Shown: positions 1 to 64,000 of the stretch, piece by piece | Layout of the letters: each line of letters begins with the position of its first letter | Numbering within the stretch: position 1 is the stretch's first letter | NCBI RefSeq assembly: GCF_004360145.1 | Contig: NZ_ML178712.1 | Location: 414,179-478,178, forward strand | Reading direction: 5' to 3' | DNA from: Aliiroseovarius marinus | GTDB lineage: Bacteria > Pseudomonadota > Alphaproteobacteria > Rhodobacterales > Rhodobacteraceae | DNA length: 64,000 nucleotides | Notes under the pieces: generated by a model | What the model was told of the DNA's origin: nothing | Seen by the model: the letters and a program-made list of their open reading frames with translations, nothing else | The model's database searches: none | Made by a program: the position numbers and the translations under genes

Positions 1-137
1 ATATCCGCGCCCGGCCATTGGATCACGTCCGGCCCCGCCTCGCGCGAGGTGCCGATGACGGTGAAATCGCTGGGTAGCTCGGCCGCCAAGGCGCGCGCCG
101 AGTAGCCGTATCCGAATACAAACAGTGTCTTTTTCAT
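1..137 (-). CDS. NAD(P)-binding SDR/epimerase-like protein (partial, N-terminus only)
   Basis: Only the first 45 residues are in the window; the gene runs off the left edge. The N-terminus begins MKKTLFVFGYGYSARALA, a beta strand followed by a glycine-rich turn (GYGYSA) that fits the Rossmann fold of extended short-chain dehydrogenases or NAD-dependent epimerases. Later residues (TVIGTSRE) match the second strand of such folds. The start is the only ATG near the frame opening. It is divergent from the adenine deaminase gene, with about 97 bp between them. Substrate and pathway cannot be read from this fragment. Confidence 0.6.
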   Translation of the reverse strand, partial: MKKTLFVFGYGYSARALAAELPSDFTVIGTSREAGPDVIQWPGAD

Positions 138-234
138 GCGCGCAGTATCGTCGCGCAGCGCGGATTGAAAAGCCCAAAACGGACGTCTCAGATTTTGGGG
201 TTGCGCTAACAAATGATTTCAGAACAATTGATTC

Positions 235-2037
235 ATGAGAAAACAGACATTTAAGAGCTGGCCCGAAAGCGCGACGCGATTGATTGCCGTCGCCGCAGGG
301 CGCGACGCAGCAGACACAGTTATCAAAGGCGGCCGCGTGGTGAATGTGCACACGCGCGAGGTGCTGGATTGGCAGGTGGCCATGGCCGACGGGCGTTTCG
401 CCTATATCGGCCCCGACGCCAGCCATTGCATTGGGCCAGATACAGACGTGATCGACGCGGGCGGGCAATACCTGATCCCCGGCCTGTGCGACGGACATAT
501 GCATATCGAAAGCGGGATGCTGACGCCCGCTGAATTCGCCCGTGCTGTCATTCCGCACGGCACCACCACCATGTTCGTGGACCCGCACGAGATCGCGAAT
601 GTTCTGGGGCTGGAAGGTGTGCGTTTGATGCATGATGAGGCTCTCATCCAGCCTGTGAACATCTATACCCAGATGCCGTCCTGCGCGCCCTCTGCCCCGG
701 GGCTGGAAACCACGGGCTTCGAAATCACGCCCGAGGACGTGGCCGAGGCAATGTCTTGGCCCGGCATCATCGGGTTGGGCGAGATGATGAACTTCCCCGG
801 CGTGATCAACGGCGATCCCAAGATGCTAGCGGAAATGGCGGCGACTCAGAACGCGGGCAAGACCATCGGCGGGCACTATGCCAGCCCTGATCTGGGCCCG
901 AATTTCCACGCCTATGCGGCGGGCGGTCCTGCGGATGACCATGAAGGCACCTGCGAGGCCGACGCCATTGCCCGCGTCCGCCAGGGCATGCGCTCGATGA
1001 TGCGGCTGGGCTCGGCCTGGTTTGACGTGGAAAAGCAGATTACCGCCGTGACCGAAAAGGGTCTGGACCCGCGCAACTTCATCATCTGCACCGATGATTG
1101 CCATTCCGGCACGTTGGTCGAGGAAGGCCACGTAGACCGCGCCCTGCGCTATGCGATCAGCTATGGCTGTGACCCCTTGGTGGCGCTGCAGATGGCGACG
1201 ATCAACACCGCGACGCATTTCGGGTTAGAGCGAGAATTAGGCTCTATTTCACCGGGAAGACGCGGTGATGTGATCTTTACCGACGACCTGACCACCCTGC
1301 CGATCAACCGCGTCTTTGCCCGGGGTGTCAGCGTGGCCGAGGGTGGCAAGATTAGCGTGGACTGCCCGCATCTGGACTGGCCCGCCCATGCGAAGGCCAC
1401 CATGCATATGGGCAAGACCATCGTGCCCGAGGATTTCATCGTAAAAGCGCCTGATGGTGCGAACTCGGTTACTGCCAGGGTCATCGGGATTGTCGAGAAC
1501 CAAGCGCCCACAAAGGCTCTAACACGGGACCTTTCGGTGTCTGACGGCATCGTGCAGACCGACGAAGCGCAGGACGTAGCGCAGGTTGCGCTGGTCGAGC
1601 GGCACAAGGGCACCGGCGGCGTGGTCAATGGGTTCGTGAACGGGTTCGGCTACACGGGCCAGATGGCCATGGCATCGACCGTGGCGCATGACAGCCACCA
1701 TATGATCGTGGTCGGAACGTCTCGTGACGACATGGCGCTGGCGGCCAATCGTCTGGCCGAGGTCGGCGGCGGTATGTGTGTCTATCAAGGCGGAAAAGAG
1801 CTGGCTTTGGTCGAATTGCCCGTCGCCGGTCTGATGTCCGACGCCCCCGCAACCGAGGTCGCTGAGAAAGCCAAGAGCATCATTGACGCGATGGAGACCT
1901 GCGGCTGCACCTTGAATAATGCCTCGATCCAACACAGCTTTTTGGCCTTGGTTGTCATCCCCGAGTTACGGATCTCTGATCTGGGATTGGTGGATGTGAC
2001 GAAATTCGAACTGACCGATTTGTTGAAGGAAAATTGA
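235..2037 (+). CDS. ade: Adenine deaminase
   Basis: Amidohydrolase-superfamily enzyme of 600 residues, the usual length for bacterial Ade, converting adenine to hypoxanthine plus ammonia in the cytosol. The metal-binding signature DGHMHIESGM lies near residue 86, with further family blocks PHGTTTMFVDPHEI and ICTDDCHSG. The C-terminal half carries the family's typical closing domain (GFGYTGQMAMASTVAHDSHH region). It is the first gene of a two-gene unit with the AMP nucleosidase gene: its TGA stop shares one base with the downstream ATG. Together they would turn AMP into adenine and then hypoxanthine. Confidence 0.95.
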   Translation: MRKQTFKSWPESATRLIAVAAGRDAADTVIKGGRVVNVHTREVLDWQVAMADGRFAYIGPDASHCIGPDTDVIDAGGQYLIPGLCDGHMHIESGMLTPAEFARAVIPHGTTTMFVDPHEIANVLGLEGVRLMHDEALIQPVNIYTQMPSCAPSAPGLETTGFEITPEDVAEAMSWPGIIGLGEMMNFPGVINGDPKMLAEMAATQNAGKTIGGHYASPDLGPNFHAYAAGGPADDHEGTCEADAIARVRQGMRSMMRLGSAWFDVEKQITAVTEKGLDPRNFIICTDDCHSGTLVEEGHVDRALRYAISYGCDPLVALQMATINTATHFGLERELGSISPGRRGDVIFTDDLTTLPINRVFARGVSVAEGGKISVDCPHLDWPAHAKATMHMGKTIVPEDFIVKAPDGANSVTARVIGIVENQAPTKALTRDLSVSDGIVQTDEAQDVAQVALVERHKGTGGVVNGFVNGFGYTGQMAMASTVAHDSHHMIVVGTSRDDMALAANRLAEVGGGMCVYQGGKELALVELPVAGLMSDAPATEVAEKAKSIIDAMETCGCTLNNASIQHSFLALVVIPELRISDLGLVDVTKFELTDLLKEN

Positions 2038-3521
2038 TGACTCCCAGCGCACCCTCTATCCCCGTGGTCAGCCCCGGTGGCGGCGCCTACCAGGTGTTTA
2101 CCGACCCCAAGGCAGCAGTGGACGAGCTGAAATCGCTTTATGAAAAGGCCTGCGACTTTCTGTGTGATACCTTCGAACAGAATGCCAGCGGCAAACAACC
2201 CCCCAGCCGCTTTCGCGCCTTTTATCCCGAGATCCGCCTGACCACGACCAGCCACGCGCAGAAGGACAGCCGTCTAAGCTTCGGTCACGTTTCCGCCCCC
2301 GGCACCTATGCCAGCACCATCACACGCCCGGACCTGTTTGCGAACTATCTGGAGCAGCAAATCGCGCTTCTGATGCAAAATCACGGCGTTCCAGTACAGA
2401 TTGGATACTCGACCACGCCGATCCCCGTGCATTTCGCCGTGTCGCGCAACCCGGACATCACCGTGCCGCAGGAAGGCGCGATGACCTATCCGCTGCGCGA
2501 TGTCTTTGACGTGCCGGACCTGTCGACCACGAATGATGACATTGTGAATGGCGTGGCCGAGCTGGATGACAGCGGTGCAGCGCCCCTTGCCCCGTTCACC
2601 GCCCAGCGCGTGGACTATTCCTTGGCCCGCCTGTCGCATTACACCGCGACCATGCCCGAGGATTTCCAGAACCACGTGTTGTTCACCAACTACCAGTTCT
2701 ATGTCGAGGAGTTCGAAGCGTATGCGCGCCAGATGCTCGCCGATCCCGACAGCGGGTATGAGGCTTTCGTGGGGCCGGGCTATCACCGGATCACGACTGC
2801 TGACGGGGAATTGCCCACACCGCCGAAACTGCCGCAGATGCCCAGCTATCACCTGACGCGCCCAGATGGGTCGGGGATTACGCTTGTGAATATCGGTGTC
2901 GGTCCCTCGAACGCGAAGACCGCAACGGACCACATTGCGGTGCTACGCCCGCATGCATGGCTGATGGTCGGCCACTGCGCAGGCCTTCGTAACAGCCAGC
3001 GGCTTGGCGATTTCGTTCTGGCCCACGCCTATCTGCGTGAAGACAAGGTGCTCGACGACGACCTGCCGATCTGGGTGCCGATCCCGCCACTGGCAGAAAT
3101 CCAGATCGCACTGGAAAAGGCCGTGGCGAAGATCACTGAATATGAAGGCTATGACTTGAAGCGCATCATGCGGACGGGCACCGTCGCGACGCTGGATAAC
3201 CGCAACTGGGAATTGCGCGACCAACGCGGCCCCGTTCAGCGCCTGTCCCAATCCCGCGCCATTGCGTTGGATATGGAAAGTGCCACCATCGCCGCGAACG
3301 GATTCCGCTTCCGTGTGCCCTATGGCACGCTCTTATGTGTCTCGGACAAACCCCTGCACGGAGAGCTGAAACTCCCCGGTATGGCGTCCGATTTCTATAA
3401 GACCCAGGTGGCGCGACATTTGCAGATTGGCATCCACGCGATGGAGACCCTGCGCGACATGCCGATCGAACGTATCCACAGCCGGAAACTGCGCAGCTTC
3501 GACGAAACCGCCTTCCTGTGA
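2037..3521 (+). CDS. amn: AMP nucleosidase
   Basis: 494-residue protein hydrolysing AMP to adenine and ribose 5-phosphate. The length and the two-part build (an N-terminal regulatory domain, then a C-terminal nucleoside-phosphorylase-like domain with VNIGVGPSNAKTATDHIAVLRP and ALDMESATIAANG) fit the Amn family. The ATG at 2037 is chosen over an in-frame TTG one codon earlier, because GAAGGA lies six bases upstream and the ATG overlaps the ade stop as TGATG. Translational coupling with ade makes a short AMP salvage or catabolic route the likely role. Confidence 0.93.
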   Translation: MTPSAPSIPVVSPGGGAYQVFTDPKAAVDELKSLYEKACDFLCDTFEQNASGKQPPSRFRAFYPEIRLTTTSHAQKDSRLSFGHVSAPGTYASTITRPDLFANYLEQQIALLMQNHGVPVQIGYSTTPIPVHFAVSRNPDITVPQEGAMTYPLRDVFDVPDLSTTNDDIVNGVAELDDSGAAPLAPFTAQRVDYSLARLSHYTATMPEDFQNHVLFTNYQFYVEEFEAYARQMLADPDSGYEAFVGPGYHRITTADGELPTPPKLPQMPSYHLTRPDGSGITLVNIGVGPSNAKTATDHIAVLRPHAWLMVGHCAGLRNSQRLGDFVLAHAYLREDKVLDDDLPIWVPIPPLAEIQIALEKAVAKITEYEGYDLKRIMRTGTVATLDNRNWELRDQRGPVQRLSQSRAIALDMESATIAANGFRFRVPYGTLLCVSDKPLHGELKLPGMASDFYKTQVARHLQIGIHAMETLRDMPIERIHSRKLRSFDETAFL

Positions 3522-3599
3522 ATCGGGGACAAACAGCCCTTCGAGGGTGAATTCAAACCTGCCCTTAGGGAAGCCATGCCATTTTTTGGCGAAAAAGCG

Positions 3600-3618
3600 C
3601 TATTTCCTAGGAAAATAG
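3600..3618. promoter_or_regulatory. Palindrome upstream of HU gene
   Basis: An imperfect palindrome centred on CCTAGG (CTATTT on the left, AAATAG on the right) lies about 90 bp upstream of the HU start in a 186-bp gap between amn and HU. It could be an operator. No partner repeat is seen elsewhere in the window, so the assignment is tentative. Confidence 0.25.
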
Positions 3619-3707
3619 GGCCAACTAACGATTGTGTCGCCCTGCTACATACAGTTAAATGCCCGCAATGAAGCCCAAGAAATGGGCAATTGTGAGGAGT
3701 GTTATAC

Positions 3708-3995
3708 ATGTCGAAACCGATGACCAAGACCCAGCTGGTGGCCGCTCTGGCTGAAGAAATGGGTTCGGACAAGAAGTCCGCAGCTGGTGCCCTGGAAGGT
3801 ATCATCAACATCATCACCCGCGAAGTGTCGGGCGGTGGCGCTGTGACTCTGCCCGGCGTTGGCAAAATCTATTGCCGCGAGCGTCCGGCACGCATGGTGC
3901 GCAACCCCGCCACCGGCGAGCAGATCCAGAAAGAAGCCGACAAGGTCGTCAAGATGACCATCGCCAAAGCGCTGAAAGACAGCGTAAACGGCTGA
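3708..3995 (+). CDS. hup: HU-family DNA-binding protein
   Basis: 95-residue histone-like protein that binds and bends DNA in the nucleoid. It has the HU/IHF fold order: N-terminal helices (MTKTQLVAALAEEM), then the beta arm with PGVGKIYCRERPARMVRNPATGE, where the RNPATGE block is the arm signature. The arm sequence is more divergent from E. coli HU than usual. ATG 3708 is chosen over an in-frame GTG at 3699 because GAGGAG lies directly upstream with good spacing. It is a single-gene unit with its own terminator. Confidence 0.93.
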   Translation: MSKPMTKTQLVAALAEEMGSDKKSAAGALEGIINIITREVSGGGAVTLPGVGKIYCRERPARMVRNPATGEQIQKEADKVVKMTIAKALKDSVNG

Positions 3996-4034
3996 TCTGG
4001 TCACAAGGGGCCTTGCCCCGCTGCCAAAATTCGG

Positions 4035-4066
4035 AAAGGGTCGCCAGATTGGCGGCCCTTTTCTAT
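4035..4066 (+). terminator. Rho-independent terminator of HU gene
   Basis: An 11-bp stem (4035-4045 with 4051-4061, one G-U wobble, five-base loop AGATT) followed by a T-rich run, 40 bp after the HU stop. Confidence 0.85.
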
Positions 4067-4076
4067 TGGAGGTGAC

Positions 4077-4952
4077 ATGGACCTGCGCGCAATCTTCATG
4101 GGGCTGGCCTTCGCCCTGATGTGGAGCTCGGCCTTCACCTCGGCCCGGATCATCGTGTCTGAAGCGCCGCCTCTGTATTCCCTGTCATTACGCTTCCTGA
4201 TCTCGGGTCTGCTGGGCGTCATCATCGCGCGTGCCTTGGGGCAAAGTTGGCAGCTGACCCGGAACCAGTGGCGGGCCGTCATTATCTTCGGATTCTGCCA
4301 AAATGCCCTGTATTTGGGTCTAAATTTCGTCGCCATGCAGTGGGTCGAGGCGGGGCTTGCCTCGATCATCGCATCGACCATGCCACTGATGGTGGCCTTC
4401 GCCGGGTGGATCCTTCTGGGCGACCGTTTGCGCCCGATGGCCATCGCGGGATTGTTTGCGGGCGTCGTCGGCGTGACGCTGATCATGGGCTCGCGCCTGT
4501 CGGGTGGTGTCGACATCACCGGCGTTATCCTGTGCTTCGTGGCCGCCGCCGCGCTGACTGCCGCCACTTTGTCGGTCCGCACGGCATCCTCGGGCGGCAA
4601 TCTGATGATGATCGTAGGGCTGCAAATGTTCGTGGGCTCCGGCGCGCTGTTCGTCGCGGCGCTGTTTCTGGAAAGCCCGGACTTCACGCCCAGCCTGCGC
4701 CTTGGCATGGCCTTTACCTATACCGTTCTGGTGCCCGGACTGCTGGCCACATGGATTTGGTTCGCCCTTGTCGGACGCATTGGCGCGGTCAAAGCCGCTA
4801 CTTTCCACTTCCTGAACCCGTTTTTCGGCGTTGCCATCGCGTGGCTTTTGCTGGGCGAGGCGCTGAGCATGGTGGATTTCATCGGCGTGGCGATCATCAC
4901 GGTCGGCATCCTTGCGGTGCAGCTTTCGAAACAAAACCCCACAGCAACGTGA
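4077..4952 (+). CDS. DMT-superfamily (EamA) transporter
   Basis: 291-residue inner-membrane protein with about ten hydrophobic segments in two EamA repeats. The first repeat opens with FALMWSSAFTSARIIV, and the second ends with FFGVAIAWLLLGEALS, a typical EamA repeat end. Members export amino acids, metabolites or drugs; the substrate is unknown here. GGAGGT lies only three bases before the ATG, so a start at 4098 is also possible. It begins just after the HU terminator. Confidence 0.85.
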   Translation: MDLRAIFMGLAFALMWSSAFTSARIIVSEAPPLYSLSLRFLISGLLGVIIARALGQSWQLTRNQWRAVIIFGFCQNALYLGLNFVAMQWVEAGLASIIASTMPLMVAFAGWILLGDRLRPMAIAGLFAGVVGVTLIMGSRLSGGVDITGVILCFVAAAALTAATLSVRTASSGGNLMMIVGLQMFVGSGALFVAALFLESPDFTPSLRLGMAFTYTVLVPGLLATWIWFALVGRIGAVKAATFHFLNPFFGVAIAWLLLGEALSMVDFIGVAIITVGILAVQLSKQNPTAT

Positions 4953-5009
4953 AGCCCCTTGCCCGCTTCGTGAGGTGACTTTCCCGGCGATATCCAACAC
5001 ATTCCAACC

Positions 5010-5723
5010 ATGGAACTTGTCTTTGGATATCTTGCCGGGCTGCTGACCCTGATCAACCCCTGCGTCTTGCCGGTGCTGCCCATCGTGTTGGCCACCGCAT
5101 TGCAGGCCAGCCGCTTTGGCCCCTTGGCCGTCGCCGCCGGGATGAGCGTGTCTTTCGTCACTCTTGGCCTGCTGGTCACCGTGCTGGGCTATACGATCGG
5201 CCTGACCGAGGACATGGTCGCGCAGGCAGGCGCCATCCTGATGGTGGGCTTTGGCCTGATTCTGATGACCCCGGTTCTGTCCGAACGCTTTGCGACGGCT
5301 ACCGCCGGATTTTCGGCCCAAGCAGACAGCTCGTTGGATGATGTGAACCGCAGCGGCCTCTCCGGTCAGTTCCTTGGCGGTATGCTGCTCGGCGCAGTTT
5401 GGAGCCCCTGCATCGGCCCCACGTTGGGTGGCGCGATCTCTCTGGCATCACAAGGCAAGTCAATCCCGTGGGCCGCCGCGATCATGCTGATGTTTGCCCT
5501 GGGCGTGTCGACCATCATCATCGCATTGGGCTATGGCGCGCGCGCCGCGATTATGCGCAGACAGGCTCTAATGCGGCGGATTGCGCAGAAATCCCGCCCG
5601 ATCATGGGCGTGATCTTTGTCGCCGTCGGCACCGCCATCCTGTTCCGCTTTCACCACACACTCGAAGCATGGGCCGTGCAAAACCTGCCCGCCTGGCTGA
5701 ATGACCTCTCTGTATCCCTCTGA
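5010..5723 (+). CDS. CcdA-family cytochrome c biogenesis / thiol-disulfide transmembrane protein
   Basis: 237-residue membrane protein with about six transmembrane segments. The first pairs with the NPCVLPVLP motif and a later one with SPCIGPTLGG; these two cysteines are the redox pair of the DsbD/CcdA transmembrane domain. CcdA passes electrons from cytosolic thioredoxin to periplasmic thiol proteins used in cytochrome c maturation or oxidative repair. The next gene, 12 bp downstream, encodes an exported thioredoxin-like protein, its probable partner. Confidence 0.9.
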   Translation: MELVFGYLAGLLTLINPCVLPVLPIVLATALQASRFGPLAVAAGMSVSFVTLGLLVTVLGYTIGLTEDMVAQAGAILMVGFGLILMTPVLSERFATATAGFSAQADSSLDDVNRSGLSGQFLGGMLLGAVWSPCIGPTLGGAISLASQGKSIPWAAAIMLMFALGVSTIIIALGYGARAAIMRRQALMRRIAQKSRPIMGVIFVAVGTAILFRFHHTLEAWAVQNLPAWLNDLSVSL

Positions 5724-5735
5724 AAGGAGACCACC

Positions 5736-6146
5736 ATGAACCGCCGAGATTTCCTGTCCCTCACCGCTGCCGTATCGCTTGTGCCTGCCTTGGCGCGCGC
5801 CGGTGCGATGGACTATTCCCGCGGGCTTGTCGAACAGGCTTTGGCAAATGGGGAAACCGTGTTTCTGGACTTCAAAGCCAGCTGGTGTTCGACCTGCGCG
5901 GCGCAGGAACGCGTGATCAAAGCCCTGAAGGCCGAAAACCCCGCCTATGATGAAAACATCACCTTCATCAATGTCGACTGGGACAAGTATGGGAAGTCGA
6001 AACTGTCCCGGTCCCTCCGCATCCCACGCCGCTCGACCTTGGTTGTCCTGAAAGGCGAGGATGAACTGGATCGCATCGTGGCAGGCACATCGAAAGCCGA
6101 CATCAAAGCGCTGATGGATACGGCGCTGTCGGCTGCGACGGCCTGA
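5736..6146 (+). CDS. Exported thioredoxin-family protein
   Basis: 136-residue thioredoxin-like protein with a twin-arginine-type N-terminus (MNRRDFLSLTAAVSLVPALARA), so probably periplasmic. The redox motif is CSTC in FKASWCSTCAAQ near residue 50. The loop that normally carries the cis-proline before a threonine reads RIPRRSTLVV: a serine occupies the cis-Pro site and the proline is three residues earlier. A good AAAGGAG lies before the start. It is in an operon with the CcdA-type gene and probably receives electrons from it. Confidence 0.85.
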   Translation: MNRRDFLSLTAAVSLVPALARAGAMDYSRGLVEQALANGETVFLDFKASWCSTCAAQERVIKALKAENPAYDENITFINVDWDKYGKSKLSRSLRIPRRSTLVVLKGEDELDRIVAGTSKADIKALMDTALSAATA

Positions 6147-6159
6147 TCGGCGCTTTTCC

Positions 6160-7092
6160 TCAGGTCAAAAGACCCAACAGCACGGTCAGCGTGACGAAAG
6201 CCCCGACCGTTGTGCCCAACAGCGCGATGGAGGCAACGCCCTCGCGCCCGTGCTCCATCGCGAAAACGGTGTAGATGGTGAAAATTGGCATGGCGGCGGA
6301 CAGGATCACCGCCGCTTGCAGCTCGGGCGACAGGCCGGTGCCCAGCACAAGCAGCGCCACGAAGACCATTGCCGGATGCAGGAACAGCTTGCCCAAGGTG
6401 ATTTGAGCGGCCAAGGCCCGATTGCCGATCAGCGGCAAGCCCACCAAGCTTCCGCCAATCACAAACAACGCCAAGGCCGAGGCCGACGCAGCCAGCATGC
6501 TGAACAGCCGTAGGGCCGGTTCGGGCAGGGTTAGACCCGAAATTGACACGACAAGCCCGGCGGCAAGGGCGACGACCAGCGGCCGCTTCAGCACGCTTAG
6601 GATCACGCTGCGCATCTTGGACATCGGGCTGTCATGCGGCCCCTCGCGCCCCATCTCCATGATCGCCAGCGCGATCGGGATCAGCACGAAGTTTTCCACC
6701 AGCATGTTCATCGCCAGAATCGATCCAGCCAGATCTGGAAAGGCGAGCAGCATCACCGGATAGCCCACGAAGCCCGAGTTCGGGCAGGTTGTTCCCATCA
6801 CAGCCACACCGCGCCGGGGCGCATCGCCACCCGTGGCGCGAAACCACGTCCACGCCAGTGCGATGGTCGCAAGCCCTCCGGCTAAGAACACCGACATGTA
6901 GGTGGGATTGAACACCTGCGCGACGGGACGGGTCGCTACGGCGTGAAACAGCAGCGCGGGAAGCGCGATGTTCATCACATAGCCGCCCAGCACGCGCATA
7001 TCAGAGGGTTTGAACCAGCCGCCGCGCGTGGTCGCATAGCCCAGCGCAATGGCTGCGTAGATTGGAAAGGTGATGGCGAGGATCGCCAGCAT
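6160..7092 (-). CDS. AEC-family transporter (auxin efflux carrier fold)
   Basis: 310-residue membrane protein with about ten hydrophobic segments, of the family that exports small organic acids or auxin-like compounds. The central loop containing MGREGPHDSPMSKM separates two five-helix halves, as is usual. Its ATG shares one base with the aroC stop codon (TGATG on the minus strand), so it is translated from the aroC transcript. The coupling to the shikimate pathway may be incidental; the substrate is not predictable. Confidence 0.85.
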   Translation of the reverse strand: MLAILAITFPIYAAIALGYATTRGGWFKPSDMRVLGGYVMNIALPALLFHAVATRPVAQVFNPTYMSVFLAGGLATIALAWTWFRATGGDAPRRGVAVMGTTCPNSGFVGYPVMLLAFPDLAGSILAMNMLVENFVLIPIALAIMEMGREGPHDSPMSKMRSVILSVLKRPLVVALAAGLVVSISGLTLPEPALRLFSMLAASASALALFVIGGSLVGLPLIGNRALAAQITLGKLFLHPAMVFVALLVLGTGLSPELQAAVILSAAMPIFTIYTVFAMEHGREGVASIALLGTTVGAFVTLTVLLGLLT

Positions 7093-8198
7093 CAGCCGAT
7101 CTGACCGCGCGGTCCTTCACCGATTTGCGCGCGGTGCAGCATCAGGTGATCAAGGATCACACAGGCGGCCATCGCCTCGCCCACCGGAACAGCGCGGATG
7201 CCGACACAGGGGTCATGACGGCCCTTGGTGATCACCTCAATCGGCTCGCCCGATTTGGTGATCGACTTGCGCGGTGTCAGGATCGAGCTGGTTGGCTTCA
7301 CAGCAAACCGCACCACAATATCCTGCCCGGTCGAGATGCCGCCCAGAATACCACCCGCGTGGTTCGAGGCATAAACTGGCCCGTCTGGACCCATCGAGAT
7401 CTCGTCCGCATTCGCCGTCCCGCGCAGGCCGGCAGCGGCCATACCCTCGCCAATCTCGACACCCTTCACGGCGTTGATCGACATCATCGCGGCGGCCAAA
7501 TCAGTGTCTAACTTGGCATAAACCGGCGCGCCCAGTCCGGCAGGGGCGCCGCGCACCACGACCTCGACCGCGGCGCCGACGCTGTCATTTTCCTTCACGC
7601 GCAGGAACTGCAGATAGTCTTCCCATTCCTGCACAGCGCTCGCATCGGGCAGCCAGAACGGGTTGTTGTCGATGGCGTCCCAATCGAACTTCGAGCGATC
7701 AAGATGCTTTTCGCCCATCTGGGTCATGTAGCCCTTGATCTCAAGCCCCGGCACCAGCGCCTTCAGCGCCTCGCGGGCAACGCCGCCGGCAGCCACGCGT
7801 GCAGCCGTTTCGCGGGCCGAGGAGCGTCCACCGCCACGCGGGTCGCGGATCCCGTATTTCTGCCAATAGGTGATGTCAGCGTGACCCGGACGGAACGTCT
7901 TTTCGATCTCGCCATAGTCTTTGGATCGTTGGTCGGTGTTCTCGATCATCAGCTGGATCGGCGTGCCGGTGGTCTGCCCTTCATAAACACCCGACAGAAT
8001 GCGCACCTGATCGGGCTCGTTGCGGGCCGTGGTGTTCTTGTTCTGACCCGGACGGCGTTTGTCCAGCCAGACTTGCAGCATCTCAGCCTCAAGCGGCACA
8101 CCGGGGGGGCACCCGTCGACGGTCGCGCCCAAAGCAGGCCCGTGGCTTTCACCCCAAGTGGTGACACGGAAGATATGACCAAAGCTGTTCATCGACAT
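7092..8198 (-). CDS. aroC: Chorismate synthase
   Basis: 368-residue cytosolic enzyme that converts 5-enolpyruvylshikimate 3-phosphate to chorismate with reduced FMN, the last common step to aromatic amino acids. Family signatures are present: [11 protein letters not shown] near the N-terminus, [10 protein letters not shown], and [18 protein letters not shown]. The start at 8198 has GGAG upstream; a second ATG two codons on is possible. It heads a two-gene unit with the AEC transporter. Confidence 0.97.
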
Positions 8199-8264
8199 GG
8201 GCGCGCTCCTTCATTCCCAAGCGTGATAGCGAAGGGGGAAACGAAAGGGAAGCGCCCCAAGGCG

Positions 8265-9230
8265 TTAGCTTTCGCTTTGTTGCGGCCTGCGGTGTTTTGG
8301 CTTCGGCGTGGGGCCAGCGTCATAGCGCGGGTTCGGATCGCGCAGGATCGGGTTGCGGACCGAGACAGACGGGCGGCTTTCGCGCCACACGATGAACACG
8401 CCCGAGGCGATGATCACCGCGGCACCGACGCCCACCCACATGTCCGGCAGCTCGTCAAAGAACAGCGCGCCGAAGGCGGTCGCCCACAGGATCTGGCTGT
8501 ATTGCGTGGGGGCCACCACCGCGGCGGGGGCCGAACGGTAGGCGATGATGATCATCATCTGCGCAAAGACCGACATGACCCCGACGCTGGCAGCAAGGCC
8601 CAGATCCACGATCTGCATCGGCACATAGACGAAGGGCAGGATCAGCCCCATCGCCAGAATGGACGACAGCATGGGGTAGAGGATCATCACGGCGGTCCGC
8701 TCCTCTCCCCCGATCTTGCGCATGATGATGGACCCAAGCGCCGAGCAGAAGGCCGCGATCAAAGCACAGATATGCCCAAACGAGATCACGGTCACGCCGG
8801 GGCGCAGAACGATCAAAACACCGATCAGACCGACGATCACGGCTGCCCACCGCTGCCCGCGCACGGGCTCACCCAATAGCCATGCCGACATGGCGGTGAT
8901 CAGAAGGGGTGTGGCGAAGAGAAGGGCATAGACCTCGGCCAGCGGCAGCACGGTGAAGGCGTAGAACGCCGCCGACATCGCGATCACCGTGGTCGTCGAC
9001 CGGATCAGGATCAGCCACGGGTGATGCGGGCGGAAATTGTCCACCTGACGGTCCGCCAGCATCATGATCGACATCGGCACGAAGGCAAACAGCATCGCGA
9101 AGAAGATGATCTGGAACACGGCAAACTGCATGCCCAGAAGCTTGATCACCGCGTCATGGGTGGCAAACAGCCCAAAGGCTGCAAAGGCAAAGCCAAGCCC
9201 GCGCAGGGGGGATTGAGATGTGTCCGACAT
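8265..9230 (-). CDS. DMT-superfamily (EamA) transporter
   Basis: 321-residue membrane protein with ten predicted helices in two EamA repeats (FGLFATHDAVIKLLG at the N-terminus, FGALFFDELPDMWVGVGAAVII in the second). It resembles exporters of amino acids, S-adenosylmethionine or nucleoside-like compounds. A hydrophilic 30-residue C-terminal tail rich in Pro, Lys and Arg probably lies in the cytosol. It is divergent from the thiamine transport operon; the gap contains the promoters of both. Confidence 0.85.
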   Translation of the reverse strand: MSDTSQSPLRGLGFAFAAFGLFATHDAVIKLLGMQFAVFQIIFFAMLFAFVPMSIMMLADRQVDNFRPHHPWLILIRSTTTVIAMSAAFYAFTVLPLAEVYALLFATPLLITAMSAWLLGEPVRGQRWAAVIVGLIGVLIVLRPGVTVISFGHICALIAAFCSALGSIIMRKIGGEERTAVMILYPMLSSILAMGLILPFVYVPMQIVDLGLAASVGVMSVFAQMMIIIAYRSAPAAVVAPTQYSQILWATAFGALFFDELPDMWVGVGAAVIIASGVFIVWRESRPSVSVRNPILRDPNPRYDAGPTPKPKHRRPQQSES

Positions 9231-9475
9231 GGACCGCTCCGATACTGAAGGTGTTAGCGATCACATTGCTGATTGTTGCCTGAGGGTCAAGGGCAATGCT
9301 GCTATGCATTTTCGCGCGGTTCCAGATGCGGCTCGGCTGGCCCTACGAATTCGCAAAACAGGCCTTAGGGCAAATGAGGTTTCTTTTCATGGGGTTGCGC
9401 TGGAATGGTCGGGCTTGCGCAAATGCGCCCGCCAAATCTGCTTGCCATTCTTCTGCGCATTGTGCACGTACGGGG

Positions 9476-9566
9476 CACCTCGGGGTGCTGTGATCCCACA
9501 GCTGAGATGCGCAATCGGCGCGGACCCGTAGAACCTGAACCGGCTAACACCGGCGGAGGGAAGGTG
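9476..9566 (+). promoter_or_regulatory. TPP riboswitch (thi box)
   Basis: The conserved thi-box landmarks appear in order: CACCTCGGGGTGC, CTGAGATG, ACCCGTAGAACCTGA and CCGGCTAACACCGGCGGAGG. The ends CACCT (9476-9480) and AGGTG (9562-9566) form the closing P1 helix. A short hairpin (ATTTGG 9567-9572 with CCAAAT 9579-9584) lies between it and the GGAGGA ribosome-binding site and may be part of the expression platform. It sits directly upstream of thiB, as expected for thiamine-diphosphate repression of thiBPQ. Confidence 0.96.
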
Positions 9567-9617
9567 ATTTGGACATCCCCAAATGCCCCCATCCGTTCGG
9601 CGCATATGGAGGACCCA

Positions 9618-10607
9618 ATGAAGACAGCCCTTTCATTTGTCGCAGGACTTGCACTGACCACGACCGCTGCCATGGCTGCGGACAAGCCCGTGCTGCAAGT
9701 TTATGCTCCTGACTACTTCGCATCCGAGTGGGGGCCCGGTCCCTCGATCGAGGCGGGCTTTGAAGCCCAGTGCGGTTGCGATCTGGAATTCGTCACCGGC
9801 GACGTGATGCCCCGCCTGATGCTGGAAGGCGAGCGCACCGAAGCAGACGTTGTGATCGGCCTGAACACCGACGTGACTGCCCGCGCCCGTGCCTCGGGCC
9901 TGTTTGCCCCGCACGGTCTGGATGTCAGCGGTCTGACCCTGCCCGTCGACTGGACCGACGACGTGTTCGTGCCGTTCGACTACAGCTACACCGCCTTCAT
10001 CTATGACAACACCAAGATCACCGACGCGCCCAACAGCTTTGATGCGCTTCTGGCGATGCCCGACGACACCAAGATCGTCATTCAGGATCCGCGCAGCTCG
10101 ATCTCGGGTCTGGCGCTTCTGTTGTGGGTGAAGTCGGTCTATGGCGACAAAGCAGACGAGGCTTGGGCCAAACTGAACCCGAAGATCCTGACTGTCACCA
10201 AAGGCTGGTCCGAGGCCTACGGCATGTTCACCGATGGCGAAGCCGACATGGTTCTGTCCTACGTGACCTCGCCCGCCTATCACATCATCGCCGAGGAAGA
10301 CCTGACCAAATCGGCAGCCATCTTTGACGAAGGCCACTACCTGTATGTGGACCTCGTGGGCAAAATCGCGAACACCGACCAGCCTGAACTGGCCGACGCC
10401 TTCATGGCTTATGTGCTGAGCGAAGAGTTCCAGTCGGGCATCGCGACCTCAAACTGGTCGTTCCCGTCGAAACTGGCAACTGACAAGCTGCCGGAAGGCT
10501 TCGCCAACCTGCCCGTGCCCGCCAAAGCGCTGGTCTTCTCGGAAGAAGAAGCCGAGGCAATCCGCAAGCCGGCTCTGGACGAATGGCTCGCCGCAGCGTC
10601 CAAATAA
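9618..10607 (+). CDS. thiB: Thiamine ABC transporter, periplasmic binding protein
   Basis: 329-residue exported protein with a cleavable signal peptide ending near AMAA (residues 1-20). It binds thiamine and its phosphates in the periplasm and delivers them to ThiPQ. It belongs to the ThiB/iron-binding-type solute-binding family (VLQVYAPDYFASEWGPGPSI start, QDPRSSISGLALLLW in the middle). ATG 9618 has GGAGGA five bases upstream; in-frame starts further upstream would lie inside the riboswitch. It overlaps thiP by 25 bp. Confidence 0.95.
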   Translation: MKTALSFVAGLALTTTAAMAADKPVLQVYAPDYFASEWGPGPSIEAGFEAQCGCDLEFVTGDVMPRLMLEGERTEADVVIGLNTDVTARARASGLFAPHGLDVSGLTLPVDWTDDVFVPFDYSYTAFIYDNTKITDAPNSFDALLAMPDDTKIVIQDPRSSISGLALLLWVKSVYGDKADEAWAKLNPKILTVTKGWSEAYGMFTDGEADMVLSYVTSPAYHIIAEEDLTKSAAIFDEGHYLYVDLVGKIANTDQPELADAFMAYVLSEEFQSGIATSNWSFPSKLATDKLPEGFANLPVPAKALVFSEEEAEAIRKPALDEWLAAASK

Positions 10608-12142
10608 GTTCCACCACCATCCTAGGCGTCTTGGCGCTTGGGGTGGTGGTCTGCCTGACCCTTGGCACGCTGGTCGCGGTTGCGATGCGGGCCGAGGGTG
10701 CGGGCAGGCTTGGCCCAGCCGATTGGGCTGCCATTCGCTTCACGTTATGGCAGGCCGCCGCGTCAGCGACGCTCAGCATCCTTCTGGCGATCCCTGTCGC
10801 CCGCGCACTGGCGCGGCGCAGCTTCCCCGGTCGCTCTGTGCTGATCACCCTTCTGGGCGCCCCCTTCATCCTGCCGGTGATCGTCGCCATTCTGGGCTTG
10901 ATCGCCGTCTTTGGTCGCACCGGTCTGATCTCCCAAGTCTTAGGCCTGTTCGGGATCGAGCCGATATCCGTCTATGGCTATCACGGCGTCATCCTCGCCC
11001 ATGTGTTCTTCAACCTGCCGCTCGCCACCCGCCTGATTCTGCAAGGCTGGCTGGCCATCCCGTCCGAGCGCTTCCGACTGGCGGCCTCGCTAGGCATGGG
11101 CCCCTCTGACATCGCCCGCACGCTGGAGCGCCCCATGCTGCGCGAGGTCGTGCCGGGCGCGTTCCTTGTCATTTTCCTGATCTGCCTGACCTCTTTCGCC
11201 GTGGCCCTTGCCCTTGGTGGCGGGCCGAAAGCCACCACGGTGGAACTCGCGATCTACGAAGCCTTCCGCTTTGATTTCGACCTTGGCCGCGCGTCCCTGC
11301 TGGCTTTGGTACAGTTCGGGCTGGGCGCGGCGTTGGCCTTGATTGCCCTGCGCGTTGCCATGCCGTCGGACATGGGCGCGGGGCTGGATCGCGCCGTCAC
11401 CCGCTGGGATGACCGCCCCGCTTTGTTGGTGCAGGACATAGTCGCGATCACGCTTGCTACACTCTTCTTACTTCTGCCGCTGGGCATGGTCGTTCTCGAT
11501 GGCCTCCCACGCCTTTTGCACCTGCCCGACGTCGTCTTTGGCGCGGCCCTACGATCTGTCATCGTCGCCCTCGTGTCCGCCGCACTAACGCTGGCCTTGT
11601 CCCTGCCCATCGCGGCCCTTGCGGTGCGCCATAACTCGCGCGTGGTCGAGGCCTTGGGATATCTGACCATCGCCGCCTCACCCCTTGTGATCGGCACCGG
11701 GCTGTTCATCATCACCTTCCCCTTCGTAAAGCCATCGGACCTTGCCCTGCCCATTACCGCAATCGTCAACGCCGCCCTCAGCCTGCCCTTCACTCTGCGG
11801 GCACTGGTACCGGCGCTGGCTGCAGTCGAACGAGACTTCGGCCCACTGGCCGATGGGCTGGGCATGACGGGTTGGACCCGCCTGCGCCACCTGTGGCTGC
11901 CCCGCCTGCGCCGCCCGATGGGCTTTGCGCTAGGTCTGGCCGCCGCGCTGTCGATGGGCGATCTTGGCGTCATCGCGCTATTTGCAGACGGCGACAACGC
12001 CACCCTGCCCTTGCAGCTTTTCCGCTTGATGGCGGCCTATCGGATGGAGGACGCAGCCGCCGCTGCCCTGCTACTGCTAACCCTCTCGCTCGGCCTGTTC
12101 TGGCTGTTTGACAAAGGAGGTCGCGTGAATGCTGACCGTTGA
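10583..12142 (+). CDS. thiP: Thiamine ABC transporter permease
   Basis: 519-residue inner-membrane protein with about twelve helices in two fused permease halves, the standard ThiP architecture. Both halves carry the EAA-type loop: ERFRLAASLGMGPSD in the first and ERDFGPLADGLGMTGWTRL in the second. The start overlaps the end of thiB by 25 bp and its end overlaps thiQ by 14 bp, so the three genes are translationally coupled under TPP control. Confidence 0.95.
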   Translation: MARRSVQISSTTILGVLALGVVVCLTLGTLVAVAMRAEGAGRLGPADWAAIRFTLWQAAASATLSILLAIPVARALARRSFPGRSVLITLLGAPFILPVIVAILGLIAVFGRTGLISQVLGLFGIEPISVYGYHGVILAHVFFNLPLATRLILQGWLAIPSERFRLAASLGMGPSDIARTLERPMLREVVPGAFLVIFLICLTSFAVALALGGGPKATTVELAIYEAFRFDFDLGRASLLALVQFGLGAALALIALRVAMPSDMGAGLDRAVTRWDDRPALLVQDIVAITLATLFLLLPLGMVVLDGLPRLLHLPDVVFGAALRSVIVALVSAALTLALSLPIAALAVRHNSRVVEALGYLTIAASPLVIGTGLFIITFPFVKPSDLALPITAIVNAALSLPFTLRALVPALAAVERDFGPLADGLGMTGWTRLRHLWLPRLRRPMGFALGLAAALSMGDLGVIALFADGDNATLPLQLFRLMAAYRMEDAAAAALLLLTLSLGLFWLFDKGGRVNADR

Positions 12143-12821
12143 CTCCATGCGCATCGAAATGGGCGATTTCAGCCTTGCCGGAGACTTCAAGATTGCACCC
12201 GGCGCACGCGTTGCCGTGCTTGGTCCGTCTGGCGCGGGGAAATCCACTTTGCTGGCGGCCATCGCGGGGTTCCAACCGCTGGATGCAGGGCAGATCCTCT
12301 GGGATACGAAGCCCATGCCCAAAGATCCCGCCGCGCGGCCGATCAGCATGGTGTTTCAGGACAACAACCTGTTTCCCCACCTAACCGTCGCGCAAAACGT
12401 GGGCCTTGGCCTGCGCCCGAACCTGCGCTTGTCAGCCGAGGAACACACCCGCGTTGCAAACGCCCTGACTCGCGTGGGACTGGAAGGGATGGGAGACCGC
12501 AAACCCGCGCAGCTTTCCGGCGGCCAGATTGCTCGCGTGGCGCTGGCCCGCGTCCTGCTGCGCGACCGCCCGGTGCTGCTGTTGGACGAACCCTTCGGCG
12601 CGCTCGGCCCGGCACTGAAAGCGGAAATGCTGGAGCTGGTGCGCACCCTGCTGGACGAGACAGGCGCCACCCTTCTGATGGTCAGCCATGACCCCGAAGA
12701 CGCACGCGTGCTCTGCAATCAAGTGGTTCTGGTGGCCGATGGGCAGGCCCATGCCCCCGTTGCGACGGAGGAGATGTTCGCGAACCCGCCAGAGGTGATG
12801 CAGGAGTATTTGGGGAGGTGA
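12129..12821 (+). CDS. thiQ: Thiamine ABC transporter ATP-binding protein
   Basis: 230-residue ABC ATPase that powers thiamine uptake with ThiP and ThiB. Walker A is GPSGAGKST, the Q loop is VFQDNNLFPHLT, the signature is LSGGQ and Walker B is VLLLDEPFGALGP, followed by the switch histidine in MVSHD. It is the last gene of the thiBPQ operon, with AAGGAGG at its start inside thiP. Confidence 0.95.
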   Translation: MLTVDSMRIEMGDFSLAGDFKIAPGARVAVLGPSGAGKSTLLAAIAGFQPLDAGQILWDTKPMPKDPAARPISMVFQDNNLFPHLTVAQNVGLGLRPNLRLSAEEHTRVANALTRVGLEGMGDRKPAQLSGGQIARVALARVLLRDRPVLLLDEPFGALGPALKAEMLELVRTLLDETGATLLMVSHDPEDARVLCNQVVLVADGQAHAPVATEEMFANPPEVMQEYLGR

Positions 12822-12878
12822 AAAAGACCTGCCCAATTTGCTCAATCTTACTAAACGAAGTCTACTGCCTATCGTCCT

Positions 12879-13370
12879 TCAGCTTTCGGCCCCATTGGCA
12901 CTGGTGAACAGTTGCATGAAGACACGCGCCTCACTCCACTCAGGATCACGTTGTATCTCGTAGGCCCAATCGAGAGGCCATTCCTCTCTCTCCACCAGTT
13001 TCTGTAGCGTGTGGTGTGCGCTTTTAGGGTCGTGAACTTGAAAGACCAATTCTCGGACGCCCGCCCAAGTGCTTCTTGCAACGAACAGAGCGTTGTCGGA
13101 ACCCAAAATACTCTTAGATTCGAGTGTCGAAATCTCAATTTTATCGCTGACTTTGTTCAGTAATTCTTGTTCTTTGGCCGTTGGCATCTCGTTCTTAGCA
13201 AGATCAGAGTACGTGATCTTAATTGACAAACACCAAGGGAATATTTCGGGATTTGGAAAATCTAGTAACGCGCTGTTGACGACAACAACCGCCGGCAACC
13301 CTCCTCGTGAAGTATTTAGCAGGGAGTAAACTGGTTCTGGTAATTCAATTTGGATATTTCCAATGGTCAA
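12879..13370 (-). CDS. Uncharacterised protein, DUF695-like
   Basis: 163-residue protein without signal peptide or membrane segment. The pattern of an N-terminal (R)GGLPAVVVVNSAL stretch, WCLSIKITY, a mid-protein STWAGVRELVFQVHD and an acidic, Trp-rich C-terminus (WPLDWAYEIQRDPEWSEA) resembles the DUF695 family, whose function is unknown. The coding sequence is more AT-rich than its neighbours and the gene stands alone between thiQ and petC, both on different transcripts, which suggests horizontal gain. The family call is from memory of its pattern and was not searched. Confidence 0.6.
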   Translation of the reverse strand: MTIGNIQIELPEPVYSLLNTSRGGLPAVVVVNSALLDFPNPEIFPWCLSIKITYSDLAKNEMPTAKEQELLNKVSDKIEISTLESKSILGSDNALFVARSTWAGVRELVFQVHDPKSAHHTLQKLVEREEWPLDWAYEIQRDPEWSEARVFMQLFTSANGAES

Positions 13371-13496
13371 AACAGATACTCGCTTTCAGTAACACGTCCT
13401 TGTTCCACCGTGGGCCCCACTCCACCTTGGAGGGTGTCCAAAGTCAAGCAAGCGGAAGTCTCTACCTCCCTTAGGAAACACAAAACATCACCAAGC

Positions 13497-13525
13497 GGAA
13501 AAAAAGGGCGCCTTGCGGCGCCCTT
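13497..13525 (-). terminator. Terminator of the petABC operon
   Basis: On the minus strand, a 9-bp perfect stem (13504-13512 with 13517-13525, loop TTGC on the plus strand) is followed by seven T residues. It lies 24 bp after the petC stop. Confidence 0.92.
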
Positions 13526-13548
13526 CTCTATTCCGTCAAACCCAACGC

Positions 13549-14346
13549 TTAGGCGTTGAATTTTTTGCCTTTGTGCGGGGCCCAGAGCTTCTTGTTCGTC
13601 AGGTACAGAAGCGAGGTCAGCAGGACCAACATAATGACCGAGATAAAGCCGGTCTGTTTGCGGGCCATCATCTTGGGCTCTGCCGTCCACATCAGGAAGG
13701 CTGCAACGTCTTCGGCCAAGTGGTGGGCCGAGTTGTTGTGACCGTCGTCATACTCGACGGTGCCATCTTCCAACTGCGGAGGCATCGAGGTCCAACCGCC
13801 CGGGAACACGTCGTTTCCGTTCAGGTACTGACCAGCGACTTCCTGTTCCTTGCCGTTGAAGGCGGTCAGGAACGAAGCGATGTACTCAGCGCCACCCATG
13901 CCTTTGACCAGCTGGTTGATGCCGGTGCCGGCCGGGCCGTGGAAGCCAGCGCGGGCTTTGGCCATCAGCGACAGGTCGGGACCCATGCCTTCGCCTTCAA
14001 CGGTCGGGAAGAAGTCAGCCGGCACGCGGGCGCGGTCGTCATCCAGTTCCGGATCGTAGATGGTGAAGTTTTCGGCTGCATATGCGCGAACTTCGTCCTC
14101 GGTGTACTCGGGGCCACCTTTGTCCGACAGGGTACGCAGCGGGACGTAGCGCAGACCGTGACAGGCCGCACAGACCTCGGTGTACACTTTCAGGCCGCGA
14201 CGCAGCTGTTCCTTGTCGTACTTGCCGAACGGACCCTCGAACGAGAAGGCCGTGTCATGGACTTCGCCGCCTGCGCCAGCGGCCTGAGCCGCGCCAGTGG
14301 CGAGACCCAAAGCGACGATAGCGGATGCTGTGAGTTGTTTGATCAT
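13549..14346 (-). CDS. petC: Cytochrome c1 (bc1 complex)
   Basis: 265-residue heme protein of the ubiquinol-cytochrome c reductase. It has an N-terminal signal peptide, the heme c motif CAACHG near residue 41, a later methionine ligand region (PPQLEDG/MPPQL) and a C-terminal membrane anchor ([20 protein letters not shown]). It passes electrons from the Rieske centre to soluble or membrane cytochrome c. ATG 14346 is preferred over one six codons earlier, because GAGAGGA lies just upstream. It is the last gene of the fbc operon, 14 bp after petB. Confidence 0.96.
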
Positions 14347-14360
14347 TGTTCTCAATCCTC

Positions 14361-15674
14361 TCACTCGGCTGCGCCGGGATAGTGGGCGTTGAAGTCTTCC
14401 TCGATCGTTGCCGGAGGCGTGGTCGGTTTTTCAAACAGACCCAGCAGCGGCAGGATCACCAGGAAGTAGGCGAACCAGTAGGTCGACCCGATCAGCGAGA
14501 TCCAGTCATGCGGGAACTCGGTGTCACGAGCGCCAACCCACATCAGAACGACGAAGTCGATCAGCAGCAGGCGGTACCACCATTTGAAGGCAGGGCGATA
14601 CTGACCCGAACGGACCGACGAGGTGTCCAGCCACGGTGCCAGAGCCATCACGATGATGGCGCCGAACATGGCCAGCACGCCGAAGAACTTCGCGTCAACG
14701 ATGCCACCGGTGATGAAGCTAACGAACTGTACAGCCCAAACATCAGCGGTGAAGGCACGCAGGATCGCGTAGAACGGCAGGAAGTACCATTCGGGAACGA
14801 TGTGTGCCGGCGTCGCCAGAGCGTTTGCCTCGATGTAGTTGTCGGGGTGACCCAGGTAGTTGGGCATGAAGCCAACAACGGCGAAGAAGATGATCAGAAC
14901 CATGCCCAGGCCGACCAGATCTTTGATCACGAAGTAGGGCCAGAACGGCAGGGTGTCTTTCTTGGCTTCTTCTTTCGAACCGCGGCGAACCTCAACACCT
15001 GTCGGGTTGTTGTTGCCCGTGGTGTGGAAGGCCCAGATGTGAACGGCGACAAGCGCGGCGATCACGAAGGGCAGCAGGTAGTGCAGCGAGAAGAAGCGGT
15101 TCAGCGTGGCGTTGTCCACAGCAGGACCACCCAGAAGCAGAGTCTGGATCGGCTCGCCGATGAAGGGGATGGCGCCAAACAGGCCGGTGATAACCGTTGC
15201 ACCCCAGAAGGACATCTGACCCCAAGGCAGAACGTAACCCATGAACGCGGTGCCCATCATCATCAGGTAGATGAGCATACCTACAATCCATGTGATTTCG
15301 CGGGGCGCCTTGTACGAACCGTAGAACAGGCCGCGGAAGATGTGGATGTAAACAGCCACAAAGAACAGCGACGCGCCGTTCATGTGGATATAGCGGATCA
15401 TGTGACCGCCGTTCACGTTACGCATGATGTGTTCAACCGACGCAAAGGCCATATCAACATGCGGGGTGTAGTGCATCACCAGGATGATGCCGGTAACGAT
15501 TTGCAGCACCAGGCAGAACGCCAGAACGATGCCCCAGATCCACCACCAGTTCAGGTTTTTCGGGGTGGGGATCATCAGCGTGTCATAGGCCAGGCCTACA
15601 ACGGGCAGACGTTCGTGCAGCCACTTTTCAAAGCCCGACTTGGGCTCGTAGTGATCGTGAGGAATTCCAGACAT
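14361..15674 (-). CDS. petB: Cytochrome b (bc1 complex)
   Basis: 437-residue membrane protein with eight or more helices, the core quinol-oxidising subunit of complex III. The two-heme four-histidine scaffold is visible ([14 protein letters not shown] and [21 protein letters not shown]), together with the Qo-site [13 protein letters not shown] block (PEWY). Length matches Rhodobacter-type cytochrome b, longer than the mitochondrial form at the C-terminus. It lies between petA (11 bp upstream) and petC. Confidence 0.97.
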
Positions 15675-15685
15675 GTAAGCCTCCC

Positions 15686-16252
15686 TTAGCCCAGCTTGAT
15701 CGTCGTTGCGTCGACGAATTCTGCAGGCGGAACCGGCAGATTCTCAGGTGCCGGACCTTTGCGGATACGGCCCGAGGTGTCGTAGTGCGACCCGTGGCAG
15801 GGGCAGTACCAGCCTTTGTAATCGCCAGCGCCGTCGCCCAGAGGCACACAGCCAAGGTGGGTACACACACCCATCATCACCAGCCATTCGCCAGCTTCGT
15901 CCATCGCACGGTTTTGGTCGTCTGCCGACAGGGCCGCATCGCGGTTGTCGTTACGCGCAAACGCGTCGATCAGGTCGTTTGCGGTGTTGTCCGCACGGGC
16001 CTGTTCGATCTCTTCTGCAGTACGGCGGCGGATGAATACCGGTTTGCCCAGCCATTTCACGGTGATCTGGCTGCCGACGGCAACGTCAGCAACATCAACG
16101 CGGATCGAGCTGAGCGCCCGAACATCGGCAGAGGGGTTCATTTGATTGACGAGCGGCCAAACAGCAGCACCAGCCGTTACGGCTGCGGCGCCACCGGTCG
16201 CATAGTAAAGGAAATCCCGGCGGGTTCCTTCGTGGTCGTCGGCGTGTGACAC
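15686..16252 (-). CDS. petA: Rieske iron-sulfur protein (bc1 complex)
   Basis: 188-residue subunit of ubiquinol-cytochrome c reductase. It has a twin-arginine N-terminus ([13 protein letters not shown]) with an uncleaved membrane anchor, a flexible hinge, and the [2Fe-2S] ligand motifs CTHLGC and CPCHGSHYD. An alphaproteobacterial insertion (residues about 85-115) precedes the cluster. It is the first gene of the petABC operon. Confidence 0.97.
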
Positions 16253-16385
16253 GAGCGCATCTCCCTAGCTAGGTTGCAATATGGCAACCGACACGACTGA
16301 AGACCGCCTTTGCAAGCGGTCCGTTTCGCGGCTGTTTATCTAAGGAAACGCGCTCAGTCCAGAAGTCATTAGGGCGCAGGTGTCG

Positions 16386-16413
16386 GTTTTCAAGGATATG
16401 ATACCCTGAAAAC
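16386..16413. promoter_or_regulatory. Inverted repeat in the petA upstream region
   Basis: A 10-bp inverted repeat with one mismatch (GTTTTCAAGG at 16386-16395, CCCTGAAAAC at 16404-16413) separated by eight bases lies about 140 bp upstream of petA, in the 495-bp gap between petA and the GST gene. It may be an operator. A second small hairpin (GACCGC 16302-16307 with GCGGTC 16316-16321) is in the probable petA leader. Confidence 0.3.
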
Positions 16414-16568
16414 ATGCTGCAGCTGCACTGTTGGCGCGAACATCTAGAATGTCGGGGATAATTTTACCCAAGCCACGTCCCGCGCCCATGACTTAAGTCA
16501 AACCGCACGCGACGATTTGGCGCGTGAGTCGTTTGGGGATATTTTCGGCACGTGCACCGCACGGGCCA

Positions 16569-16637
16569 CGCCCGACCCTCCCCCGCACCAAAGGTGCGCG
16601 CCGTTAGTCGGCATGCCTCCGGCATGACGGGAGGGCG
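16569..16637. repeat. REP-like structured palindromic element
   Basis: An outer inverted pair (CGCCC...CCCTCCC with GGGAGGGCG) encloses two small hairpins: GCACC-AAA-GGTGC, and one built on GCATGCCTCCGGCATG. The result would fold as a branched structure. It sits in the otherwise empty 495-bp gap between petA and the GST gene. The form matches short palindromic intergenic repeats of bacterial chromosomes; no second copy was noticed in this window. Confidence 0.5.
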
Positions 16638-16747
16638 TATTGCGAGGCCAAGCACAGATGCAAGATTTCAAGAAACGCGACGCCGCATATAGCTACGCCG
16701 CAGCGAAACGCCCACCCAGGGTCAGGCGTGACCCTCTGCACCACCCG

Positions 16748-17350
16748 TTAAACCGGCTTCGTCGCCTTCATACTGTCCCGCTGGCAGTACACCGCGAACC
16801 AGTCGTCCAGCGCGTCGCGGCCTTTGCGCCAACCGCGGGCGTCGTGGCGGAAGTCCAGGTAGCCCAGCGCGCAGCCGACCGCGATCTGGCCCATGTCCAG
16901 CGGGCCGGACAGATGGCTCATCCAGCGGGTGTTCAGCGCGTCCAGCGCACCCTCGATCTTACCCCACTGGCCTTCGATCCAATCCTCGAACCGCATCGGC
17001 TCGGGGCGCAGGCGTAGCTCATAAGTCATCAGAACGGCGGCATCCATCATCGCGTCCGCCGTCGCCTCGAGCGTCAGAACGTCCCAGATTTGGTGCTCGG
17101 GGTAGAGTTTTCCGCCGCTGCGGGCATCCAGAAAGCGGGTGATCACACGGCTGTCATAAAGCGTCGGGGCGTCGGGCCGGATCAACGCGGGGATTTTCGA
17201 CAGGGGGTTCGCCGCCGTCACCGTGGGGTCGGGGGCAGTGGGTAGGGTGGCGGCCATGATCTCTTCCACGTCATCCGCCTGGCCGGTTTCTTGCAACAGC
17301 ACACGCACCTTGCGCGCAAACGGGGACGTCACGGACGAGATCAGTTGCAT
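16748..17350 (-). CDS. Glutathione S-transferase family protein
   Basis: 200-residue cytosolic protein. The N-terminal thioredoxin-like domain starts with ISSVTSPFARKVRVLLQE, where a serine (SPFAR) takes the catalytic place. It continues to NPLSKIPAL with its cis-proline, then TLYDSRVITRFLDA for glutathione binding. A helical C-terminal domain follows. Substrate unknown. Four bases downstream of the next gene's stop region lies a small hypothetical gene on the same strand, so they may share a transcript. Confidence 0.88.
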   Translation of the reverse strand: MQLISSVTSPFARKVRVLLQETGQADDVEEIMAATLPTAPDPTVTAANPLSKIPALIRPDAPTLYDSRVITRFLDARSGGKLYPEHQIWDVLTLEATADAMMDAAVLMTYELRLRPEPMRFEDWIEGQWGKIEGALDALNTRWMSHLSGPLDMGQIAVGCALGYLDFRHDARGWRKGRDALDDWFAVYCQRDSMKATKPV

Positions 17351-17353
17351 AGC

Positions 17354-17644
17354 CTATACCTTTCGAAAGCGAATGCGGGTCAGGCCGACGGCGTCAATCT
17401 CGACCCCCGGTCCGTTTTCCCCCAGACGGATCACCCGGCGCATCCGCGCGGTGGCGTTTACTTGCTCGCTGTCATCCGTCTTCTCGCGTCGTGCGGTCAG
17501 CCCTTCGGGCGCCTCATCCAAGGCATCCTCATGACGCTGATCCCGCCGCCCACGTTCGACCGAACGGGCGATGGCATAGGTGGTCAGGGCGACAGCGCCA
17601 TAGCGCAGCGCGACGACAGCAATTGGGGCAAGCGGTAAGGCCAT
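17354..17644 (-). CDS. Small uncharacterised membrane-associated protein
   Basis: 96 residues with a hydrophobic N-terminal segment (PLAPIAVVALRYGAVALTTYAIA) followed by a charged region (SVERGRRDQRHEDALDEAPEGLTARREK) and a basic C-terminus. GGAGGAT lies upstream of the ATG. It ends 3 bp before the GST gene starts, on the same strand. I do not recognise a family. Confidence 0.6.
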   Translation of the reverse strand: MALPLAPIAVVALRYGAVALTTYAIARSVERGRRDQRHEDALDEAPEGLTARREKTDDSEQVNATARMRRVIRLGENGPGVEIDAVGLTRIRFRKV

Positions 17645-17693
17645 GGGATCCTCCTTATATAGAAATGTAGGGAGGCCGGGGGCTTATGTCCAC

Positions 17694-18302
17694 TTATGCA
17701 GGCGGATCGCTCATCAGCTTGGCGATTTCGGCAAGCTCTTGCCCAAAGCCCGTATGCATCTGCGCCGCCGCCGCTTCGCGCACCGGATCGTCCTTGTTCT
17801 GGCCCAGTTTCCACGTGCCGTCGATCTCTTCGACCTCAAGCTGCATGGGCACGATCATCCGTTCCATCTTGGTCACGACCTCGGGCGTCATCTTGTCGAA
17901 GGTCCACGGGGCTTTGCCGTCGATCCGCGCTTCATAGGCGGCGGACTGGCGCACCAAAATGTCATGCAACGCGTCGTGTTCCAACGGCACCAACCGCCCG
18001 CGCAGATGTACGGCAACATAGTTCCACGTGGGCACTTGCTGCTCAGCCCCATACCAATCGGGCGAGACATAGCCGTCGGGCCCGGTCACCGCGAGCACCG
18101 CATTCATCTCGCCCACCCGCGCGATGGGGTTCGAGCGGACCAGATGGAACTCGGCCAGCGATCCGTCATCGGACAGCAGAAACGGGATATGGGACAGAAG
18201 CGGCGCCTCGCCCGCCACGCAGAGCGTGCCAAAGGCGCGGGTCTGGGCGAAGGCGATGTTCTGCTCGCGCTCGCTACGTCGGAAAACGGGGTTCGGGTGC
18301 AT
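17694..18302 (-). CDS. FMN-binding negative transcriptional regulator (PaiB-like)
   Basis: 202-residue protein of the PaiB family, with a split-barrel FMN-binding fold. Family landmarks include SHIPFLL, VRSNPIAR, YVSPDWYG and VPTWNYVAVHLRG. Bacillus PaiB represses protease and sporulation genes, but most members are uncharacterised and some may be enzymes. It lies 33 bp downstream of mtaB on the same strand. Confidence 0.85.
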   Translation of the reverse strand: MHPNPVFRRSEREQNIAFAQTRAFGTLCVAGEAPLLSHIPFLLSDDGSLAEFHLVRSNPIARVGEMNAVLAVTGPDGYVSPDWYGAEQQVPTWNYVAVHLRGRLVPLEHDALHDILVRQSAAYEARIDGKAPWTFDKMTPEVVTKMERMIVPMQLEVEEIDGTWKLGQNKDDPVREAAAAQMHTGFGQELAEIAKLMSDPPA

Positions 18303-18335
18303 GGCGGGTCCTCTGACTATGCTGAGGACAGGTGA

Positions 18336-19598
18336 TCAGACAACCAGCTGTTTGTCTACAATCCGCGTGGGCGTGGCGGTGATCAGCGCGCCCTCTTCCT
18401 GCGGGGTGGTAAAGATCACCTCGGCGAAATGGGCGGTGCGGCCCATCGTCGGGTTCTCCATCAAGATCTGATGTTCCTGCCCGACTTGTGCTTCCAGATG
18501 CCGTTGCACCTGAGCATCCCCCGCCGCCCGCAGACGCGCCGCACGGACCTTGATCACGTTGCCATCCACGGTGTTCGGGATTTTCGCCGCCGGCGTGCCT
18601 TCGCGTTTCGAGTACGGGAAGACGTGCAGCCATGTCAGGTCGCAGTCCTCGACCAGCTTCACGCTGTTCTCAAAATGCGCGTCGGTCTCGGTCGGGAAGC
18701 CCGCGATGATGTCGGCGCCAAAGGTGATGCCGGGGCGCAGCTTGCGGGCCTCTTCACAGAAGGCAATCGCATCGTCGCGCAGGTGGCGCCGCTTCATCCG
18801 CTTCAGAATCAGGTCGTCCCCGTGCTGAAGGCTGAGGTGAAGATGCGGCATCAGGCGCGGTTCGGACGCGATGGCCAGCATCAAGTTCTCATCCGCCTCA
18901 ATCGAATCGATTGAACTGATGCGCAGGCGTGGCAGATCCGGCACCAGACGCAGGATCCGCATGACCAGATCACCCAAGCGCGGCTCTCCGGGCAGGTCGG
19001 CGCCCCAGCTGGTCAGATCCACGCCGGTCAAGACGACCTCGTTGAACCCACGATCCACAAGGCGTTTGATCTGGTCGACCACAACGCCCGCGGGCACAGA
19101 CCGGGAATTTCCGCGGCCATAAGGAATGATGCAGAAGGTGCAGCGGTGATCGCAGCCGTTCTGAACCTGCACATAGGCGCGCGACCGGGTGCCGAACCCG
19201 TCGATCAGGTGGCTGGCGGTTTCGGTCACGGACATGATGTCATTGACCTGCACGCGCTCGGTGTCACCGATCAGGTCGGGGGCAAGGCCCGCCCATGTTT
19301 CGGGCGACATCTTTTCGTGGTTGCCGATAACTGCGTCGACCTCGTCCATGTTGGCAAAGGTCTCGGGCTCGGTCTGGGCCGCACAGCCGGTGACGATCAC
19401 CTTGGCGTCCGGGTTCTCGCGCCGTAGCTTGCGGATTTCCTGACGGGCTTTGCGCACGGCCTCGGCGGTCACGGCGCAGGTGTTCACCACCACAGCGCCC
19501 TCCACTCCCGCCTCATCGGCCAGACGTTTCATCGCCTCGGTCTCATAGGCGTTCAGGCGACAGCCAAGCGTCGCGAAAATCGGGGGTTTCGCGCCCAT
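18336..19598 (-). CDS. mtaB: tRNA (ms2t6A37) methylthiotransferase
   Basis: 420-residue radical-SAM enzyme that adds a methylthio group to t6A at position 37 of tRNAs reading ANN codons. The N-terminal domain (LGCRLNAYETEAM, NTCAVTAEA, TGCAAQ) supplies the three cysteines of the auxiliary cluster. The radical-SAM motif is CDHRCTFC. A C-terminal TRAM-like domain follows. It starts two bases after the dapF stop, so the two are cotranscribed. Confidence 0.93.
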   Translation of the reverse strand: MGAKPPIFATLGCRLNAYETEAMKRLADEAGVEGAVVVNTCAVTAEAVRKARQEIRKLRRENPDAKVIVTGCAAQTEPETFANMDEVDAVIGNHEKMSPETWAGLAPDLIGDTERVQVNDIMSVTETASHLIDGFGTRSRAYVQVQNGCDHRCTFCIIPYGRGNSRSVPAGVVVDQIKRLVDRGFNEVVLTGVDLTSWGADLPGEPRLGDLVMRILRLVPDLPRLRISSIDSIEADENLMLAIASEPRLMPHLHLSLQHGDDLILKRMKRRHLRDDAIAFCEEARKLRPGITFGADIIAGFPTETDAHFENSVKLVEDCDLTWLHVFPYSKREGTPAAKIPNTVDGNVIKVRAARLRAAGDAQVQRHLEAQVGQEHQILMENPTMGRTAHFAEVIFTTPQEEGALITATPTRIVDKQLVV

Positions 19599-19599
19599 C

Positions 19600-20436
19600 T
19601 TACAGACCCTTCAGGAAGGCTTGCGTCAGCTGGCCACTATATACAAAAGCGGTGGGGCCGGTCATCCAGACGCCATCCTCGCGCCAATCCAAGGTCAGCC
19701 AGCCGCCATCCAGCTCCATCCGCACGCGCTTGTCGGTCAGACCGCGCTGATGAGCGGCAACGGCCGTCGCACAAGCGCCCGAGCCGCAGGCCAGAGTGAT
19801 CCCCGTGCCACGCTCCCAGACGCGCATGCGAATCTCGTTCCGCGACCGGATTTCGGCGAATTCAACATTGGTGGCTTCGGGAAACAGCGGGTCAGTTTCA
19901 AAGCCCGGCCCGATCCCGGCAACATCGACGGTTTCGGCATCCTCCACAAAGAACACGCAATGCGGATTGCCCATGCCGACGGCGACGGGATCGCCCTCCA
20001 GCGGCAGGTGCTGCAGATCCACGTCCTGCGACAAAGGCACTTCCTGCCATGTCAGCTGAGGCTGTCCCATGTTCACGGCAACCAGATCTCCGTCAGCGCG
20101 TGCTTCAAGCACGCCACGCGAAGTGCGGATGGTCAGGGCATCCTTGCCCGTCTGATCCATCATATAGCGCGCCACGCAACGGGTCGCGTTCCCACATGCG
20201 CCCGCACGGCTGCCATCGGCGTTCCAGAAATCCAGATCAATATCCGCCACGTCCGAGCTGCGAATCTCAGCCAGCTGATCAAAGCCAACGCCGCGATTGC
20301 GATCGCCCAACCCAGCGGCCAGATCTCGAGTCACAACAGCATCGCGCCCCCGTGAATCAATCATCACGAAGTCATTGCCCGCCCCATGCCATTTCATGAA
20401 CTCAAGGCCATTCATATGTGTCTGCGCATCTGCCAT
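19600..20436 (-). CDS. dapF: Diaminopimelate epimerase
   Basis: About 278 residues. It interconverts LL- and meso-diaminopimelate for lysine and peptidoglycan synthesis. The two catalytic cysteines are in GACGNATRC and in [10 protein letters not shown], and the N-terminus has the family start [17 protein letters not shown] 20436 ([10 protein letters not shown]) is chosen; ATG 20415 is equally close to the conserved region, and neither has a strong ribosome-binding site. A longer GTG start at 20541 would run into the tRNA-Lys promoter and is not supported. Confidence 0.93.
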
Positions 20437-20546
20437 GAGCCGCGATATAAGCCCTTGGCAAAACTTTTGCCAGAGATCGTGCAGATTCATTCGAAAATGG
20501 GGTTGACCCCACCCGCCACTCCCTTTAGTCACCGCGCTCACAGAGT

Positions 20547-20622
20547 GGGCCGTTAGCTCAGTTGGTAGAGCAACTGACTTTTAATCAGTGGGTCGAAGGT
20601 TCGAATCCTTCACGGCTCACCA
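20547..20622 (+). tRNA. tRNA-Lys (anticodon TTT)
   Basis: 76-nt cloverleaf with encoded CCA: acceptor GGGCCGT with ACGGCTC, D arm TAGCTCAGTTGGTAGAGCA, anticodon stem ACTGA/TCAGT around loop CTTTTAA (anticodon TTT), and T arm GAAGG TTCGAAT CCTTC. Its 3' half is the attachment site of the downstream genomic island. Confidence 0.97.
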
Positions 20623-20624
20623 CT
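20571..20624 (+). repeat. Attachment site (left), 3' half of tRNA-Lys
   Basis: 54 bp covering the anticodon arm to just past CCA of tRNA-Lys. It is repeated without mismatch at 36351-36404; the bases just outside differ on both sides (G versus T before, G versus T after). It marks the left boundary of a 15,780-bp integrated element. Confidence 0.95.
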
Positions 20625-20686
20625 GAACCTCCCTAAAATCAATGGGTTACACCGACCTCCTCGGGGAAATTCGTAGTCCATGCGCA

Positions 20687-20709
20687 AACTTTCCGGAGTA
20701 TTTCCGGAT
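20687..20709 (+). repeat. Putative integrase arm-type site, left
   Basis: 23 bp made of two TTTCCGGA-type words 10 bp apart. It matches 36204-36226 at 22 of 23 positions in the same orientation. It lies 63 bp inside the left attachment repeat. Confidence 0.7.
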
Positions 20710-21027
20710 GAATCGCGCGACACTTCTCTGCCCCATCAATGCTCGCGCTCAGATTCGTCGGAAGCGGCAAGACGCGCCCTAGCGTATCGGAAATACGGAA
20801 TCCCAAGATCGAGCCGGGGATCGCGCGATTCTCAATTCACTTGGAGCCAGCATCGACTGAACGTTTATCCGTCTATGGGGGGGAGGTGTCGACCCGCCCA
20901 TGGGAGTCCCATGGATTCTTGTACCTCCCCAACACGACGAGCAGTCGGAGCAGATTTTGCCGAAGTGCGCAGAGCAATCACTGCCTACCCATCTTCTGAA
21001 CATAGTTTTCTGAGATTGTCTTGATTG

Positions 21028-21144
21028 TTAGACTGGAGCTTTAATCGACCCTGCGGCTCGACTGCTGCGCGCCGCCTCCAGCGGCGAGCGCAGCTCAGTC
21101 CTCAAGTCTGCTCGGCTTTCGTTCTTCGAACAGCTCCAGTCTAA
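21028..21144. repeat. Structured inverted-repeat element
   Basis: TTAGACTGGAGCT (21028-21040) and its exact inverse (21132-21144) enclose 91 bp. That interval contains an internal hairpin with arms CTGCGC...GCCGC and GCGGC...GCGCAG. It could be an untranslated RNA, a regulatory structure or the remnant of a small element. Confidence 0.45.
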
Positions 21145-21561
21145 ACTCATCTGCTCGGAAAAGTCAATACATCTGGACTCATTTCGGAGGAATCGCACAA
21201 CATGTTGTGGAATGGGCACGTATAAAAGTTAGCCAGCTTGACCGCCCGCGTTTCCACCCCCGCCCATTGGCCAATGGAGATCTGTTACGCACATCCCCCC
21301 ACTGGCCCTTACAGGAGTAACCGCGCAGAAAGACCCCTAGTTGGCCATCGAGCTTGCTCCTACCGCACGAAACAACAACCGCCTTGCTCGGCCCCACACT
21401 GGCCTTCGCGGATATCCGGCTCGCCGAAAAACCACCCTGGCCCTTCTGTCGCAAAGTCAGCCAGCCCCTCCACCTGGCCTTAGGCGCTGGGCATTCAGTT
21501 GGCACCCTGTCGCCCCATACTGGCCCAAACAGGGGAAGGTTGCCTTGGTCCAACCCTGAGT

Positions 21562-21594
21562 GCGCCCGCCTCCCCCTTACGGGGGCGGGCGCGC
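21562..21594. terminator. Strong GC-rich hairpin
   Basis: Stem of about 13 bp (GCGCCCGCC-T-CCCCC with GGGGG-CGGGCGCGC) with a TTAC loop and no T tract on either strand. It lies about 115 bp upstream of the VasI-like gene and could insulate it from read-through. Confidence 0.4.
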
Positions 21595-21709
21595 CACCAA
21601 CCATTCATCCTGTCGGGGGTAATGGCGGTAGGGTAGATATGGGCATGGACAACTCCCCTTTGACGGGTTTACTTGCACCTATTGGTTAAACGGATTGAGA
21701 GGAATTCCG

Positions 21710-22330
21710 ATGAAACGATGGGCCCTTGCCATTACCCTTCTAACCGCCAGCTTCGCCCATGCTGAAACCGCTCTCGATAGCTGTGCCACGATTGACGCTG
21801 ACATAGACCGTTTAGCCTGCTACGACGAGGCTTCGGGTCGGACAGCGAAAACAACCACTCCCCTCGCATCGGACGATACGGGCAAATGGAACGTCAACGT
21901 TAAGACCTCAAAGTTTGAAGACACGACTGATGTTTACCTATCGCTGAAATCCAACGACAACGTTGCCTGTCGAAGCTACTCGACCCCGGCCCCTGTTCAG
22001 CTCTGGATCCGCTGCCTTGAGAACACGACATCACTTTTCATCGCTACCGACAATTGCCACCTAGCCAGCCGTGTAAGTGGATATGGCGACGTTGATATGA
22101 GAACCGACAGTGACAAAACCCGCACTGTTAGCATGGACGCCAGCACGGACAACCGAGCCCTCGGCATTTGGAGCGGGAATCGGGCAATACCCGCCGCGAT
22201 ACGCCTGTTTGAGAAAGACACGCTACTGGTCCGCTTCACGCCCTACAACCAAAGCCCAGTCACAGCTGAGTTCGACATCTCTGGCATTGAGAACGCGATC
22301 AAGCCCCTGCGCGAAGCCTGCGACTGGTAA
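21710..22330 (+). CDS. Exported VasI/TagO-like protein
   Basis: 206 residues with a signal peptide (MKRWALAITLLTASFAHA). The mature N-terminus DSCATIDADIDRLACYDEASG has the C...DxxRLxCYD signature seen in type VI secretion-associated VasI/TagO proteins and in related phage-region proteins. The rest is beta-rich with a WNV..KTSKFEDTTDVYLSL block, also as in that family. No other T6SS gene is near, so it is an orphan of unknown role in the island. ATG 21710 has GAGAGGA upstream. Confidence 0.65.
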   Translation: MKRWALAITLLTASFAHAETALDSCATIDADIDRLACYDEASGRTAKTTTPLASDDTGKWNVNVKTSKFEDTTDVYLSLKSNDNVACRSYSTPAPVQLWIRCLENTTSLFIATDNCHLASRVSGYGDVDMRTDSDKTRTVSMDASTDNRALGIWSGNRAIPAAIRLFEKDTLLVRFTPYNQSPVTAEFDISGIENAIKPLREACDW

Positions 22331-22445
22331 GCGCACCGCTGGGCCCCTGCTTAACGACCTCTCCTGCTATCCACAGCCTTGCTGGACGAACTCCTACGAT
22401 CTTTGGGTTAACCTTAGCCCATTCAAGAGAACCAGGGAGATATGC

Positions 22446-22886
22446 ATGGCAAAGGCTGATTGGAGCAAACGGCAGGCATTTGCTGAAGCATATGTACGCT
22501 GTGGAAATGCGTCTCAGGCTGCGCGGGTCGCCGGGGTGCCTGCGGCTTCGGCTCACAGCATGGGCTATAAATGGCTGCGCGACGTGGCCGTGGCTGACCT
22601 GATCCGCACAGCCATGAACGACCAGCTAAAAACCCTTGGCCCTGCCGCCGTCAATGTGGTGCGCGAAGTCATGCTGTCAGAAAGCTCCCCTGCAAACGTC
22701 AGGCTGCAGGCTGCACGTGACATCCTTGATCGGTTGGGGTGGGTGGCCCCCAAGCGCCCAGAGGCCGTACAGGGGCCTCAGCGGCGCGAACTGGTGGAGC
22801 TGTCGCGGTATGAGCTTGAAACCCTGGCCTCGGGCAATCCTGACGTGATGCTCGATGAGGCCTCGCTGGAATCCATGCTGACCTAG
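22446..22886 (+). CDS. Terminase small subunit-like DNA-binding protein
   Basis: 146 residues. The N-terminal helix-turn-helix reads FAEAYVRCGNASQAARVAGVP, the pattern of phage terminase small subunits (Terminase_2 type). It is followed by helices (LIRTAMNDQLKTLGPAAVNVVREVML...RLQAARDILDRLGW) that fit an oligomerisation domain. No large terminase subunit, portal or capsid gene is present in the island. GGGAGA precedes the chosen ATG. In known satellites a TerS homologue directs packaging of the element; that role here is inference. Confidence 0.7.
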   Translation: MAKADWSKRQAFAEAYVRCGNASQAARVAGVPAASAHSMGYKWLRDVAVADLIRTAMNDQLKTLGPAAVNVVREVMLSESSPANVRLQAARDILDRLGWVAPKRPEAVQGPQRRELVELSRYELETLASGNPDVMLDEASLESMLT

Positions 22887-22911
22887 GCAATCCGAGTACC
22901 CGTGACGCAAA

Positions 22912-22940
22912 GAGCCGCCCAGAGGGTATCTGAGCGGCTC
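22912..22940. terminator. Hairpin between convergent genes
   Basis: GAGCCGC (22912-22918) pairs with GCGGCTC (22934-22940), with further pairing inside. It lies between the convergent TerS-like gene and small HTH gene. There is no T tract, so termination is likely but not certain. Confidence 0.45.
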
Positions 22941-22967
22941 GCGAGGGATCGGTTTGAATGGTTCGGG

Positions 22968-23216
22968 TTATCCCCCTTGGCGCACAGCCGAGGCTTCCTG
23001 CATCTTCATCTCAGCGTACTCCAAGGCTTCGCTTACCCTGTGCACGGCCTTCTTATTGGGGTGCCAAACGGCGAGCGGCCAGGTCCGAATGGTGCGCGCG
23101 GAAATGGGGAAGTAGCGACGCGTGATGATCTGGGCCAGGGTTCCACGATCTGCGAACTCTGGAAGCGTCGCTCCGCAGGTACAGATTTCGTTGGGAGTGT
23201 CGGCGGGACGAGGCAT
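22968..23216 (-). CDS. Small helix-turn-helix (AlpA/excisionase-like) protein
   Basis: 82 residues. The segment TLAQIITRRYFPISARTIRTWPLAVWHPNKKAVHRVSEALEYA has the shape of the MerR-like winged HTH found in AlpA or excisionase-like proteins, with SARTIRTWPL as the recognition region. GGAG lies six bases before the ATG on the minus strand. It is convergent with the TerS-like gene. It may regulate the integrase or excision; this is inferred from size and context. Confidence 0.6.
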   Translation of the reverse strand: MPRPADTPNEICTCGATLPEFADRGTLAQIITRRYFPISARTIRTWPLAVWHPNKKAVHRVSEALEYAEMKMQEASAVRQGG

Positions 23217-23356
23217 ATTTGGGCTCCTTTCAAGTTATCTGAGCCCATCTTGGCCTGATCGGCGAAACCCGGTCGTCCCGGTTGACGATCTTTTTTTTGA
23301 TTATCTGCAATCTTTCACCGGACCGACGTTTCACCGAATTGTGACCGTATAATGTG

Positions 23357-23387
23357 TTGACCTTCCCCCGGGGGAAGCTGGCTGTTG
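23357..23387 (+). promoter_or_regulatory. CueR-type promoter/operator 1
   Basis: TTGACC (23357-23362), then a 19-bp spacer holding the dyad TTCCCCCGGGGGAA, then a weak -10 region (23382-23387). The long spacer and CCTTCC...GGAAG dyad are the hallmark of MerR/CueR-activated promoters. It drives the operon starting with the L,D-transpeptidase at 23439. Confidence 0.8.
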
Positions 23388-23438
23388 CATCAAAACGAAG
23401 CACACGTTCCTTCGACGAGGCAGCCAAGTGAGGGGCAC

Positions 23439-24008
23439 ATGAACTTACACACATCCAGAAGACGTTTTCTTTCGGGACTGGCGGCAGGTTGCGCCTTTCC
23501 TGCGCCAATGCTTCTTGCGCAGTCGGAACAGGTGGAAACGAAAACGGAACGCAACATTTCCTCGTTCCGCATGCACCGCTGGCAAGACCATTTCGATAGC
23601 CTGAAAAACGGGGTGATCCTGTCGGACACGACGTCGCGCATGCTGCAGTACTGGTCCGAAGATGGGACGGTTGCAAAGATCTATCCAACCAGTGTGCCGT
23701 TAAGTGATGATCTGACGCGGCTTGGATACACGCGCGTGGTGCGCAAGGTAGACGGACCGTCATGGCGGCCCACGCCCTCGATGAAGAAACGCAACCCGGA
23801 ATGGCCAGACTATGTTGGCCCCGGGCCGGAAAACCCCTTGGGGACACATGCCCTTTATCTCAGTTGGCAATACTATCGGATCCACGGCACCAACGACACG
23901 CGCAAGATCGGGCGACGATCCTCGAACGGCTGCATCGGGCTTTACAACGGGCAGATCGCTGAATTGTTCGCATTTGCGAAGGTTGGCACACAGGTCAAGC
24001 TGATCTGA
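23439..24008 (+). CDS. L,D-transpeptidase (YkuD domain), exported
   Basis: 189 residues with a Tat-type N-terminus (SRRRFLSGLAAG). The YkuD catalytic region shows GTHALYLSW, then YRIHGTN, then RRSSNGCIGLYN, which contains the catalytic Cys; the usual CIR is CIG here. It would cross-link peptidoglycan or attach lipoproteins in the periplasm. It is the first gene behind the first CueR-type promoter, and so probably helps envelope integrity under copper stress. GAGGGG precedes ATG 23439. Confidence 0.85.
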   Translation: MNLHTSRRRFLSGLAAGCAFPAPMLLAQSEQVETKTERNISSFRMHRWQDHFDSLKNGVILSDTTSRMLQYWSEDGTVAKIYPTSVPLSDDLTRLGYTRVVRKVDGPSWRPTPSMKKRNPEWPDYVGPGPENPLGTHALYLSWQYYRIHGTNDTRKIGRRSSNGCIGLYNGQIAELFAFAKVGTQVKLI

Positions 24009-24031
24009 CCTGCAAGGAAAGAGTATAGATA

Positions 24032-24466
24032 ATGACCATCAAGACGTGGAGCCTGATCGGAATCGCGGCCCTCATCGTTACCTTTCTTCTGACGCGTGGA
24101 GGACCGAATGACGTCGCGGACCCCGTGGCAGAGATTGCAGCGGGCGCACCGATGGTGACAGTGCAGTTACCCGCCGCGCTAAGCGCAACGGCAACGATGG
24201 GAAAGCGCGGATTCGACGCCGTGTGCGCAGACTGCCACGGGACCGATGCGGCGGGGCAGCAGGGCATCGCACCGCCGCTTGTGCACAAGATCTATGAACC
24301 CAGTCATCATGCGGACATGGCTTTTGTGCTGGCGGTGCAAAGAGGTGTACCCGCGCATCATTGGGGCTTCGGCAACATGCCGCCGGTCGACGGCTTGACC
24401 CGGGCCGATGTTGCGAACATCATTGCATACGTCAGAGAACTGCAACGCGAGAACGGGATCAACTGA
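24032..24466 (+). CDS. Membrane-anchored c-type cytochrome
   Basis: 144 residues with an N-terminal membrane helix (WSLIGIAALIVTFLL), a single heme motif CADCHG near residue 70, and a methionine ligand candidate in FGNMPPVDGLT. It has class I cytochrome c form. AAGGAAA precedes the ATG. It lies 23 bp after the L,D-transpeptidase, in the copper operon, and probably carries electrons for the multicopper oxidase system. Confidence 0.85.
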   Translation: MTIKTWSLIGIAALIVTFLLTRGGPNDVADPVAEIAAGAPMVTVQLPAALSATATMGKRGFDAVCADCHGTDAAGQQGIAPPLVHKIYEPSHHADMAFVLAVQRGVPAHHWGFGNMPPVDGLTRADVANIIAYVRELQRENGIN

Positions 24467-24469
24467 ACG

Positions 24470-24808
24470 GTGTTTGAGGGAATGCGCAGATGGGTCGGGC
24501 CTATGTTCGTCGCGGTCGGCATTTTTGTCGCCAGCCTGCTTTTGTCAGGTGGTGTTGCGGAAGCACATGGCAAACATGCGCCTTCCGAAACAGCGATTAC
24601 CGCGCAGTCGGACGCCGTTTATTTCGCAGCAGACAATCAGGGGCAGTGCTTTGGTGGTGCCTTCTGTTCTGGCCCTGCCATCGTCCAGCATAACTTTGTG
24701 CCAGCAAGCGCAAGTGCACAACGCGAGCGCTATGCGCTACCTGTAAAAATTATGGGTCTTCCCGTTATATCGGGATTTGATCCACCACCTCCCCGCTTCC
24801 TGATTTGA
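24470..24808 (+). CDS. Small exported protein of unknown function
   Basis: 112 residues from a GTG three bases after the cytochrome stop; an ATG at 24482 is an alternative. A hydrophobic signal segment (VAVGIFVASLLLSGGVAEA) is followed by HGKHAPSE, two cysteines in QCFGGAFC and a C-terminal FDPPPPR. The His/Cys content and location suggest copper binding in the periplasm. No family recognised. Confidence 0.6.
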   Translation: MFEGMRRWVGPMFVAVGIFVASLLLSGGVAEAHGKHAPSETAITAQSDAVYFAADNQGQCFGGAFCSGPAIVQHNFVPASASAQRERYALPVKIMGLPVISGFDPPPPRFLI

Positions 24809-24859
24809 TATCTTCCGCGCGCCGATGGCGTTGAGAAACACTTCAATCAGGAAAATCCG

Positions 24860-25474
24860 ATGAAAACCAAAAAACTACTCGTGGGCGCGATGGCTGCGTC
24901 CGTACTTGCCGTGGCAAGCCAGTCCGTTCTCGCTCATGGGGGTGCCACGGGCATCGTCAAGGAACGCATGGATGGCATGGGCGTCATGAAAGAGGCCATG
25001 AAGGTTCTGACGCCGATGATGCAAGGCAAGGTCGATTACGACGCCGACGTGGTGCGTGATCGTGCAGGCGACATCAGCCAACATGCCGGAACGACCATGA
25101 CGAAGCTGTTCCCCGAGGGCAGCACGGATGCCCCATCCGAGGCGAAGCTTGAAATTTGGCAGGACTGGGAGAATTTTGCTGCGCTGGCCGAGCAATTGCG
25201 TGTGATGGCTGACGGGCTGGCAGCGGCGTCCGACAACGGGTTGATGATGGCCGGGAACGCACCTGCCGGTAGTGGCATGATGACGGGCCAAGGGGGCACC
25301 ATGATGGGCAGTGGCATGATGGGTGGCCAAGGCGCAGGTATGATGGGAACCGGCATGATGGCCGGACAAGGCGCAGGCATGATGGACTTCGCCGATATGC
25401 CCGCCGATGGCGTCTTTACCATGATGGGTCAGGTTTGTTCTGCTTGCCACACCCGTTTCCGGGCCGAGAAATAG
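24860..25474 (+). CDS. Cytochrome c'-type protein with methionine-rich insertion
   Basis: 204 residues with a signal peptide ending near VLAHG. Helical regions typical of cytochrome c' (KERMDGMGVMKEAMKVLTPM; WENFAALAEQLRVMADGLA) come before the C-terminal heme motif CSACHTRF (residues 193-200). Between the third helix and the heme, residues about 129-175 form a Gly/Met-rich block of GMM repeats, not part of the normal family. Such Met clusters bind Cu(I) in other periplasmic copper proteins; this is inferred here. Confidence 0.85.
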   Translation: MKTKKLLVGAMAASVLAVASQSVLAHGGATGIVKERMDGMGVMKEAMKVLTPMMQGKVDYDADVVRDRAGDISQHAGTTMTKLFPEGSTDAPSEAKLEIWQDWENFAALAEQLRVMADGLAAASDNGLMMAGNAPAGSGMMTGQGGTMMGSGMMGGQGAGMMGTGMMAGQGAGMMDFADMPADGVFTMMGQVCSACHTRFRAEK

Positions 25475-25483
25475 GCCGAGAAG

Positions 25484-26383
25484 ATGCGCAAAATCTATCG
25501 TCTGGGATTGGCTGGGGCCGTAGTAGCCTCGGTCAGCCTCTCGGCGCTCATCGCTTGGCCGATTGGTCAGCCTCCTACGCCCATTTCGCTGCAAGGCAAT
25601 GTAGAACGCGGCGCGTATCTTGCGCGTGCGTCCGGGTGTATTGCGTGCCACACGGATATCACTGGCGGAGGTGCGCCCCTAGCCGGGGGGCTGCGCCTTG
25701 AGACACCGTTCGGGTCGCTGTATTCCCCGAACCTAACCACCGACCCCGAACATGGGATCGGCGGTTGGACGCAGGCTCAGTTTGCCCGTGCTGTGCGCGA
25801 AGGGGTCTCGCCCGAGGGGTACGCCTATTACCCGGCCTTTACCTACCCGTTCTATGCGAATTTCACGGATCAAGAGATCGCCGACCTCTGGGCTGCGTTC
25901 CAGACAGTACCCCCCGTCGCCACGCCTTCGCGTGCGCCCGAAATGCAGTTTCCTGTCAACCAGCGTTGGGGCTTGAAGCTGTGGCGTGCGGCCTATCTTG
26001 AACCACCCCGAACCGAGCCCGTGGCTGGCAAAGGCGAGATCTGGAACCGTGGCCGCGAACTGGTCGAAGGCGCCACCCATTGCGCCGCCTGCCATACCGG
26101 GCGGAACTTCGCAGGGGCCCGCAACTCGGATACCGAGCATTTTAAAGGAAGCGACAGCTTGCCGGGTGGCGAGAAAGCACCCGCGATTGATCACGAAACT
26201 CTGATCAAAAGGGGATGGGATGTGGCAAGCCTTGCTTACGCGCTGCGCACCGGCATCACGCCCGAGGGCGACGCCTTTGGAGGGACGATGGGTGAGGTCG
26301 TACTGTATGGCACCAGCTTCCTGACCGAAGCAGACCGTACAGCCATCGCGACATATCTGATGGATGAACACGAGGGTGGATAG
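25484..26383 (+). CDS. Diheme c-type cytochrome
   Basis: 299 residues with an N-terminal signal or anchor and two heme motifs, CIACH (near residue 52) and CAACH (near residue 199). The two class I cytochrome domains resemble the cytochrome subunits of sugar or alcohol dehydrogenases (SPNLTTDPEHGIGGW, YYPAFTYPFYANFTDQEIADLWA). It starts 9 bp after the cytochrome c' gene and ends 4 bp before the multicopper oxidase gene, suggesting electron exchange with the oxidase. Confidence 0.88.
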   Translation: MRKIYRLGLAGAVVASVSLSALIAWPIGQPPTPISLQGNVERGAYLARASGCIACHTDITGGGAPLAGGLRLETPFGSLYSPNLTTDPEHGIGGWTQAQFARAVREGVSPEGYAYYPAFTYPFYANFTDQEIADLWAAFQTVPPVATPSRAPEMQFPVNQRWGLKLWRAAYLEPPRTEPVAGKGEIWNRGRELVEGATHCAACHTGRNFAGARNSDTEHFKGSDSLPGGEKAPAIDHETLIKRGWDVASLAYALRTGITPEGDAFGGTMGEVVLYGTSFLTEADRTAIATYLMDEHEGG

Positions 26384-26387
26384 GCGA

Positions 26388-27788
26388 ATGAACCCAATAC
26401 AAAAGCCTCAGGGACCAAGACTGAACCGCCGCACATTTCTGGCCGGAACCGCCGCGCTTGCTGCAACGCCGGGATTTGCACATGCCGAAACCATACCTCG
26501 GTTGGTGGCCCGCCCGGCGAGTGCGCGCATTCTACCTGCCGAATACCCCGAGACACCGATCTGGGGATTTGATGGCGAGGTGCCCGGCCCTCTGTTGCGT
26601 CTGAAACAGGGCGAACGCTTGATGCGCACATTGGTGAATGAACTGCCACAGCCCACCTCTGTTCACTGGCACGGAGTGCGCGTACCGAATGCGATGGACG
26701 GGGTGCCGGGTATGACACAGGACGCCGTCGCACCCGGCGATCAGTTTGACTATGCCTTTACGCCGCCCGATGCGGGCACCTTCTGGTACCACTCGCACAA
26801 CCAATCCACCGAGCAGATCGCAAGGGGGCTTTATGGATTATTGATTGTCGATGAGGCCGAGCCGCCAGAGGTCGACCACGATATCGCTGTGGTGCTGGAT
26901 GATTGGCGGCTGCGTGAGAACGGAGAGATCGTCGACGATTTCGACCGGATGCATGACTGGACGCATGCGGGGCGGATCGGAAATTACGTACAGGCATCCC
27001 TTCTGCCGCGCGTCTCGCAACTGCGCCGCCATGATCGCGTACGGCTACGGCTGGTCAACGTCGCGGTGGACCGCATCATGAAGATCGGTCTTCATGGCTT
27101 AAGCGGCGCCCTCGTGGCGTTGGATGGGATGCCACTGCAAACGCCCGAACACACCGATCACGTGATCCTCGGCCCGGCACAAAGGGCGGATTTCATCGTA
27201 GATGTCACTGCTGACGAGGGAGACGAGGCACTAATTGCCATCCATGAACGTGAAGAGGCTTTCGTACTTGCAGATCTCCATGTTTCGGGCGGAGGCAGTT
27301 CGTCCGCGCGCGGGGCAATCAATCCTCTGCCATCCAATCCGCTTGTCCCTCTTGAGACAGCTCAGGCCACGACTGAGGCGCGCTTGATCATGGAAGGCGG
27401 CGCGATGGGGGGGCTGCGTCAGGGAATTTGGAAGGGCGAGCGCCTGTCGATCCAGCAATTGGTCGAGCAGGGCCAGGTTTGGACCTTCAATGGCGTCGCA
27501 GGTCTGCCCGAAGCTCCATTGGTTGAGGTTGCCGTGGGCGACATTGTCGAAATTCCGATGCAAAATGACACGGCGTTTCCACACGCTATACACCTACACG
27601 GGCACCATTTCCAGGAGCGTCTGGCCGATGGCGCGCTTGGTCCATTGCGCGACACACTTCTGATGGATCGCGGGGAAACACGCAGCATCGTGTTTCGGGC
27701 AGACAATCCGGGGGACTGGCTTTTGCATTGCCACATGCTGTCACACCAGAAGGCAGGTATGAAGACCTGGATACGGGTGGCCGCATGA
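26388..27788 (+). CDS. Multicopper oxidase 1, Tat-exported
   Basis: 466 residues with a Tat signal (LNRRTFLAGTAALAATPGFAHA). It has three cupredoxin domains. The trinuclear copper ligands are HWHG, WYHSH, HAIHLHGHHF and HCHMLSHQKAGM; the final Met is the type 1 axial ligand. It probably oxidises Cu(I) or organic substrates in the periplasm. ATG 26388, with GGTGGA upstream, is preferred to ATG 26364, which lies inside the preceding gene. It overlaps the next cytochrome gene by ATGA. Confidence 0.93.
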   Translation: MNPIQKPQGPRLNRRTFLAGTAALAATPGFAHAETIPRLVARPASARILPAEYPETPIWGFDGEVPGPLLRLKQGERLMRTLVNELPQPTSVHWHGVRVPNAMDGVPGMTQDAVAPGDQFDYAFTPPDAGTFWYHSHNQSTEQIARGLYGLLIVDEAEPPEVDHDIAVVLDDWRLRENGEIVDDFDRMHDWTHAGRIGNYVQASLLPRVSQLRRHDRVRLRLVNVAVDRIMKIGLHGLSGALVALDGMPLQTPEHTDHVILGPAQRADFIVDVTADEGDEALIAIHEREEAFVLADLHVSGGGSSSARGAINPLPSNPLVPLETAQATTEARLIMEGGAMGGLRQGIWKGERLSIQQLVEQGQVWTFNGVAGLPEAPLVEVAVGDIVEIPMQNDTAFPHAIHLHGHHFQERLADGALGPLRDTLLMDRGETRSIVFRADNPGDWLLHCHMLSHQKAGMKTWIRVAA

Positions 27789-28276
27789 GGCGCGGAACAC
27801 TTGTTGCGCTATGCGCTGCCGGGTTGGGGGCCTTCGGCATCGCAATAACAGCCTTCAGCCCCATGGATGCGCAAGCCCAGCCAGCACAGCAGCCCTTGGA
27901 CTCGGATCCTGATGCAGGCAAGGTGCTGTATGCAGAGAACTGTGCCGCGTGTCATGGGGCGAACCTTGAGGGCCAACCCGACTGGCGTACCCCAGACGAG
28001 GACGGCGTCCTTCCCGCTCCGCCCCATGACCAAACCGGACACACCTGGCATCACGGCGATGCGTTGCTGTTTGACTATACCAAACGCGGTGGCCAAGCGG
28101 CGCTTGAAACACGCGGTGTATCTGGATTTTCCAGCGGCATGCCGGGATTCGAAGACAGCCTAAGCGATCAACAAATCTGGGACATACTGGCCTTCATAAA
28201 ATCCACCTGGCCCGACCGCATCCGCGAGATGCAGGCCACACGCACCACAGGTGAACAAATGCAGGGCGGCTCATGA
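27785..28276 (+). CDS. Exported c-type cytochrome
   Basis: 163 residues with a signal peptide (residues 1-31), one heme motif CAACHG near residue 56 and a methionine candidate in SSGMPGFEDSLSD. It has class I form. The ATG overlaps the multicopper oxidase stop (ATGA), so it is probably the direct electron partner of that oxidase. Confidence 0.88.
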   Translation: MRRGTLVALCAAGLGAFGIAITAFSPMDAQAQPAQQPLDSDPDAGKVLYAENCAACHGANLEGQPDWRTPDEDGVLPAPPHDQTGHTWHHGDALLFDYTKRGGQAALETRGVSGFSSGMPGFEDSLSDQQIWDILAFIKSTWPDRIREMQATRTTGEQMQGGS

Positions 28277-28367
28277 TTGCCCGGCTCGACAATGCCACGA
28301 CATGTCACGGCGCTTTGGTCACAAAGGCCGAGATCATGCCGTCAGCACGAACAATAAAGGATAAAAC

Positions 28368-28844
28368 ATGACCAACCCGAAACTTGACCGGCGCCTGTTC
28401 CTAGCGGGGCTTGGCGCTTCCAGCATCGGACTTGCCACACCGACGATTGCCGCGCCTCGCCCGCTGATACAGGTTCTGAAAGATCCGGATTGCGGCTGCT
28501 GTAGCGCCTGGATGGCGATCATGCAGCAAGGGGGTTTTGATCTGGAGGTCCAGAATGCCTCGTGGGACGCCCTGTCGCGTTATAAGGAAACGAACGGCAT
28601 CCCGCAGGACATGACATCATGTCATACCGGCGTGGTGAACGGGTACTACATCGAAGGACATGTGCCCGCCGCCGATATCCATCGCCTGCTGTCCGAGCGT
28701 CCTGACGCAGTGGGTCTGTCCGTCCCCGGAATGCCCTTTGGATCACCCGGTATGGGCCCTGAGAACGAGCGCGAAGCCTATGCGGTCTACCTGATCCGCA
28801 AGGATGGCAGCACCGAGGTTTTCAACCACTACGACGCCGCTTGA
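28368..28844 (+). CDS. DUF411 copper-associated exported protein
   Basis: 158 residues with a Tat-type leader (LDRRLFLAGLGAS). DUF411 motifs are clear: KDPDCGCCSAW, SCHTGVVNGYYIEGHVPA, and VPGMPFGSPGM. The Cys, His and Met residues fit copper binding, and the family is repeatedly found in copper and metal resistance loci. It overlaps the convergent Crp/Fnr gene by 16 bp. Confidence 0.92.
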   Translation: MTNPKLDRRLFLAGLGASSIGLATPTIAAPRPLIQVLKDPDCGCCSAWMAIMQQGGFDLEVQNASWDALSRYKETNGIPQDMTSCHTGVVNGYYIEGHVPAADIHRLLSERPDAVGLSVPGMPFGSPGMGPENEREAYAVYLIRKDGSTEVFNHYDAA

Positions 28845-29431
28845 TCTGTGCGCTTTAGACGATAGACGCCGCGGGCGGGGCGTTCGACCTGCCCGTCGCG
28901 TACCAGATCCGACAGCGCGCGAAAGACGACCTCGTGGCTTAGTCCAAGGTCGCTGGCGAAAGCCACCACTGTTCCGGTCATCCACCCATCCGCAAGGCCC
29001 GCAAGTACCCTGTCCTGCGCGGACCGAATCGCCAGCAACTCTTGCTTGCGGCGATAAGACTGGACTTGTGCCGAAAGCCGTTGAACCAGACCGATTGCAA
29101 AGTCAGTGTCCTTTGTCATGGCGCCCAGCACGATGGCCTTACCGAGAACGCGCACCGTACAGTCCCCGTCAGCAATGGCGTCACAGTGATAGTGGTCGCT
29201 GAACAGTGATGGCTCGGCCAGCGTGTCGCCGGATCTTGCCCTGAACATCGTGACCAGCTGACCCGCTTCCGTGTGCCGCACCAGGCGCACCTCTCCTTGC
29301 TCAACAAAGAACATTCCACGCGCCCTATCGCCCTGATGAAACAGGTGCTCTCCGCCGGTCAAACTACGGCGCGGCAAATCGGACAAGGGCAGGCCATCAA
29401 ATGGCGCTGGAAGTGGGATCAAATCGCTCAT
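28829..29431 (-). CDS. Crp/Fnr-family transcriptional regulator
   Basis: 200 residues: a cyclic-nucleotide-type sensor domain (HQGDRARGMFFVEQGEVRLV) then a winged HTH (VVAFASDLGLSHEVVFRALSDL). It lacks the N-terminal cysteine cluster of FNR, and only two cysteines (near residues 83 and 90) are present. No Shine-Dalgarno sequence precedes the ATG, and an FNR-like palindrome sits two bases upstream, so it may be leaderless and self-regulated. Confidence 0.88.
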   Translation of the reverse strand: MSDLIPLPAPFDGLPLSDLPRRSLTGGEHLFHQGDRARGMFFVEQGEVRLVRHTEAGQLVTMFRARSGDTLAEPSLFSDHYHCDAIADGDCTVRVLGKAIVLGAMTKDTDFAIGLVQRLSAQVQSYRRKQELLAIRSAQDRVLAGLADGWMTGTVVAFASDLGLSHEVVFRALSDLVRDGQVERPARGVYRLKRTDQAAS

Positions 29432-29432
29432 T

Positions 29433-29446
29433 GTGATTCAAATCAT
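29433..29446. promoter_or_regulatory. FNR/CRP-type palindrome
   Basis: TGAT-TCAA-ATCA (29434-29445) matches the core of the FNR consensus TTGAT-N4-ATCAA, with the outermost bases differing on each side. It lies between the divergent Crp/Fnr gene and the gene at 29507 and probably controls both. Confidence 0.6.
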
Positions 29447-29506
29447 ATTCAATTGGCCAGATAGGTACCAGCATTTGGGGCCACAAATTCGATCAAGAGT
29501 TCAATC

Positions 29507-30046
29507 ATGCTCCGACACACGATATTTGCGATTGCCACATTGTTTGCAGCGGCGCCGGTCTACGCACAGCACAGTCACGACCATGCGGGTCATGCGCCTC
29601 AGACTGTCCTACCAACCGAACCCGGTCAGGGCGCATTTGCCGCCATTGCCGAGATCGTTGCAATGTTACGCGCCAACCCCGAAACCGATTGGTCAGCGGT
29701 CGATATCGCGGCCCTGCGCCGGCATCTGATCGACATGGATAACTTGGTGACGCATGCCAAGGTGACAACAGAAGACGTGCCAGAAGGCGCACGGTTCCAC
29801 GTACAAACCACCGGAACAGGAGGAGCCGCAGTCTCGCGCATGGTTCCCGCGCATGCGCCGGTGCTGAGGGCGGACACAGGCTGGGAAAGTCAGGTGCTTT
29901 TGAACGGGGATGAAATTGTTTGGACCGTCACCTCACAGACAGACGCTGAGGTTATCCGGGCGCTGGGCTTCTTCGGCCTGATGGCCGTCGGCAATCACCA
30001 TCAACCCCATCACTTGGGGATGGCGACAGGCTCTATGGTGCATTGA
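29507..30046 (+). CDS. Exported His-rich protein of unknown function
   Basis: 179 residues with a signal peptide (MLRHTIFAIATLFAAAPVYA). The mature start HSHDHAGHA and the C-terminal NHHQPHHLGM are histidine-rich, typical of periplasmic metal binders. The middle is predicted mixed alpha/beta (DWSAVDIAALRRHLIDMDNLV). It is divergent from the Crp/Fnr gene and ends 1 bp from the convergent copZ. Confidence 0.65.
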   Translation: MLRHTIFAIATLFAAAPVYAQHSHDHAGHAPQTVLPTEPGQGAFAAIAEIVAMLRANPETDWSAVDIAALRRHLIDMDNLVTHAKVTTEDVPEGARFHVQTTGTGGAAVSRMVPAHAPVLRADTGWESQVLLNGDEIVWTVTSQTDAEVIRALGFFGLMAVGNHHQPHHLGMATGSMVH

Positions 30047-30047
30047 T

Positions 30048-30248
30048 CTAGACCAAAATTGTCGCTGGATAGCTTTCCTTCGCAAGTATGGCGAGCAGAT
30101 CGTGATCCGCTAGGTCACTGGTGATCCTGACCTCGTGGGCGTCGAGGTCAAACACCAGTTCCGCCTGCGCATCTTCGGCCAAAACAGCTTTCTCGATCAC
30201 GGCTTTGCAGTGTCCGCAGCTCATGTCAGGGACGTGGAACATACGCAT
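30048..30248 (-). CDS. copZ: Copper chaperone (heavy-metal-associated domain)
   Basis: 66-residue single HMA domain with the metal motif MSCGHC and a beta-alpha-beta-beta-alpha-beta length. It would deliver cytosolic Cu(I) to CopA or CueR. GGAG precedes ATG 30248. It is read from a CueR-type promoter divergent from copA. Confidence 0.9.
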   Translation of the reverse strand: MRMFHVPDMSCGHCKAVIEKAVLAEDAQAELVFDLDAHEVRITSDLADHDLLAILAKESYPATILV

Positions 30249-30277
30249 ACAAGGGCTCCTCTTATGACTTCACAGTT

Positions 30278-30308
30278 GTAAGTGGGGCTTCCCAAGGGGG
30301 AAGGTCAA
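30278..30308 (-). promoter_or_regulatory. CueR-type promoter/operator 2 (copZ)
   Basis: On the minus strand, TTGACC (30303-30308), a 19-bp spacer with the dyad TTCCCCCTTGGGAA, and ACTTAC as -10. It drives copZ. Confidence 0.8.
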
Positions 30309-30335
30309 TGCTCAAGAAAACGTGATGCTTGGCCC

Positions 30336-30366
30336 TTGACCCTCCCCTTACTGGAACCCCCATGTT
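30336..30366 (+). promoter_or_regulatory. CueR-type promoter/operator 3 (copA)
   Basis: TTGACC (30336-30341), a 19-bp spacer CTCCCCTTACTGGAACCCC and CATGTT as -10. It closely resembles the E. coli copA promoter pattern. It drives copA-cueR and the second multicopper oxidase. Confidence 0.8.
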
Positions 30367-30397
30367 CGACTCGAACACCCGTTAAATGGAGGGTCCC

Positions 30398-32908
30398 ATG
30401 TCCGAGAAATCCCAAATCCGGCTGTCCGTGGACGGCATGTCCTGCGCCTCGTGTGTCGGTCGCGTCGAGAAGGCTCTGACGGCAGTTCCTGGCGTCGACA
30501 GCGCTGCGGTCAATCTGGCCTCTGAAAGCGCTGACATCGTGTTTTCCGAACCCGCAACCCTGACGGCCTTGGCTGACGCGCTAGAGCAATCCGGGTATCC
30601 TGCCCAGATGGCCGAGGTCACGTTGCAGATCGAGGCAATGACCTGTGCAAGCTGCGTCGGTCGTGTCGAGCGTGCCTTGACCGCCGTGCCCGGGGTTCTG
30701 AGCGCATCGGTCAATTTAGCCACCGAAACTGCGCATGTAAAATACGCCGAAGGGATCGTCGCCCCAGCGGATTTGGCCCGTGTGGCAAGTAACTTGGGCT
30801 ATCCGGCACAGGTCCAGCAAGGAAGCGATCCCGACAAAGCAAGCCGAAAGCTGGCCGAGATCACCCGGCTGGGGCAGCTTACATTGGTGGCCGCCATTCT
30901 GGCCCTGCCCGTCTTCGTGATTGAAATGGGCAGCCATCTGTTTCCGGCCATGCACATGTGGATCGAACGTAGCATCGGCATGCAGACCAGCCGCCTTTTG
31001 CAGTTCGTGCTGACGACCATCGTGCTGTTCGGCCCCGGGTTGCGCTTCTACACCAAGGGGTTTCCGCTGTTGTTTCGGGGCACTCCGGACATGAACTCTC
31101 TGGTCGCTTTGGGGACCTCGGCCGCCTACGGCTTTTCGGTCGTTGCAACCTTTGCACCCGATCTGCTGCCCGAGGGCACAGCAAATGTCTATTTCGAGGC
31201 AGCGGCGGTGATTGTCGTTCTGATCCTTCTGGGCCGCTGGCTTGAGGCGCGCGCCAAGGGCCGCACCGGCGAGGCGATCCGCAAACTGGTCGGGCTTCAA
31301 GCCAAAACAGCGCGGGTCGAACGGGGTGACGACATCGTTGAAGTTCCGATTGACGGCATCTCGGTGGGCGACGTCATCCATGTGCGTCCCGGTGAAAAAA
31401 TTGCCGTCGACGGAGAGGTTCTATCTGGAAGCTCTTACGTTGACGAAGGCATGATTACCGGCGAGCCGGTGCCGGTTGAGAAAACCACTGGCGCCGAAGT
31501 GGTAGGTGCCACCGTGAACGGCACAGGCGCGCTGCGCTTCCGGGCGACCAAGGTGGGTGCCGACACGATGCTGGCCCAGATCATTCAGATGGTGGAACAG
31601 GCGCAGGGCGCGAAGCTTCCGATTCAGGGTCTGGTGGATAGAATTACCGCTTGGTTCGTTCCTGCCGTTATGGGCGTGGCCGCCGTGACCATCGTGGCCT
31701 GGCTGATCTTCGGCCCCGATCCCGCGCTGAGCTTCGCTCTGGTCGCAGGGGTTGCGGTCCTGATCATTGCCTGCCCGTGCGCAATGGGTCTGGCGACCCC
31801 CACCTCGATCATGGTGGGCACCGGACGTGCCGCCGAGCTTGGGGTGTTGTTTCGCAAGGGTGACGCGTTGCAAATGCTGGGGGAAACACAGGTGGTTGCT
31901 CTGGACAAGACCGGCACGCTGACGGCCGGGCGGCCGGAACTGACCGACCTGATTGTGGCAGATGGCTATGATCGTGATGAAGTCTTGCGGCTTGTTGCAG
32001 CCGTTGAGGCTGGCTCTGAACACCCGATTGCCGAGGCCATCCTGCGGGCGGCCGAAGAGCGGGGCCTGTCCCTTCCAACCGTCGAGAAATTCGCGTCAAT
32101 CACAGGATACGGAGTAACCGCGACTGTGGAAGGGCGGCAAATTCTGATCGGCGCGGACCGACTGATGGTGCGTGACGGCATTGACCTAGGCAAACTCGGC
32201 GACTCCGGAACCGAGCTGGGGCAGCAAGGACGCACCCCGCTTTACGCCGCCATCGACGGCAAGATTGCCGCTGCCATCGCCGTATCGGACCCGATCAAGC
32301 CCACGACACCCGCAGCGATTACTTCTCTGCACAATCTGGGTTTGAAGGTCGCCATGATTACAGGCGACAATCAGGGCACAGCTGATGCCATCGCGCGCAG
32401 TTTGGGCATCGATCATGTCGTGGCCGAGGTGCTGCCCGAGGGCAAGGTTACGGCCCTTAGCAACCTGCGGGACCATGGCAAACTGGCCTTTGTGGGGGAT
32501 GGGATCAACGATGCCCCCGCCCTGGCGTCAGCCGATGTGGGCATTGCCATTGGCACTGGCACCGATGTGGCCATTGAAGCCGCGGATGTGGTGCTGATGT
32601 CTGGCGATCTGACCGGCGTGGTCAACGCGTTCGACATTTCGGCCCGGACCATGCGCAATATCCGCCAGAACCTGTTCTGGGCTTTCGGCTACAACACGCT
32701 CCTGATCCCGGTGGCGGCTGGGGTGCTGTATCCCACGTTTGGCCTGCTTCTGTCACCCGTTCTGGCCGCCGGTGCAATGGCGCTGTCTAGTGTGTTCGTA
32801 CTGTCAAACGCCTTGAGACTGCGCTGGGTCCGGCCAGCGATTGGCGCGGGAACATCGCCATCAGCGACGCGCCCAATAGCTTTGAAACCTGCCACCGCCG
32901 CCAGCTAA
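30398..32908 (+). CDS. copA: Copper-translocating P1B-type ATPase
   Basis: 836-residue inner-membrane Cu(I) exporter. It has two N-terminal HMA domains (MSCASC near residue 14, MTCASC near 85), eight predicted helices, the ion-channel motif CPC in [12 protein letters not shown], the phosphorylation motif DKTGT, the SEHPIAEA block and the hinge [10 protein letters not shown]. These define subgroup P1B-1. ATG 30398, with GGAGGG five bases upstream, is preferred to 30386. It is followed within 14 bp by cueR. Confidence 0.96.
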
Positions 32909-32921
32909 AGGGGAGGCTACC

Positions 32922-33323
32922 ATGAACTTGAATATCGGAGATGTGTCCAAACGCACCGGCCTTCGCGCAAAGACCATTCGCTACTACGAGGATATCGGGC
33001 TGGTCACACCGCTCAGGGATACAAACGACTACCGCGTCTTTCGCGAAACCGATCTGCACAAGCTGACCTTTCTTAGCCGCGCGCGTGCCCTGGGCTTTAC
33101 CATTGATGATTGCCGCAATCTACTGGCGCTCTACGAGGATGAAACGCGCGCCAGCGCAGATGTGAAAGAGATCACCAGCAAGCACTTGAAAGAGATCGAG
33201 GCGAAGATCAACGATCTTCAGGCCATGCACGCCACGCTGAGTCATCTGTCTAAGGAGTGTGCGGGCGACCACCGCCCTGATTGCCCCATTCTCGAAGGTC
33301 TTAGCGGTGATGATCGCCGCTAA
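32922..33323 (+). CDS. cueR: CueR copper-responsive regulator (MerR family)
   Basis: 133 residues: an N-terminal winged HTH (IGDVSKRTGLRAKTIRYYEDIGLV), a long dimerisation helix and a metal-binding loop with two cysteines seven residues apart (CAGDHRPDC), as in Cu(I)-sensing CueR. It should activate the three long-spacer promoters in the island by DNA distortion. It is cotranscribed with copA. Confidence 0.93.
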   Translation: MNLNIGDVSKRTGLRAKTIRYYEDIGLVTPLRDTNDYRVFRETDLHKLTFLSRARALGFTIDDCRNLLALYEDETRASADVKEITSKHLKEIEAKINDLQAMHATLSHLSKECAGDHRPDCPILEGLSGDDRR

Positions 33324-33356
33324 GCTTGCCCATCAGATCCAAAAGGAATTTCGCCC

Positions 33357-34814
33357 ATGATCTCTCGTCGAACTCTGCTGTCCGGTCTTGGCGCCGCCTC
33401 TGTGATGTCGCAATTTCCGGTCCGCGCATGGGCCACCACACCTTCGAAGCCCCTGCAGATGCCGCCTTTGGTGGATGCTACATCCAGCGGACAGTTCACT
33501 CTGACCGCACAAGCGGGCGAAACGGATTTCCCGGGCCATGCATCCAGCCGAACCTGGGGGTTTGACCAGCCTTTTCTGGGGCCAACCGTCAGGTTGAACC
33601 ATGCGGGTGACACAGCGGTCGCTGTTCACAACACGTTGGACGAGGCGATCTCGGTGCACTGGCATGGGCTTGTGGTGCCCGGCGATGTAGATGGTGGGCC
33701 GCATCAGCTGGTCGATCCCGGCCAAACCTGGTCCCCCGTCCTTCCCATCGACCAGCCCCCTGCAACCGTCTGGTATCACAGCCATACGCATGGCAAGACC
33801 GCGCAACAGGTGCATATGGGTCTGGCAGGTGTTCTTCACTTGACGGACGGGCAGGACGATGCACGCGGCCTGCCAACCACCTATGGCACCGATGACCTGA
33901 CCTTGGTCCTGCAGGACCGTCGCTTCGATCAGGATGGGCGCATGTCATATCGTGTGACCATGCATGACCAGATGATGGGGTTTCTTGGGGACACCATGGT
34001 GGTCAATGGACAAGTGGGTGCCACCGCCATCGTCCCAAAGGGGGTGGTCCGCCTGCGTCTGCTGAATGGTTCGAATGCTCGGATCTATACCTTGGCGCTG
34101 TCTGACGGTCGCCCCATGCATTTGATTGGAACTGATACGGGTCTGCTCGACGCCCCCATTGCGCTGGAAACCCTAAGCCTTGCTCCCGGCGAGCGGTATG
34201 AAGTTCTGGTGGATTTCGGCGACGGGAAAGACATATCGCTTCTGAGCGGACAGAACGTCAACGAAGGGATGATGGGTGGCATGATGGGGCGGCGGAGCCC
34301 TTCCGGGCCACCGTTCGAGGTGCTGCCCTTTGTCATTGACCCTGCGGCGCCAGCCCGGATAACCCGAGTGCCTGAGGCGCTGGGTGGATCGCGTCCGAAC
34401 ATGGACGCGAGCTCAGCCGCCCGACGCCGGATCACGCTCGACATGGCCATGGGTCCTGGCATGATGATGCGCCGCGCCGAAGACCGGTTCTCGATCAATG
34501 GTCAGGCATTTGACATGTCGAAAATCAACTTCAAAACACAGGTGGGGCAGGTTGAGAAATGGAGAGTGTCGGCCAACATGATGATGCACCCATTCCATGT
34601 CCACGGCGTCATGTTCCAGGTGCTCAGCGAGAACGGACGGCCTCCACGGCCACAAAACACGGGCTGGAAGGATACGATCCTGATTGATGGTGAGGCTGAG
34701 ATCTTGATGCGGTTCGACCGCCCGGCATCAGAGGCACTGCCCTACATGTTCCACTGCCACATTTTGGAACACGAGGATGGCGGCATGATGGGGCAGTTTA
34801 CTGTGAGCGGTTAG
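33357..34814 (+). CDS. Multicopper oxidase 2 (CueO/CopA-like), Tat-exported
   Basis: 485 residues with a Tat-type leader (SRRTLLSGLGAASV). Copper ligand motifs are HWHG, WYHSHTHG, HPFHVHG and HCHILEHEDGGM. A Met-rich loop (GMMGGMMGRRSP near residue 303) and a second one (MAMGPGMMMRR) recall the Cu(I)-binding segment of CueO cuprous oxidase. AAAAGGA precedes the start. It lies 33 bp after cueR, probably on the same transcript. Confidence 0.93.
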   Translation: MISRRTLLSGLGAASVMSQFPVRAWATTPSKPLQMPPLVDATSSGQFTLTAQAGETDFPGHASSRTWGFDQPFLGPTVRLNHAGDTAVAVHNTLDEAISVHWHGLVVPGDVDGGPHQLVDPGQTWSPVLPIDQPPATVWYHSHTHGKTAQQVHMGLAGVLHLTDGQDDARGLPTTYGTDDLTLVLQDRRFDQDGRMSYRVTMHDQMMGFLGDTMVVNGQVGATAIVPKGVVRLRLLNGSNARIYTLALSDGRPMHLIGTDTGLLDAPIALETLSLAPGERYEVLVDFGDGKDISLLSGQNVNEGMMGGMMGRRSPSGPPFEVLPFVIDPAAPARITRVPEALGGSRPNMDASSAARRRITLDMAMGPGMMMRRAEDRFSINGQAFDMSKINFKTQVGQVEKWRVSANMMMHPFHVHGVMFQVLSENGRPPRPQNTGWKDTILIDGEAEILMRFDRPASEALPYMFHCHILEHEDGGMMGQFTVSG

Positions 34815-34877
34815 GGCCTTGTCTGCGCAAATGGCATTGGACGAAAGCGATCCGTCGGCTTCGCTGCCACTTTGCAG

Positions 34878-34907
34878 AAGGGCTGCCACGTGTTTTGGGC
34901 AGCCCTT
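34878..34907. terminator. Hairpin after multicopper oxidase 2
   Basis: A 10-bp perfect stem (34878-34887 with 34898-34907) lies between the convergent oxidase and integrase genes. It lacks a strong T run on either side; a bidirectional terminator is likely. Confidence 0.55.
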
Positions 34908-34922
34908 AATCAAAATCTAGCA

Positions 34923-36200
34923 TCAAGTCTTTTCGAGTCTTCGTAGGGGCACGATGTTGGCCTCAGCTTCCCATGATCCGGTTTCCACCGCACTAAATAC
35001 CAACCCCGCCCACGCTTCCATCACACGTACCTTCTGGGGCCACAGGGTGGCGTGGTTATAGGCAGCAATGACGCCGGAGCGCGTGGAGGACTGGCGGTGA
35101 TTCAGAAGGGCATCAACAACAGTGGGCTCACCAATTCCATGCTCGGCCAAAACGGTGAAGAAGGTTCGCCGCAGATCATGAAAGTTGAAGTCCTCAAGGC
35201 CCGAGCCTTTGCGCACCTTGTTTTTCAGGCTGGTCCAGCTGGTAAATTTTTTGCCAGGGGCAGCCAGTGGGAAGACACGCGGATCATCCTGAGAACCTGT
35301 AACATCGAGCAAACCCATGGCCTGATCCGGAACAGGCAACGCGAAGGCATCACCGTTCTTGGTACGCTTGCTCGGCAACACAAGCCTGCCATTCTCGGGC
35401 TCCACCTCGCTGGCCACAAGCTCACAAGCCTCGTTGAAGCGCAAGGGTAGTAGCATCATGGCCCGCAGGAAGCGCAACTGCGCGTCAGACAACCCATCAC
35501 AGAGCCACAGAGAGCGCATCTCAGCGGCATTGTAGTGCCGGGTGCGAGGTTGGGGCGGTTTTGGCCTTTGACGCTTGCTGACACGCGTACAGGGGTTCTG
35601 AAGCACCACTTCCCGCGCCAGAAGATCATCGAAGAAGCGACTGAGTGCGCCAAGGCGATGCACGGCACAGGCACGCCCTTTGTGAAGATCAAGCATACGC
35701 ATTACGTCCTGAGGCGTTACATCCTCAGGGGACATGGCTTCAGCCTGCATCTCTTGAATACCATTCCTCAGCGCACCGCGCTCGGTGGTGATATGACGCT
35801 CAGAGCCCGTCAGTGTGGTGATGTAGGCCTCAGCCGCTTCCGCCATCGTCGTGGCTCGGGCAATTTTCTGTGCCTTCGCAACTTTCGCAGCCTTGCGATC
35901 CGCCGCGGGATCACCTCCGGCGGTCACTTCAGCCTTCAGCCTTGCAGCCTCCGCTCTGGCCTCAGCAACACTGTGAGACTGAACCGTGCCGATCTTGATG
36001 GATTTGCTGGCGTGTTGACGGCCATCGGGGCGACGCCCGGTGGGCTTGTAGTCGAGATAGTATGTGGCGCTACGGGCGGCCACACGCAACTGAAAACCAG
36101 ACACCTCGGTGTCGCGGTAGATTGCAGCCTGGCCCCGGTTGCTGAGGGCCGATTGGACTACGGATTGGGTCAGTTTGATCTTGGTGTTCTTACTGGTCAT
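34923..36200 (-). CDS. int: Tyrosine-type integrase of the island
   Basis: 425 residues. The N-terminal arm-binding domain (VVQSALSNRGQAAIYRDTEVSGFQLRV) is of the DUF4102-like type. A core-binding helical domain follows, then the catalytic domain with HDLRRTF (His-x-x-Arg), LLNHRQ and the nucleophile Tyr in AAYNHATLW. It would catalyse recombination between the 54-bp attachment repeats. Its start is four bases from the right arm-type site, which may also repress it. Confidence 0.93.
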   Translation of the reverse strand: MTSKNTKIKLTQSVVQSALSNRGQAAIYRDTEVSGFQLRVAARSATYYLDYKPTGRRPDGRQHASKSIKIGTVQSHSVAEARAEAARLKAEVTAGGDPAADRKAAKVAKAQKIARATTMAEAAEAYITTLTGSERHITTERGALRNGIQEMQAEAMSPEDVTPQDVMRMLDLHKGRACAVHRLGALSRFFDDLLAREVVLQNPCTRVSKRQRPKPPQPRTRHYNAAEMRSLWLCDGLSDAQLRFLRAMMLLPLRFNEACELVASEVEPENGRLVLPSKRTKNGDAFALPVPDQAMGLLDVTGSQDDPRVFPLAAPGKKFTSWTSLKNKVRKGSGLEDFNFHDLRRTFFTVLAEHGIGEPTVVDALLNHRQSSTRSGVIAAYNHATLWPQKVRVMEAWAGLVFSAVETGSWEAEANIVPLRRLEKT

Positions 36201-36203
36201 TTA

Positions 36204-36226
36204 AACTTTCCGGATTATTTCCGGAT
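36204..36226 (+). repeat. Putative integrase arm-type site, right
   Basis: Second copy of the 23-bp double TTTCCGGA element (one mismatch to 20687-20709). It sits directly upstream of the integrase start and about 125 bp inside the right attachment repeat. Confidence 0.7.
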
Positions 36227-36350
36227 AGATATATGCCAGAATCCGCCCACCATTGGCAAGTGGCGACCGGAGGTATTCGCTTATTTTCTTTACTTTTCAA
36301 TTGTTTATGTCAAGATGTGACGAGATGAGCCCGAACTGGGCAGGTTACGT

Positions 36351-36404
36351 CAACTGACTTTTAATCAGTGGGTCGAAGGTTCGAATCCTTCACGGCTCAC
36401 CACT
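36351..36404 (+). repeat. Attachment site (right), displaced tRNA-Lys 3' end
   Basis: Exact 54-bp copy of the tRNA-Lys 3' half. No acceptor or D arm precedes it (the upstream sequence is unrelated), so it does not encode a tRNA. It marks the right boundary of the island. Confidence 0.95.
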
Positions 36405-36430
36405 TTCATCTTACACAGCAAGATGTTGCG

Positions 36431-36454
36431 AGCCGCGCTATCAAGCGCGGCTTT
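36431..36454 (+). terminator. Probable original tRNA-Lys terminator, separated by the island
   Basis: AGCCGCGCT (36431-36439) pairs with AGCGCGGCT (36444-36452) over an ATCA loop, followed by TT. It lies 27 bp past the displaced tRNA end, where the tRNA terminator would be in the island-free chromosome. Confidence 0.6.
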
Positions 36455-36476
36455 CGTGTATCCAGGATGAACGTGA

Positions 36477-37112
36477 TTAGGTCCGAAACGCCTCGTCATC
36501 CGGCTTTGGGGGGTTCATCCACAGCACAACAAGACGCGCGAGAAGGATGATTCCGAAGGTGAAAAGTGCCGCCATCGTCTCGCCCAGAAATTGCGAGAAC
36601 GCCAGATAGGCGGCGCCTCCGGCCAGCGAGATCGTGGCGTAGAGGTCTTCGCGCAGGACGCTTGGGGTGATGTTGCACAGAAGATCGCGGATCATGCCGC
36701 CCGCGGTGCCGGTTACGCAGCCGATCACGATGGTCAGGACGGGCGCCACCCCGGCCTCGAGTGCGACTTGAACGCCAGTCAGGGTGAACAGCGCCAACCC
36801 GACCGCATCCAGATACATCAGAAGCGCAAGCCGCCGCCCGTTGCCGGTCGGCATGCGGGCCGCGACGAAGAAGCTCAGCAGTGATGACGGGACCGCCACC
36901 AGTAAGAAACGCAGGTCAGAAATCCAGAACACCGGGGTGAGGCCCAGAAGCAGATCCCGCAGCGTGCCCCCGCCTACAGCGGTGACGACCCCCAAAACGG
37001 TCGCGCCGAACAAATCGAGGTTAAAGCGGCGGGCCTGAATGGCCGCTGAGGCCGCCATGACAGCCGTTGCGATCAGCGAGAGCGGCACAAAGAGTATTGA
37101 AAGCGTTTCCAT
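36477..37112 (-). CDS. Trimeric intracellular cation (TRIC-type, UPF0126) channel protein
   Basis: 211-residue membrane protein with seven predicted helices in two repeats. Each has the glycine motif of the family: GGGTLRDLLLG in the first, GTAGGMIRDLLC in the second. Prokaryotic TRIC channels conduct monovalent cations. ATG 37112 (METLSIL) has AAGG eight bases upstream; the longer frame lacks family features. It is the first gene right of the island. Confidence 0.88.
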   Translation of the reverse strand: METLSILFVPLSLIATAVMAASAAIQARRFNLDLFGATVLGVVTAVGGGTLRDLLLGLTPVFWISDLRFLLVAVPSSLLSFFVAARMPTGNGRRLALLMYLDAVGLALFTLTGVQVALEAGVAPVLTIVIGCVTGTAGGMIRDLLCNITPSVLREDLYATISLAGGAAYLAFSQFLGETMAALFTFGIILLARLVVLWMNPPKPDDEAFRT

Positions 37113-37305
37113 CGCCTGCACCTTAACCGGCGCGGCCAGCGGTGACGAGCACTTCTGGCGCCACAGCCGCGCGGGCCGGTTTGGCCCCGTCACGGGCGCG
37201 ATCCGCTAATCTAGCCCCCTTTTTCCCGGGATGACTTGAATTTCCGCGACCAGCCCGCGTAGATCGACTACTAAGAGCAAGACACAGACAATGCAGGATG
37301 CAGAT

Positions 37306-38613
37306 ATGAAGAACTCAATCCCTCTGGCGACCCTTCCGACGAATACCCTGTTTGGGCAGGGGGATGTCTTTGTCCTCTTTGGCGAGCTGTTCGGGCGTGG
37401 TTATGCCACCGGGCTGATCGAGGCCGCAAAGGCCGCCGGGATGGAGGTGATCGGCATCACCGTTGGGCGCCGGGACGAGGACGGCACCCTGCGCGCCCTG
37501 ACCGAGGACGAACTGGCCGCGGCCGAGGACAATCTGGGCGGGCGAGTGATCAACATCCCCCTGATGGCCGGGTTCGACATGGATGCCCCGGAAGGCGGCA
37601 CGACCCCGACCGCGATGTTGGGCGGTATGACCTTGGACAACTGGCAGGGCTACAAGCTGGACTGGGACCAGATCGAGCAATCCCGCGCCCTTGGCACCGC
37701 CCGTTTCACCGACGCGCTGACCAAAGTGATGGCCGAACTGGACGGCATGATCCCCGCCGGGAAGAACGTCTTCTTTGCCCATACGATGGCAGGCGGTATC
37801 CCGCGCGCGAAAGCCTTCATGGCGATCGCAAACCGTGTCTACAAAGGGCGCGGCGCGCGCTATCAATCCTCGCAGGCGCTGATCGAAAGCGATCTGGGCA
37901 AGCTGATCTTGCAGAATTTCGACGAGGTCACCGCCAACAGCTTTGGCCACCTTCTAAGCCACAGCACAGCCCTGCGCGAGCGTATCGAATCCGAAGGTGG
38001 GCAGGTGCGCTATACGGCCTATGGCTATCACGGGACCCGCATTCTGATCGACGGGGAATACCGCTGGCAGACCTACACCAACTACACCCAAGGCTACGCC
38101 AAAATGCGGCTGGAACAGTTCGCGCAAGAGGCATGGGACAGCGGCGTCAAGGCGACCGTCTATAACTGCCCGGAAATCCGCACCAACTCGTCAGACGTGT
38201 TCGCGGGGATCGAACTGTCGCTGCTGCCGCTTCTGGAAGCGCTGCGCAAGGAAGGCGACGGCGCGTGGACCGATGCCCTATGGGCAGAGTGTCAGGCCCT
38301 GCTGAAAGATGATGTCGCGCTGGAAGATATTCTGGGCACCGTGCAGGCCTATCAGTTGGACCCGGTCATGCAGCCCTTCTACAACTTCACCGCCTGGCCG
38401 ATGCCCAACAGCGCCGAGCAGGTCGACAAGACGGTCAGCACCTCTCAGGACATCGTGGGCCTGCATGCGGATCGAAAGGTCTTGGTCAGCGATGTGCTGA
38501 GCCAGCACGTTGTGAAAGCCACCGGCCAGTTGATCTTCGACTGCAGCAGCGAACCCGAAGGTCCGGTGCTGTGGCTGGATCACGACATGGTCGCCAAACA
38601 GCTGACCGCATAA
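37306..38613 (+). CDS. Uncharacterised protein with Rossmann-like N-terminus
   Basis: 435 residues, no signal peptide. The start (FGQGDVFVLFGELFGRGYATGLIE, then VIGITVGRRDEDG) looks like a nucleotide-binding Rossmann start, similar to SDR proteins. The rest (FFAHTMAGGIPRAK, YGYHGTRILIDGEYRW, YNCPEIRTNSSDVF) shows a conserved-looking enzyme core that I cannot place. It may belong to the family labelled FabMG-like enoyl-ACP reductase in databases, but I could not check this. AGGA precedes ATG 37306. It is convergent with the LysR gene. Confidence 0.75.
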   Translation: MKNSIPLATLPTNTLFGQGDVFVLFGELFGRGYATGLIEAAKAAGMEVIGITVGRRDEDGTLRALTEDELAAAEDNLGGRVINIPLMAGFDMDAPEGGTTPTAMLGGMTLDNWQGYKLDWDQIEQSRALGTARFTDALTKVMAELDGMIPAGKNVFFAHTMAGGIPRAKAFMAIANRVYKGRGARYQSSQALIESDLGKLILQNFDEVTANSFGHLLSHSTALRERIESEGGQVRYTAYGYHGTRILIDGEYRWQTYTNYTQGYAKMRLEQFAQEAWDSGVKATVYNCPEIRTNSSDVFAGIELSLLPLLEALRKEGDGAWTDALWAECQALLKDDVALEDILGTVQAYQLDPVMQPFYNFTAWPMPNSAEQVDKTVSTSQDIVGLHADRKVLVSDVLSQHVVKATGQLIFDCSSEPEGPVLWLDHDMVAKQLTA

Positions 38614-38626
38614 GGGCTGGGGCCGC

Positions 38627-39544
38627 TCAGGCCCCGTCCGAATTCAAAAGCCGCTGCGCCTCGCTGCGCAGGATGTCGGCCAATACCTCGCTGCCCGGTC
38701 TTGGCTCGGGCAGCTGGGGTTGGATCAGGGCCAGATCGCGGCTGGCTGCGGGGTCGTCCAACGGATACAGGCGGACTTCGGTGCCGCGGCGGGCTTCGGT
38801 TGCAGCATAGATGCTGGGCAGAATGGCAATCCCGGCACCGGTGGCGGCCATCAGGCGGATGGCGTCCAGGCTGGTGCCTTCATACTCGTCCGACACACGC
38901 CCCCCGGCCCGCGCGGCCAATCCAGCAACGATGTGGGACAATCTGTGGCCCGCCCCAAGTGTCAGAAGCGTCTGCGCGTTCAGATCGCTTAGCGCCATAT
39001 GAGGTCTGTCATGCGCCAGCGGGTGGTCCAGCGCAACGGCAGCCCACAGGCTTTCGGTAAACAGATGCGATCTGCGCGCGCCGGGGTGATCTTCCGGTGA
39101 CGAGATGATCATGTCCAACCGACCACTGCGCAGCCCTTCATCCAGCTCGTGCGTGCTTTCCTCGCGCACGATCAAGCGGAAGCTGGGGTGTTCTTTGTGC
39201 AAACGCTGCACCACGCCGGGCAGCAGATAGGGACCGATCGACGACGGAACGCCCAAACGCAAGCGCCCCTGAAAGATACCGCCCCCCTGCGCGGCGGCGC
39301 GCAAATCCTGAAGCTCGTGCAGGATCTGGCGGGCACGGCGGACGATCTCTTCGCCGACCGGAGTGATCTTGGCCCCGGCGCGCCCGCGTTGAAACAGGGT
39401 CACGCCCAGATCTGCTTCGACCTCGGCCAATTGCGCGGACAGGCTGGGTTGGCTGACATTCAACTGCGCCGCCGCCAGACCGACCTGACCGGTCTCGGCC
39501 ACGGCCACAATGTATTCAAGCTGGCGCAGGGTTGGACGCATCAT
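38627..39544 (-). CDS. LysR-family regulator, OxyR-like without cysteines
   Basis: 305 residues: an N-terminal winged HTH (LRQLEYIVAVAETGQVGLAAAQLNVSQPSLSAQLAEVE) and a C-terminal effector domain. The sequence is closest in form to OxyR (TLRQLEY, LLPGVVQRLHKEHP, LLTLGAGHRL). The OxyR redox cysteines are absent and the whole protein has no Cys, so peroxide sensing by disulfide is excluded. It is divergent from nhaA and may regulate it, as NhaR does elsewhere. Confidence 0.9.
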   Translation of the reverse strand: MMRPTLRQLEYIVAVAETGQVGLAAAQLNVSQPSLSAQLAEVEADLGVTLFQRGRAGAKITPVGEEIVRRARQILHELQDLRAAAQGGGIFQGRLRLGVPSSIGPYLLPGVVQRLHKEHPSFRLIVREESTHELDEGLRSGRLDMIISSPEDHPGARRSHLFTESLWAAVALDHPLAHDRPHMALSDLNAQTLLTLGAGHRLSHIVAGLAARAGGRVSDEYEGTSLDAIRLMAATGAGIAILPSIYAATEARRGTEVRLYPLDDPAASRDLALIQPQLPEPRPGSEVLADILRSEAQRLLNSDGA

Positions 39545-39572
39545 AGCCTCAAACTATGTAAATCAAAGCTAA

Positions 39573-39596
39573 CTTATATTTGAAAGTATACATAAG
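39573..39596. promoter_or_regulatory. Candidate LysR operator between LysR gene and nhaA
   Basis: CTTAT (39573-39577) and ATAAG (39592-39596) form a dyad with a 14-bp spacer. A related TATGTA/TACATA pair flanks it in the AT-rich 94-bp gap. It is the usual position for a LysR-type binding site. Confidence 0.45.
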
Positions 39597-39638
39597 CAAC
39601 CGATATGGCGACCTATACATTCAACACCGGAGCCGCCC

Positions 39639-40832
39639 ATGGAAAAGACCCTGTCCCGCATTCAAGCCTTCATGAAGCTCGAAGCCAGTGCCGGGCTGAT
39701 CCTGATGGGCGTGGCCCTGTTGGCGATGCTGGCGGCAAACACAGCGTTGGCCCCGTATTATGACAGCTTTCTGAACACCAATGTCCGCGCCGGGATCGGC
39801 GGGTTCGAGATCTCGAAGCCTGCGCTTCTGTGGATCAATGACGGCTTGATGGCGATCTTCTTTTTCCTCGTCGGGCTTGAGATCAAACGCGAGGTGCTGA
39901 CGGGCGAGCTGTCCAGCTTTGACAAAGCTGTTCTGCCGGTTCTGGCGGCGATCGGCGGCATGGCGATCCCGGGGCTTGTCTTCGTCGCACTGAACTGGAG
40001 CACGCCGGAGAACCTGAACGGCTGGGCCATTCCCACCGCCACAGACATCGCCTTCGCGCTGGGCATTCTTGCCCTGCTCGGCACTCGCGCGCCTGTTGCG
40101 CTGAAGGTGTTCCTGCTGGCCATCGCCATCATCGACGATCTGGGCGCCATCGTGATCATCGCGGTGTTCTATACATCCGAGCTGTCCACCAACGCGCTGA
40201 CCTTGTCGATGCTGGGCTTTGCACTGGCCGTCGCGCTGAACCGGATGGGGGTACAACGGGTCGCGCCTTACCTGATCATTGGCGTGTTCATGTGGGTGTT
40301 CGTGCTGAAATCGGGCGTGCATGCGACGCTGGCCGGTGTGCTGATCGCGCTGACCATTCCGCTGAAGGCCAAAGACGGGGACAAGGCGCTGCTGTATAAG
40401 CTCGAGCACGAGCTGCACCCGTGGGTCGCCTTCCTCATCCTGCCAGTCTTTGCCTTCGCCAACGCGGGGGTCAGCCTGCAGGGGATTTCTTTCTCGGACC
40501 TGATGCAGCCGCTTCCGCTGGGCATCGCCGCCGGGTTGTTCATTGGCAAGCAGATTGGCGTGTTCGGTGCGACGTGGATCGGTGTGAAAAGCGGCCTTGC
40601 CCGCCTGCCCGAGGGCGTCACCTGGCACCATGTCTATGGCGTCGCCTGCCTGACCGGTGTTGGCTTCACGATGAGCTTGTTCATCGGTTCGCTGGCCTTT
40701 GGCGCGGACGAGACCATGAACGCGGTGCGTCTTGGCGTGATCTCGGGCTCGATCCTGTCAGGCTTGGTGGGTTTCGCCGTGCTACGCACCGCAAGCTCGC
40801 AGCCCAAGGCGGCGCAAGACGCGGCGGCATAA
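39639..40832 (+). CDS. nhaA: Na+/H+ antiporter NhaA
   Basis: 397-residue inner-membrane antiporter with about twelve helices. It has the family's PTATDIAFALG segment and the adjacent aspartates of the ion site (AIIDDLGAI). It exports Na+ or Li+ for protons, fitting a marine or salt-exposed host. It is divergent from the LysR regulator and followed by a strong hairpin. Confidence 0.95.
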   Translation: MEKTLSRIQAFMKLEASAGLILMGVALLAMLAANTALAPYYDSFLNTNVRAGIGGFEISKPALLWINDGLMAIFFFLVGLEIKREVLTGELSSFDKAVLPVLAAIGGMAIPGLVFVALNWSTPENLNGWAIPTATDIAFALGILALLGTRAPVALKVFLLAIAIIDDLGAIVIIAVFYTSELSTNALTLSMLGFALAVALNRMGVQRVAPYLIIGVFMWVFVLKSGVHATLAGVLIALTIPLKAKDGDKALLYKLEHELHPWVAFLILPVFAFANAGVSLQGISFSDLMQPLPLGIAAGLFIGKQIGVFGATWIGVKSGLARLPEGVTWHHVYGVACLTGVGFTMSLFIGSLAFGADETMNAVRLGVISGSILSGLVGFAVLRTASSQPKAAQDAAA

Positions 40833-40849
40833 ACGAACGACCCTGATCG

Positions 40850-40882
40850 CCGGCTTGTCGCACACCCTGCGCGACAGGCCGG
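40850..40882 (+). terminator. Hairpin after nhaA
   Basis: A 12-bp stem (40850-40861 with 40871-40882, one G-U pair) 17 bp past the stop, without a T tract. It is probably the nhaA terminator. Confidence 0.6.
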
Positions 40883-41039
40883 TCGGCTCTGCCCACCTTA
40901 CATGTTCAAAATCCTCTTGGATCGCTTCCTGACAAAACGCTGACACTGCCGTTCAGGCTGTCGACCTGTGCGAAGTGCTATCAAGGGTTGAGGCGCACGA
41001 ATCAATGGCGCCGGAACGACAATGTAAAGGACAGAGCAA

Positions 41040-41405
41040 ATGACCAAAGAAGACGACAAGGTATTTTCCCGGCGCAAGGCGCTGACCCGCATTGGTGGGC
41101 TGGCACTGGCCGCCTATTCGGTACCCGCACTGACCACGCTGTCGGCTGCACACGCATCGTCGGCCCCGTCGCCGGCAAGCGCTCCGTCGCCCGCTAGCGC
41201 CCCGTCGCCGGCAAGCGCCCCGTCGCCCGCCAGCGGCCCGTCGGATTCCAGCGGACCTTCTGACGCAAGCGGCCCGTCCGAGGCAAGCGCACCGTCGGAA
41301 GCCAGCGGCCCCAGCGGCCCCCGCGTTGTGACGGCTGAAGAATGCGAAAGCGGCGGTGGCACCGTGGTCACCCGCGACGACGGTGTTAAAGTCTGCCGTC
41401 AGTAA
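41040..41405 (+). CDS. Small Tat-exported Ser/Ala/Pro-repeat protein A
   Basis: 121 residues. The leader (SRRKALTRIGGLALAAYSVP, then ALTTLSAAHA) has twin arginines. Residues about 40-95 are nine or so hexapeptides of form S-(A/G)-P-S-(P/D/E)-(A/S). A short C-terminal tail holds two cysteines (EECESGGG and KVCRQ). AAAGGA precedes the ATG. Its leader and first repeats are nearly those of protein B at 42767. It is the first gene of the five-gene cluster; no known family. Confidence 0.8.
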   Translation: MTKEDDKVFSRRKALTRIGGLALAAYSVPALTTLSAAHASSAPSPASAPSPASAPSPASAPSPASGPSDSSGPSDASGPSEASAPSEASGPSGPRVVTAEECESGGGTVVTRDDGVKVCRQ

Positions 41406-41435
41406 AGTGATCGTGGGTATCCCCACCTGATCTAC

Positions 41436-41466
41436 GACCTGCCCGCACCTCAATTGCGGGCAGGTC
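41436..41466 (+). terminator. Perfect hairpin between repeat protein A and the kinase gene
   Basis: A 12-bp perfect stem (41436-41447 with 41455-41466) and a 7-base loop CCTCAAT, 30 bp after the stop of protein A. No T tract follows. It can act as a partial terminator or RNA stabiliser, giving more of protein A than of downstream products. Confidence 0.6.
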
Positions 41467-41501
41467 GGATTGCGTTGACGCGCAGGGGGAAATTCGCTGG
41501 A

Positions 41502-42770
41502 ATGAACAGCGAGAAGTGGGAGCGGAACGTGGTGGAACCGCAATATGTGCAGCTTGATGGATTGAAGCATCCCGTCGCGTTGGAAAACGCGGACGAGATC
41601 GGGGCGATGCTGCCCGCCATCCTGTCTGCCTGGCCGCACCGCATTCTGACGACACCGCCGTCGGAACCGCCCTTCATAACTGTCAGCCCCGCCGGACCAG
41701 ACCGCTGGAACGTGCTCCATGCGGACCAGCCCGACGCACCCCGGATTTGGGATGGGGTCAACACGGTCTGCGATATCGTCGCCGAAATGGCGTGGGAACG
41801 CCTGCGCTCGGATCCCGACCTTTTGTGCCTGCACGCTGCAGCCATCGACTTTAACGGGCGTCTTGTGGTGATGCCTAACGCCAGACGCGCCGGCAAAAGC
41901 ACCTTAGCGATTGCCTTGGCGCGTCTGGGTAGACCCTTGTATTCTGACGATTTTCTGCCGGTCCGCGTGGACGCCGAAGCCCGGACCTGTGCGGGCATCG
42001 CGAACGGCATTCAGCCGCGGCTGCGTCTGCCCCTGCCCGAAGGCTTCAGCGACGCCTTCCATGCCGAGGTCGCGCAAGATCCCGGCCCATCGAACCGCCA
42101 GTACAAGTACCTGTCCAACGCGCCCGTCGCCCCGTGGGGCGAGACGCTGCCCTTGGGTGCAATGGTCATGCTCGAGCGCAGCGATGATCCACAGCCGCCA
42201 CACCTGAGCGTGATGGCTCGCGAAGACGCCCTGGCCAGCCTGATCACGCAGAACTTCGCCCGCACGCGCCATGCCGGGGCGATCCTGCGCTCGATCGACC
42301 TTCTGTCGCGCAATCTGCCGATCTATCGGCTGACCTATCATAGCGCTGAAGAGGCCGCCGAATACCTGTCGGCCCATCCCGACATGACCGCCCTTCCAGC
42401 CGCGCAACTGACCGAGTTTACGCAGGATGACAGACAAGCGCCACTCGACCAGCTTGGCCGCCCTGCCCCCAAATTCGCCAAAGATCTCTGCTATACGCAA
42501 GCCCAAGGCGTGACCGAAAGCGTGGTGGGGGACGAGGCGTTTCTGGCCGATGGATCCGGGATCGGCATCTTCCGCCTGAACCCGGTGTCGGCCGCGATCT
42601 GGAACCTGCTGGAGGAACCGACCGATCTGGGCGAAGTCGTCGAGATCCTATCCGAGGCGTTCCCCGACGTGCCCGTCGATCAGATCAGCACGGACAGCGA
42701 AAACCTGATGCGCAGCCTGACCCGCGCACGTTTGATTACCCCCGCATCCCAAAACATGGCCGCGCAATGA
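41502..42770 (+). CDS. HPr-kinase-like ATPase fused to a C-terminal PqqD domain
   Basis: 422 residues. Residues about 105-170 carry an HPr-kinase-like nucleotide site: LHAAAIDFNGRLVVMPNARR, then AGKSTLA, then SDD. The P-loop has Asn where the first glycine is usual (NARRAGKST). Residues about 335-415 match a PqqD fold (LNPVSAAIWNLLEEPTDLGEVVEIL, then a terminal HTH-like segment), the peptide-leader-binding module of RiPP pathways. ATG 41502 is chosen; a TTG at 41454 lies inside the hairpin loop, and a GTG at 41529 is possible. Its stop overlaps protein B by ATGA. Confidence 0.8.
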   Translation: MNSEKWERNVVEPQYVQLDGLKHPVALENADEIGAMLPAILSAWPHRILTTPPSEPPFITVSPAGPDRWNVLHADQPDAPRIWDGVNTVCDIVAEMAWERLRSDPDLLCLHAAAIDFNGRLVVMPNARRAGKSTLAIALARLGRPLYSDDFLPVRVDAEARTCAGIANGIQPRLRLPLPEGFSDAFHAEVAQDPGPSNRQYKYLSNAPVAPWGETLPLGAMVMLERSDDPQPPHLSVMAREDALASLITQNFARTRHAGAILRSIDLLSRNLPIYRLTYHSAEEAAEYLSAHPDMTALPAAQLTEFTQDDRQAPLDQLGRPAPKFAKDLCYTQAQGVTESVVGDEAFLADGSGIGIFRLNPVSAAIWNLLEEPTDLGEVVEILSEAFPDVPVDQISTDSENLMRSLTRARLITPASQNMAAQ

Positions 42771-43339
42771 GTGATGGCAAGCGCATATCACGCCGTGCCG
42801 CGCTGATCCGGCTGGGTCTGGGGGCTGCCAGTGCCTATATGGCGCCCAGCATGGTTGGGCTCAGCCAGGCGCGGGCGTCTTCCAGCGCGCCCTCCCCAGC
42901 CTCGGCGCCCAGCCCTGCCTCGGCCCCGTCCCCGGCCAGCCCTGCATCGCCGCCGTCACCCCCGTCGCCAGCCAGTGCGCCCAGCGCGGCAAGCGAGCCA
43001 TCCGGACCAAGCAGCCCGAACGGCTCGGCTCCGACCAGCCCCAGCGGACCTAGCGGGCCGGGCACCTGCAGAAGTTCGTCGATTTCGGGGAACGGTCAGA
43101 TTTCGCGCCAAGACTACCAACGCGCGCAACGTGCGATTGCGCGCGGCGAGGCACGGCCACTGCAAGAAGTCTTGAAGAACGTGCAATCGAAGCAGCCCGG
43201 AAAGTTGCTGCAAGTCGGATTCTCTGACAAAGGTAACCGTGCAAGCTTTCGAGTGCTGATCGTTGATCGGAGCGGCGCGGTCGTCTCGGTCTCGGTTGAT
43301 GCGGGCTCGGGACGAATTACAAATATGCGGAAGTGCTAG
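42767..43339 (+). CDS. Tat-exported Ser/Ala/Pro-repeat protein B with PepSY-like domain
   Basis: 190 residues. The leader SRRAALIRLGLGAASAYMAP closely parallels protein A. Residues about 38-105 are SAP/SPAS repeats grading into SGPSGP. Then comes a compact domain (QRAIARGEARPLQEVLKNVQ, then FRVLIVDRSGAVVSVSVDAG) of PepSY type, ending in MRKC; a second Cys is in GTCRSS. PepSY domains often inhibit proteases or accompany sensor kinases. Its stop directly abuts the response regulator start. Confidence 0.82.
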   Translation: MSDGKRISRRAALIRLGLGAASAYMAPSMVGLSQARASSSAPSPASAPSPASAPSPASPASPPSPPSPASAPSAASEPSGPSSPNGSAPTSPSGPSGPGTCRSSSISGNGQISRQDYQRAQRAIARGEARPLQEVLKNVQSKQPGKLLQVGFSDKGNRASFRVLIVDRSGAVVSVSVDAGSGRITNMRKC

Positions 43340-44005
43340 ATGCGTATCCTCATCGTGGAAGATGAACAGAAGATTGCCGAGCTGATCGCGGATGTTCTGG
43401 AAGGTGAGGGGCTGATTCCCGAGATCGCAAATGATGGCGAAGAGGGCTGGTTTCTGGGCAGCACCGAAAGCTATGCGGCCGCAATTCTTGATATCGGCCT
43501 GCCCAAGCGTGATGGCCTGTCCGTGCTGCGCGCTTGGCGGGACGAGGGGCTGGACCTGCCCGTCATCCTGCTGACCGCCCGCGCCAACTGGAACGAGCGG
43601 GTCGAAGGCATCGATGCGGGTGCGGATGATTACCTGGGCAAGCCATTCCAGATGGAAGAATTGGTCGCGCGGCTGCGCGCCCTGTTGCGCCGGTCCAGCG
43701 GGCAGAAAGCCACGATCCTAGAGGCCGGGTCGCTGCGGGTCGATCTGCGGCAGATGCGCGTTTCAGTCGACGGGCGGCCGTTGAAAGTCACGCCTCTGGA
43801 ATATCGCCTGCTGAACTATCTGCTGCACCATCGCGGCGAGGTGGTGACACAGGAAGAGCTGGTCGAGAACATCTATTACCGAGATCAGGAACCTGACAGC
43901 AACGCGGTCGAGGTTCTGGTCGGACGCCTGCGCCGCAAGATTGGCGGCGGTGTGATCGAGACACGTCGCGGGTTTGGGTACATGATCGCCGGGGACGAGA
44001 CATGA
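43340..44005 (+). CDS. OmpR-family response regulator
   Basis: 221 residues: a receiver domain (LIVEDE, phospho-acceptor Asp in ILDIGLPKRDG, Lys in GKPFQ) then a winged-helix DNA-binding domain (LTPLEYRLLNYLL form, ending ETRRGFGYMI). It resembles PhoP/FeuP-type regulators. It is translated immediately after protein B and overlaps the kinase gene by ATGA, so the pair senses a signal probably connected to the repeat proteins. Confidence 0.93.
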   Translation: MRILIVEDEQKIAELIADVLEGEGLIPEIANDGEEGWFLGSTESYAAAILDIGLPKRDGLSVLRAWRDEGLDLPVILLTARANWNERVEGIDAGADDYLGKPFQMEELVARLRALLRRSSGQKATILEAGSLRVDLRQMRVSVDGRPLKVTPLEYRLLNYLLHHRGEVVTQEELVENIYYRDQEPDSNAVEVLVGRLRRKIGGGVIETRRGFGYMIAGDET

Positions 44006-45357
44006 AGCTGTCCCTCAGCCTTCGCCTGTTGTTGGCAGCCGCCATGACAACGGCGATTGCCTTGGTGGCCACGGCCTTTGTCTTCAACTTCCTGTTCCGT
44101 CTCTATTTCGAAGACCGCGCGCGCGACGAGCTTGAGACCTATCTGATCCAACTCAGCGGGAATGTCTCGGCCACGGCCGAGGGCGCGATTGAGGTCACTC
44201 CGATTCCAGACCCGCGCTTCAATCAGGCGCTGTCCGGATATTACTGGCAGGTGCAGATCGATGACGCCGAACCGCTTCTGTCGCCATCTTTCTGGGCCGC
44301 GCCGTTGGAACTGACCCGCCCACAGGCCGCGGGCGTGATCTCTTTTACCGACCTAACAACGGGAACCGGAGACGCCGTCGCGGTCGCCAATTGGATCATC
44401 ACGATGGGCGAAGGCGAGACCCGGAAAGAGGTCTTTTTGGCAGTGGCCATCGACCGCGCGGATCTGGATATGTCGGTCGCACGGTTCACCACGAACTCGA
44501 TCTTCTGGCTGGGGGTCTTGGGCCTGTTTCTGATGATTGCCAGTTGGTTCCAAGTGCGCTTGGGGTTGAACCCGCTGCAAAAGATCCGATCCGAGATCGC
44601 CCGCGTCTCGCACACCCCAAACGGGCGGTTGTCGTCGGATTATCCCTCCGAAGTTCTGCCGCTGGTCGAAGAGGTGAACCAGCTTCTGAACGTCAATGCC
44701 GAAGCGCTGGAGCGCGCCCGCTCGCGCGCGGGGGATCTGGCACATGGGTTGAAGACGCCCCTGACAATCATGCACGGGATCGAGCGCAAGGTGCGGCGGG
44801 CTGGCCAAGACAAGCTTGCCGATGATCTGATGACGGAAATCACCAGCATTCAGCACATTGTCGAACGGGAATTGGCCTCGACCCGCGACAGCCAGCAGGC
44901 GCTTCTGAACTGCGACGCCGGTCCGATCATTGACCGCCTGCACAAGGCGCTTGGCCGCCAGCCCGGCGCCGAGCACATTCAGTGGGACATCGACCTGCCC
45001 CGCCCCCTGTACCTGCCCTTTGACGAGTACGACCTGACCGAGCTACTGGGCAACCTGCTGGACAATGCGGTGAAGTGGTCCGAAAGCCGAATTACCGTGC
45101 GCGGCGGGCAGGACGGCACGCAGGTGCTTCTCTGCGTTGAGGATGACGGCCCCGGCATCCCGGAAGACGAACGTGATGCGGTGCTGGCACGCGGGGCGCG
45201 ACTGGACCCAGAACAGCCGGGCACGGGCTTGGGGCTGAGCATTGCACAGCGCATGGCACAGGCCCATGGCTGCGCCCTGTCGCTGGATCAATCCGAATTG
45301 GGCGGCGTGAAAGTGTGTCTTGCAGCGCCCGAGGCCACGCAGGCTGATGCTCTGTGA
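44002..45357 (+). CDS. Sensor histidine kinase
   Basis: 451 residues: transmembrane helix 1 (about 9-33), a periplasmic sensor loop, helix 2 (about 160-182), HAMP, the phospho-acceptor H-box (GDLAHGLKTPLTIMHGIE), the N-box LLGNLLDNAVKWSE, and G boxes DDGPGIP and GTGLGLSIAQ. It is of the PhoQ/FeuQ-like membrane type. It is the last gene of the cluster. Confidence 0.93.
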   Translation: MKLSLSLRLLLAAAMTTAIALVATAFVFNFLFRLYFEDRARDELETYLIQLSGNVSATAEGAIEVTPIPDPRFNQALSGYYWQVQIDDAEPLLSPSFWAAPLELTRPQAAGVISFTDLTTGTGDAVAVANWIITMGEGETRKEVFLAVAIDRADLDMSVARFTTNSIFWLGVLGLFLMIASWFQVRLGLNPLQKIRSEIARVSHTPNGRLSSDYPSEVLPLVEEVNQLLNVNAEALERARSRAGDLAHGLKTPLTIMHGIERKVRRAGQDKLADDLMTEITSIQHIVERELASTRDSQQALLNCDAGPIIDRLHKALGRQPGAEHIQWDIDLPRPLYLPFDEYDLTELLGNLLDNAVKWSESRITVRGGQDGTQVLLCVEDDGPGIPEDERDAVLARGARLDPEQPGTGLGLSIAQRMAQAHGCALSLDQSELGGVKVCLAAPEATQADAL

Positions 45358-45496
45358 CGCAACACACGGACCGAAATCCGCAGACCCAGACTTTTCTGTC
45401 GACATTCGCCGCGATTGTGTGGAGTTTGATGCAAGCCCGCGCGGGCCGTTCGAAAGCTGATGTGCCATCTCTTTAACCAGAAAAGACAAACCAGAC

Positions 45497-45883
45497 ATGT
45501 TCCTGCCCAAGACCACGAAACTGTTCGCAACACTCGTATTCTCTCAGTTCATGATTGGTGCAGCCATCGCCCATGACAGCCCCGATCACAACGGGAAGAA
45601 TGGTGGCGTGGTGCATGTGACCCAGCACAGCCATATCGAACTGGTCCGGTCAGACGACGAAATCGCGATCTATCTGTATGATCTAAATCTGGAGCCGCGC
45701 GACGCGCAGAACATCACCATCGACGCGCTGCTGGTGGATGGCACCACCCAGACCGATCTTGACCTTCAATTCACGCCCCCCAACAAGTTTGCGGCCGAGG
45801 GGATTTCGGCCCCCAGATCGGCTGCAATTGTGCTGCGACTGTTTCGCGACGGTGCGTTTTGGGACCTGACGCGCATCAAGTAA
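45497..45883 (+). CDS. Small exported protein of unknown function
   Basis: 128 residues with a signal peptide (MFLPKTTKLFATLVFSQFMI...AIA). The mature part begins HDSPDHNGKNGGVVHVTQHSH and is beta-rich (IELVRSDDEIAIYLYDLN). It resembles the small His-starting domain found with metal efflux adaptors, but I do not name a family. It may extend the preceding two-component operon (139-bp gap) or stand alone. Confidence 0.65.
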   Translation: MFLPKTTKLFATLVFSQFMIGAAIAHDSPDHNGKNGGVVHVTQHSHIELVRSDDEIAIYLYDLNLEPRDAQNITIDALLVDGTTQTDLDLQFTPPNKFAAEGISAPRSAAIVLRLFRDGAFWDLTRIK

Positions 45884-46244
45884 GCCGCCAGTCCCCGTCA
45901 ACTTACACTTTGAAACGGAACCGAAGCTCCACCCTCGGTTCTATTGCATTTCGCAACTTCTACTATAAGTATATGTAACTGTAACATAAATACCCTTACA
46001 GAGATTTTTGCTCTCGCCCCGGCCGACCGCGCCCGACTTTCCTTCAAATGTTAAGAAAACATGAATAAAAGTTAACCCAAGGGCAACAATTCGGCAGTGA
46101 CGAAATCTTTCCGGGCAAGAAAGCATTCAAATTGCGTCCATAGAAACGCAGAGAAGCAAACGCTCATCCCGGATCTCCTGTCACAACTGAAGCCTGCGAA
46201 TTACGCCGAAAGGCAAGAACATTTACGCCATAAGGAGTTAGGGG
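45884..46244. other. AT-rich intergenic region
   Basis: 361 bp without a gene. It is distinctly AT-rich near 45950-46080 (TATAAGTATATGTAAC, AACATGAATAAAAGTTAACC) and probably holds the promoter and a long leader of the autotransporter-like gene. AAGGAG lies at its right end. Confidence 0.5.
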
Positions 46245-47657
46245 ATGGCTAAAGAACGAGGGATGAATGTGCTGGGCTTGAAGGGTGTGCCCGGCCTGTT
46301 CAAAGGGGTGCGCACATTTGCTGCTGTGATGGCTTTTGGCCTGTTCGGCGCGACCCAAGCAGATGCGCACAGTATTGACGGGATGGCAAACGTCACCAGT
46401 TCGACCACTACGGGCATTGCCGGTGACACGATTGACATCGGGTTTGACTACACGATCTGGCACGCAGGACATGCGCCACCCGCACCATGGGAAATCTATC
46501 TTGATGGCGTAACTTTGCTGGCCTCTGGCTCGGAACCGTCAGTCAATGGTACCGTCACACGGTCGGTAAACACATCTGTTGTTATTCCCGCCAACACGGC
46601 ACCCGGCGCGCACCAAATTGTTATCACGACCTATTGTGACGTTGGATCCTGTGCGACATCGCGGTTCATCAATATCAACGTCATCGACCCTGCTGGTGAA
46701 GCACAAGCACTGATCGGCACCCTGTCCGAGGCACGTGGCCGTCTGATCATCCAGAACGGTCCGAACCTGGAACGCCGCATCGGTCGTCTGAACAACCGTA
46801 GCCGCAATGTTGACGCTGCAGGCGAAGTCGCCAGCCGCGACAGCGCCGCACCCGAAGGCGAAGCTGCTGCTGGTGGCACTTTCCTGGCATCGTCCAATCC
46901 TGCTGCACGGACGTCGCCCTATGACTTCTGGATCGAAGCCGCGCATGCCAAGTTCTCGGCCGGGAACATGGACGGCGACTTCAACATCATCCACATGGGT
47001 GTTGACCGCTTGGTGAACCCTGACCTTCTGATCGGTCTGGGCCTGCAGTTCGACAACGCACGCCTCAGCGGTGCTGGCGCCGAGATCTCGGGCAACGGCT
47101 TCATGATCGGCCCGTACCTGACCAAACGCATTCAGGACAACCTGTATTTCGATGCCCGCGTGGCTTGGGGTCGGTCGTCGAATGACGTTTCGCCCTTCGG
47201 CACCTACACCGATACGGTTAACGCAGAACGCTGGCTGGCAACGGCCGCTCTGGTTGGTGACTTCCAGGTTGGCGAGCTGACCGTCCAGCCCGAAGCACGC
47301 CTGTAGTGGTTTGAAGAAACCACCGACGCCTATCGCGACAGCAACGGCATCCGCGTGGCACCTGTCACCACCTCGTTTGGTTCGTTCGAGGTCGGCCCGA
47401 CCTTCTCGCGCAGCTACAATGTTGGAAGCGGCGGGACCCTGACCGCCAACCTCAGCGCCAAATCGATCTGGACCTATGACTTCAGCAACGGTGGTGTCGC
47501 CGCGTCGACCACCCGTGGTCACTCGGGCCGCATCGAGATCGGTCTGGACTACAGCAACGATGACAACCTGCTGATCAACGGTTCGGTATTCGTTGACGGC
47601 GGTGGCCGCGACTGGGACTCGCTGGGTGTCACCGTCGGTCTGGACTACACGTTCTGA
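46245..47657 (+). pseudogene. Autotransporter-like outer-membrane protein with in-frame TAG
   Basis: One reading frame of 471 codons is interrupted only by TAG at 47304-47306 (after PEARL, before WFEETTDAYRDS). The N-terminus has a signal segment (TFAAVMAFGLFGATQADA) and a beta-rich passenger with one Cys pair. From about residue 225 a beta-barrel translocator domain runs to the terminal phenylalanine (LDYTF). The part beyond TAG stays in frame, keeps normal codon use and is needed for the last strands. Tyr (TAC/TAT) is the likely original residue. It may be a nonsense mutation, an assembly error or read-through. Confidence 0.85.
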
Positions 47658-47679
47658 TCTGATTTGATCCGAAAAATCG

Positions 47680-47712
47680 AAGGGCGGCCGGTGCATACCA
47701 GCCGCCCTTTTT
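47680..47712 (+). terminator. Terminator of the outer-membrane protein gene
   Basis: A 9-bp stem (47680-47688 with 47701-47709) followed by a T run. It also has A residues before it, so it can serve the convergent peptidase gene. Confidence 0.88.
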
Positions 47713-47739
47713 CTTTGCCGCGATCCTGTCTTATGGCGA

Positions 47740-48891
47740 TCACGGGTGCGCGGTCAGCCGATCCACGATGGCGCAGAACTGGTCGATCACAACGGGCAGC
47801 AGCGCATCGGGAAAATCATAGTCCGGATTGTGCAGCTGCGGCTGATCCACCCCCGACCCGACATAGAGCATCGCCGCACAGGCCCCATCATCAGCAAAGC
47901 GGCCAAAGTCCTCGGACCACGGCATCGGGGTGGTCATCTCGTGCGTGTCATGCCCCAATGCCTGCGCCGCATCACGTGCGATCTGCACCGCCTCTGCGTC
48001 ATTGACCACCGCGCGGAACACGTCATGCCAAAGCAACTCGACCTTCAAGTCGCCCTGCACCTTGGACACCAGCGCCTGCGCGTCCGCCATCAGGCGCTCC
48101 ATCCGCGCGTTGGTCATCGAGCGCAACGTCACCCGCAACTCGCCATCCGCAGGGGCAATCCCAAAGGTCGGCGCGCCCAGCTTCGCATGGGTCAGGGTGG
48201 CGAGGGCGAACCCCTCGTCCCCGATCTGGCCCGAGCCCAGCGCCGGAAGCGCCTCCATCAACGTCGCCATTGCCTGCGCGGGGGACAGCCCGTCCTGAGG
48301 TGCCGCCGCGTGCGAGCTTTTGCCCTCGAACAGGATCTGCATCCCGCGTGACGCGCAGTTGCCCGGCCCCGACCGCAACCCGATCTCGCCCAAGGGGCGT
48401 CCGGGCAGGTTGTGATAGGCAAAGGCATAGTCCGGCTTGATCTCGGCCCAGCGCGGATCGTCGATCACCGCCTGCGCCCCTGCCCCGGTTTCCTCGGCCG
48501 GTTGGAACAACAGGATCACACGACCACAGGCGGGACGGCGCGCAAGATGCATCGCAACCCCCAAGATCGACACCATATGCCCATCATGACCACACAGGTG
48601 CCCCTTCCCCTCGACCTCGGACCGATAGGGTAGGTCCGAGATTTCGCGGATCGGCAGACCGTCCAGCTCGCAGCGCAACAGCACCGTGGGGCCGTCAGAC
48701 ACGCCAGTAAACTCGGCCGCCACACCATGACCGCCAAGCCCGCGCCAGATGTGATCTGCGCCCAGCTTGGTCAGCTCGTCATCGATGCAATCGGCGGTCT
48801 CGGCCTCTTCCCCCGACACCTCGGGACGGCGATGCAGCGCGTGGCGCAAGGCGGTCAGATAAGACAGCTGATCGTGGGACAGGACAGGCAT
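47740..48891 (-). CDS. M20-family metallopeptidase / amidohydrolase (hippurate hydrolase type)
   Basis: 383-residue cytosolic hydrolase. Metal ligand regions are CGHDGHMVSILG, PAEETGAGAQ and the terminal HNPDYDFPD; the N-terminus RHALHRRPEVSGEE is typical. It cleaves N-acyl amino acids or short peptides. A dimerisation insertion is present in the middle. It stands alone, convergent with the outer-membrane gene. Confidence 0.92.
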   Translation of the reverse strand: MPVLSHDQLSYLTALRHALHRRPEVSGEEAETADCIDDELTKLGADHIWRGLGGHGVAAEFTGVSDGPTVLLRCELDGLPIREISDLPYRSEVEGKGHLCGHDGHMVSILGVAMHLARRPACGRVILLFQPAEETGAGAQAVIDDPRWAEIKPDYAFAYHNLPGRPLGEIGLRSGPGNCASRGMQILFEGKSSHAAAPQDGLSPAQAMATLMEALPALGSGQIGDEGFALATLTHAKLGAPTFGIAPADGELRVTLRSMTNARMERLMADAQALVSKVQGDLKVELLWHDVFRAVVNDAEAVQIARDAAQALGHDTHEMTTPMPWSEDFGRFADDGACAAMLYVGSGVDQPQLHNPDYDFPDALLPVVIDQFCAIVDRLTAHP

Positions 48892-48966
48892 GAAACCCCC
48901 ATTGGAAACGATGATAGTAGGCCCGAAGTATGCGAGCGCCTTAGGCGAGGTTCGTAATTCTGCGCT

Positions 48967-50598
48967 CTAGTCGACGGTCTCAGCCACTGCGAACCGGCGA
49001 AAAGCAAATTGCATCATGACCAACGTCAGAAGCACGATCAAGGCCAAGGTAATCCAACTGGCCAAGGCTGGCAGAACCAAAGAGGTTCTAAACGTTGTGA
49101 ATGTGGCGAAACCCACGGCAGCCGATGCCGCAACAGCGATCAAAACGACAATTGTCTTCGCTATGAACTCGACAAGGGAACGACCAAGAAATTCGAAGTC
49201 CGCCCGCCCCATCGGAACAAGTTTCTTCGGAAACAAAAGATGTATCGTGTTTTCGATTGTGTAGATGAGCACAGTCAACGGGAGCGCAAATGCTGCAAAT
49301 ACCAGTGCACCGGATGTGACGAAACCCTTTTCAAAGACGGTGATGCTGACGATCAGGGACAATACGACAACATAGGTCACAAGCACCTGAACCACGAGCT
49401 GGCCTGCGCAGATGCGCCACGGGGCGATGGGCAGGGTCTTGTAGATTTCCATCCTGCTCAGGTCGCCGCGAAAATCGCAAACCAGTGTGCGCGGCAGGAT
49501 GAACCCGAAAAAGGTGTAGATAATCGTCAAGGCGCGCGGATCTGAAAGGGGTATACCGACCGCCGCAACTAGCGGCCCGGCGCAGGCGGCGATGCCAGTG
49601 AACACGGCGACGACCTTCAAAGAGTTGCGGGCAACGTTCAACGCCTGTCGCCAAGCAATGGGGCCCAAGCCTCCCCAAGCCGGCGAACGACGGAATGAGC
49701 GCACCTCGGCGCGTTGCGTGGCCCAGTAGGATCCCCCTTGCTTTACGCGTTCCCACCGGCTGCTCTCGCGGGCGTTTTCGCTGAGGGCGCGGTCGGTCGT
49801 GCGGGCGTCAAGCACGATCGCCGCGCGCAGCAGTGCGGCGTTGATGAGGAACGCGATGCAGCCCCAGAAGGCCAATTGCGACAAGGATGACGACACGAAG
49901 AGTTCGGCAAACACAATATAGGGTATCAGGATGATCGTGCCGATCCACGAATGCCGAAACGCAGATAACAGATCAAAGAGGCTACGGTCGGGCACCATCC
50001 ACGCGTAAACTATGCTGGCGGCTGCAGCTGCGAAAAGCAGCGCAATGACGGGGTATCGTATCCGCGCGAGCCTGCTGCCTTCCAGTGTCTGAGAGGTCAT
50101 GACGATGACGGCGCTGTTCAACTGAACGAATGTGATCGTCAGAAGCGACGCAAAGAAAGCAGACAGGGCCGAGCCCGTTTGCCCCTGCGCAAAAACGGCG
50201 ATGAGCGCACTGCTTAAGGTGGCCCCAGCAACGTAGGCGCCAAATTTGTAGATGATCAGGTCGCGGCGACGGAACGGCCCGGTAAAAAGAAAATTGATCT
50301 CGGCCGGCGAAAAATGAAATGTCGGCCCCGTCGTCAGCGCCACCGTCAGCAGCGACATCGCAAGCATGCTGATCGGCATGAAAGTACTGATCTGCGCGCT
50401 TAACGCTTGCCGATCCAGGGCTGCGTCAGACAGAGACCCCATGTCCGACGATGAGCTGTTCGTTACGAAGAGCAGCCAAATGATCCCGACAAAAGCAAGA
50501 AAGAAAAGCAGGCCACGCAAGCTTGTCAACTGGATCAGGCGCTGGCGAAAACCGCCGCGCAATCGCATCACAAGAAGACGAAAAAGCGCTTGATCCAT
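48967..50598 (-). CDS. ABC exporter permease-like membrane protein
   Basis: 543 residues with ten or more hydrophobic segments. It includes the FHFSPAEINFLFTGPFRRRDLIIYK block, seen in large ABC-2-type or putative ABC exporter permeases. It lies three bases downstream of an ABC ATPase gene and should form a transporter with it. The substrate is unknown. Codon use is slightly more AT-rich than in the flanking genes. Confidence 0.8.
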   Translation of the reverse strand: MDQALFRLLVMRLRGGFRQRLIQLTSLRGLLFFLAFVGIIWLLFVTNSSSSDMGSLSDAALDRQALSAQISTFMPISMLAMSLLTVALTTGPTFHFSPAEINFLFTGPFRRRDLIIYKFGAYVAGATLSSALIAVFAQGQTGSALSAFFASLLTITFVQLNSAVIVMTSQTLEGSRLARIRYPVIALLFAAAAASIVYAWMVPDRSLFDLLSAFRHSWIGTIILIPYIVFAELFVSSSLSQLAFWGCIAFLINAALLRAAIVLDARTTDRALSENARESSRWERVKQGGSYWATQRAEVRSFRRSPAWGGLGPIAWRQALNVARNSLKVVAVFTGIAACAGPLVAAVGIPLSDPRALTIIYTFFGFILPRTLVCDFRGDLSRMEIYKTLPIAPWRICAGQLVVQVLVTYVVVLSLIVSITVFEKGFVTSGALVFAAFALPLTVLIYTIENTIHLLFPKKLVPMGRADFEFLGRSLVEFIAKTIVVLIAVAASAAVGFATFTTFRTSLVLPALASWITLALIVLLTLVMMQFAFRRFAVAETVD

Positions 50599-50601
50599 AG
50601 C

Positions 50602-51342
50602 TTAGGCCTGACCGGTCTCTTTGTTCTGGGTGATTGTGAAATATGCCTCTTCAAGTGCTGAACTATCCTCGGTCTGGCCGAACTCGCTCGCCACGTTGTC
50701 CATCGTGCCAAACAAGCGGCATTCACCAAGGTTCAACACCATAATGTGCGTACATAAATCTTCGAACAGGCTCAGAAGATGCGAGCTGATGATGATCGCT
50801 GCACCAGCTTGCGCACGTTCGCGGATCGCCTGCTTGATGCCCCGGATGCCCTGAGGATCGAGCCCCGTCAGCGGCTCATCGAACAGGATAACCTTTGGAT
50901 CATGCAGGAAGGCGCAGGCGATCGCCACTTTCTGGCGCATGCCACGAGACAGGTTATGAACAAGCGTATCACGCTTGTGGGTCAGTTCGAACGACGCAAG
51001 AAGCGCTTCGGCACGTTCCTCGAAATCTGTGACTTTGTAGGCCGCCGCAGTGAACGCCAGATGCTCCCATACTGTCATGGTATCAAATAGCCGCGGATCG
51101 TCGGGAATATAGCCAAGGTTCTGCTTGGCGGCGATGGGTGCCTTGGCAATATCATGGCCGGCAATCACAAGCTGTCCCGAGGTGGGGGGGATAATCCCGC
51201 ACAGGGCACGCAAGGTCGTTGTCTTGCCCGCCCCATTCGGCCCGAGCAACCCAAGGATCTGGCCGGACTCAACCGAAAAGCTCAGGTCCTTCACGGCCGT
51301 GAAGCCTTTGTACTGCTTACTGAAATTTGTGACTGTGATCAT
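50602..51342 (-). CDS. ABC transporter ATP-binding protein
   Basis: 246 residues with Walker A GPNGAGKTTTLRAL, Q loop LGYIPDDPRLFD, signature LSRGMRQK, Walker B VILFDEPLTGLDPQG and switch His in IISSHLLS. The form is that of ABC-2-type exporter ATPases. ATG 51342 (MITVTNFS) is chosen over an upstream start that adds 22 residues without family similarity. It is the first gene of the exporter pair. Confidence 0.93.
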   Translation of the reverse strand: MITVTNFSKQYKGFTAVKDLSFSVESGQILGLLGPNGAGKTTTLRALCGIIPPTSGQLVIAGHDIAKAPIAAKQNLGYIPDDPRLFDTMTVWEHLAFTAAAYKVTDFEERAEALLASFELTHKRDTLVHNLSRGMRQKVAIACAFLHDPKVILFDEPLTGLDPQGIRGIKQAIRERAQAGAAIIISSHLLSLFEDLCTHIMVLNLGECRLFGTMDNVASEFGQTEDSSALEEAYFTITQNKETGQA

Positions 51343-51452
51343 TTCTCTTTGGCCAAGATTATCCGGCTTACCTGCGGCCGAGCGGTTTGAAGTGGGCACC
51401 AACAACACTTAGGTCAGCGGATATTCTACACCAGTTCATGGCAACTCTATGT

Positions 51453-51620
51453 CTAAGTTGTCAACTGTGCCTCGACCTGCAATCTGTACTGGTCATTGAT
51501 CGGGAAGCGACGGCGCAAAACATCGCGCCCATCTTTGTGTAGCTCGACGTTGGCTTCGCCAAAAAACTCAACACTGAGGGTGGGTATAAGGGTGGAGACA
51601 AGCCCTACCCCATATAGCAA
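51453..51620 (-). other. Possible 55-codon gene or gene remnant
   Basis: A short open frame, TTG start, too small to be certain, lies 31 bp after the tRNA-Thr 3' end on the same strand. Its C-terminal part (ELHKDGRDVLRRRFPINDQY, then RLQVEAQL) has protein-like composition. There is no clear ribosome-binding site. It may be the tail of a lost gene next to a tRNA. No family recognised. Confidence 0.25.
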
Positions 51621-51651
51621 ATATCGGATTTAAGAATTTTCCGGAAAGGGG

Positions 51652-51727
51652 TGGTGCCGCTGATAGGACTTGAACCTACGACCCCATCATTACGAATGAC
51701 GTGCTCTACCAGCTGAGCTACAGCGGC
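51652..51727 (-). tRNA. tRNA-Thr (anticodon CGT)
   Basis: 76-nt cloverleaf on the minus strand with encoded CCA: acceptor GCCGCTG with CAGCGGC, D arm GCTCAGCTGGTAGAGC, anticodon stem CGTCA/TGATG (one G-U) around TTCGTAA (anticodon CGT), and T arm GTAGG TTCAAGT CCTAT. Confidence 0.96.
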
Positions 51728-51868
51728 CCACATGTTGCCGGGCGAATTCCGCCCCGCAGCGTTGGGGGTTTTAGACGTGACACGATCTTTGCGCAAGCGA
51801 AAACAATGCGTCTGAACGGACTGTCAGGCGATCAGGCGGCGATGCAAGTCCACCGCCTGAAGGGATGG

Positions 51869-53344
51869 TTATGCAGCGGGCTTGTCGTCTGCCTCTTTCA
51901 CGACTTCACCGTCCAGAACGGCGGGGTCGTCGCTGAGCTCTTCTGCGTCTTCAACCGCATCCACCGGGGCGTCACCGACGACCAAGGGCAGCATCTCGGC
52001 GCCCGTAGGCACGGCACCCTCGGCCTCGGGCGCGGGTTTCCACGCCAGCGTGTCAAAGCCATCGCAGTTGTTGCAGACCGGCAGCCATGCGGCGTGCACG
52101 TGGTTGCAGCTTTCGCAGACCCACTGAGGCCCACGCGGCGCGGTTACCGCACGGGCGAGCGTCGCGCGCACATCGTGGTCCGAGGCACCCTCGCCCCGTT
52201 CAATCGCCGCCAGAAGCGTCAGCGCGCGTTGCGTCGGCATCGCGTCCGGCAGATCGCCCAGCGCGGTGCGGGCGGCGGGATAATCCTCGGCTGCGATGTT
52301 CAGCTCGGCCAGCAGCATGCGGGTTTCGGGGTTGCCGTCCTGATGCTTGGTCAGAGCGCGGAACCGCTTGATCCGTTCGGCAGGCGTTTCGTCGGGCGCG
52401 ATGTCGGCAAAGGCTGCAGCCAGATCCGGATGGGGCTGCGCCGACCATGCCTTGACCAGCACGCGCGAGGCGTATTTCGGCTTGCCATCGGCGATGTACC
52501 CACGCGCTGCCATCACCGCAGCGGGCACAAGATCGGGCGACAGGCGGTTGGCCTCAATCGCGGCGACACGCGCCTCGATCGGGTTGCCTTCCTTCATCAC
52601 GCCCTTGGCTTCCGACAGCGCCAGAACCGCATCGCGGCGCTTGTGCACATCGCGCGGCAGGGCGCCATATTTCAGCTTGGCGCCCAGCGTCTTGCGCGCA
52701 CCGGCCCAGTCATTGTTCTGCGCCTGAAGGCCCAGAAGCACATCCTGCGTTTCGGTATGACGCGGCTTCAGCGCAAAGGCTTTCTCGGCCAGCTTCATCG
52801 CTGTCTCGGTGTCACCCTCTTCCAACTTCTGCTTCATGATTCCGCGCACGCCGACAAACTGCGTGCGTTCATCTTTCAGCAACCGCTTATAGACCTGAGC
52901 CGCCTTGCGCTTATCCCCCGACATCTCGGCCGCTTGGGCGGTCAGCAGGTTGGTCAGTTCGGGACGGCGCAGATATTTCTCGGCCCGGGCGGCCTTCGAC
53001 ATCGCGGTCGAGCTTTCGCCCGACGCAATCGCCATCATGCCCTCGGCCAGCGCTTCATAGCCTTTGCGTTCACGCGAACGGTCGAAATAGCGCGAAATCG
53101 CGGTTTCGTCGCCATTCACGAAGCGGACAAAAGCAACCAGCAGCCCAAACACGATCAGCGCCAGCCAGATGGCTATGACCAGAAGCACCCCGGCGATAAC
53201 CGCCTGTAAGGGCTCCATGTTGAATTCCGTTCCGCCGATGGCGATACGCACGCCACCTTCGGTTTCCATGAGGATCCCAGCGCCCACTGTCAAAAGTGCA
53301 ATCGCTGCGATGAACAGGATAATCTTAATCAAAGACCAAAGCAT
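51869..53344 (-). CDS. hemY: HemY-like TPR membrane protein
   Basis: 491 residues: two N-terminal membrane helices (about 5-27 and 45-73), the HemY_N region (RFVNGDETAISRYFDRSRERKGYEALAEGMMAIASG), a TPR-like helical array and a C-terminal zinc-ribbon-like pair CESCNH...CNNCDG. In this group the protein is encoded with hemD and Mic60; its exact part in heme synthesis is unsettled. It starts 10 bp after the Mic60-like gene. Confidence 0.9.
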   Translation of the reverse strand: MLWSLIKIILFIAAIALLTVGAGILMETEGGVRIAIGGTEFNMEPLQAVIAGVLLVIAIWLALIVFGLLVAFVRFVNGDETAISRYFDRSRERKGYEALAEGMMAIASGESSTAMSKAARAEKYLRRPELTNLLTAQAAEMSGDKRKAAQVYKRLLKDERTQFVGVRGIMKQKLEEGDTETAMKLAEKAFALKPRHTETQDVLLGLQAQNNDWAGARKTLGAKLKYGALPRDVHKRRDAVLALSEAKGVMKEGNPIEARVAAIEANRLSPDLVPAAVMAARGYIADGKPKYASRVLVKAWSAQPHPDLAAAFADIAPDETPAERIKRFRALTKHQDGNPETRMLLAELNIAAEDYPAARTALGDLPDAMPTQRALTLLAAIERGEGASDHDVRATLARAVTAPRGPQWVCESCNHVHAAWLPVCNNCDGFDTLAWKPAPEAEGAVPTGAEMLPLVVGDAPVDAVEDAEELSDDPAVLDGEVVKEADDKPAA

Positions 53345-53354
53345 CGGCGGTTCC

Positions 53355-54641
53355 TCAGTTCGTGTTCATGTGCTGGGACAGATCGGCAGCGGCGGCCAGG
53401 GCATCGCGACGCGCGGTGGCGGTTGCGATCCACGGGGCCAGCGCAGGCTGTCCGGCGTCAGGCATGGCGGCCAGTTCCGTCAGTGCGGTGTCCAACTGCC
53501 CAGCCTTCAGCGCGGCTTCGGCGCGCGACAGGATGGCGTCGGGATCGTCGCCCTCTTTCGGTTCCAACGACCGCGTGCCCAGCTGGGTGCGGAAAAAGGC
53601 CGAGACGCGATCCATCTCGCCCGCTTCCACAGCCGCGCGGATCGACGCATCCAGCGACGCGCGCGCAGCTTCCGGGAAGCTGGACTGGAGCGTTTGTTGG
53701 GTGGCAACACCATCCGCCGCAATGGCCGACAGCGCGTCCGGCGCGGTTAGGCCTGCGTTTTCCGTCAAATCAAACAGCGCGTCCCCAAAGGGCTGGCCGG
53801 TTTCAAGGGCTGCATGCACGCGCGCCATTGCGGCCCGCGCTGCTGCTGCCCGCGCGGTTTCAGCGGCCGAGACTTCCAGCGTCTGCGCATCTTCTTTCTG
53901 GCTGGTGATCCGCGCAAGCTCGGTATCCAGCATCTGGCGCATCTGCTGCAACTCACGCTCATACGCAGCGGCAGCAGCTGCAGCGGCTTCCATGCCGGAT
54001 CCCTGCGGCAGTTTTTCGACCGTGTGAATGCGGTTCTCAAGCTCGTCCAGCTTCGCGCTCATCCCGTCAAGCTGCGTGCGCAGCTGGTCCATTGTGCCTG
54101 CGGTTTCGTCCCGCAGCCGATCCAGCCCATCATCCGCGGCCAAGGCGCTCAGGCTGTCACCCTGCGCAGCGGTGCTGCTTTCCAAACCGGCAATCCGGTC
54201 CTGAAGCGCGGCCATCTCGGCGATCATCGGATCTTCTTCCGGCTGCCCAAACGACCACTGACCCGCAAACTGGGCGGCCCCAAATCCAAGGGCTGCGGCA
54301 ATCACACCACCCAACAGCATCGGGCCAAAAGCAGATCCGCTTTTCTTGGGTTCTGCGGCAACCGGGGCTGGGGTCGGTTCAGCAGAAGTTTCAGCCTCTT
54401 CCGGGGCCCCCTCAGCACGCTCCTCGGCGTCAGCTACGTCTTTAGGCAAATCTTCGCCGTCCGTGCTCTCGGCCGCGTCGGAAATCACAGCGTCATCCTG
54501 CTCAGACTCCGCCGCAGGCGCATCCTCGGTCGGGTTTTCAGGAGGTGTATCCTGGTCCTCGTCCAGCTTGGTTTCTTCAACGACAACGGCGTCTTCCACC
54601 ATTTCCGCCGTTTCCTTGGCTGTTTTCGGAGACTTGGCCAA
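53355..54641 (-). CDS. Mitofilin/Mic60-like membrane protein (COG4223 type)
   Basis: 428 residues: an acidic, low-complexity N-terminal 100 residues, one membrane helix (about 105-127), a long coiled coil (AALQDRIAGLESS to QMRQMLDTELARI) and a C-terminal mitofilin-like helical domain (FRTQLGTRSLEPKEGDDPDAILSRAEAALKAGQL). Alphaproteobacterial homologues of mitochondrial Mic60 have this build and occur next to hemD and hemY. It would act in inner-membrane shaping or envelope contact. Confidence 0.88.
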   Translation of the reverse strand: MAKSPKTAKETAEMVEDAVVVEETKLDEDQDTPPENPTEDAPAAESEQDDAVISDAAESTDGEDLPKDVADAEERAEGAPEEAETSAEPTPAPVAAEPKKSGSAFGPMLLGGVIAAALGFGAAQFAGQWSFGQPEEDPMIAEMAALQDRIAGLESSTAAQGDSLSALAADDGLDRLRDETAGTMDQLRTQLDGMSAKLDELENRIHTVEKLPQGSGMEAAAAAAAAYERELQQMRQMLDTELARITSQKEDAQTLEVSAAETARAAAARAAMARVHAALETGQPFGDALFDLTENAGLTAPDALSAIAADGVATQQTLQSSFPEAARASLDASIRAAVEAGEMDRVSAFFRTQLGTRSLEPKEGDDPDAILSRAEAALKAGQLDTALTELAAMPDAGQPALAPWIATATARRDALAAAADLSQHMNTN

Positions 54642-54716
54642 TATAACGAACCCCTCGAATCTTGCTCTAAAATGCTGCAGCTGCGTAGAACAGCCTACCC
54701 CTTGCCTTGGTGCGGC

Positions 54717-55409
54717 TCAAGCGACGTGACCACGCAATGCTGCGACAATCCCGCTCACCATCGCATCACCGGTCGGCGTACCGACAAATTCGGCGGTTTC
54801 GCCTGTCACCACACGCCATTCTTCTGCGACCGCATCACTCATACCTATGACGTGGAGGTGCCGACCCGGTTTCGCAATGGCTTCCCCAACCAAACGCGCC
54901 GAACGGGGCGAAAAAAGGGGAAGCAGGGCGGGGTCTTCCCCTTCCAACGCCGCGCGTGCGGTATCGGTCAGGGGCTGCGCCACCTGCGCATAGACCTGAT
55001 GGTCGCGGCATGACAGGCTGGCAGCGGTCAAACGCGCCGAGATATCGACCGCTTTATGCGAGCCACAGAGATGCACATAGCTGCCCGGTCGCGCACCCAG
55101 CTTCTGCAACAGTGCTTCGGCATTCACCGCAACGGTTTGGACCTGCGCGCCTTGCGCCACTGCGGCCTCGGCTGTGCGGCTGCCGACGCAATGGGCGGTG
55201 ATGCCGGACAAATCCCCCCGCACCGCGTGTTCCGAGGTCAGGATGACCTCCACCCCAGACAAGTCGGGCCAATCCCCAATCGGCTGGATCTGCAAAATCG
55301 GCGAGATCACATGCGGCACTTCCTGCCCCAGCGCCGCTTCGACCTGCGTCAGAAACCGCTGCGCCGCCGCCTTTGGGCGCGTCAGGACAAGGATTGGAAG
55401 CTTGGGCAT
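54717..55409 (-). CDS. hemD: Uroporphyrinogen-III synthase
   Basis: 230 residues with the two-domain HemD layout. Recognisable blocks are VLTRPKAAAQRF at the start, ILTSEHAVRG, HCVGSRTAEAA and LLPLFSPRSARLV. It closes hydroxymethylbilane to uroporphyrinogen III with inversion of ring D. It is the first of three collinear genes (hemD, Mic60, hemY), divergent from tsaD. Confidence 0.9.
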   Translation of the reverse strand: MPKLPILVLTRPKAAAQRFLTQVEAALGQEVPHVISPILQIQPIGDWPDLSGVEVILTSEHAVRGDLSGITAHCVGSRTAEAAVAQGAQVQTVAVNAEALLQKLGARPGSYVHLCGSHKAVDISARLTAASLSCRDHQVYAQVAQPLTDTARAALEGEDPALLPLFSPRSARLVGEAIAKPGRHLHVIGMSDAVAEEWRVVTGETAEFVGTPTGDAMVSGIVAALRGHVA

Positions 55410-55487
55410 GTTTCGGGCCGGGATTGTCTGCGAACTGTCTAGGTGTTACCCCCAACCGACCCGTTCCCGCAACAGATCGCAAGCGTG

Positions 55488-56594
55488 ATGACTGAAACTG
55501 ATCAACCCCTTACCGTTCTTGGGCTGGAAAGCTCGTGCGATGATACGGCGGCCGCTGTAGTGCGCCATGTGCCGGGACAGGTGCCTGAAGTGCTGTCCTC
55601 TGTGGTGGCAGGCCAAACCGAGCTGCACGCCGATTTCGGCGGCGTCGTGCCAGAAATCGCCGCGCGGGCGCACACGGAGAAGCTGGATAGCTGCGTGGAA
55701 CAGGCTCTAACACAGGCGAATATGGCTTTATCCGAGGTCGATGCCATCGCCGTCACCGCAGGCCCCGGCCTGATCGGCGGCGTGTTGGCGGGAGTCATGT
55801 GCGCCAAGGGACTGTCGATCGGATCAGGCAAACCGCTGATCGGTGTGAACCACCTTGCGGGCCACGCCCTGACCCCCCGCCTGACGGATCAGGCGGCGTT
55901 TCCCTATCTGATGCTGTTGGTATCCGGCGGGCATTGCCAGTTCCTGATCGCCAAAGGATCCGAGGATTTCACCCGTCTTGGCGGCACCATCGACGATGCC
56001 CCCGGCGAGGCTTTCGACAAAACCGCCAAACTTCTGGGCCTTCCTCAACCCGGCGGCCCCTCGGTCGAGGCCGAGGCGAAGAAGGGCGACCCCAAACGCT
56101 TCAAGTTCCCGCGCCCGCTGCTGGATCGGCCCGGCTGTGATATGAGCTTTTCCGGCCTGAAAACCGCCCTTCTGCGCGAACGGGATAGGCTGGTGGCCGA
56201 ACATTGCGGGCTGCGCGTGCAGGACCGCGCGGACCTCTGCGCAGGCTTCCAAGCCGCCGTGCGTGACGTTCTGGCCGAGAAATCACACCGTGCGCTGAAA
56301 GAATACCTGTCCCTGAACCCCACCCAGCCCACCTTGGCTGTGGCCGGGGGTGTAGCGGCAAATATGGCTATTCGTGGTGAATTAGAGACTGTTTGCGCAC
56401 AACATGATACCGCTTTCCTTGCCCCACCTCTGGCGCTGTGCACCGACAACGCCGCGATGATCGCGTGGGCCGGGATCGAACGGTTCCGCGCGGGCCAACA
56501 AGACGACATGTCCCTGCAAGCCCGCCCGCGATGGCCGCTTGACCAGCGTGCCCCAGCAATGTTGGGATCAGGAAAAAAAGGGGCAAAGGCATGA
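55488..56594 (+). CDS. tsaD: tRNA N6-threonylcarbamoyladenosine synthase subunit TsaD
   Basis: 368 residues of the ASKHA fold, transferring threonylcarbamoyl to A37 of ANN-decoding tRNAs with TsaB and TsaE. Motifs are [13 protein letters not shown], the metal-binding [10 protein letters not shown] region, and SGGHCQF. It gives the t6A substrate for MtaB at 18336. ATG 55488 is chosen; the earlier in-frame start adds 15 residues without family match. It overlaps gpsA by ATGA. Confidence 0.96.
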
Positions 56595-57538
56595 GCATTT
56601 CGGTTCTTGGCGCAGGCGCATTTGGCACGGCTTTGGCGATCTCTCTGGCGCAAAGCGGTCGCGCCGTTGGCCTGTGGGCGCGTGATCCGGGCGACATGGC
56701 GACTGCCCGCGAAAACACCCGCCGCCTGCCCGGCTTTGCCTTTCCCGATAGCCTGACCGTGCTTGAGCAGATCGAGGATGTGCAGGCATCCGACATCATC
56801 CTGTTGGCCGTTCCGATGCAAAAACTGGCCGGATTTCTGGAAGAGAATGCGTCCCTATTTCAGGGCAAAACGCTTGTCGCTTGCTGTAAGGGCGTCGATC
56901 TGCAATCCGGGCTTGGTCCGGCCGAGATCATTCAGCGCGCCTGCCCCTCGGCCACCCCGGCGATCCTGTCCGGCCCCAGCTTCGCCGTCGACATCGCAGC
57001 AGGCCTTCCCACGGCCCTGACCTTGGCCTGCGCGGATGGCGAGGCGCTGCAAACCGCGCTGTCCACCAACAACATCCGCGTGTATCGCTCGACAGATCTG
57101 ATCGGGGTCGAGATCGGGGGCGCCTTGAAAAACGTCGTCGCCATCGCCTGCGGCATCGCCATCGGCGCGGGTCTGGGCGAAAGCGCCCGCGCCGCCCTGA
57201 TGACCCGCGGATATGCCGAGATGCAACGCTTTGCCGCCCTGAAAGGCGCGCAGCCCGAGACGCTGTCCGGGCTGTCGGGCTTCGGCGATCTGACGCTGAC
57301 CTGCTCGTCCGAGAAATCCCGCAACTACAGCTACGGACTGGCGCTTGGCCACGGTGATCCCCTGCCCGAAGGCACCACCGTCGAAGGGCGCGCGACCGCC
57401 AAAGCAGTCTCTAACTTTGCCCAAAACGCTGGGATTGAAATGCCCATCGCGCAGATGGTTGTCGCCGTGCTGGACAATCAACTGACCATAAACGAAGCTG
57501 TCGACATGCTCTTGTCACGGCCGCTCAAGGAGGAATGA
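56591..57538 (+). CDS. gpsA: NAD(P)-dependent glycerol-3-phosphate dehydrogenase
   Basis: 315-residue cytosolic enzyme making sn-glycerol 3-phosphate for phospholipids. The Rossmann start is [14 protein letters not shown]; the catalytic region has [17 protein letters not shown] with its lysine, and [19 protein letters not shown]. It is coupled to tsaD by an ATGA overlap and followed at once by a YciI gene. Confidence 0.96.
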
Positions 57539-57811
57539 ATGCTCGTAGCCGTCATCTGCACTGACAAACCCGGTGCCATCGAAACCCGCAAAGCAAACCG
57601 CGAGGCGCATCTGGCCTATATCAAGGACACCGGCGTGGTCGCGCAGGCGGGCCCGTTTCTGGATGCCGACGGCATGATGTGCGGATCGCTTCTGGTGCTG
57701 GACGTCGATGACATGGCCGCCGCGCAGGCCTGGGCCGACGGCGATCCCTATGCCAAGGCCGGTCTGTTTGCCGATGTGCGCATCGAGCAGTGGAACCGGG
57801 TGGTGGGCTAA
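57539..57811 (+). CDS. YciI-family protein
   Basis: 90 residues of ferredoxin-like fold with a conserved His-Asp pair (REAHLAYIKD) and the WADGDPYAKAGLF block typical of YciI. Function unknown, possibly a small hydrolase or dehalogenase-like protein. AAGGAGGAA spans the end of gpsA. Confidence 0.9.
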   Translation: MLVAVICTDKPGAIETRKANREAHLAYIKDTGVVAQAGPFLDADGMMCGSLLVLDVDDMAAAQAWADGDPYAKAGLFADVRIEQWNRVVG

Positions 57812-58227
57812 TGGCGTACTGGCTGTTCAAATCCGAAGTCTCGACCTGGAGCTGGGACCAACAGGTCGCCAAAGGTGACGCGGGCGAGGAATGGGACGGC
57901 GTGCGCAACTATCAGGCGCGCAACCACATGCGCGCCATGAAAATCGGCGATCTTGGCTTCTTCTACCACTCGCAGAAAGAAAAAGAGATCGTCGGCATCG
58001 TCGAGGTGATCGCGGAAAGCCATCCCGACAGCACCACCGACGATGAACGTTGGGATTGCGTGGACATCAAGGCGGTGCGCGCGCTGCCCAAGCCGGTGAC
58101 GCTGGCGATGTGCAAAGACGATCCCCGTCTGGCCGATATGGTGCTGGTCAACAACACCCGCTTGTCTGTTCAACCCGTGACCGAGGCCGAATGGGCCATC
58201 GTGTTGGAGCTTGCGGGCGACGCTTGA
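57811..58227 (+). CDS. EVE-domain protein
   Basis: 138 residues with the EVE/PUA-like fold: AYWLFKSEVSTWSW start, WDGVRNYQARNHMRAMKIGD, GFFYHS and EVIAESHPD. EVE domains bind modified bases in DNA or RNA. The ATG overlaps the YciI stop (TAATG), so it belongs to the tsaD-gpsA operon. Confidence 0.92.
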   Translation: MAYWLFKSEVSTWSWDQQVAKGDAGEEWDGVRNYQARNHMRAMKIGDLGFFYHSQKEKEIVGIVEVIAESHPDSTTDDERWDCVDIKAVRALPKPVTLAMCKDDPRLADMVLVNNTRLSVQPVTEAEWAIVLELAGDA

Positions 58228-58280
58228 CAACCCCCCTGCCCGGCTGGTCGCATGAACCCAGTCGAACAGGAGGAAATAAC

Positions 58281-58670
58281 ATGTTGGAAGTCATCGTCGC
58301 CGCCATCGCGGGCTATGCGTTCGGCGCGGTCTGGTACATGGCGCTGTCGAAACAGTGGGTTGTCGCCGCGGGCATCCAAACCGATGACGCGGGCAAACCC
58401 CATAACGCATCCGACCCGAAACCCTATATCGTGGCCTTTGTTGGCGCACTGGTTGTCGCCGGGATGATGCGGCACATGTTCAGCATGGCGGGCATTGATG
58501 GCGCGGGCAAAAGCCTGATCGCTGGGCTGGGGCTTGGATTGTTCGTCGTAGCGCCTTGGATGATCAACAACGTCATGTTCAGCGACCGGTCGAAATCCTT
58601 GATCTGGATGGATGGAGGCTATGCCGTTGGGGGCTGCACCATCATCGGGCTGGTTCTGGGCGTGATGTGA
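58281..58670 (+). CDS. DUF1761 membrane protein
   Basis: 129 residues with four predicted membrane helices. Family features are FGAVWYMALSKQW near the N-terminus and NNVMFSDRSKSLIWMDGGY near the end. The function of DUF1761 is unknown. A very strong AGGAGGAAA precedes ATG 58281. Confidence 0.85.
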   Translation: MLEVIVAAIAGYAFGAVWYMALSKQWVVAAGIQTDDAGKPHNASDPKPYIVAFVGALVVAGMMRHMFSMAGIDGAGKSLIAGLGLGLFVVAPWMINNVMFSDRSKSLIWMDGGYAVGGCTIIGLVLGVM

Positions 58671-58677
58671 GAAACAA

Positions 58678-58705
58678 GAAGGGGCCCGACGTCTCGGACC
58701 CCTTC
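58678..58705 (+). terminator. Hairpin after the DUF1761 gene
   Basis: A stem of about 12 bp with one mismatch (58678-58689 with 58694-58705), 7 bp past the stop. It is followed by a CT-rich stretch rather than pure T. Confidence 0.65.
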
Positions 58706-58873
58706 CTCACCCCACGTGCTCCCTCAGCACCGCACGTGTCTCTGAATTAAAGGTCCGACCGTCCTGGTCTTCGTAGATGAAGCTAGCGCAGGTTGCGCCC
58801 CCAAGCAATTGAATTGACCGTAAAATACCGTTCAATTGCAGTGGTTTACATTCACCTTCCGTTAAAGACTCAA

Positions 58874-58899
58874 AAAGCGCGACCCGAAGGCCGCGCTTT
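58874..58899 (-). terminator. Terminator of the DUF2853 gene
   Basis: AAAGCGCG (58874-58881) and CGCGCTTT (58892-58899). On the minus strand the stem runs into five T residues. It lies 24 bp after the DUF2853 stop. Confidence 0.8.
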
Positions 58900-58922
58900 G
58901 AAAAATCAGATATCGGGGTGGA

Positions 58923-59264
58923 TTAGCCGTAGACGGCTTCCTTCCCGAAATGCTTCACCAGCATGTAGTACACAACGGCGCGGTACTTGTTGCGCTCGCT
59001 GCGGCCATAGGTGTCGATGACGGCGTTGATCGCGTCCATCAACTGCGGGCCATCAGCCAGGCCAAGTTTCTTGATCAGGAAGTTCTCTTTGACGGTCTCA
59101 AGCTCGCTTTCCTGCGTCGCAGCCACGGTCGAGGCATCGTCATTGTAAATCGCAGGGCCACAGCCAATCGTCACCTTGGTCAAAAGATCCATATCCGGCG
59201 ACATGCCGCATTTGTTCTTAAGGTCGTCTGCATATTTCGCGATCAAGTCGTCACGCTTTCCCAT
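58923..59264 (-). CDS. DUF2853 family protein
   Basis: 113 residues, helical and soluble, with the family pattern LIAKYADDLKNKCG...LTKVTIGCGPAIYN and RNKYRAVVYYMLVKHF. A structural genomics fold exists for the family, but its role is unknown. It is a single-gene unit. Confidence 0.88.
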   Translation of the reverse strand: MGKRDDLIAKYADDLKNKCGMSPDMDLLTKVTIGCGPAIYNDDASTVAATQESELETVKENFLIKKLGLADGPQLMDAINAVIDTYGRSERNKYRAVVYYMLVKHFGKEAVYG

Positions 59265-59423
59265 CAGTGTCTCCCAATTTTATGGACGTTCAATGCATTT
59301 CCTCGAAACTCTAGGCGCAATCGGGATTTCCACAAAGGAAAAGTTTGCCGCAGCTTTCCCCCTAGGTTTTTTCGCCTATCTGGCACAGGATGCCGGCGAC
59401 ACATATTGCTTTAGGAGAGAACA

Positions 59424-59840
59424 ATGGGTCTTTGGAGCTTCGTAAAAGGTGCTGGTAAATCGCTGTTTGGTGGTGACGAGGCCGCGTCTGCCGACAGCCT
59501 GAACAAGGAAGTTGCCGATCTGGGCATCGACACCTCGGGTCTGGATATTCAGGTCGAGGGCGAGAAAGTCACCGTCAAAGGCGGTGAAAACCTAAGCGCG
59601 GAAGAGCGTGAAAAGGTCATTCTGGCTGTGGGCAACGTCGAAGGCGTGGCCGAGGTCGAGGCCGATCTTGAGGGCGAGCCGACCTTCCACACCGTCGAAA
59701 AAGGCGACACGCTTTGGGCGATTGCTGAAAAGACGCTGGGCAACGGTGCGCGCTACAAGGAAATCTTTGAAGCCAACAAGCCGATGCTGAAGGATCCGGA
59801 CCTGATTTACCCGGGCCAGAACCTGCGGATTCCCAGCTGA
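59424..59840 (+). CDS. kbp: BON-LysM protein (Kbp/YgaU-like)
   Basis: 138 residues: an N-terminal amphipathic segment (MGLWSFVKGAGKSLFG), a BON domain (residues about 30-82) and a C-terminal LysM domain (HTVEKGDTLWAIAEKTLGNG to YPGQNLRIPS). E. coli Kbp of this build is a cytoplasmic K+-binding protein. GGAGA precedes the start; a terminator follows. Confidence 0.9.
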   Translation: MGLWSFVKGAGKSLFGGDEAASADSLNKEVADLGIDTSGLDIQVEGEKVTVKGGENLSAEEREKVILAVGNVEGVAEVEADLEGEPTFHTVEKGDTLWAIAEKTLGNGARYKEIFEANKPMLKDPDLIYPGQNLRIPS

Positions 59841-59860
59841 TTTCGCTGAAAAATCCTTTG

Positions 59861-59897
59861 ATTACGGCCTCACGCATGCGGGGCCGTAATTTTATTT
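59861..59897 (+). terminator. Terminator of kbp
   Basis: ATTACGGCC (59861-59869) and GGCCGTAAT (59882-59890), followed by a T-rich run. Confidence 0.88.
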
Positions 59898-59992
59898 TGA
59901 ATAATCGTTGTAAACCGCAACTTTCTGCTTGAGGCGCCGCGCATTTCCCTGTCTCATCCCGTGGACAAAAATAGACACGAGGGAACACAGGA

Positions 59993-61201
59993 ATGGCGTC
60001 TTATCTTAAATCCACACCGACACGTGACGGCTATTTTGGCGACTACGGCGGCGCAATGCTGCCGCCCCCGCTGGAGCCGCACTTCAAAGAAATCTGCGAG
60101 GCTTATGACCGGATTTCCAAGTCGGCCGACTTCATCGCCGAGCTGCGCCACATCCGCAAACATTTCCAAGGCCGTCCGACCCCGGTGTCCTATCTGAAAA
60201 ACTTGTCCGAGCAATGCGGCGGCGCTCAGATCTATGCCAAGCGTGAAGACCTGAACCACACCGGCGCACACAAGCTGAACCACTGCATGGCCGAAGGTCT
60301 GCTGGCCAAGTTCATGGGCAAGAAGAAACTGATGGCTGAAACCGGCGCAGGTCAGCACGGCGTGGCTCTGGCCACCGCTGCTGCCTATTTCGGTCTGGAA
60401 TGCGAGATCCACATGGGCGAGATCGACATCGCCAAAGAAGCCCCCAACGTGACCCGCATGAAACTGCTGGGCGCCGAGGTTGTTCCCGTGGGCTTTGGTG
60501 GCCGTTCGCTGAAAGAGGCCGTGGACAGCTGTTTCGGCAGCTATCTGGAACAAGCCGACACGGCGCTCTTCGCGATCGGCTCGGTCGTGGGTCCGCACCC
60601 GTTCCCGATGATGGTCCGTGATTTCCAGCACATCGTGGGCGTCGAAGCGCGCGAGCAGTTCCTTGAAATGACCGGTGGTCTGCCTGACATGGTCGCCGCC
60701 TGTGTGGGCGGTGGTTCGAACGCGATGGGTCTGTTCTCGGGCTTTATCGACGATGACGATGTAGAACTTTACGGCGTCGAGCCGATGGGCACCTCGTCGA
60801 AACTGGGTGAACATGCCGCGACCATCACCTTCGGCGAAGACGGCGACATCCACGGCTTCCGCACCATGGTTCTGAAGGACGAAAATGGTGAACCCGCCCC
60901 CGTGCACACCGTTGCCTCGGGTCTGGATTATCCGGGTGTTGGGCCAGAGCACGCGCACCTGCACCGTACCGGCAAGGCGAACTATACCGCCTGTGACGAC
61001 AAGGAAGCCTTGAACGCCTTCTTCACCGTCAGCCGCACCGAGGGCATCATCCCGGCACTGGAAAGCGCCCACGCGGTTGCCTTCGCTATGCGCGAAGCCC
61101 CGAAAAACCCGGGCAAGTCGATCCTGATCAACATGTCGGGCCGTGGCGATAAAGACATCGATTACGTGACCGAGAACTTCGGGTTCGGCGAAGACCTGTA
61201 A
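59993..61201 (+). CDS. trpB: Tryptophan synthase beta subunit (TrpB)
   Basis: 402-residue PLP enzyme joining indole and serine. The start has the family block [16 protein letters not shown], the PLP lysine is in [10 protein letters not shown], and the phosphate-binding loop is GGGSNAMG. TrpA and other trp genes are not adjacent, so it is a lone trpB here. A good terminator follows. Confidence 0.96.
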
Positions 61202-61222
61202 GTTACTGTAAAATCAAAGATC

Positions 61223-61246
61223 AGGGGCGCTTCGGCGCCCCTTTTT
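61223..61246 (+). terminator. Terminator of trpB
   Basis: An 8-bp perfect stem with a TTCG tetraloop (61223-61242) and five T residues. Confidence 0.92.
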
Positions 61247-61249
61247 CGT

Positions 61250-62002
61250 TCAACGGCAGAAACCCCAACCATTGGCCTGCAGGTGAAAATGATCCGCGTG
61301 CAGCCGGTTATACTCCGGCCCCAGAACCAAGCGGAACCATGTGCAGGATCCGCGCCAGATCTGACGCAGGAAGGCGGCTTCCTCGGGCGTGCCATTCCAG
61401 TTCCTAAGCAAGGTCAGTCTGCGCCCGTCAGACAAAAGCGCGCCGGTGATGTCGAAGGCGCGCGCGGTGGCATGACTGCTCCACGCGTTTTCCGTGCCGC
61501 GCGCGGTGCGCATTTTTCGGCAGTTGTAGCTGCCAATATGCAAAAGCTGCGCCACATCCGTCCCCAAGTGTTGATGCGCCGCGGGCTGGACGTCGTGATG
61601 TTCCCACATGGCAAGGCGCAGCGCGGTGGCGCAGCGGGTTTCGACCGGCGACAGCTGCGCGCCGACCAGCGACGACAGGCTACCCCTTTGGGAAATCCCG
61701 CAATGGTCGCCCGAGGTCAGCGGCTCCATCTGCGAGAACGCAACACCGGCCTGCGCCAGCACATCGCGGCACACGGCCTCGTCCCGTGTGGCCATGCGCA
61801 GCTGCCAGCGGGTCACGGGTGTCACGGGTGCTGTGATCGACAAAGGCCGCGTGGGGTTCCAGTGATCGGGCAACACGCTGTCAGGCCGCAACAGCACCCA
61901 CAGCGCAACCAGCCCCAGAAGTGCAAGCGACAACACCGAGGACAACAGAAAAAGCGCCGCCCGCTGTAGGAACGGACGGCGCTTTTTGGTTTCTTCTTCC
62001 AT
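61250..62002 (-). CDS. Extensin-like family protein
   Basis: 250 residues with one N-terminal membrane helix (AALFLLSSVLSLALLGLVALWVL region) and a periplasmic extensin-like C-terminal domain. Family landmarks are SYNCRKM, WSSHATARAFDI, and the end HADHFHLQANGWGFCR. The conserved His and Asp recall D-Ala-D-Ala carboxypeptidase-type zinc hydrolases. ATG 62002 is used; a GTG one codon earlier is possible. It is collinear with ahcY, 10 bp downstream. Confidence 0.85.
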   Translation of the reverse strand: MEEETKKRRPFLQRAALFLLSSVLSLALLGLVALWVLLRPDSVLPDHWNPTRPLSITAPVTPVTRWQLRMATRDEAVCRDVLAQAGVAFSQMEPLTSGDHCGISQRGSLSSLVGAQLSPVETRCATALRLAMWEHHDVQPAAHQHLGTDVAQLLHIGSYNCRKMRTARGTENAWSSHATARAFDITGALLSDGRRLTLLRNWNGTPEEAAFLRQIWRGSCTWFRLVLGPEYNRLHADHFHLQANGWGFCR

Positions 62003-62012
62003 CACCGGACGA

Positions 62013-63398
62013 TCAGTAACGATAGTGTTCCGGCTTGAACGGACCTTCGGTCGACACGCCGATATAGTCCGCCTGTTCCTTGTTCAGCGACGACAGTTTC
62101 ACACCGATGCGGTCCAGATGCAGACGGGCGACTTTTTCGTCCAGATGCTTAGGCAGGATGTAAACTTCGTTGTTGTATTCATCGCCTTTGGTCCACAGCT
62201 CGATCTGAGCCAGAACCTGGTTGGTGAACGAGGCCGACATCACGAAAGACGGGTGGCCGGTGGCGTTGCCGAGGTTCAGCAGGCGACCTTCCGACAGCAG
62301 GATGATGCGGTTGCCCGAGGGCATCTCGATCATGTCCACCTGGTCCTTGATGTTGGTCCATTTGTGGTTCTTCAGGTTCGCCACCTGAATTTCGTTGTCG
62401 AAGTGACCGATGTTGCCAACAATCGCCATGTCCTTCATCTCGCGCATATGCTCGATGCGGATGACGTCTTTGTTGCCGGTGGTGGTGATGAAGATGTCGG
62501 CGTCCGCGACGGCATCTTCCAGCGTCAGCACCTCGAACCCGTCCATCGCAGCTTGCAGCGCGCAGATCGGATCGATCTCGGTCACTTTCACGCGGGCACC
62601 AGCACCGCGCAGCGACGCGGCCGAGCCTTTGCCCACATCGCCATAGCCACAGACAACGGCAACCTTACCGGCCATCATGGTGTCGGTGGCGCGGCGGATG
62701 CCGTCAACCAGCGATTCCTTACAGCCGTATTTGTTGTCGAATTTCGACTTGGTGACCGAGTCGTTCACGTTGATCGCCGGGAATGGCAGTTGGCCGTTCT
62801 TCACCAGATCATACAGGCGGTGCACGCCGGTGGTGGTCTCTTCCGAGACACCCTTGATCTGGTCGCGCATCTTGGTGAACCAACCGGGGCTGGCTTCCAT
62901 GCGCTTCTTGATCTGTGCGTGGATGACGGTTTCCTCTTCCGACCCGGGAACACCCAGATCTTCACCAGCTTCGGCGCGCGCCCCCAGCAGGATGTACAGC
63001 GTCGCGTCGCCGCCATCGTCCAGGATCAGGTTCGGACCTTCCGGGAATTGGAAGGACAGGTCCAGATAGTCCCAGTGCTCTTCCAGCGACTGGCCTTTGA
63101 TCGCGAAGACCGGAACGCCTGCCTGCGCAATTGCAGCAGCCGCGTGGTCTTGGGTCGAGAAGATGTTGCACGACGCCCAGCGCACATCGGCGCCCAGCGC
63201 GACCAGCGTTTCGATCAGAACCGCGGTCTGAATGGTCATGTGCAGCGAGCCGACGATCCGTGCGCCTGCCAGCGGTTTCGTTTCGCCGTATTCCTCGCGC
63301 AAGGCCATCAGGCCCGGCATTTCGGTTTCAGCGATGTCCAGCTCTTTACGGCCGAATTCGGCCAGAGCGATGTCTTTGACGATATAATCCTGGGTCAC
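62013..63398 (-). CDS. ahcY: Adenosylhomocysteinase
   Basis: 461 residues, cleaving S-adenosylhomocysteine to adenosine and homocysteine in the methyl cycle. NAD-binding [15 protein letters not shown], substrate block [14 protein letters not shown] and the terminal KPEHYRY are diagnostic. The start is GTG 63398 (VTQDYIVKD), with GGAGAA upstream; the frame is open further upstream, but that part has no family similarity and would overlap the divergent HD gene. Confidence 0.96.
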
Positions 63399-63533
63399 GG
63401 TGTTTCTCCGATCCTGATCCCGTTTCTGTTGCGCGTGCCGTAGCATTGTAACCACGAACACGCAATGAAGGCCAATTGACTTGCCCGTGAAAAAGGCGAA
63501 ATTGCGAGGGGAAATTCGCAGGAAGGATCGAAA

Positions 63534-64000
63534 ATGCCCGCTCAACCCCGCGCATGGCAACGGATGCTCTCTGGTCGGCGGCTGGATCTGCTGGATCCGA
63601 CCCCCGTCGACATTGAAATCGAGGACATCGCCCACGGTCTTGCCTTCGTTGCGCGCTGGAATGGGCAGACCTTTGGCGACTTCCCCTATTCCGTCGCCGA
63701 ACATTCGCTGTTGGTCGAGGCGCTGTACACGCGGATGAACCCCAAAGCCCCGGTCAAATGGCAACTGGCCGCCCTTCTGCATGACGCGCCAGAATATGTG
63801 ATTGGCGACATGATCTCGCCGGTGAAAGCCTCGGTCGGTGCGGGGTACGGAGAGCTGGACGACCGCCTGACCGCCGCCATCCACATCCGCTTTGGCCTGC
63901 CCGCGAAGATCCCTGTGGCGGTGAAGAAGGCCATTAAGCGCGCGGACAGGATCTCGGCCTTTTTGGAAGCCACGCAGATCGCCGGGTTCAGTGTCGAAGA
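63534..64000 (+). CDS. HD-domain hydrolase (YfbR-like), partial
   Basis: The first 155 residues are in the window; the gene continues past the right edge. HD-fold metal residues appear as [12 protein letters not shown] and [13 protein letters not shown], and the aspartate in [12 protein letters not shown]. It resembles 5'-deoxynucleotidases and other COG1896 phosphohydrolases. AGGAAGGA precedes the ATG. It is divergent from ahcY. Confidence 0.85.

Follow-up and report, generated by a model that had tools for sequence, protein, structure and literature searches.

A five-gene operon at positions 41040 to 45357 of the window (the whole stretch of 64,000 nucleotides that was analysed) has a two-gene core, which encodes a serine-repeat protein with a leader, A, and after it K, an HprK-like kinase fused to a PqqD/RRE domain. 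The operon is real, and the recurring unit within it is A and K only. Judged from sequence, the gene set appears to tag serine-rich repeat proteins before their export by means of an enzyme that recognises the export signal, the tag being probably a phosphate. To us it is an even call that A and a second repeat protein, B, are precursors in a RiPP-like pathway: a single segment would serve both RRE recognition and export, and the serines of the core would be phosphorylated. Within the open-access literature, outside which most subscription journals lie, no published account of this A and K pathway was found. In general, RiPP leaders and Tat signals are regarded as separate entities, and here one 40-residue segment seems to be both. 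This double use makes it testable how export is delayed until modification, a delay that has been raised for Sec signals in the MNIO/bufferin survey (PMC12452194).

All five genes lie on the plus strand, and the coordinates bear out the spacing of +96, –4, 0 and –4 bp reported in the earlier note. Protein A (41040–41405; 121 aa) consists of a Tat-like leader, a core of (SAPSPA)/(SGPS) repeats and a short C-terminal tail with two Cys residues. Its leader (residues 1–39; 41040–41156) runs from an SRR motif to an AHA cleavage-like site, judged by eye, and includes the YxxPxL motif YSVPAL (41115–41132), which is the predicted RRE-binding site after the motif described in PMC13381572; the Ser/Ala/Pro repeat core occupies 41163–41325. 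K (41502–42770; 422 aa) carries a predicted catalytic stretch (41832–41951) with H111, AGKS at residues 130–133 and D149 D150, followed by the PqqD/RRE domain (residues 354–412; 42561–42737), in which N360 and D398 correspond to N33 and D70 of LppB. The start of K may instead be the GTG at 41529, since the first possible start in the relatives L032, L034 and L035 aligns with it. Protein B (42767–43339; 190 aa) has an A-type leader with the YxxPxM motif YMAPSM (42836–42853), Ser/Ala/Pro repeats and a PepSY-like C-terminal domain (43160–43327), and the repeats are tandem arrays. A response regulator with Response_reg and Trans_reg_C domains (43340–44005) and a sensor histidine kinase, HK (44002–45357), complete the operon. 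Promoter and terminator scans gave no signal above shuffles.

The least biased figures on the association of K with the leader are the co-occurrence counts in the genus and in the family. K, leaders and HK are all found in the same 11 of 21 genomes of the genus, the block being missing from the other 10, while in the family sample (295 genomes) 23 genomes match K at E 1e-20 or better, and all 23 have the leader. In a 24th genome with a leader, K is truncated by the end of a contig, and weak K-like matches occur in 11 genomes of the sample, none of which has a leader. K and the leader go together without exception in the genus and, where the match is strong, in the family sample, which puts the operon beyond chance. 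These counts, and a gene order conserved across families, speak against the idea that the neighbours are unrelated and that K acts elsewhere, as ordinary HprK does on HPr; that idea, barely credible to us, draws on the first search, in which ten weak HprK-like loci (L060–L069) had no leader gene, so that the HprK-like fold alone needs no leader.

Across 103 K loci, de-duplicated by a hand list of 12 ids, a leader gene lies upstream in 56, and all of the 52 best-scoring kinases, which come from 11 families, one of them outside the class, have a leader-bearing protein upstream; these counts are not independent, because the sequences are related. In a first round, stretches were taken from 37 of the 62 other genomes with matches, mostly by descending score, with a PqqD-only match in genome G603 (6.1e-22) omitted though weaker matches were included, and with additional matches within the sampled genomes mostly outside the set; G336, G536 and G651, of the remaining 25 genomes, were added in a later search, the loci of which carry 1.5 kb flanks only. 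On the kinase tree, leader presence changes 3 times versus 26.9 in shuffles, in a tree that omitted 14 rows shorter than 170 aa, including the leader-bearing L058, and scored L123 as leader-positive, the leader gene of which sits on the opposite side. The 52-member group of the tree has an SH-aLRT of 92, under the 95 mark. The earlier note would be contradicted by a fusion occurring broadly with no repeat protein nearby; in the kinase-then-PqqD order, 43 of 43 genes have one upstream, but the distant fusions of the reverse order, PqqD-kinase (L167, L169 and L171), have no leader gene within their 1.5 kb flanks. Many pairs of split kinase and PqqD genes, L124 among them, likewise showed no leader gene, and YxxP precursors sought beside 14 leader-less kinase loci yielded chance-looking ORFs only.

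The leaders themselves share a motif known to be bound by the RREs of lasso and LPP systems (for the YxxP motif, PMC13381572). Of 75 distinct leaders, 74 have YxxP, which in 71 lies 13 residues past RR; the count is partly built in, as the training set of the leader HMM was 27 YxxP-bearing leaders, some chosen by an A[YF] filter, and for the same reason leaders of other types may be missed. R, R, Y and P are invariant across 40 aligned leaders, and YxxPx is followed by L, M, V, F or I in 70 of 72. The earlier note mentions neither this motif nor the restriction of the recurring unit to A and K. The leader of L253 reads Y..T, and a second leader match at L118, which looks frame-broken, is without the motif. 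Among control RR-bearing ORFs, YxxP occurs in 0 of 38 (drawn from 43 loci, of which 2 had no RR ORF and 3 were repeats; about 9 of the 38 look like chance frames) and in 0 of 5 further controls.

The RRE domain of K agrees with this motif. K matches PF05402 (PqqD) at E 1.6e-12 (48 bits vs a cut-off of 23.4), and the closest solved chain to its RRE is the lasso RRE TbiB1 (E 3.1e-7). Among 53 leader-linked RRE domains, the equivalent of LppB D70 is D in 51, a residue no less conserved where the RRE has no leader (19 of 19), and that of N33 is N in 42 and D in 10, while the LppB pocket residue V63 is replaced by P in the window. Kinase and RRE form one protein in the window, and split relatives have the RRE as a discrete gene. 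The presence of YxxP in the leaders and of LppB-type binding residues in the RRE thus lends good sequence-level support to the earlier proposal that the PqqD part would recognise the shared leader.

The RRE-binding motif sits inside the hydrophobic region of the Tat-like signal. This placement would also suit a Tat chaperone with a proofreading role, in which the RRE masks the signal, the kinase-like domain acts as a nucleotide clamp and the cargo stays unmodified, and the same may be said of the S8 peptidases on which the leader is also found, as such cargo need not share a modification site. The S8 proteins with this leader, too, carry a Ser-rich stretch behind it, and 55, 55, 56 and 56 of 56 kinases retain the catalytic His, Lys, first Asp and second Asp, respectively, which makes a pure chaperone quite unlikely. 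In PADLOC, one S8 protein, from Shinella, hit a subtilase model and had weaker matches to IetS models. A defence system was considered and set aside, P0001–P0003 (K being P0002) having no PADLOC match.

The kinase part of K is HprK-like, yet falls under every NCBIfam cut-off. Its best NCBIfam match is TIGR04352 (HprK-related kinase A; 39.5 bits vs a cut-off of 200), no hpr-ser model appears among the 8 NCBIfam families listed for K (E up to 1), and the K family profile matches the HprK chain 3tqf at 2.9e-5. The domain has the His-Lys-Asp-Asp set of RiPP kinases, a motif demonstrated by mutation in the lasso kinases (PMC9266682), and the P-loop in the window is degenerate (NARRAGKS). Several points count against the reading of A and B as precursors of an RRE-guided kinase, among them this P-loop, the leader-less reverse-order fusions and split pairs, and the cores with one or two serines. 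In addition, the scores of K lie far under the HprK and HprK-related cut-offs, and both general Tat models miss A and B, which are absent among the 13 PF10518 matches (E 0.1) and the 8 TIGR01409 matches (E 0.01) of their own genome.

The cores bear on which residues would be modified. Serine occurs in 75 of 75 (median 21%), and the frequency of Ser/Thr is 0.64 at +3 and 0.59 at +6, versus 0.21–0.26 at other spacings up to 7. Spacing 3 is favoured in 62 of 70 cores, with differing neighbouring residues, and not favoured in 8, and both Ser codon families are used in 67 of 75. Such regularity, and a codon usage unneeded by a mere spacer, would not be expected if K phosphorylated a single defined serine, such as one that opens or closes the core, perhaps repeatedly, with the repeats as a spacer or surface polymer. 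By analogy with known kinases, that alternative is unlikely rather than negligible: LppK, as described in PMC13381572, places several phosphates on one serine, core S3, and targets this serine and not repeats; the lasso kinases modify the last serine (PMC9266682); many cores open with S shortly past AxA; and some (L118, L131, L116, L123) have very few serines, one or two only.

Taken as a pathway, the sequences are consistent with phosphorylation of the repeat serines by K before Tat export. The PqqD/RRE domain of K would bind YxxPx[L/M] inside the hydrophobic part of the Tat-like signal, a step suggested by the observed motif, matching residues and co-occurrence, and the tethered HprK-like domain would then phosphorylate serines within the (S-x-x)n core, an activity and a target suggested by its catalytic residues. 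While bound, the signal would be hidden from the Tat translocon, so that export would wait for modification; Tat would then export the protein, as its signal-like features suggest, and the leader would be removed after AxA. A comparable arrangement has been put forward by the authors of the bufferin/MNIO RiPP study, who propose an export signal within the recognition sequence, masked until modification (PMC12452194), and the reading given here resembles theirs; those systems have a Sec signal, an MNIO enzyme and mostly Cys targets, whereas here the signal is Tat-like and the target would be Ser. More tentatively, and with somewhat less confidence than doubt, these would be widespread exported phosphoproteins, in which an RRE-kinase reads a Tat-embedded YxxP, phosphorylates serines at every third residue and only then permits export, and certain S8 peptidases would bear the same tag. 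If true, densely phosphorylated exported serine-repeat proteins would belong to the surface or periplasm of Pseudomonadota, marine ones among them, and in laboratory strains the RRE-kinase fusion might become a tool for phosphorylating proteins that carry the tag.

The nearest known systems differ from this one in several respects. The LPP systems of Bacillota (PMC13381572) have in common with it a YxxP leader, an HprK-like kinase, an N33/D70-type RRE, a variable core and the lack of a macrolactam cyclase; here, however, the leader is Tat-like and does not match the full LPP consensus YxxPxVLxHQxIxFETxxS, RRE and kinase are a single fusion protein in the window, most cores have Ser/Thr at each third residue, the hosts are Pseudomonadota, and the operon and five scanned neighbours hold no SpI-like peptidase or MsbA-like exporter. 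With the paeninodin-type lasso systems (kinases PadeK, ThcoK, SyanK and PsmK; PMC9266682) it shares an RRE, a [Y/W]xxP leader and a His-Lys-Asp-Asp kinase, which acts on the precursor there and is proposed to do so here, but the precursor here has repeats and an export-like signal, and the genes scanned include no macrolactam cyclase or B2 protease. A lasso or LPP cluster proper was therefore rejected, no cyclase, B2, SpI-like peptidase or transporter being present among the genes scanned, which were those of the operon, five that flank it and a small gene left unassigned. The NTP transferase gene (PF14907) that stands beside the LPP kinase (PMC13381572) is matched in some relatives: a homologous gene adjoins the split K in the leader-linked L081, L114, L116, L117, L119 and L122, and Pfam confirmed PF14907 in the three examined (L114, L116, L117). 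Such neighbours, and the linking of PsmN of pseudomycoidin to hexoses on a phosphorylated serine (PMC9266682), would fit a phosphate that is an intermediate only, with a second enzyme attaching a sugar or nucleotide as the final group; this is very unlikely, as PF14907 is unmatched in the window's own genome and the operon has no such gene.

B with the two-component pair is not a general part of the system: they are found together in 10 of 27 loci, both are absent in 17, and one never occurs alone. The PepSY match of B (PF03413) reaches 16.8 bits in the window vs a 24-bit cut-off and exceeds the cut-off in 3 of 5 relatives examined. Where B and the pair are present, as in the window, their co-occurrence suggests that the PepSY domain may act on the adjoining sensor kinase; the two might report on the exported product, as the earlier note proposed. 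A link with the NhaA antiporter gene upstream of the operon was considered; across the loci searched, no genome except that of the window had its homologue tagged.

The five genes lie where the earlier note had placed them, as confirmed on the window sequence, all on the plus strand: A (41040-41405), K (41502-42770), B (42767-43339), a response regulator (RR, 43340-44005) and a sensor histidine kinase (HK, 44002-45357). A and B share a Tat-like N-terminal leader of about 40 residues (62% identity in a three-row alignment), which carries a YxxP motif and is followed in both by Ser/Ala/Pro repeats, here called the core. K is assigned on profile matches to the HprK-like kinases, with a PqqD domain (RRE) at its C-terminus. 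B ends in a PepSY-like domain, which its relatives support, and RR and HK are, by family profiles, an ordinary OmpR-type two-component pair. The closest named relatives at this locus are from Aliiroseovarius, with 84-86% identity across K. Scanning of the flanking genes gave FabMG, a LysR regulator, NhaA, an M20 peptidase, a gene with an autotransporter domain and a small protein (45497-45883). This small protein has a signal-like start and no family match, and its homologue adjoins the cassette in two Aliiroseovarius loci (L032 and L035). The autotransporter beta-domain match (46245-47306) spans just the first part of the model, and the next ORF (47355-47657), in a different frame, may be the remainder of that gene.

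A and K make up the central unit. In 295 genomes of the family, K had any match in 34, of which 23 reached E 1e-20 or better while 11 were weak (3e-8 or worse), and a profile of the leader, searched in the same genomes, was found in 24, namely all 23 with a strong K match and one further, and in none of the 11 with weak matches. The 24th genome is 64% complete, and its contig stops within a kinase fragment just behind the leader gene. Of the 21 genus genomes searched, 11 contain K, and the same 11 hold the leader, in two copies each, and HK at E 1e-60; the other ten are without K, leader or HK at the limits used (Fisher p 2.8e-6 for the K-leader association). Searches of the class and the phylum gave matches in 63 of 385 and 26 of 398 genomes, and the A-K pair recurs in part of them. 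When 103 K loci were ranked on kinase score, the top 52 all had an upstream leader gene, as did 4 of the remaining 51; counted beyond these four, L123 carries a leader gene on the downstream side of its best-scoring kinase. All 43 genes in which the kinase precedes PqqD belong to the 56 loci that have the upstream leader.

The top 52 kinases group together in a quick tree (SH-aLRT 92). They come from 11 families, of which ten belong to the host's class and one lies outside it; 13 families are reached when L123, L131, L132 and L135, the few leader cases that fall in a second branch, are added. The leader label changes three times on the kinase tree, versus 26.9 in shuffles. No leader gene was found within 1.5 kb flanks of three distant fusions of reverse order, in which PqqD precedes the kinase (L167, L169 and L171, with PqqD scores of 21.3, 22.3 and 28.8 bits vs a cut-off of 23.4), nor beside split kinase-PqqD pairs elsewhere in the tree (L124-L130 and others). 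Apart from the few second-branch cases, the leader is therefore confined to one branch of a wider kinase-RRE family. Kinase and PqqD are separate adjacent genes in many loci of the class, and the leader-linked L115, L118, L120 and L121 have no adjacent PqqD gene. In L116, a nucleotidyltransferase gene (7453-8448) is convergent with the split kinase-PqqD genes; homologues occur in L081, L114, L117, L119 and L122, and all three tested (L116, L114, L117) belong to PF14907. A larger gene recurs behind leader-less kinase-PqqD genes in L128, L130, L137, L139 and L141; it is HlyD in both tested (L128 and L130), with a C39-type ABC exporter alongside in L128. Leader-less kinase genes also stand immediately behind a two-component pair (L125, L127, L133, L142). 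A plasmid collection yielded six matching records, every one annotated as 'PqqD family protein'; in the two examined for leader genes, that of Shinella is annotated 'hypothetical protein' and that of Paracoccus is absent from the annotation.

The leader seems to combine two signals, one for export and one for RRE recognition. Four residues are invariant in 40 aligned leaders, two Arg and the Tyr and Pro of YxxP, and 13 residues separate RR from Y in 71 of 74 leaders (L109, counted as 17, has 13 when taken from its second RR). YxxP occurs in none of 38 control RR-bearing ORFs, about nine of which look like chance frames. Neither A nor B is among the PF10518 and TIGR01409 matches in their own genome, which counts against the Tat reading. 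As for recognition, excerpts of one study report that lasso RREs bind YxxPx[L/V/I/F/A] and that LppB, the RRE of linear polyphosphorylated peptide systems, requires YxxP for binding, that the Tyr is held by D70 and the Pro kink by N33, and that N33A nearly abolishes the complex (PMC13381572). The RRE mapping is firm because structure-chain numbering minus 18 reproduces the named LppB contact residues, and the equivalents of N33 and D70 in K are N360 and D398. In leader-linked RRE domains the D70 position is D in 51 of 53, and the N33 position N in 42 and D in 10; in 19 leader-less RREs the former is D in all and the latter D in 12 and N in 6. The RRE of K is predicted to bind the leader.

Among 56 leader-linked kinases, H111 and K132 are each kept in 55 and D149 and D150 in all, the exception being L058, whose gene is split over two frames; H, K, D and D are given as the catalytic motif of lasso kinases in the excerpted text of PMC9266682. 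The make-up of the core varies (SAPSPA, AAS, GGS, RPSRPT, SRPSY), and Ser is present in 75 of 75 cores (median 21%), a few of which hold just one or two serines. Ser/Thr recurrence at +3 and +6 far exceeds other spacings; of the 70 cores that hold six or more Ser/Thr, 62 show the +3 spacing and eight do not. Both Ser codon families are used in 67 of 75 cores, an argument for selection acting on the serine itself. The core serines are the likely target of the kinase, which would phosphorylate them.

B and a close downstream response regulator are both present in 10 of 27 mapped loci and both absent from 17, so that B, RR and HK form an optional module on top of the A-K pair. Since the PepSY domain on a signal-bearing protein adjoins the sensor kinase, an action of B on HK is suggested. 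Genes, motifs, co-occurrence and residue matches are computational observations; leader binding, phosphorylation, export, its gating and sensing we infer.

Other proteins carry the leader too, and it may serve as a portable tag. The YxxP leader, together with a Ser-rich stretch, is found on S8 peptidases in L051 (4720-6036), L036 (7219-8883), L219 (4040-5377), L220 (3955-5220) and L252 (3154-4536), with PF00082 matches in L036, L051, L220 and L252 and an S8 annotation in the records of L219 and L220; four of these genes are neighbours of K, in L051 and L036 and on plasmids of Shinella and Paracoccus (L219 and L220), and the one in L252 lies away from it. On these plasmids, sigma-factor genes (L219 3388-3906, L220 3277-3792), adjoined by hypothetical genes, are divergent from S8-A-K. 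A leader-like protein distant from K (L253 2980-3429) has Y..T in place of Y..P and a core of (SSGG)n.
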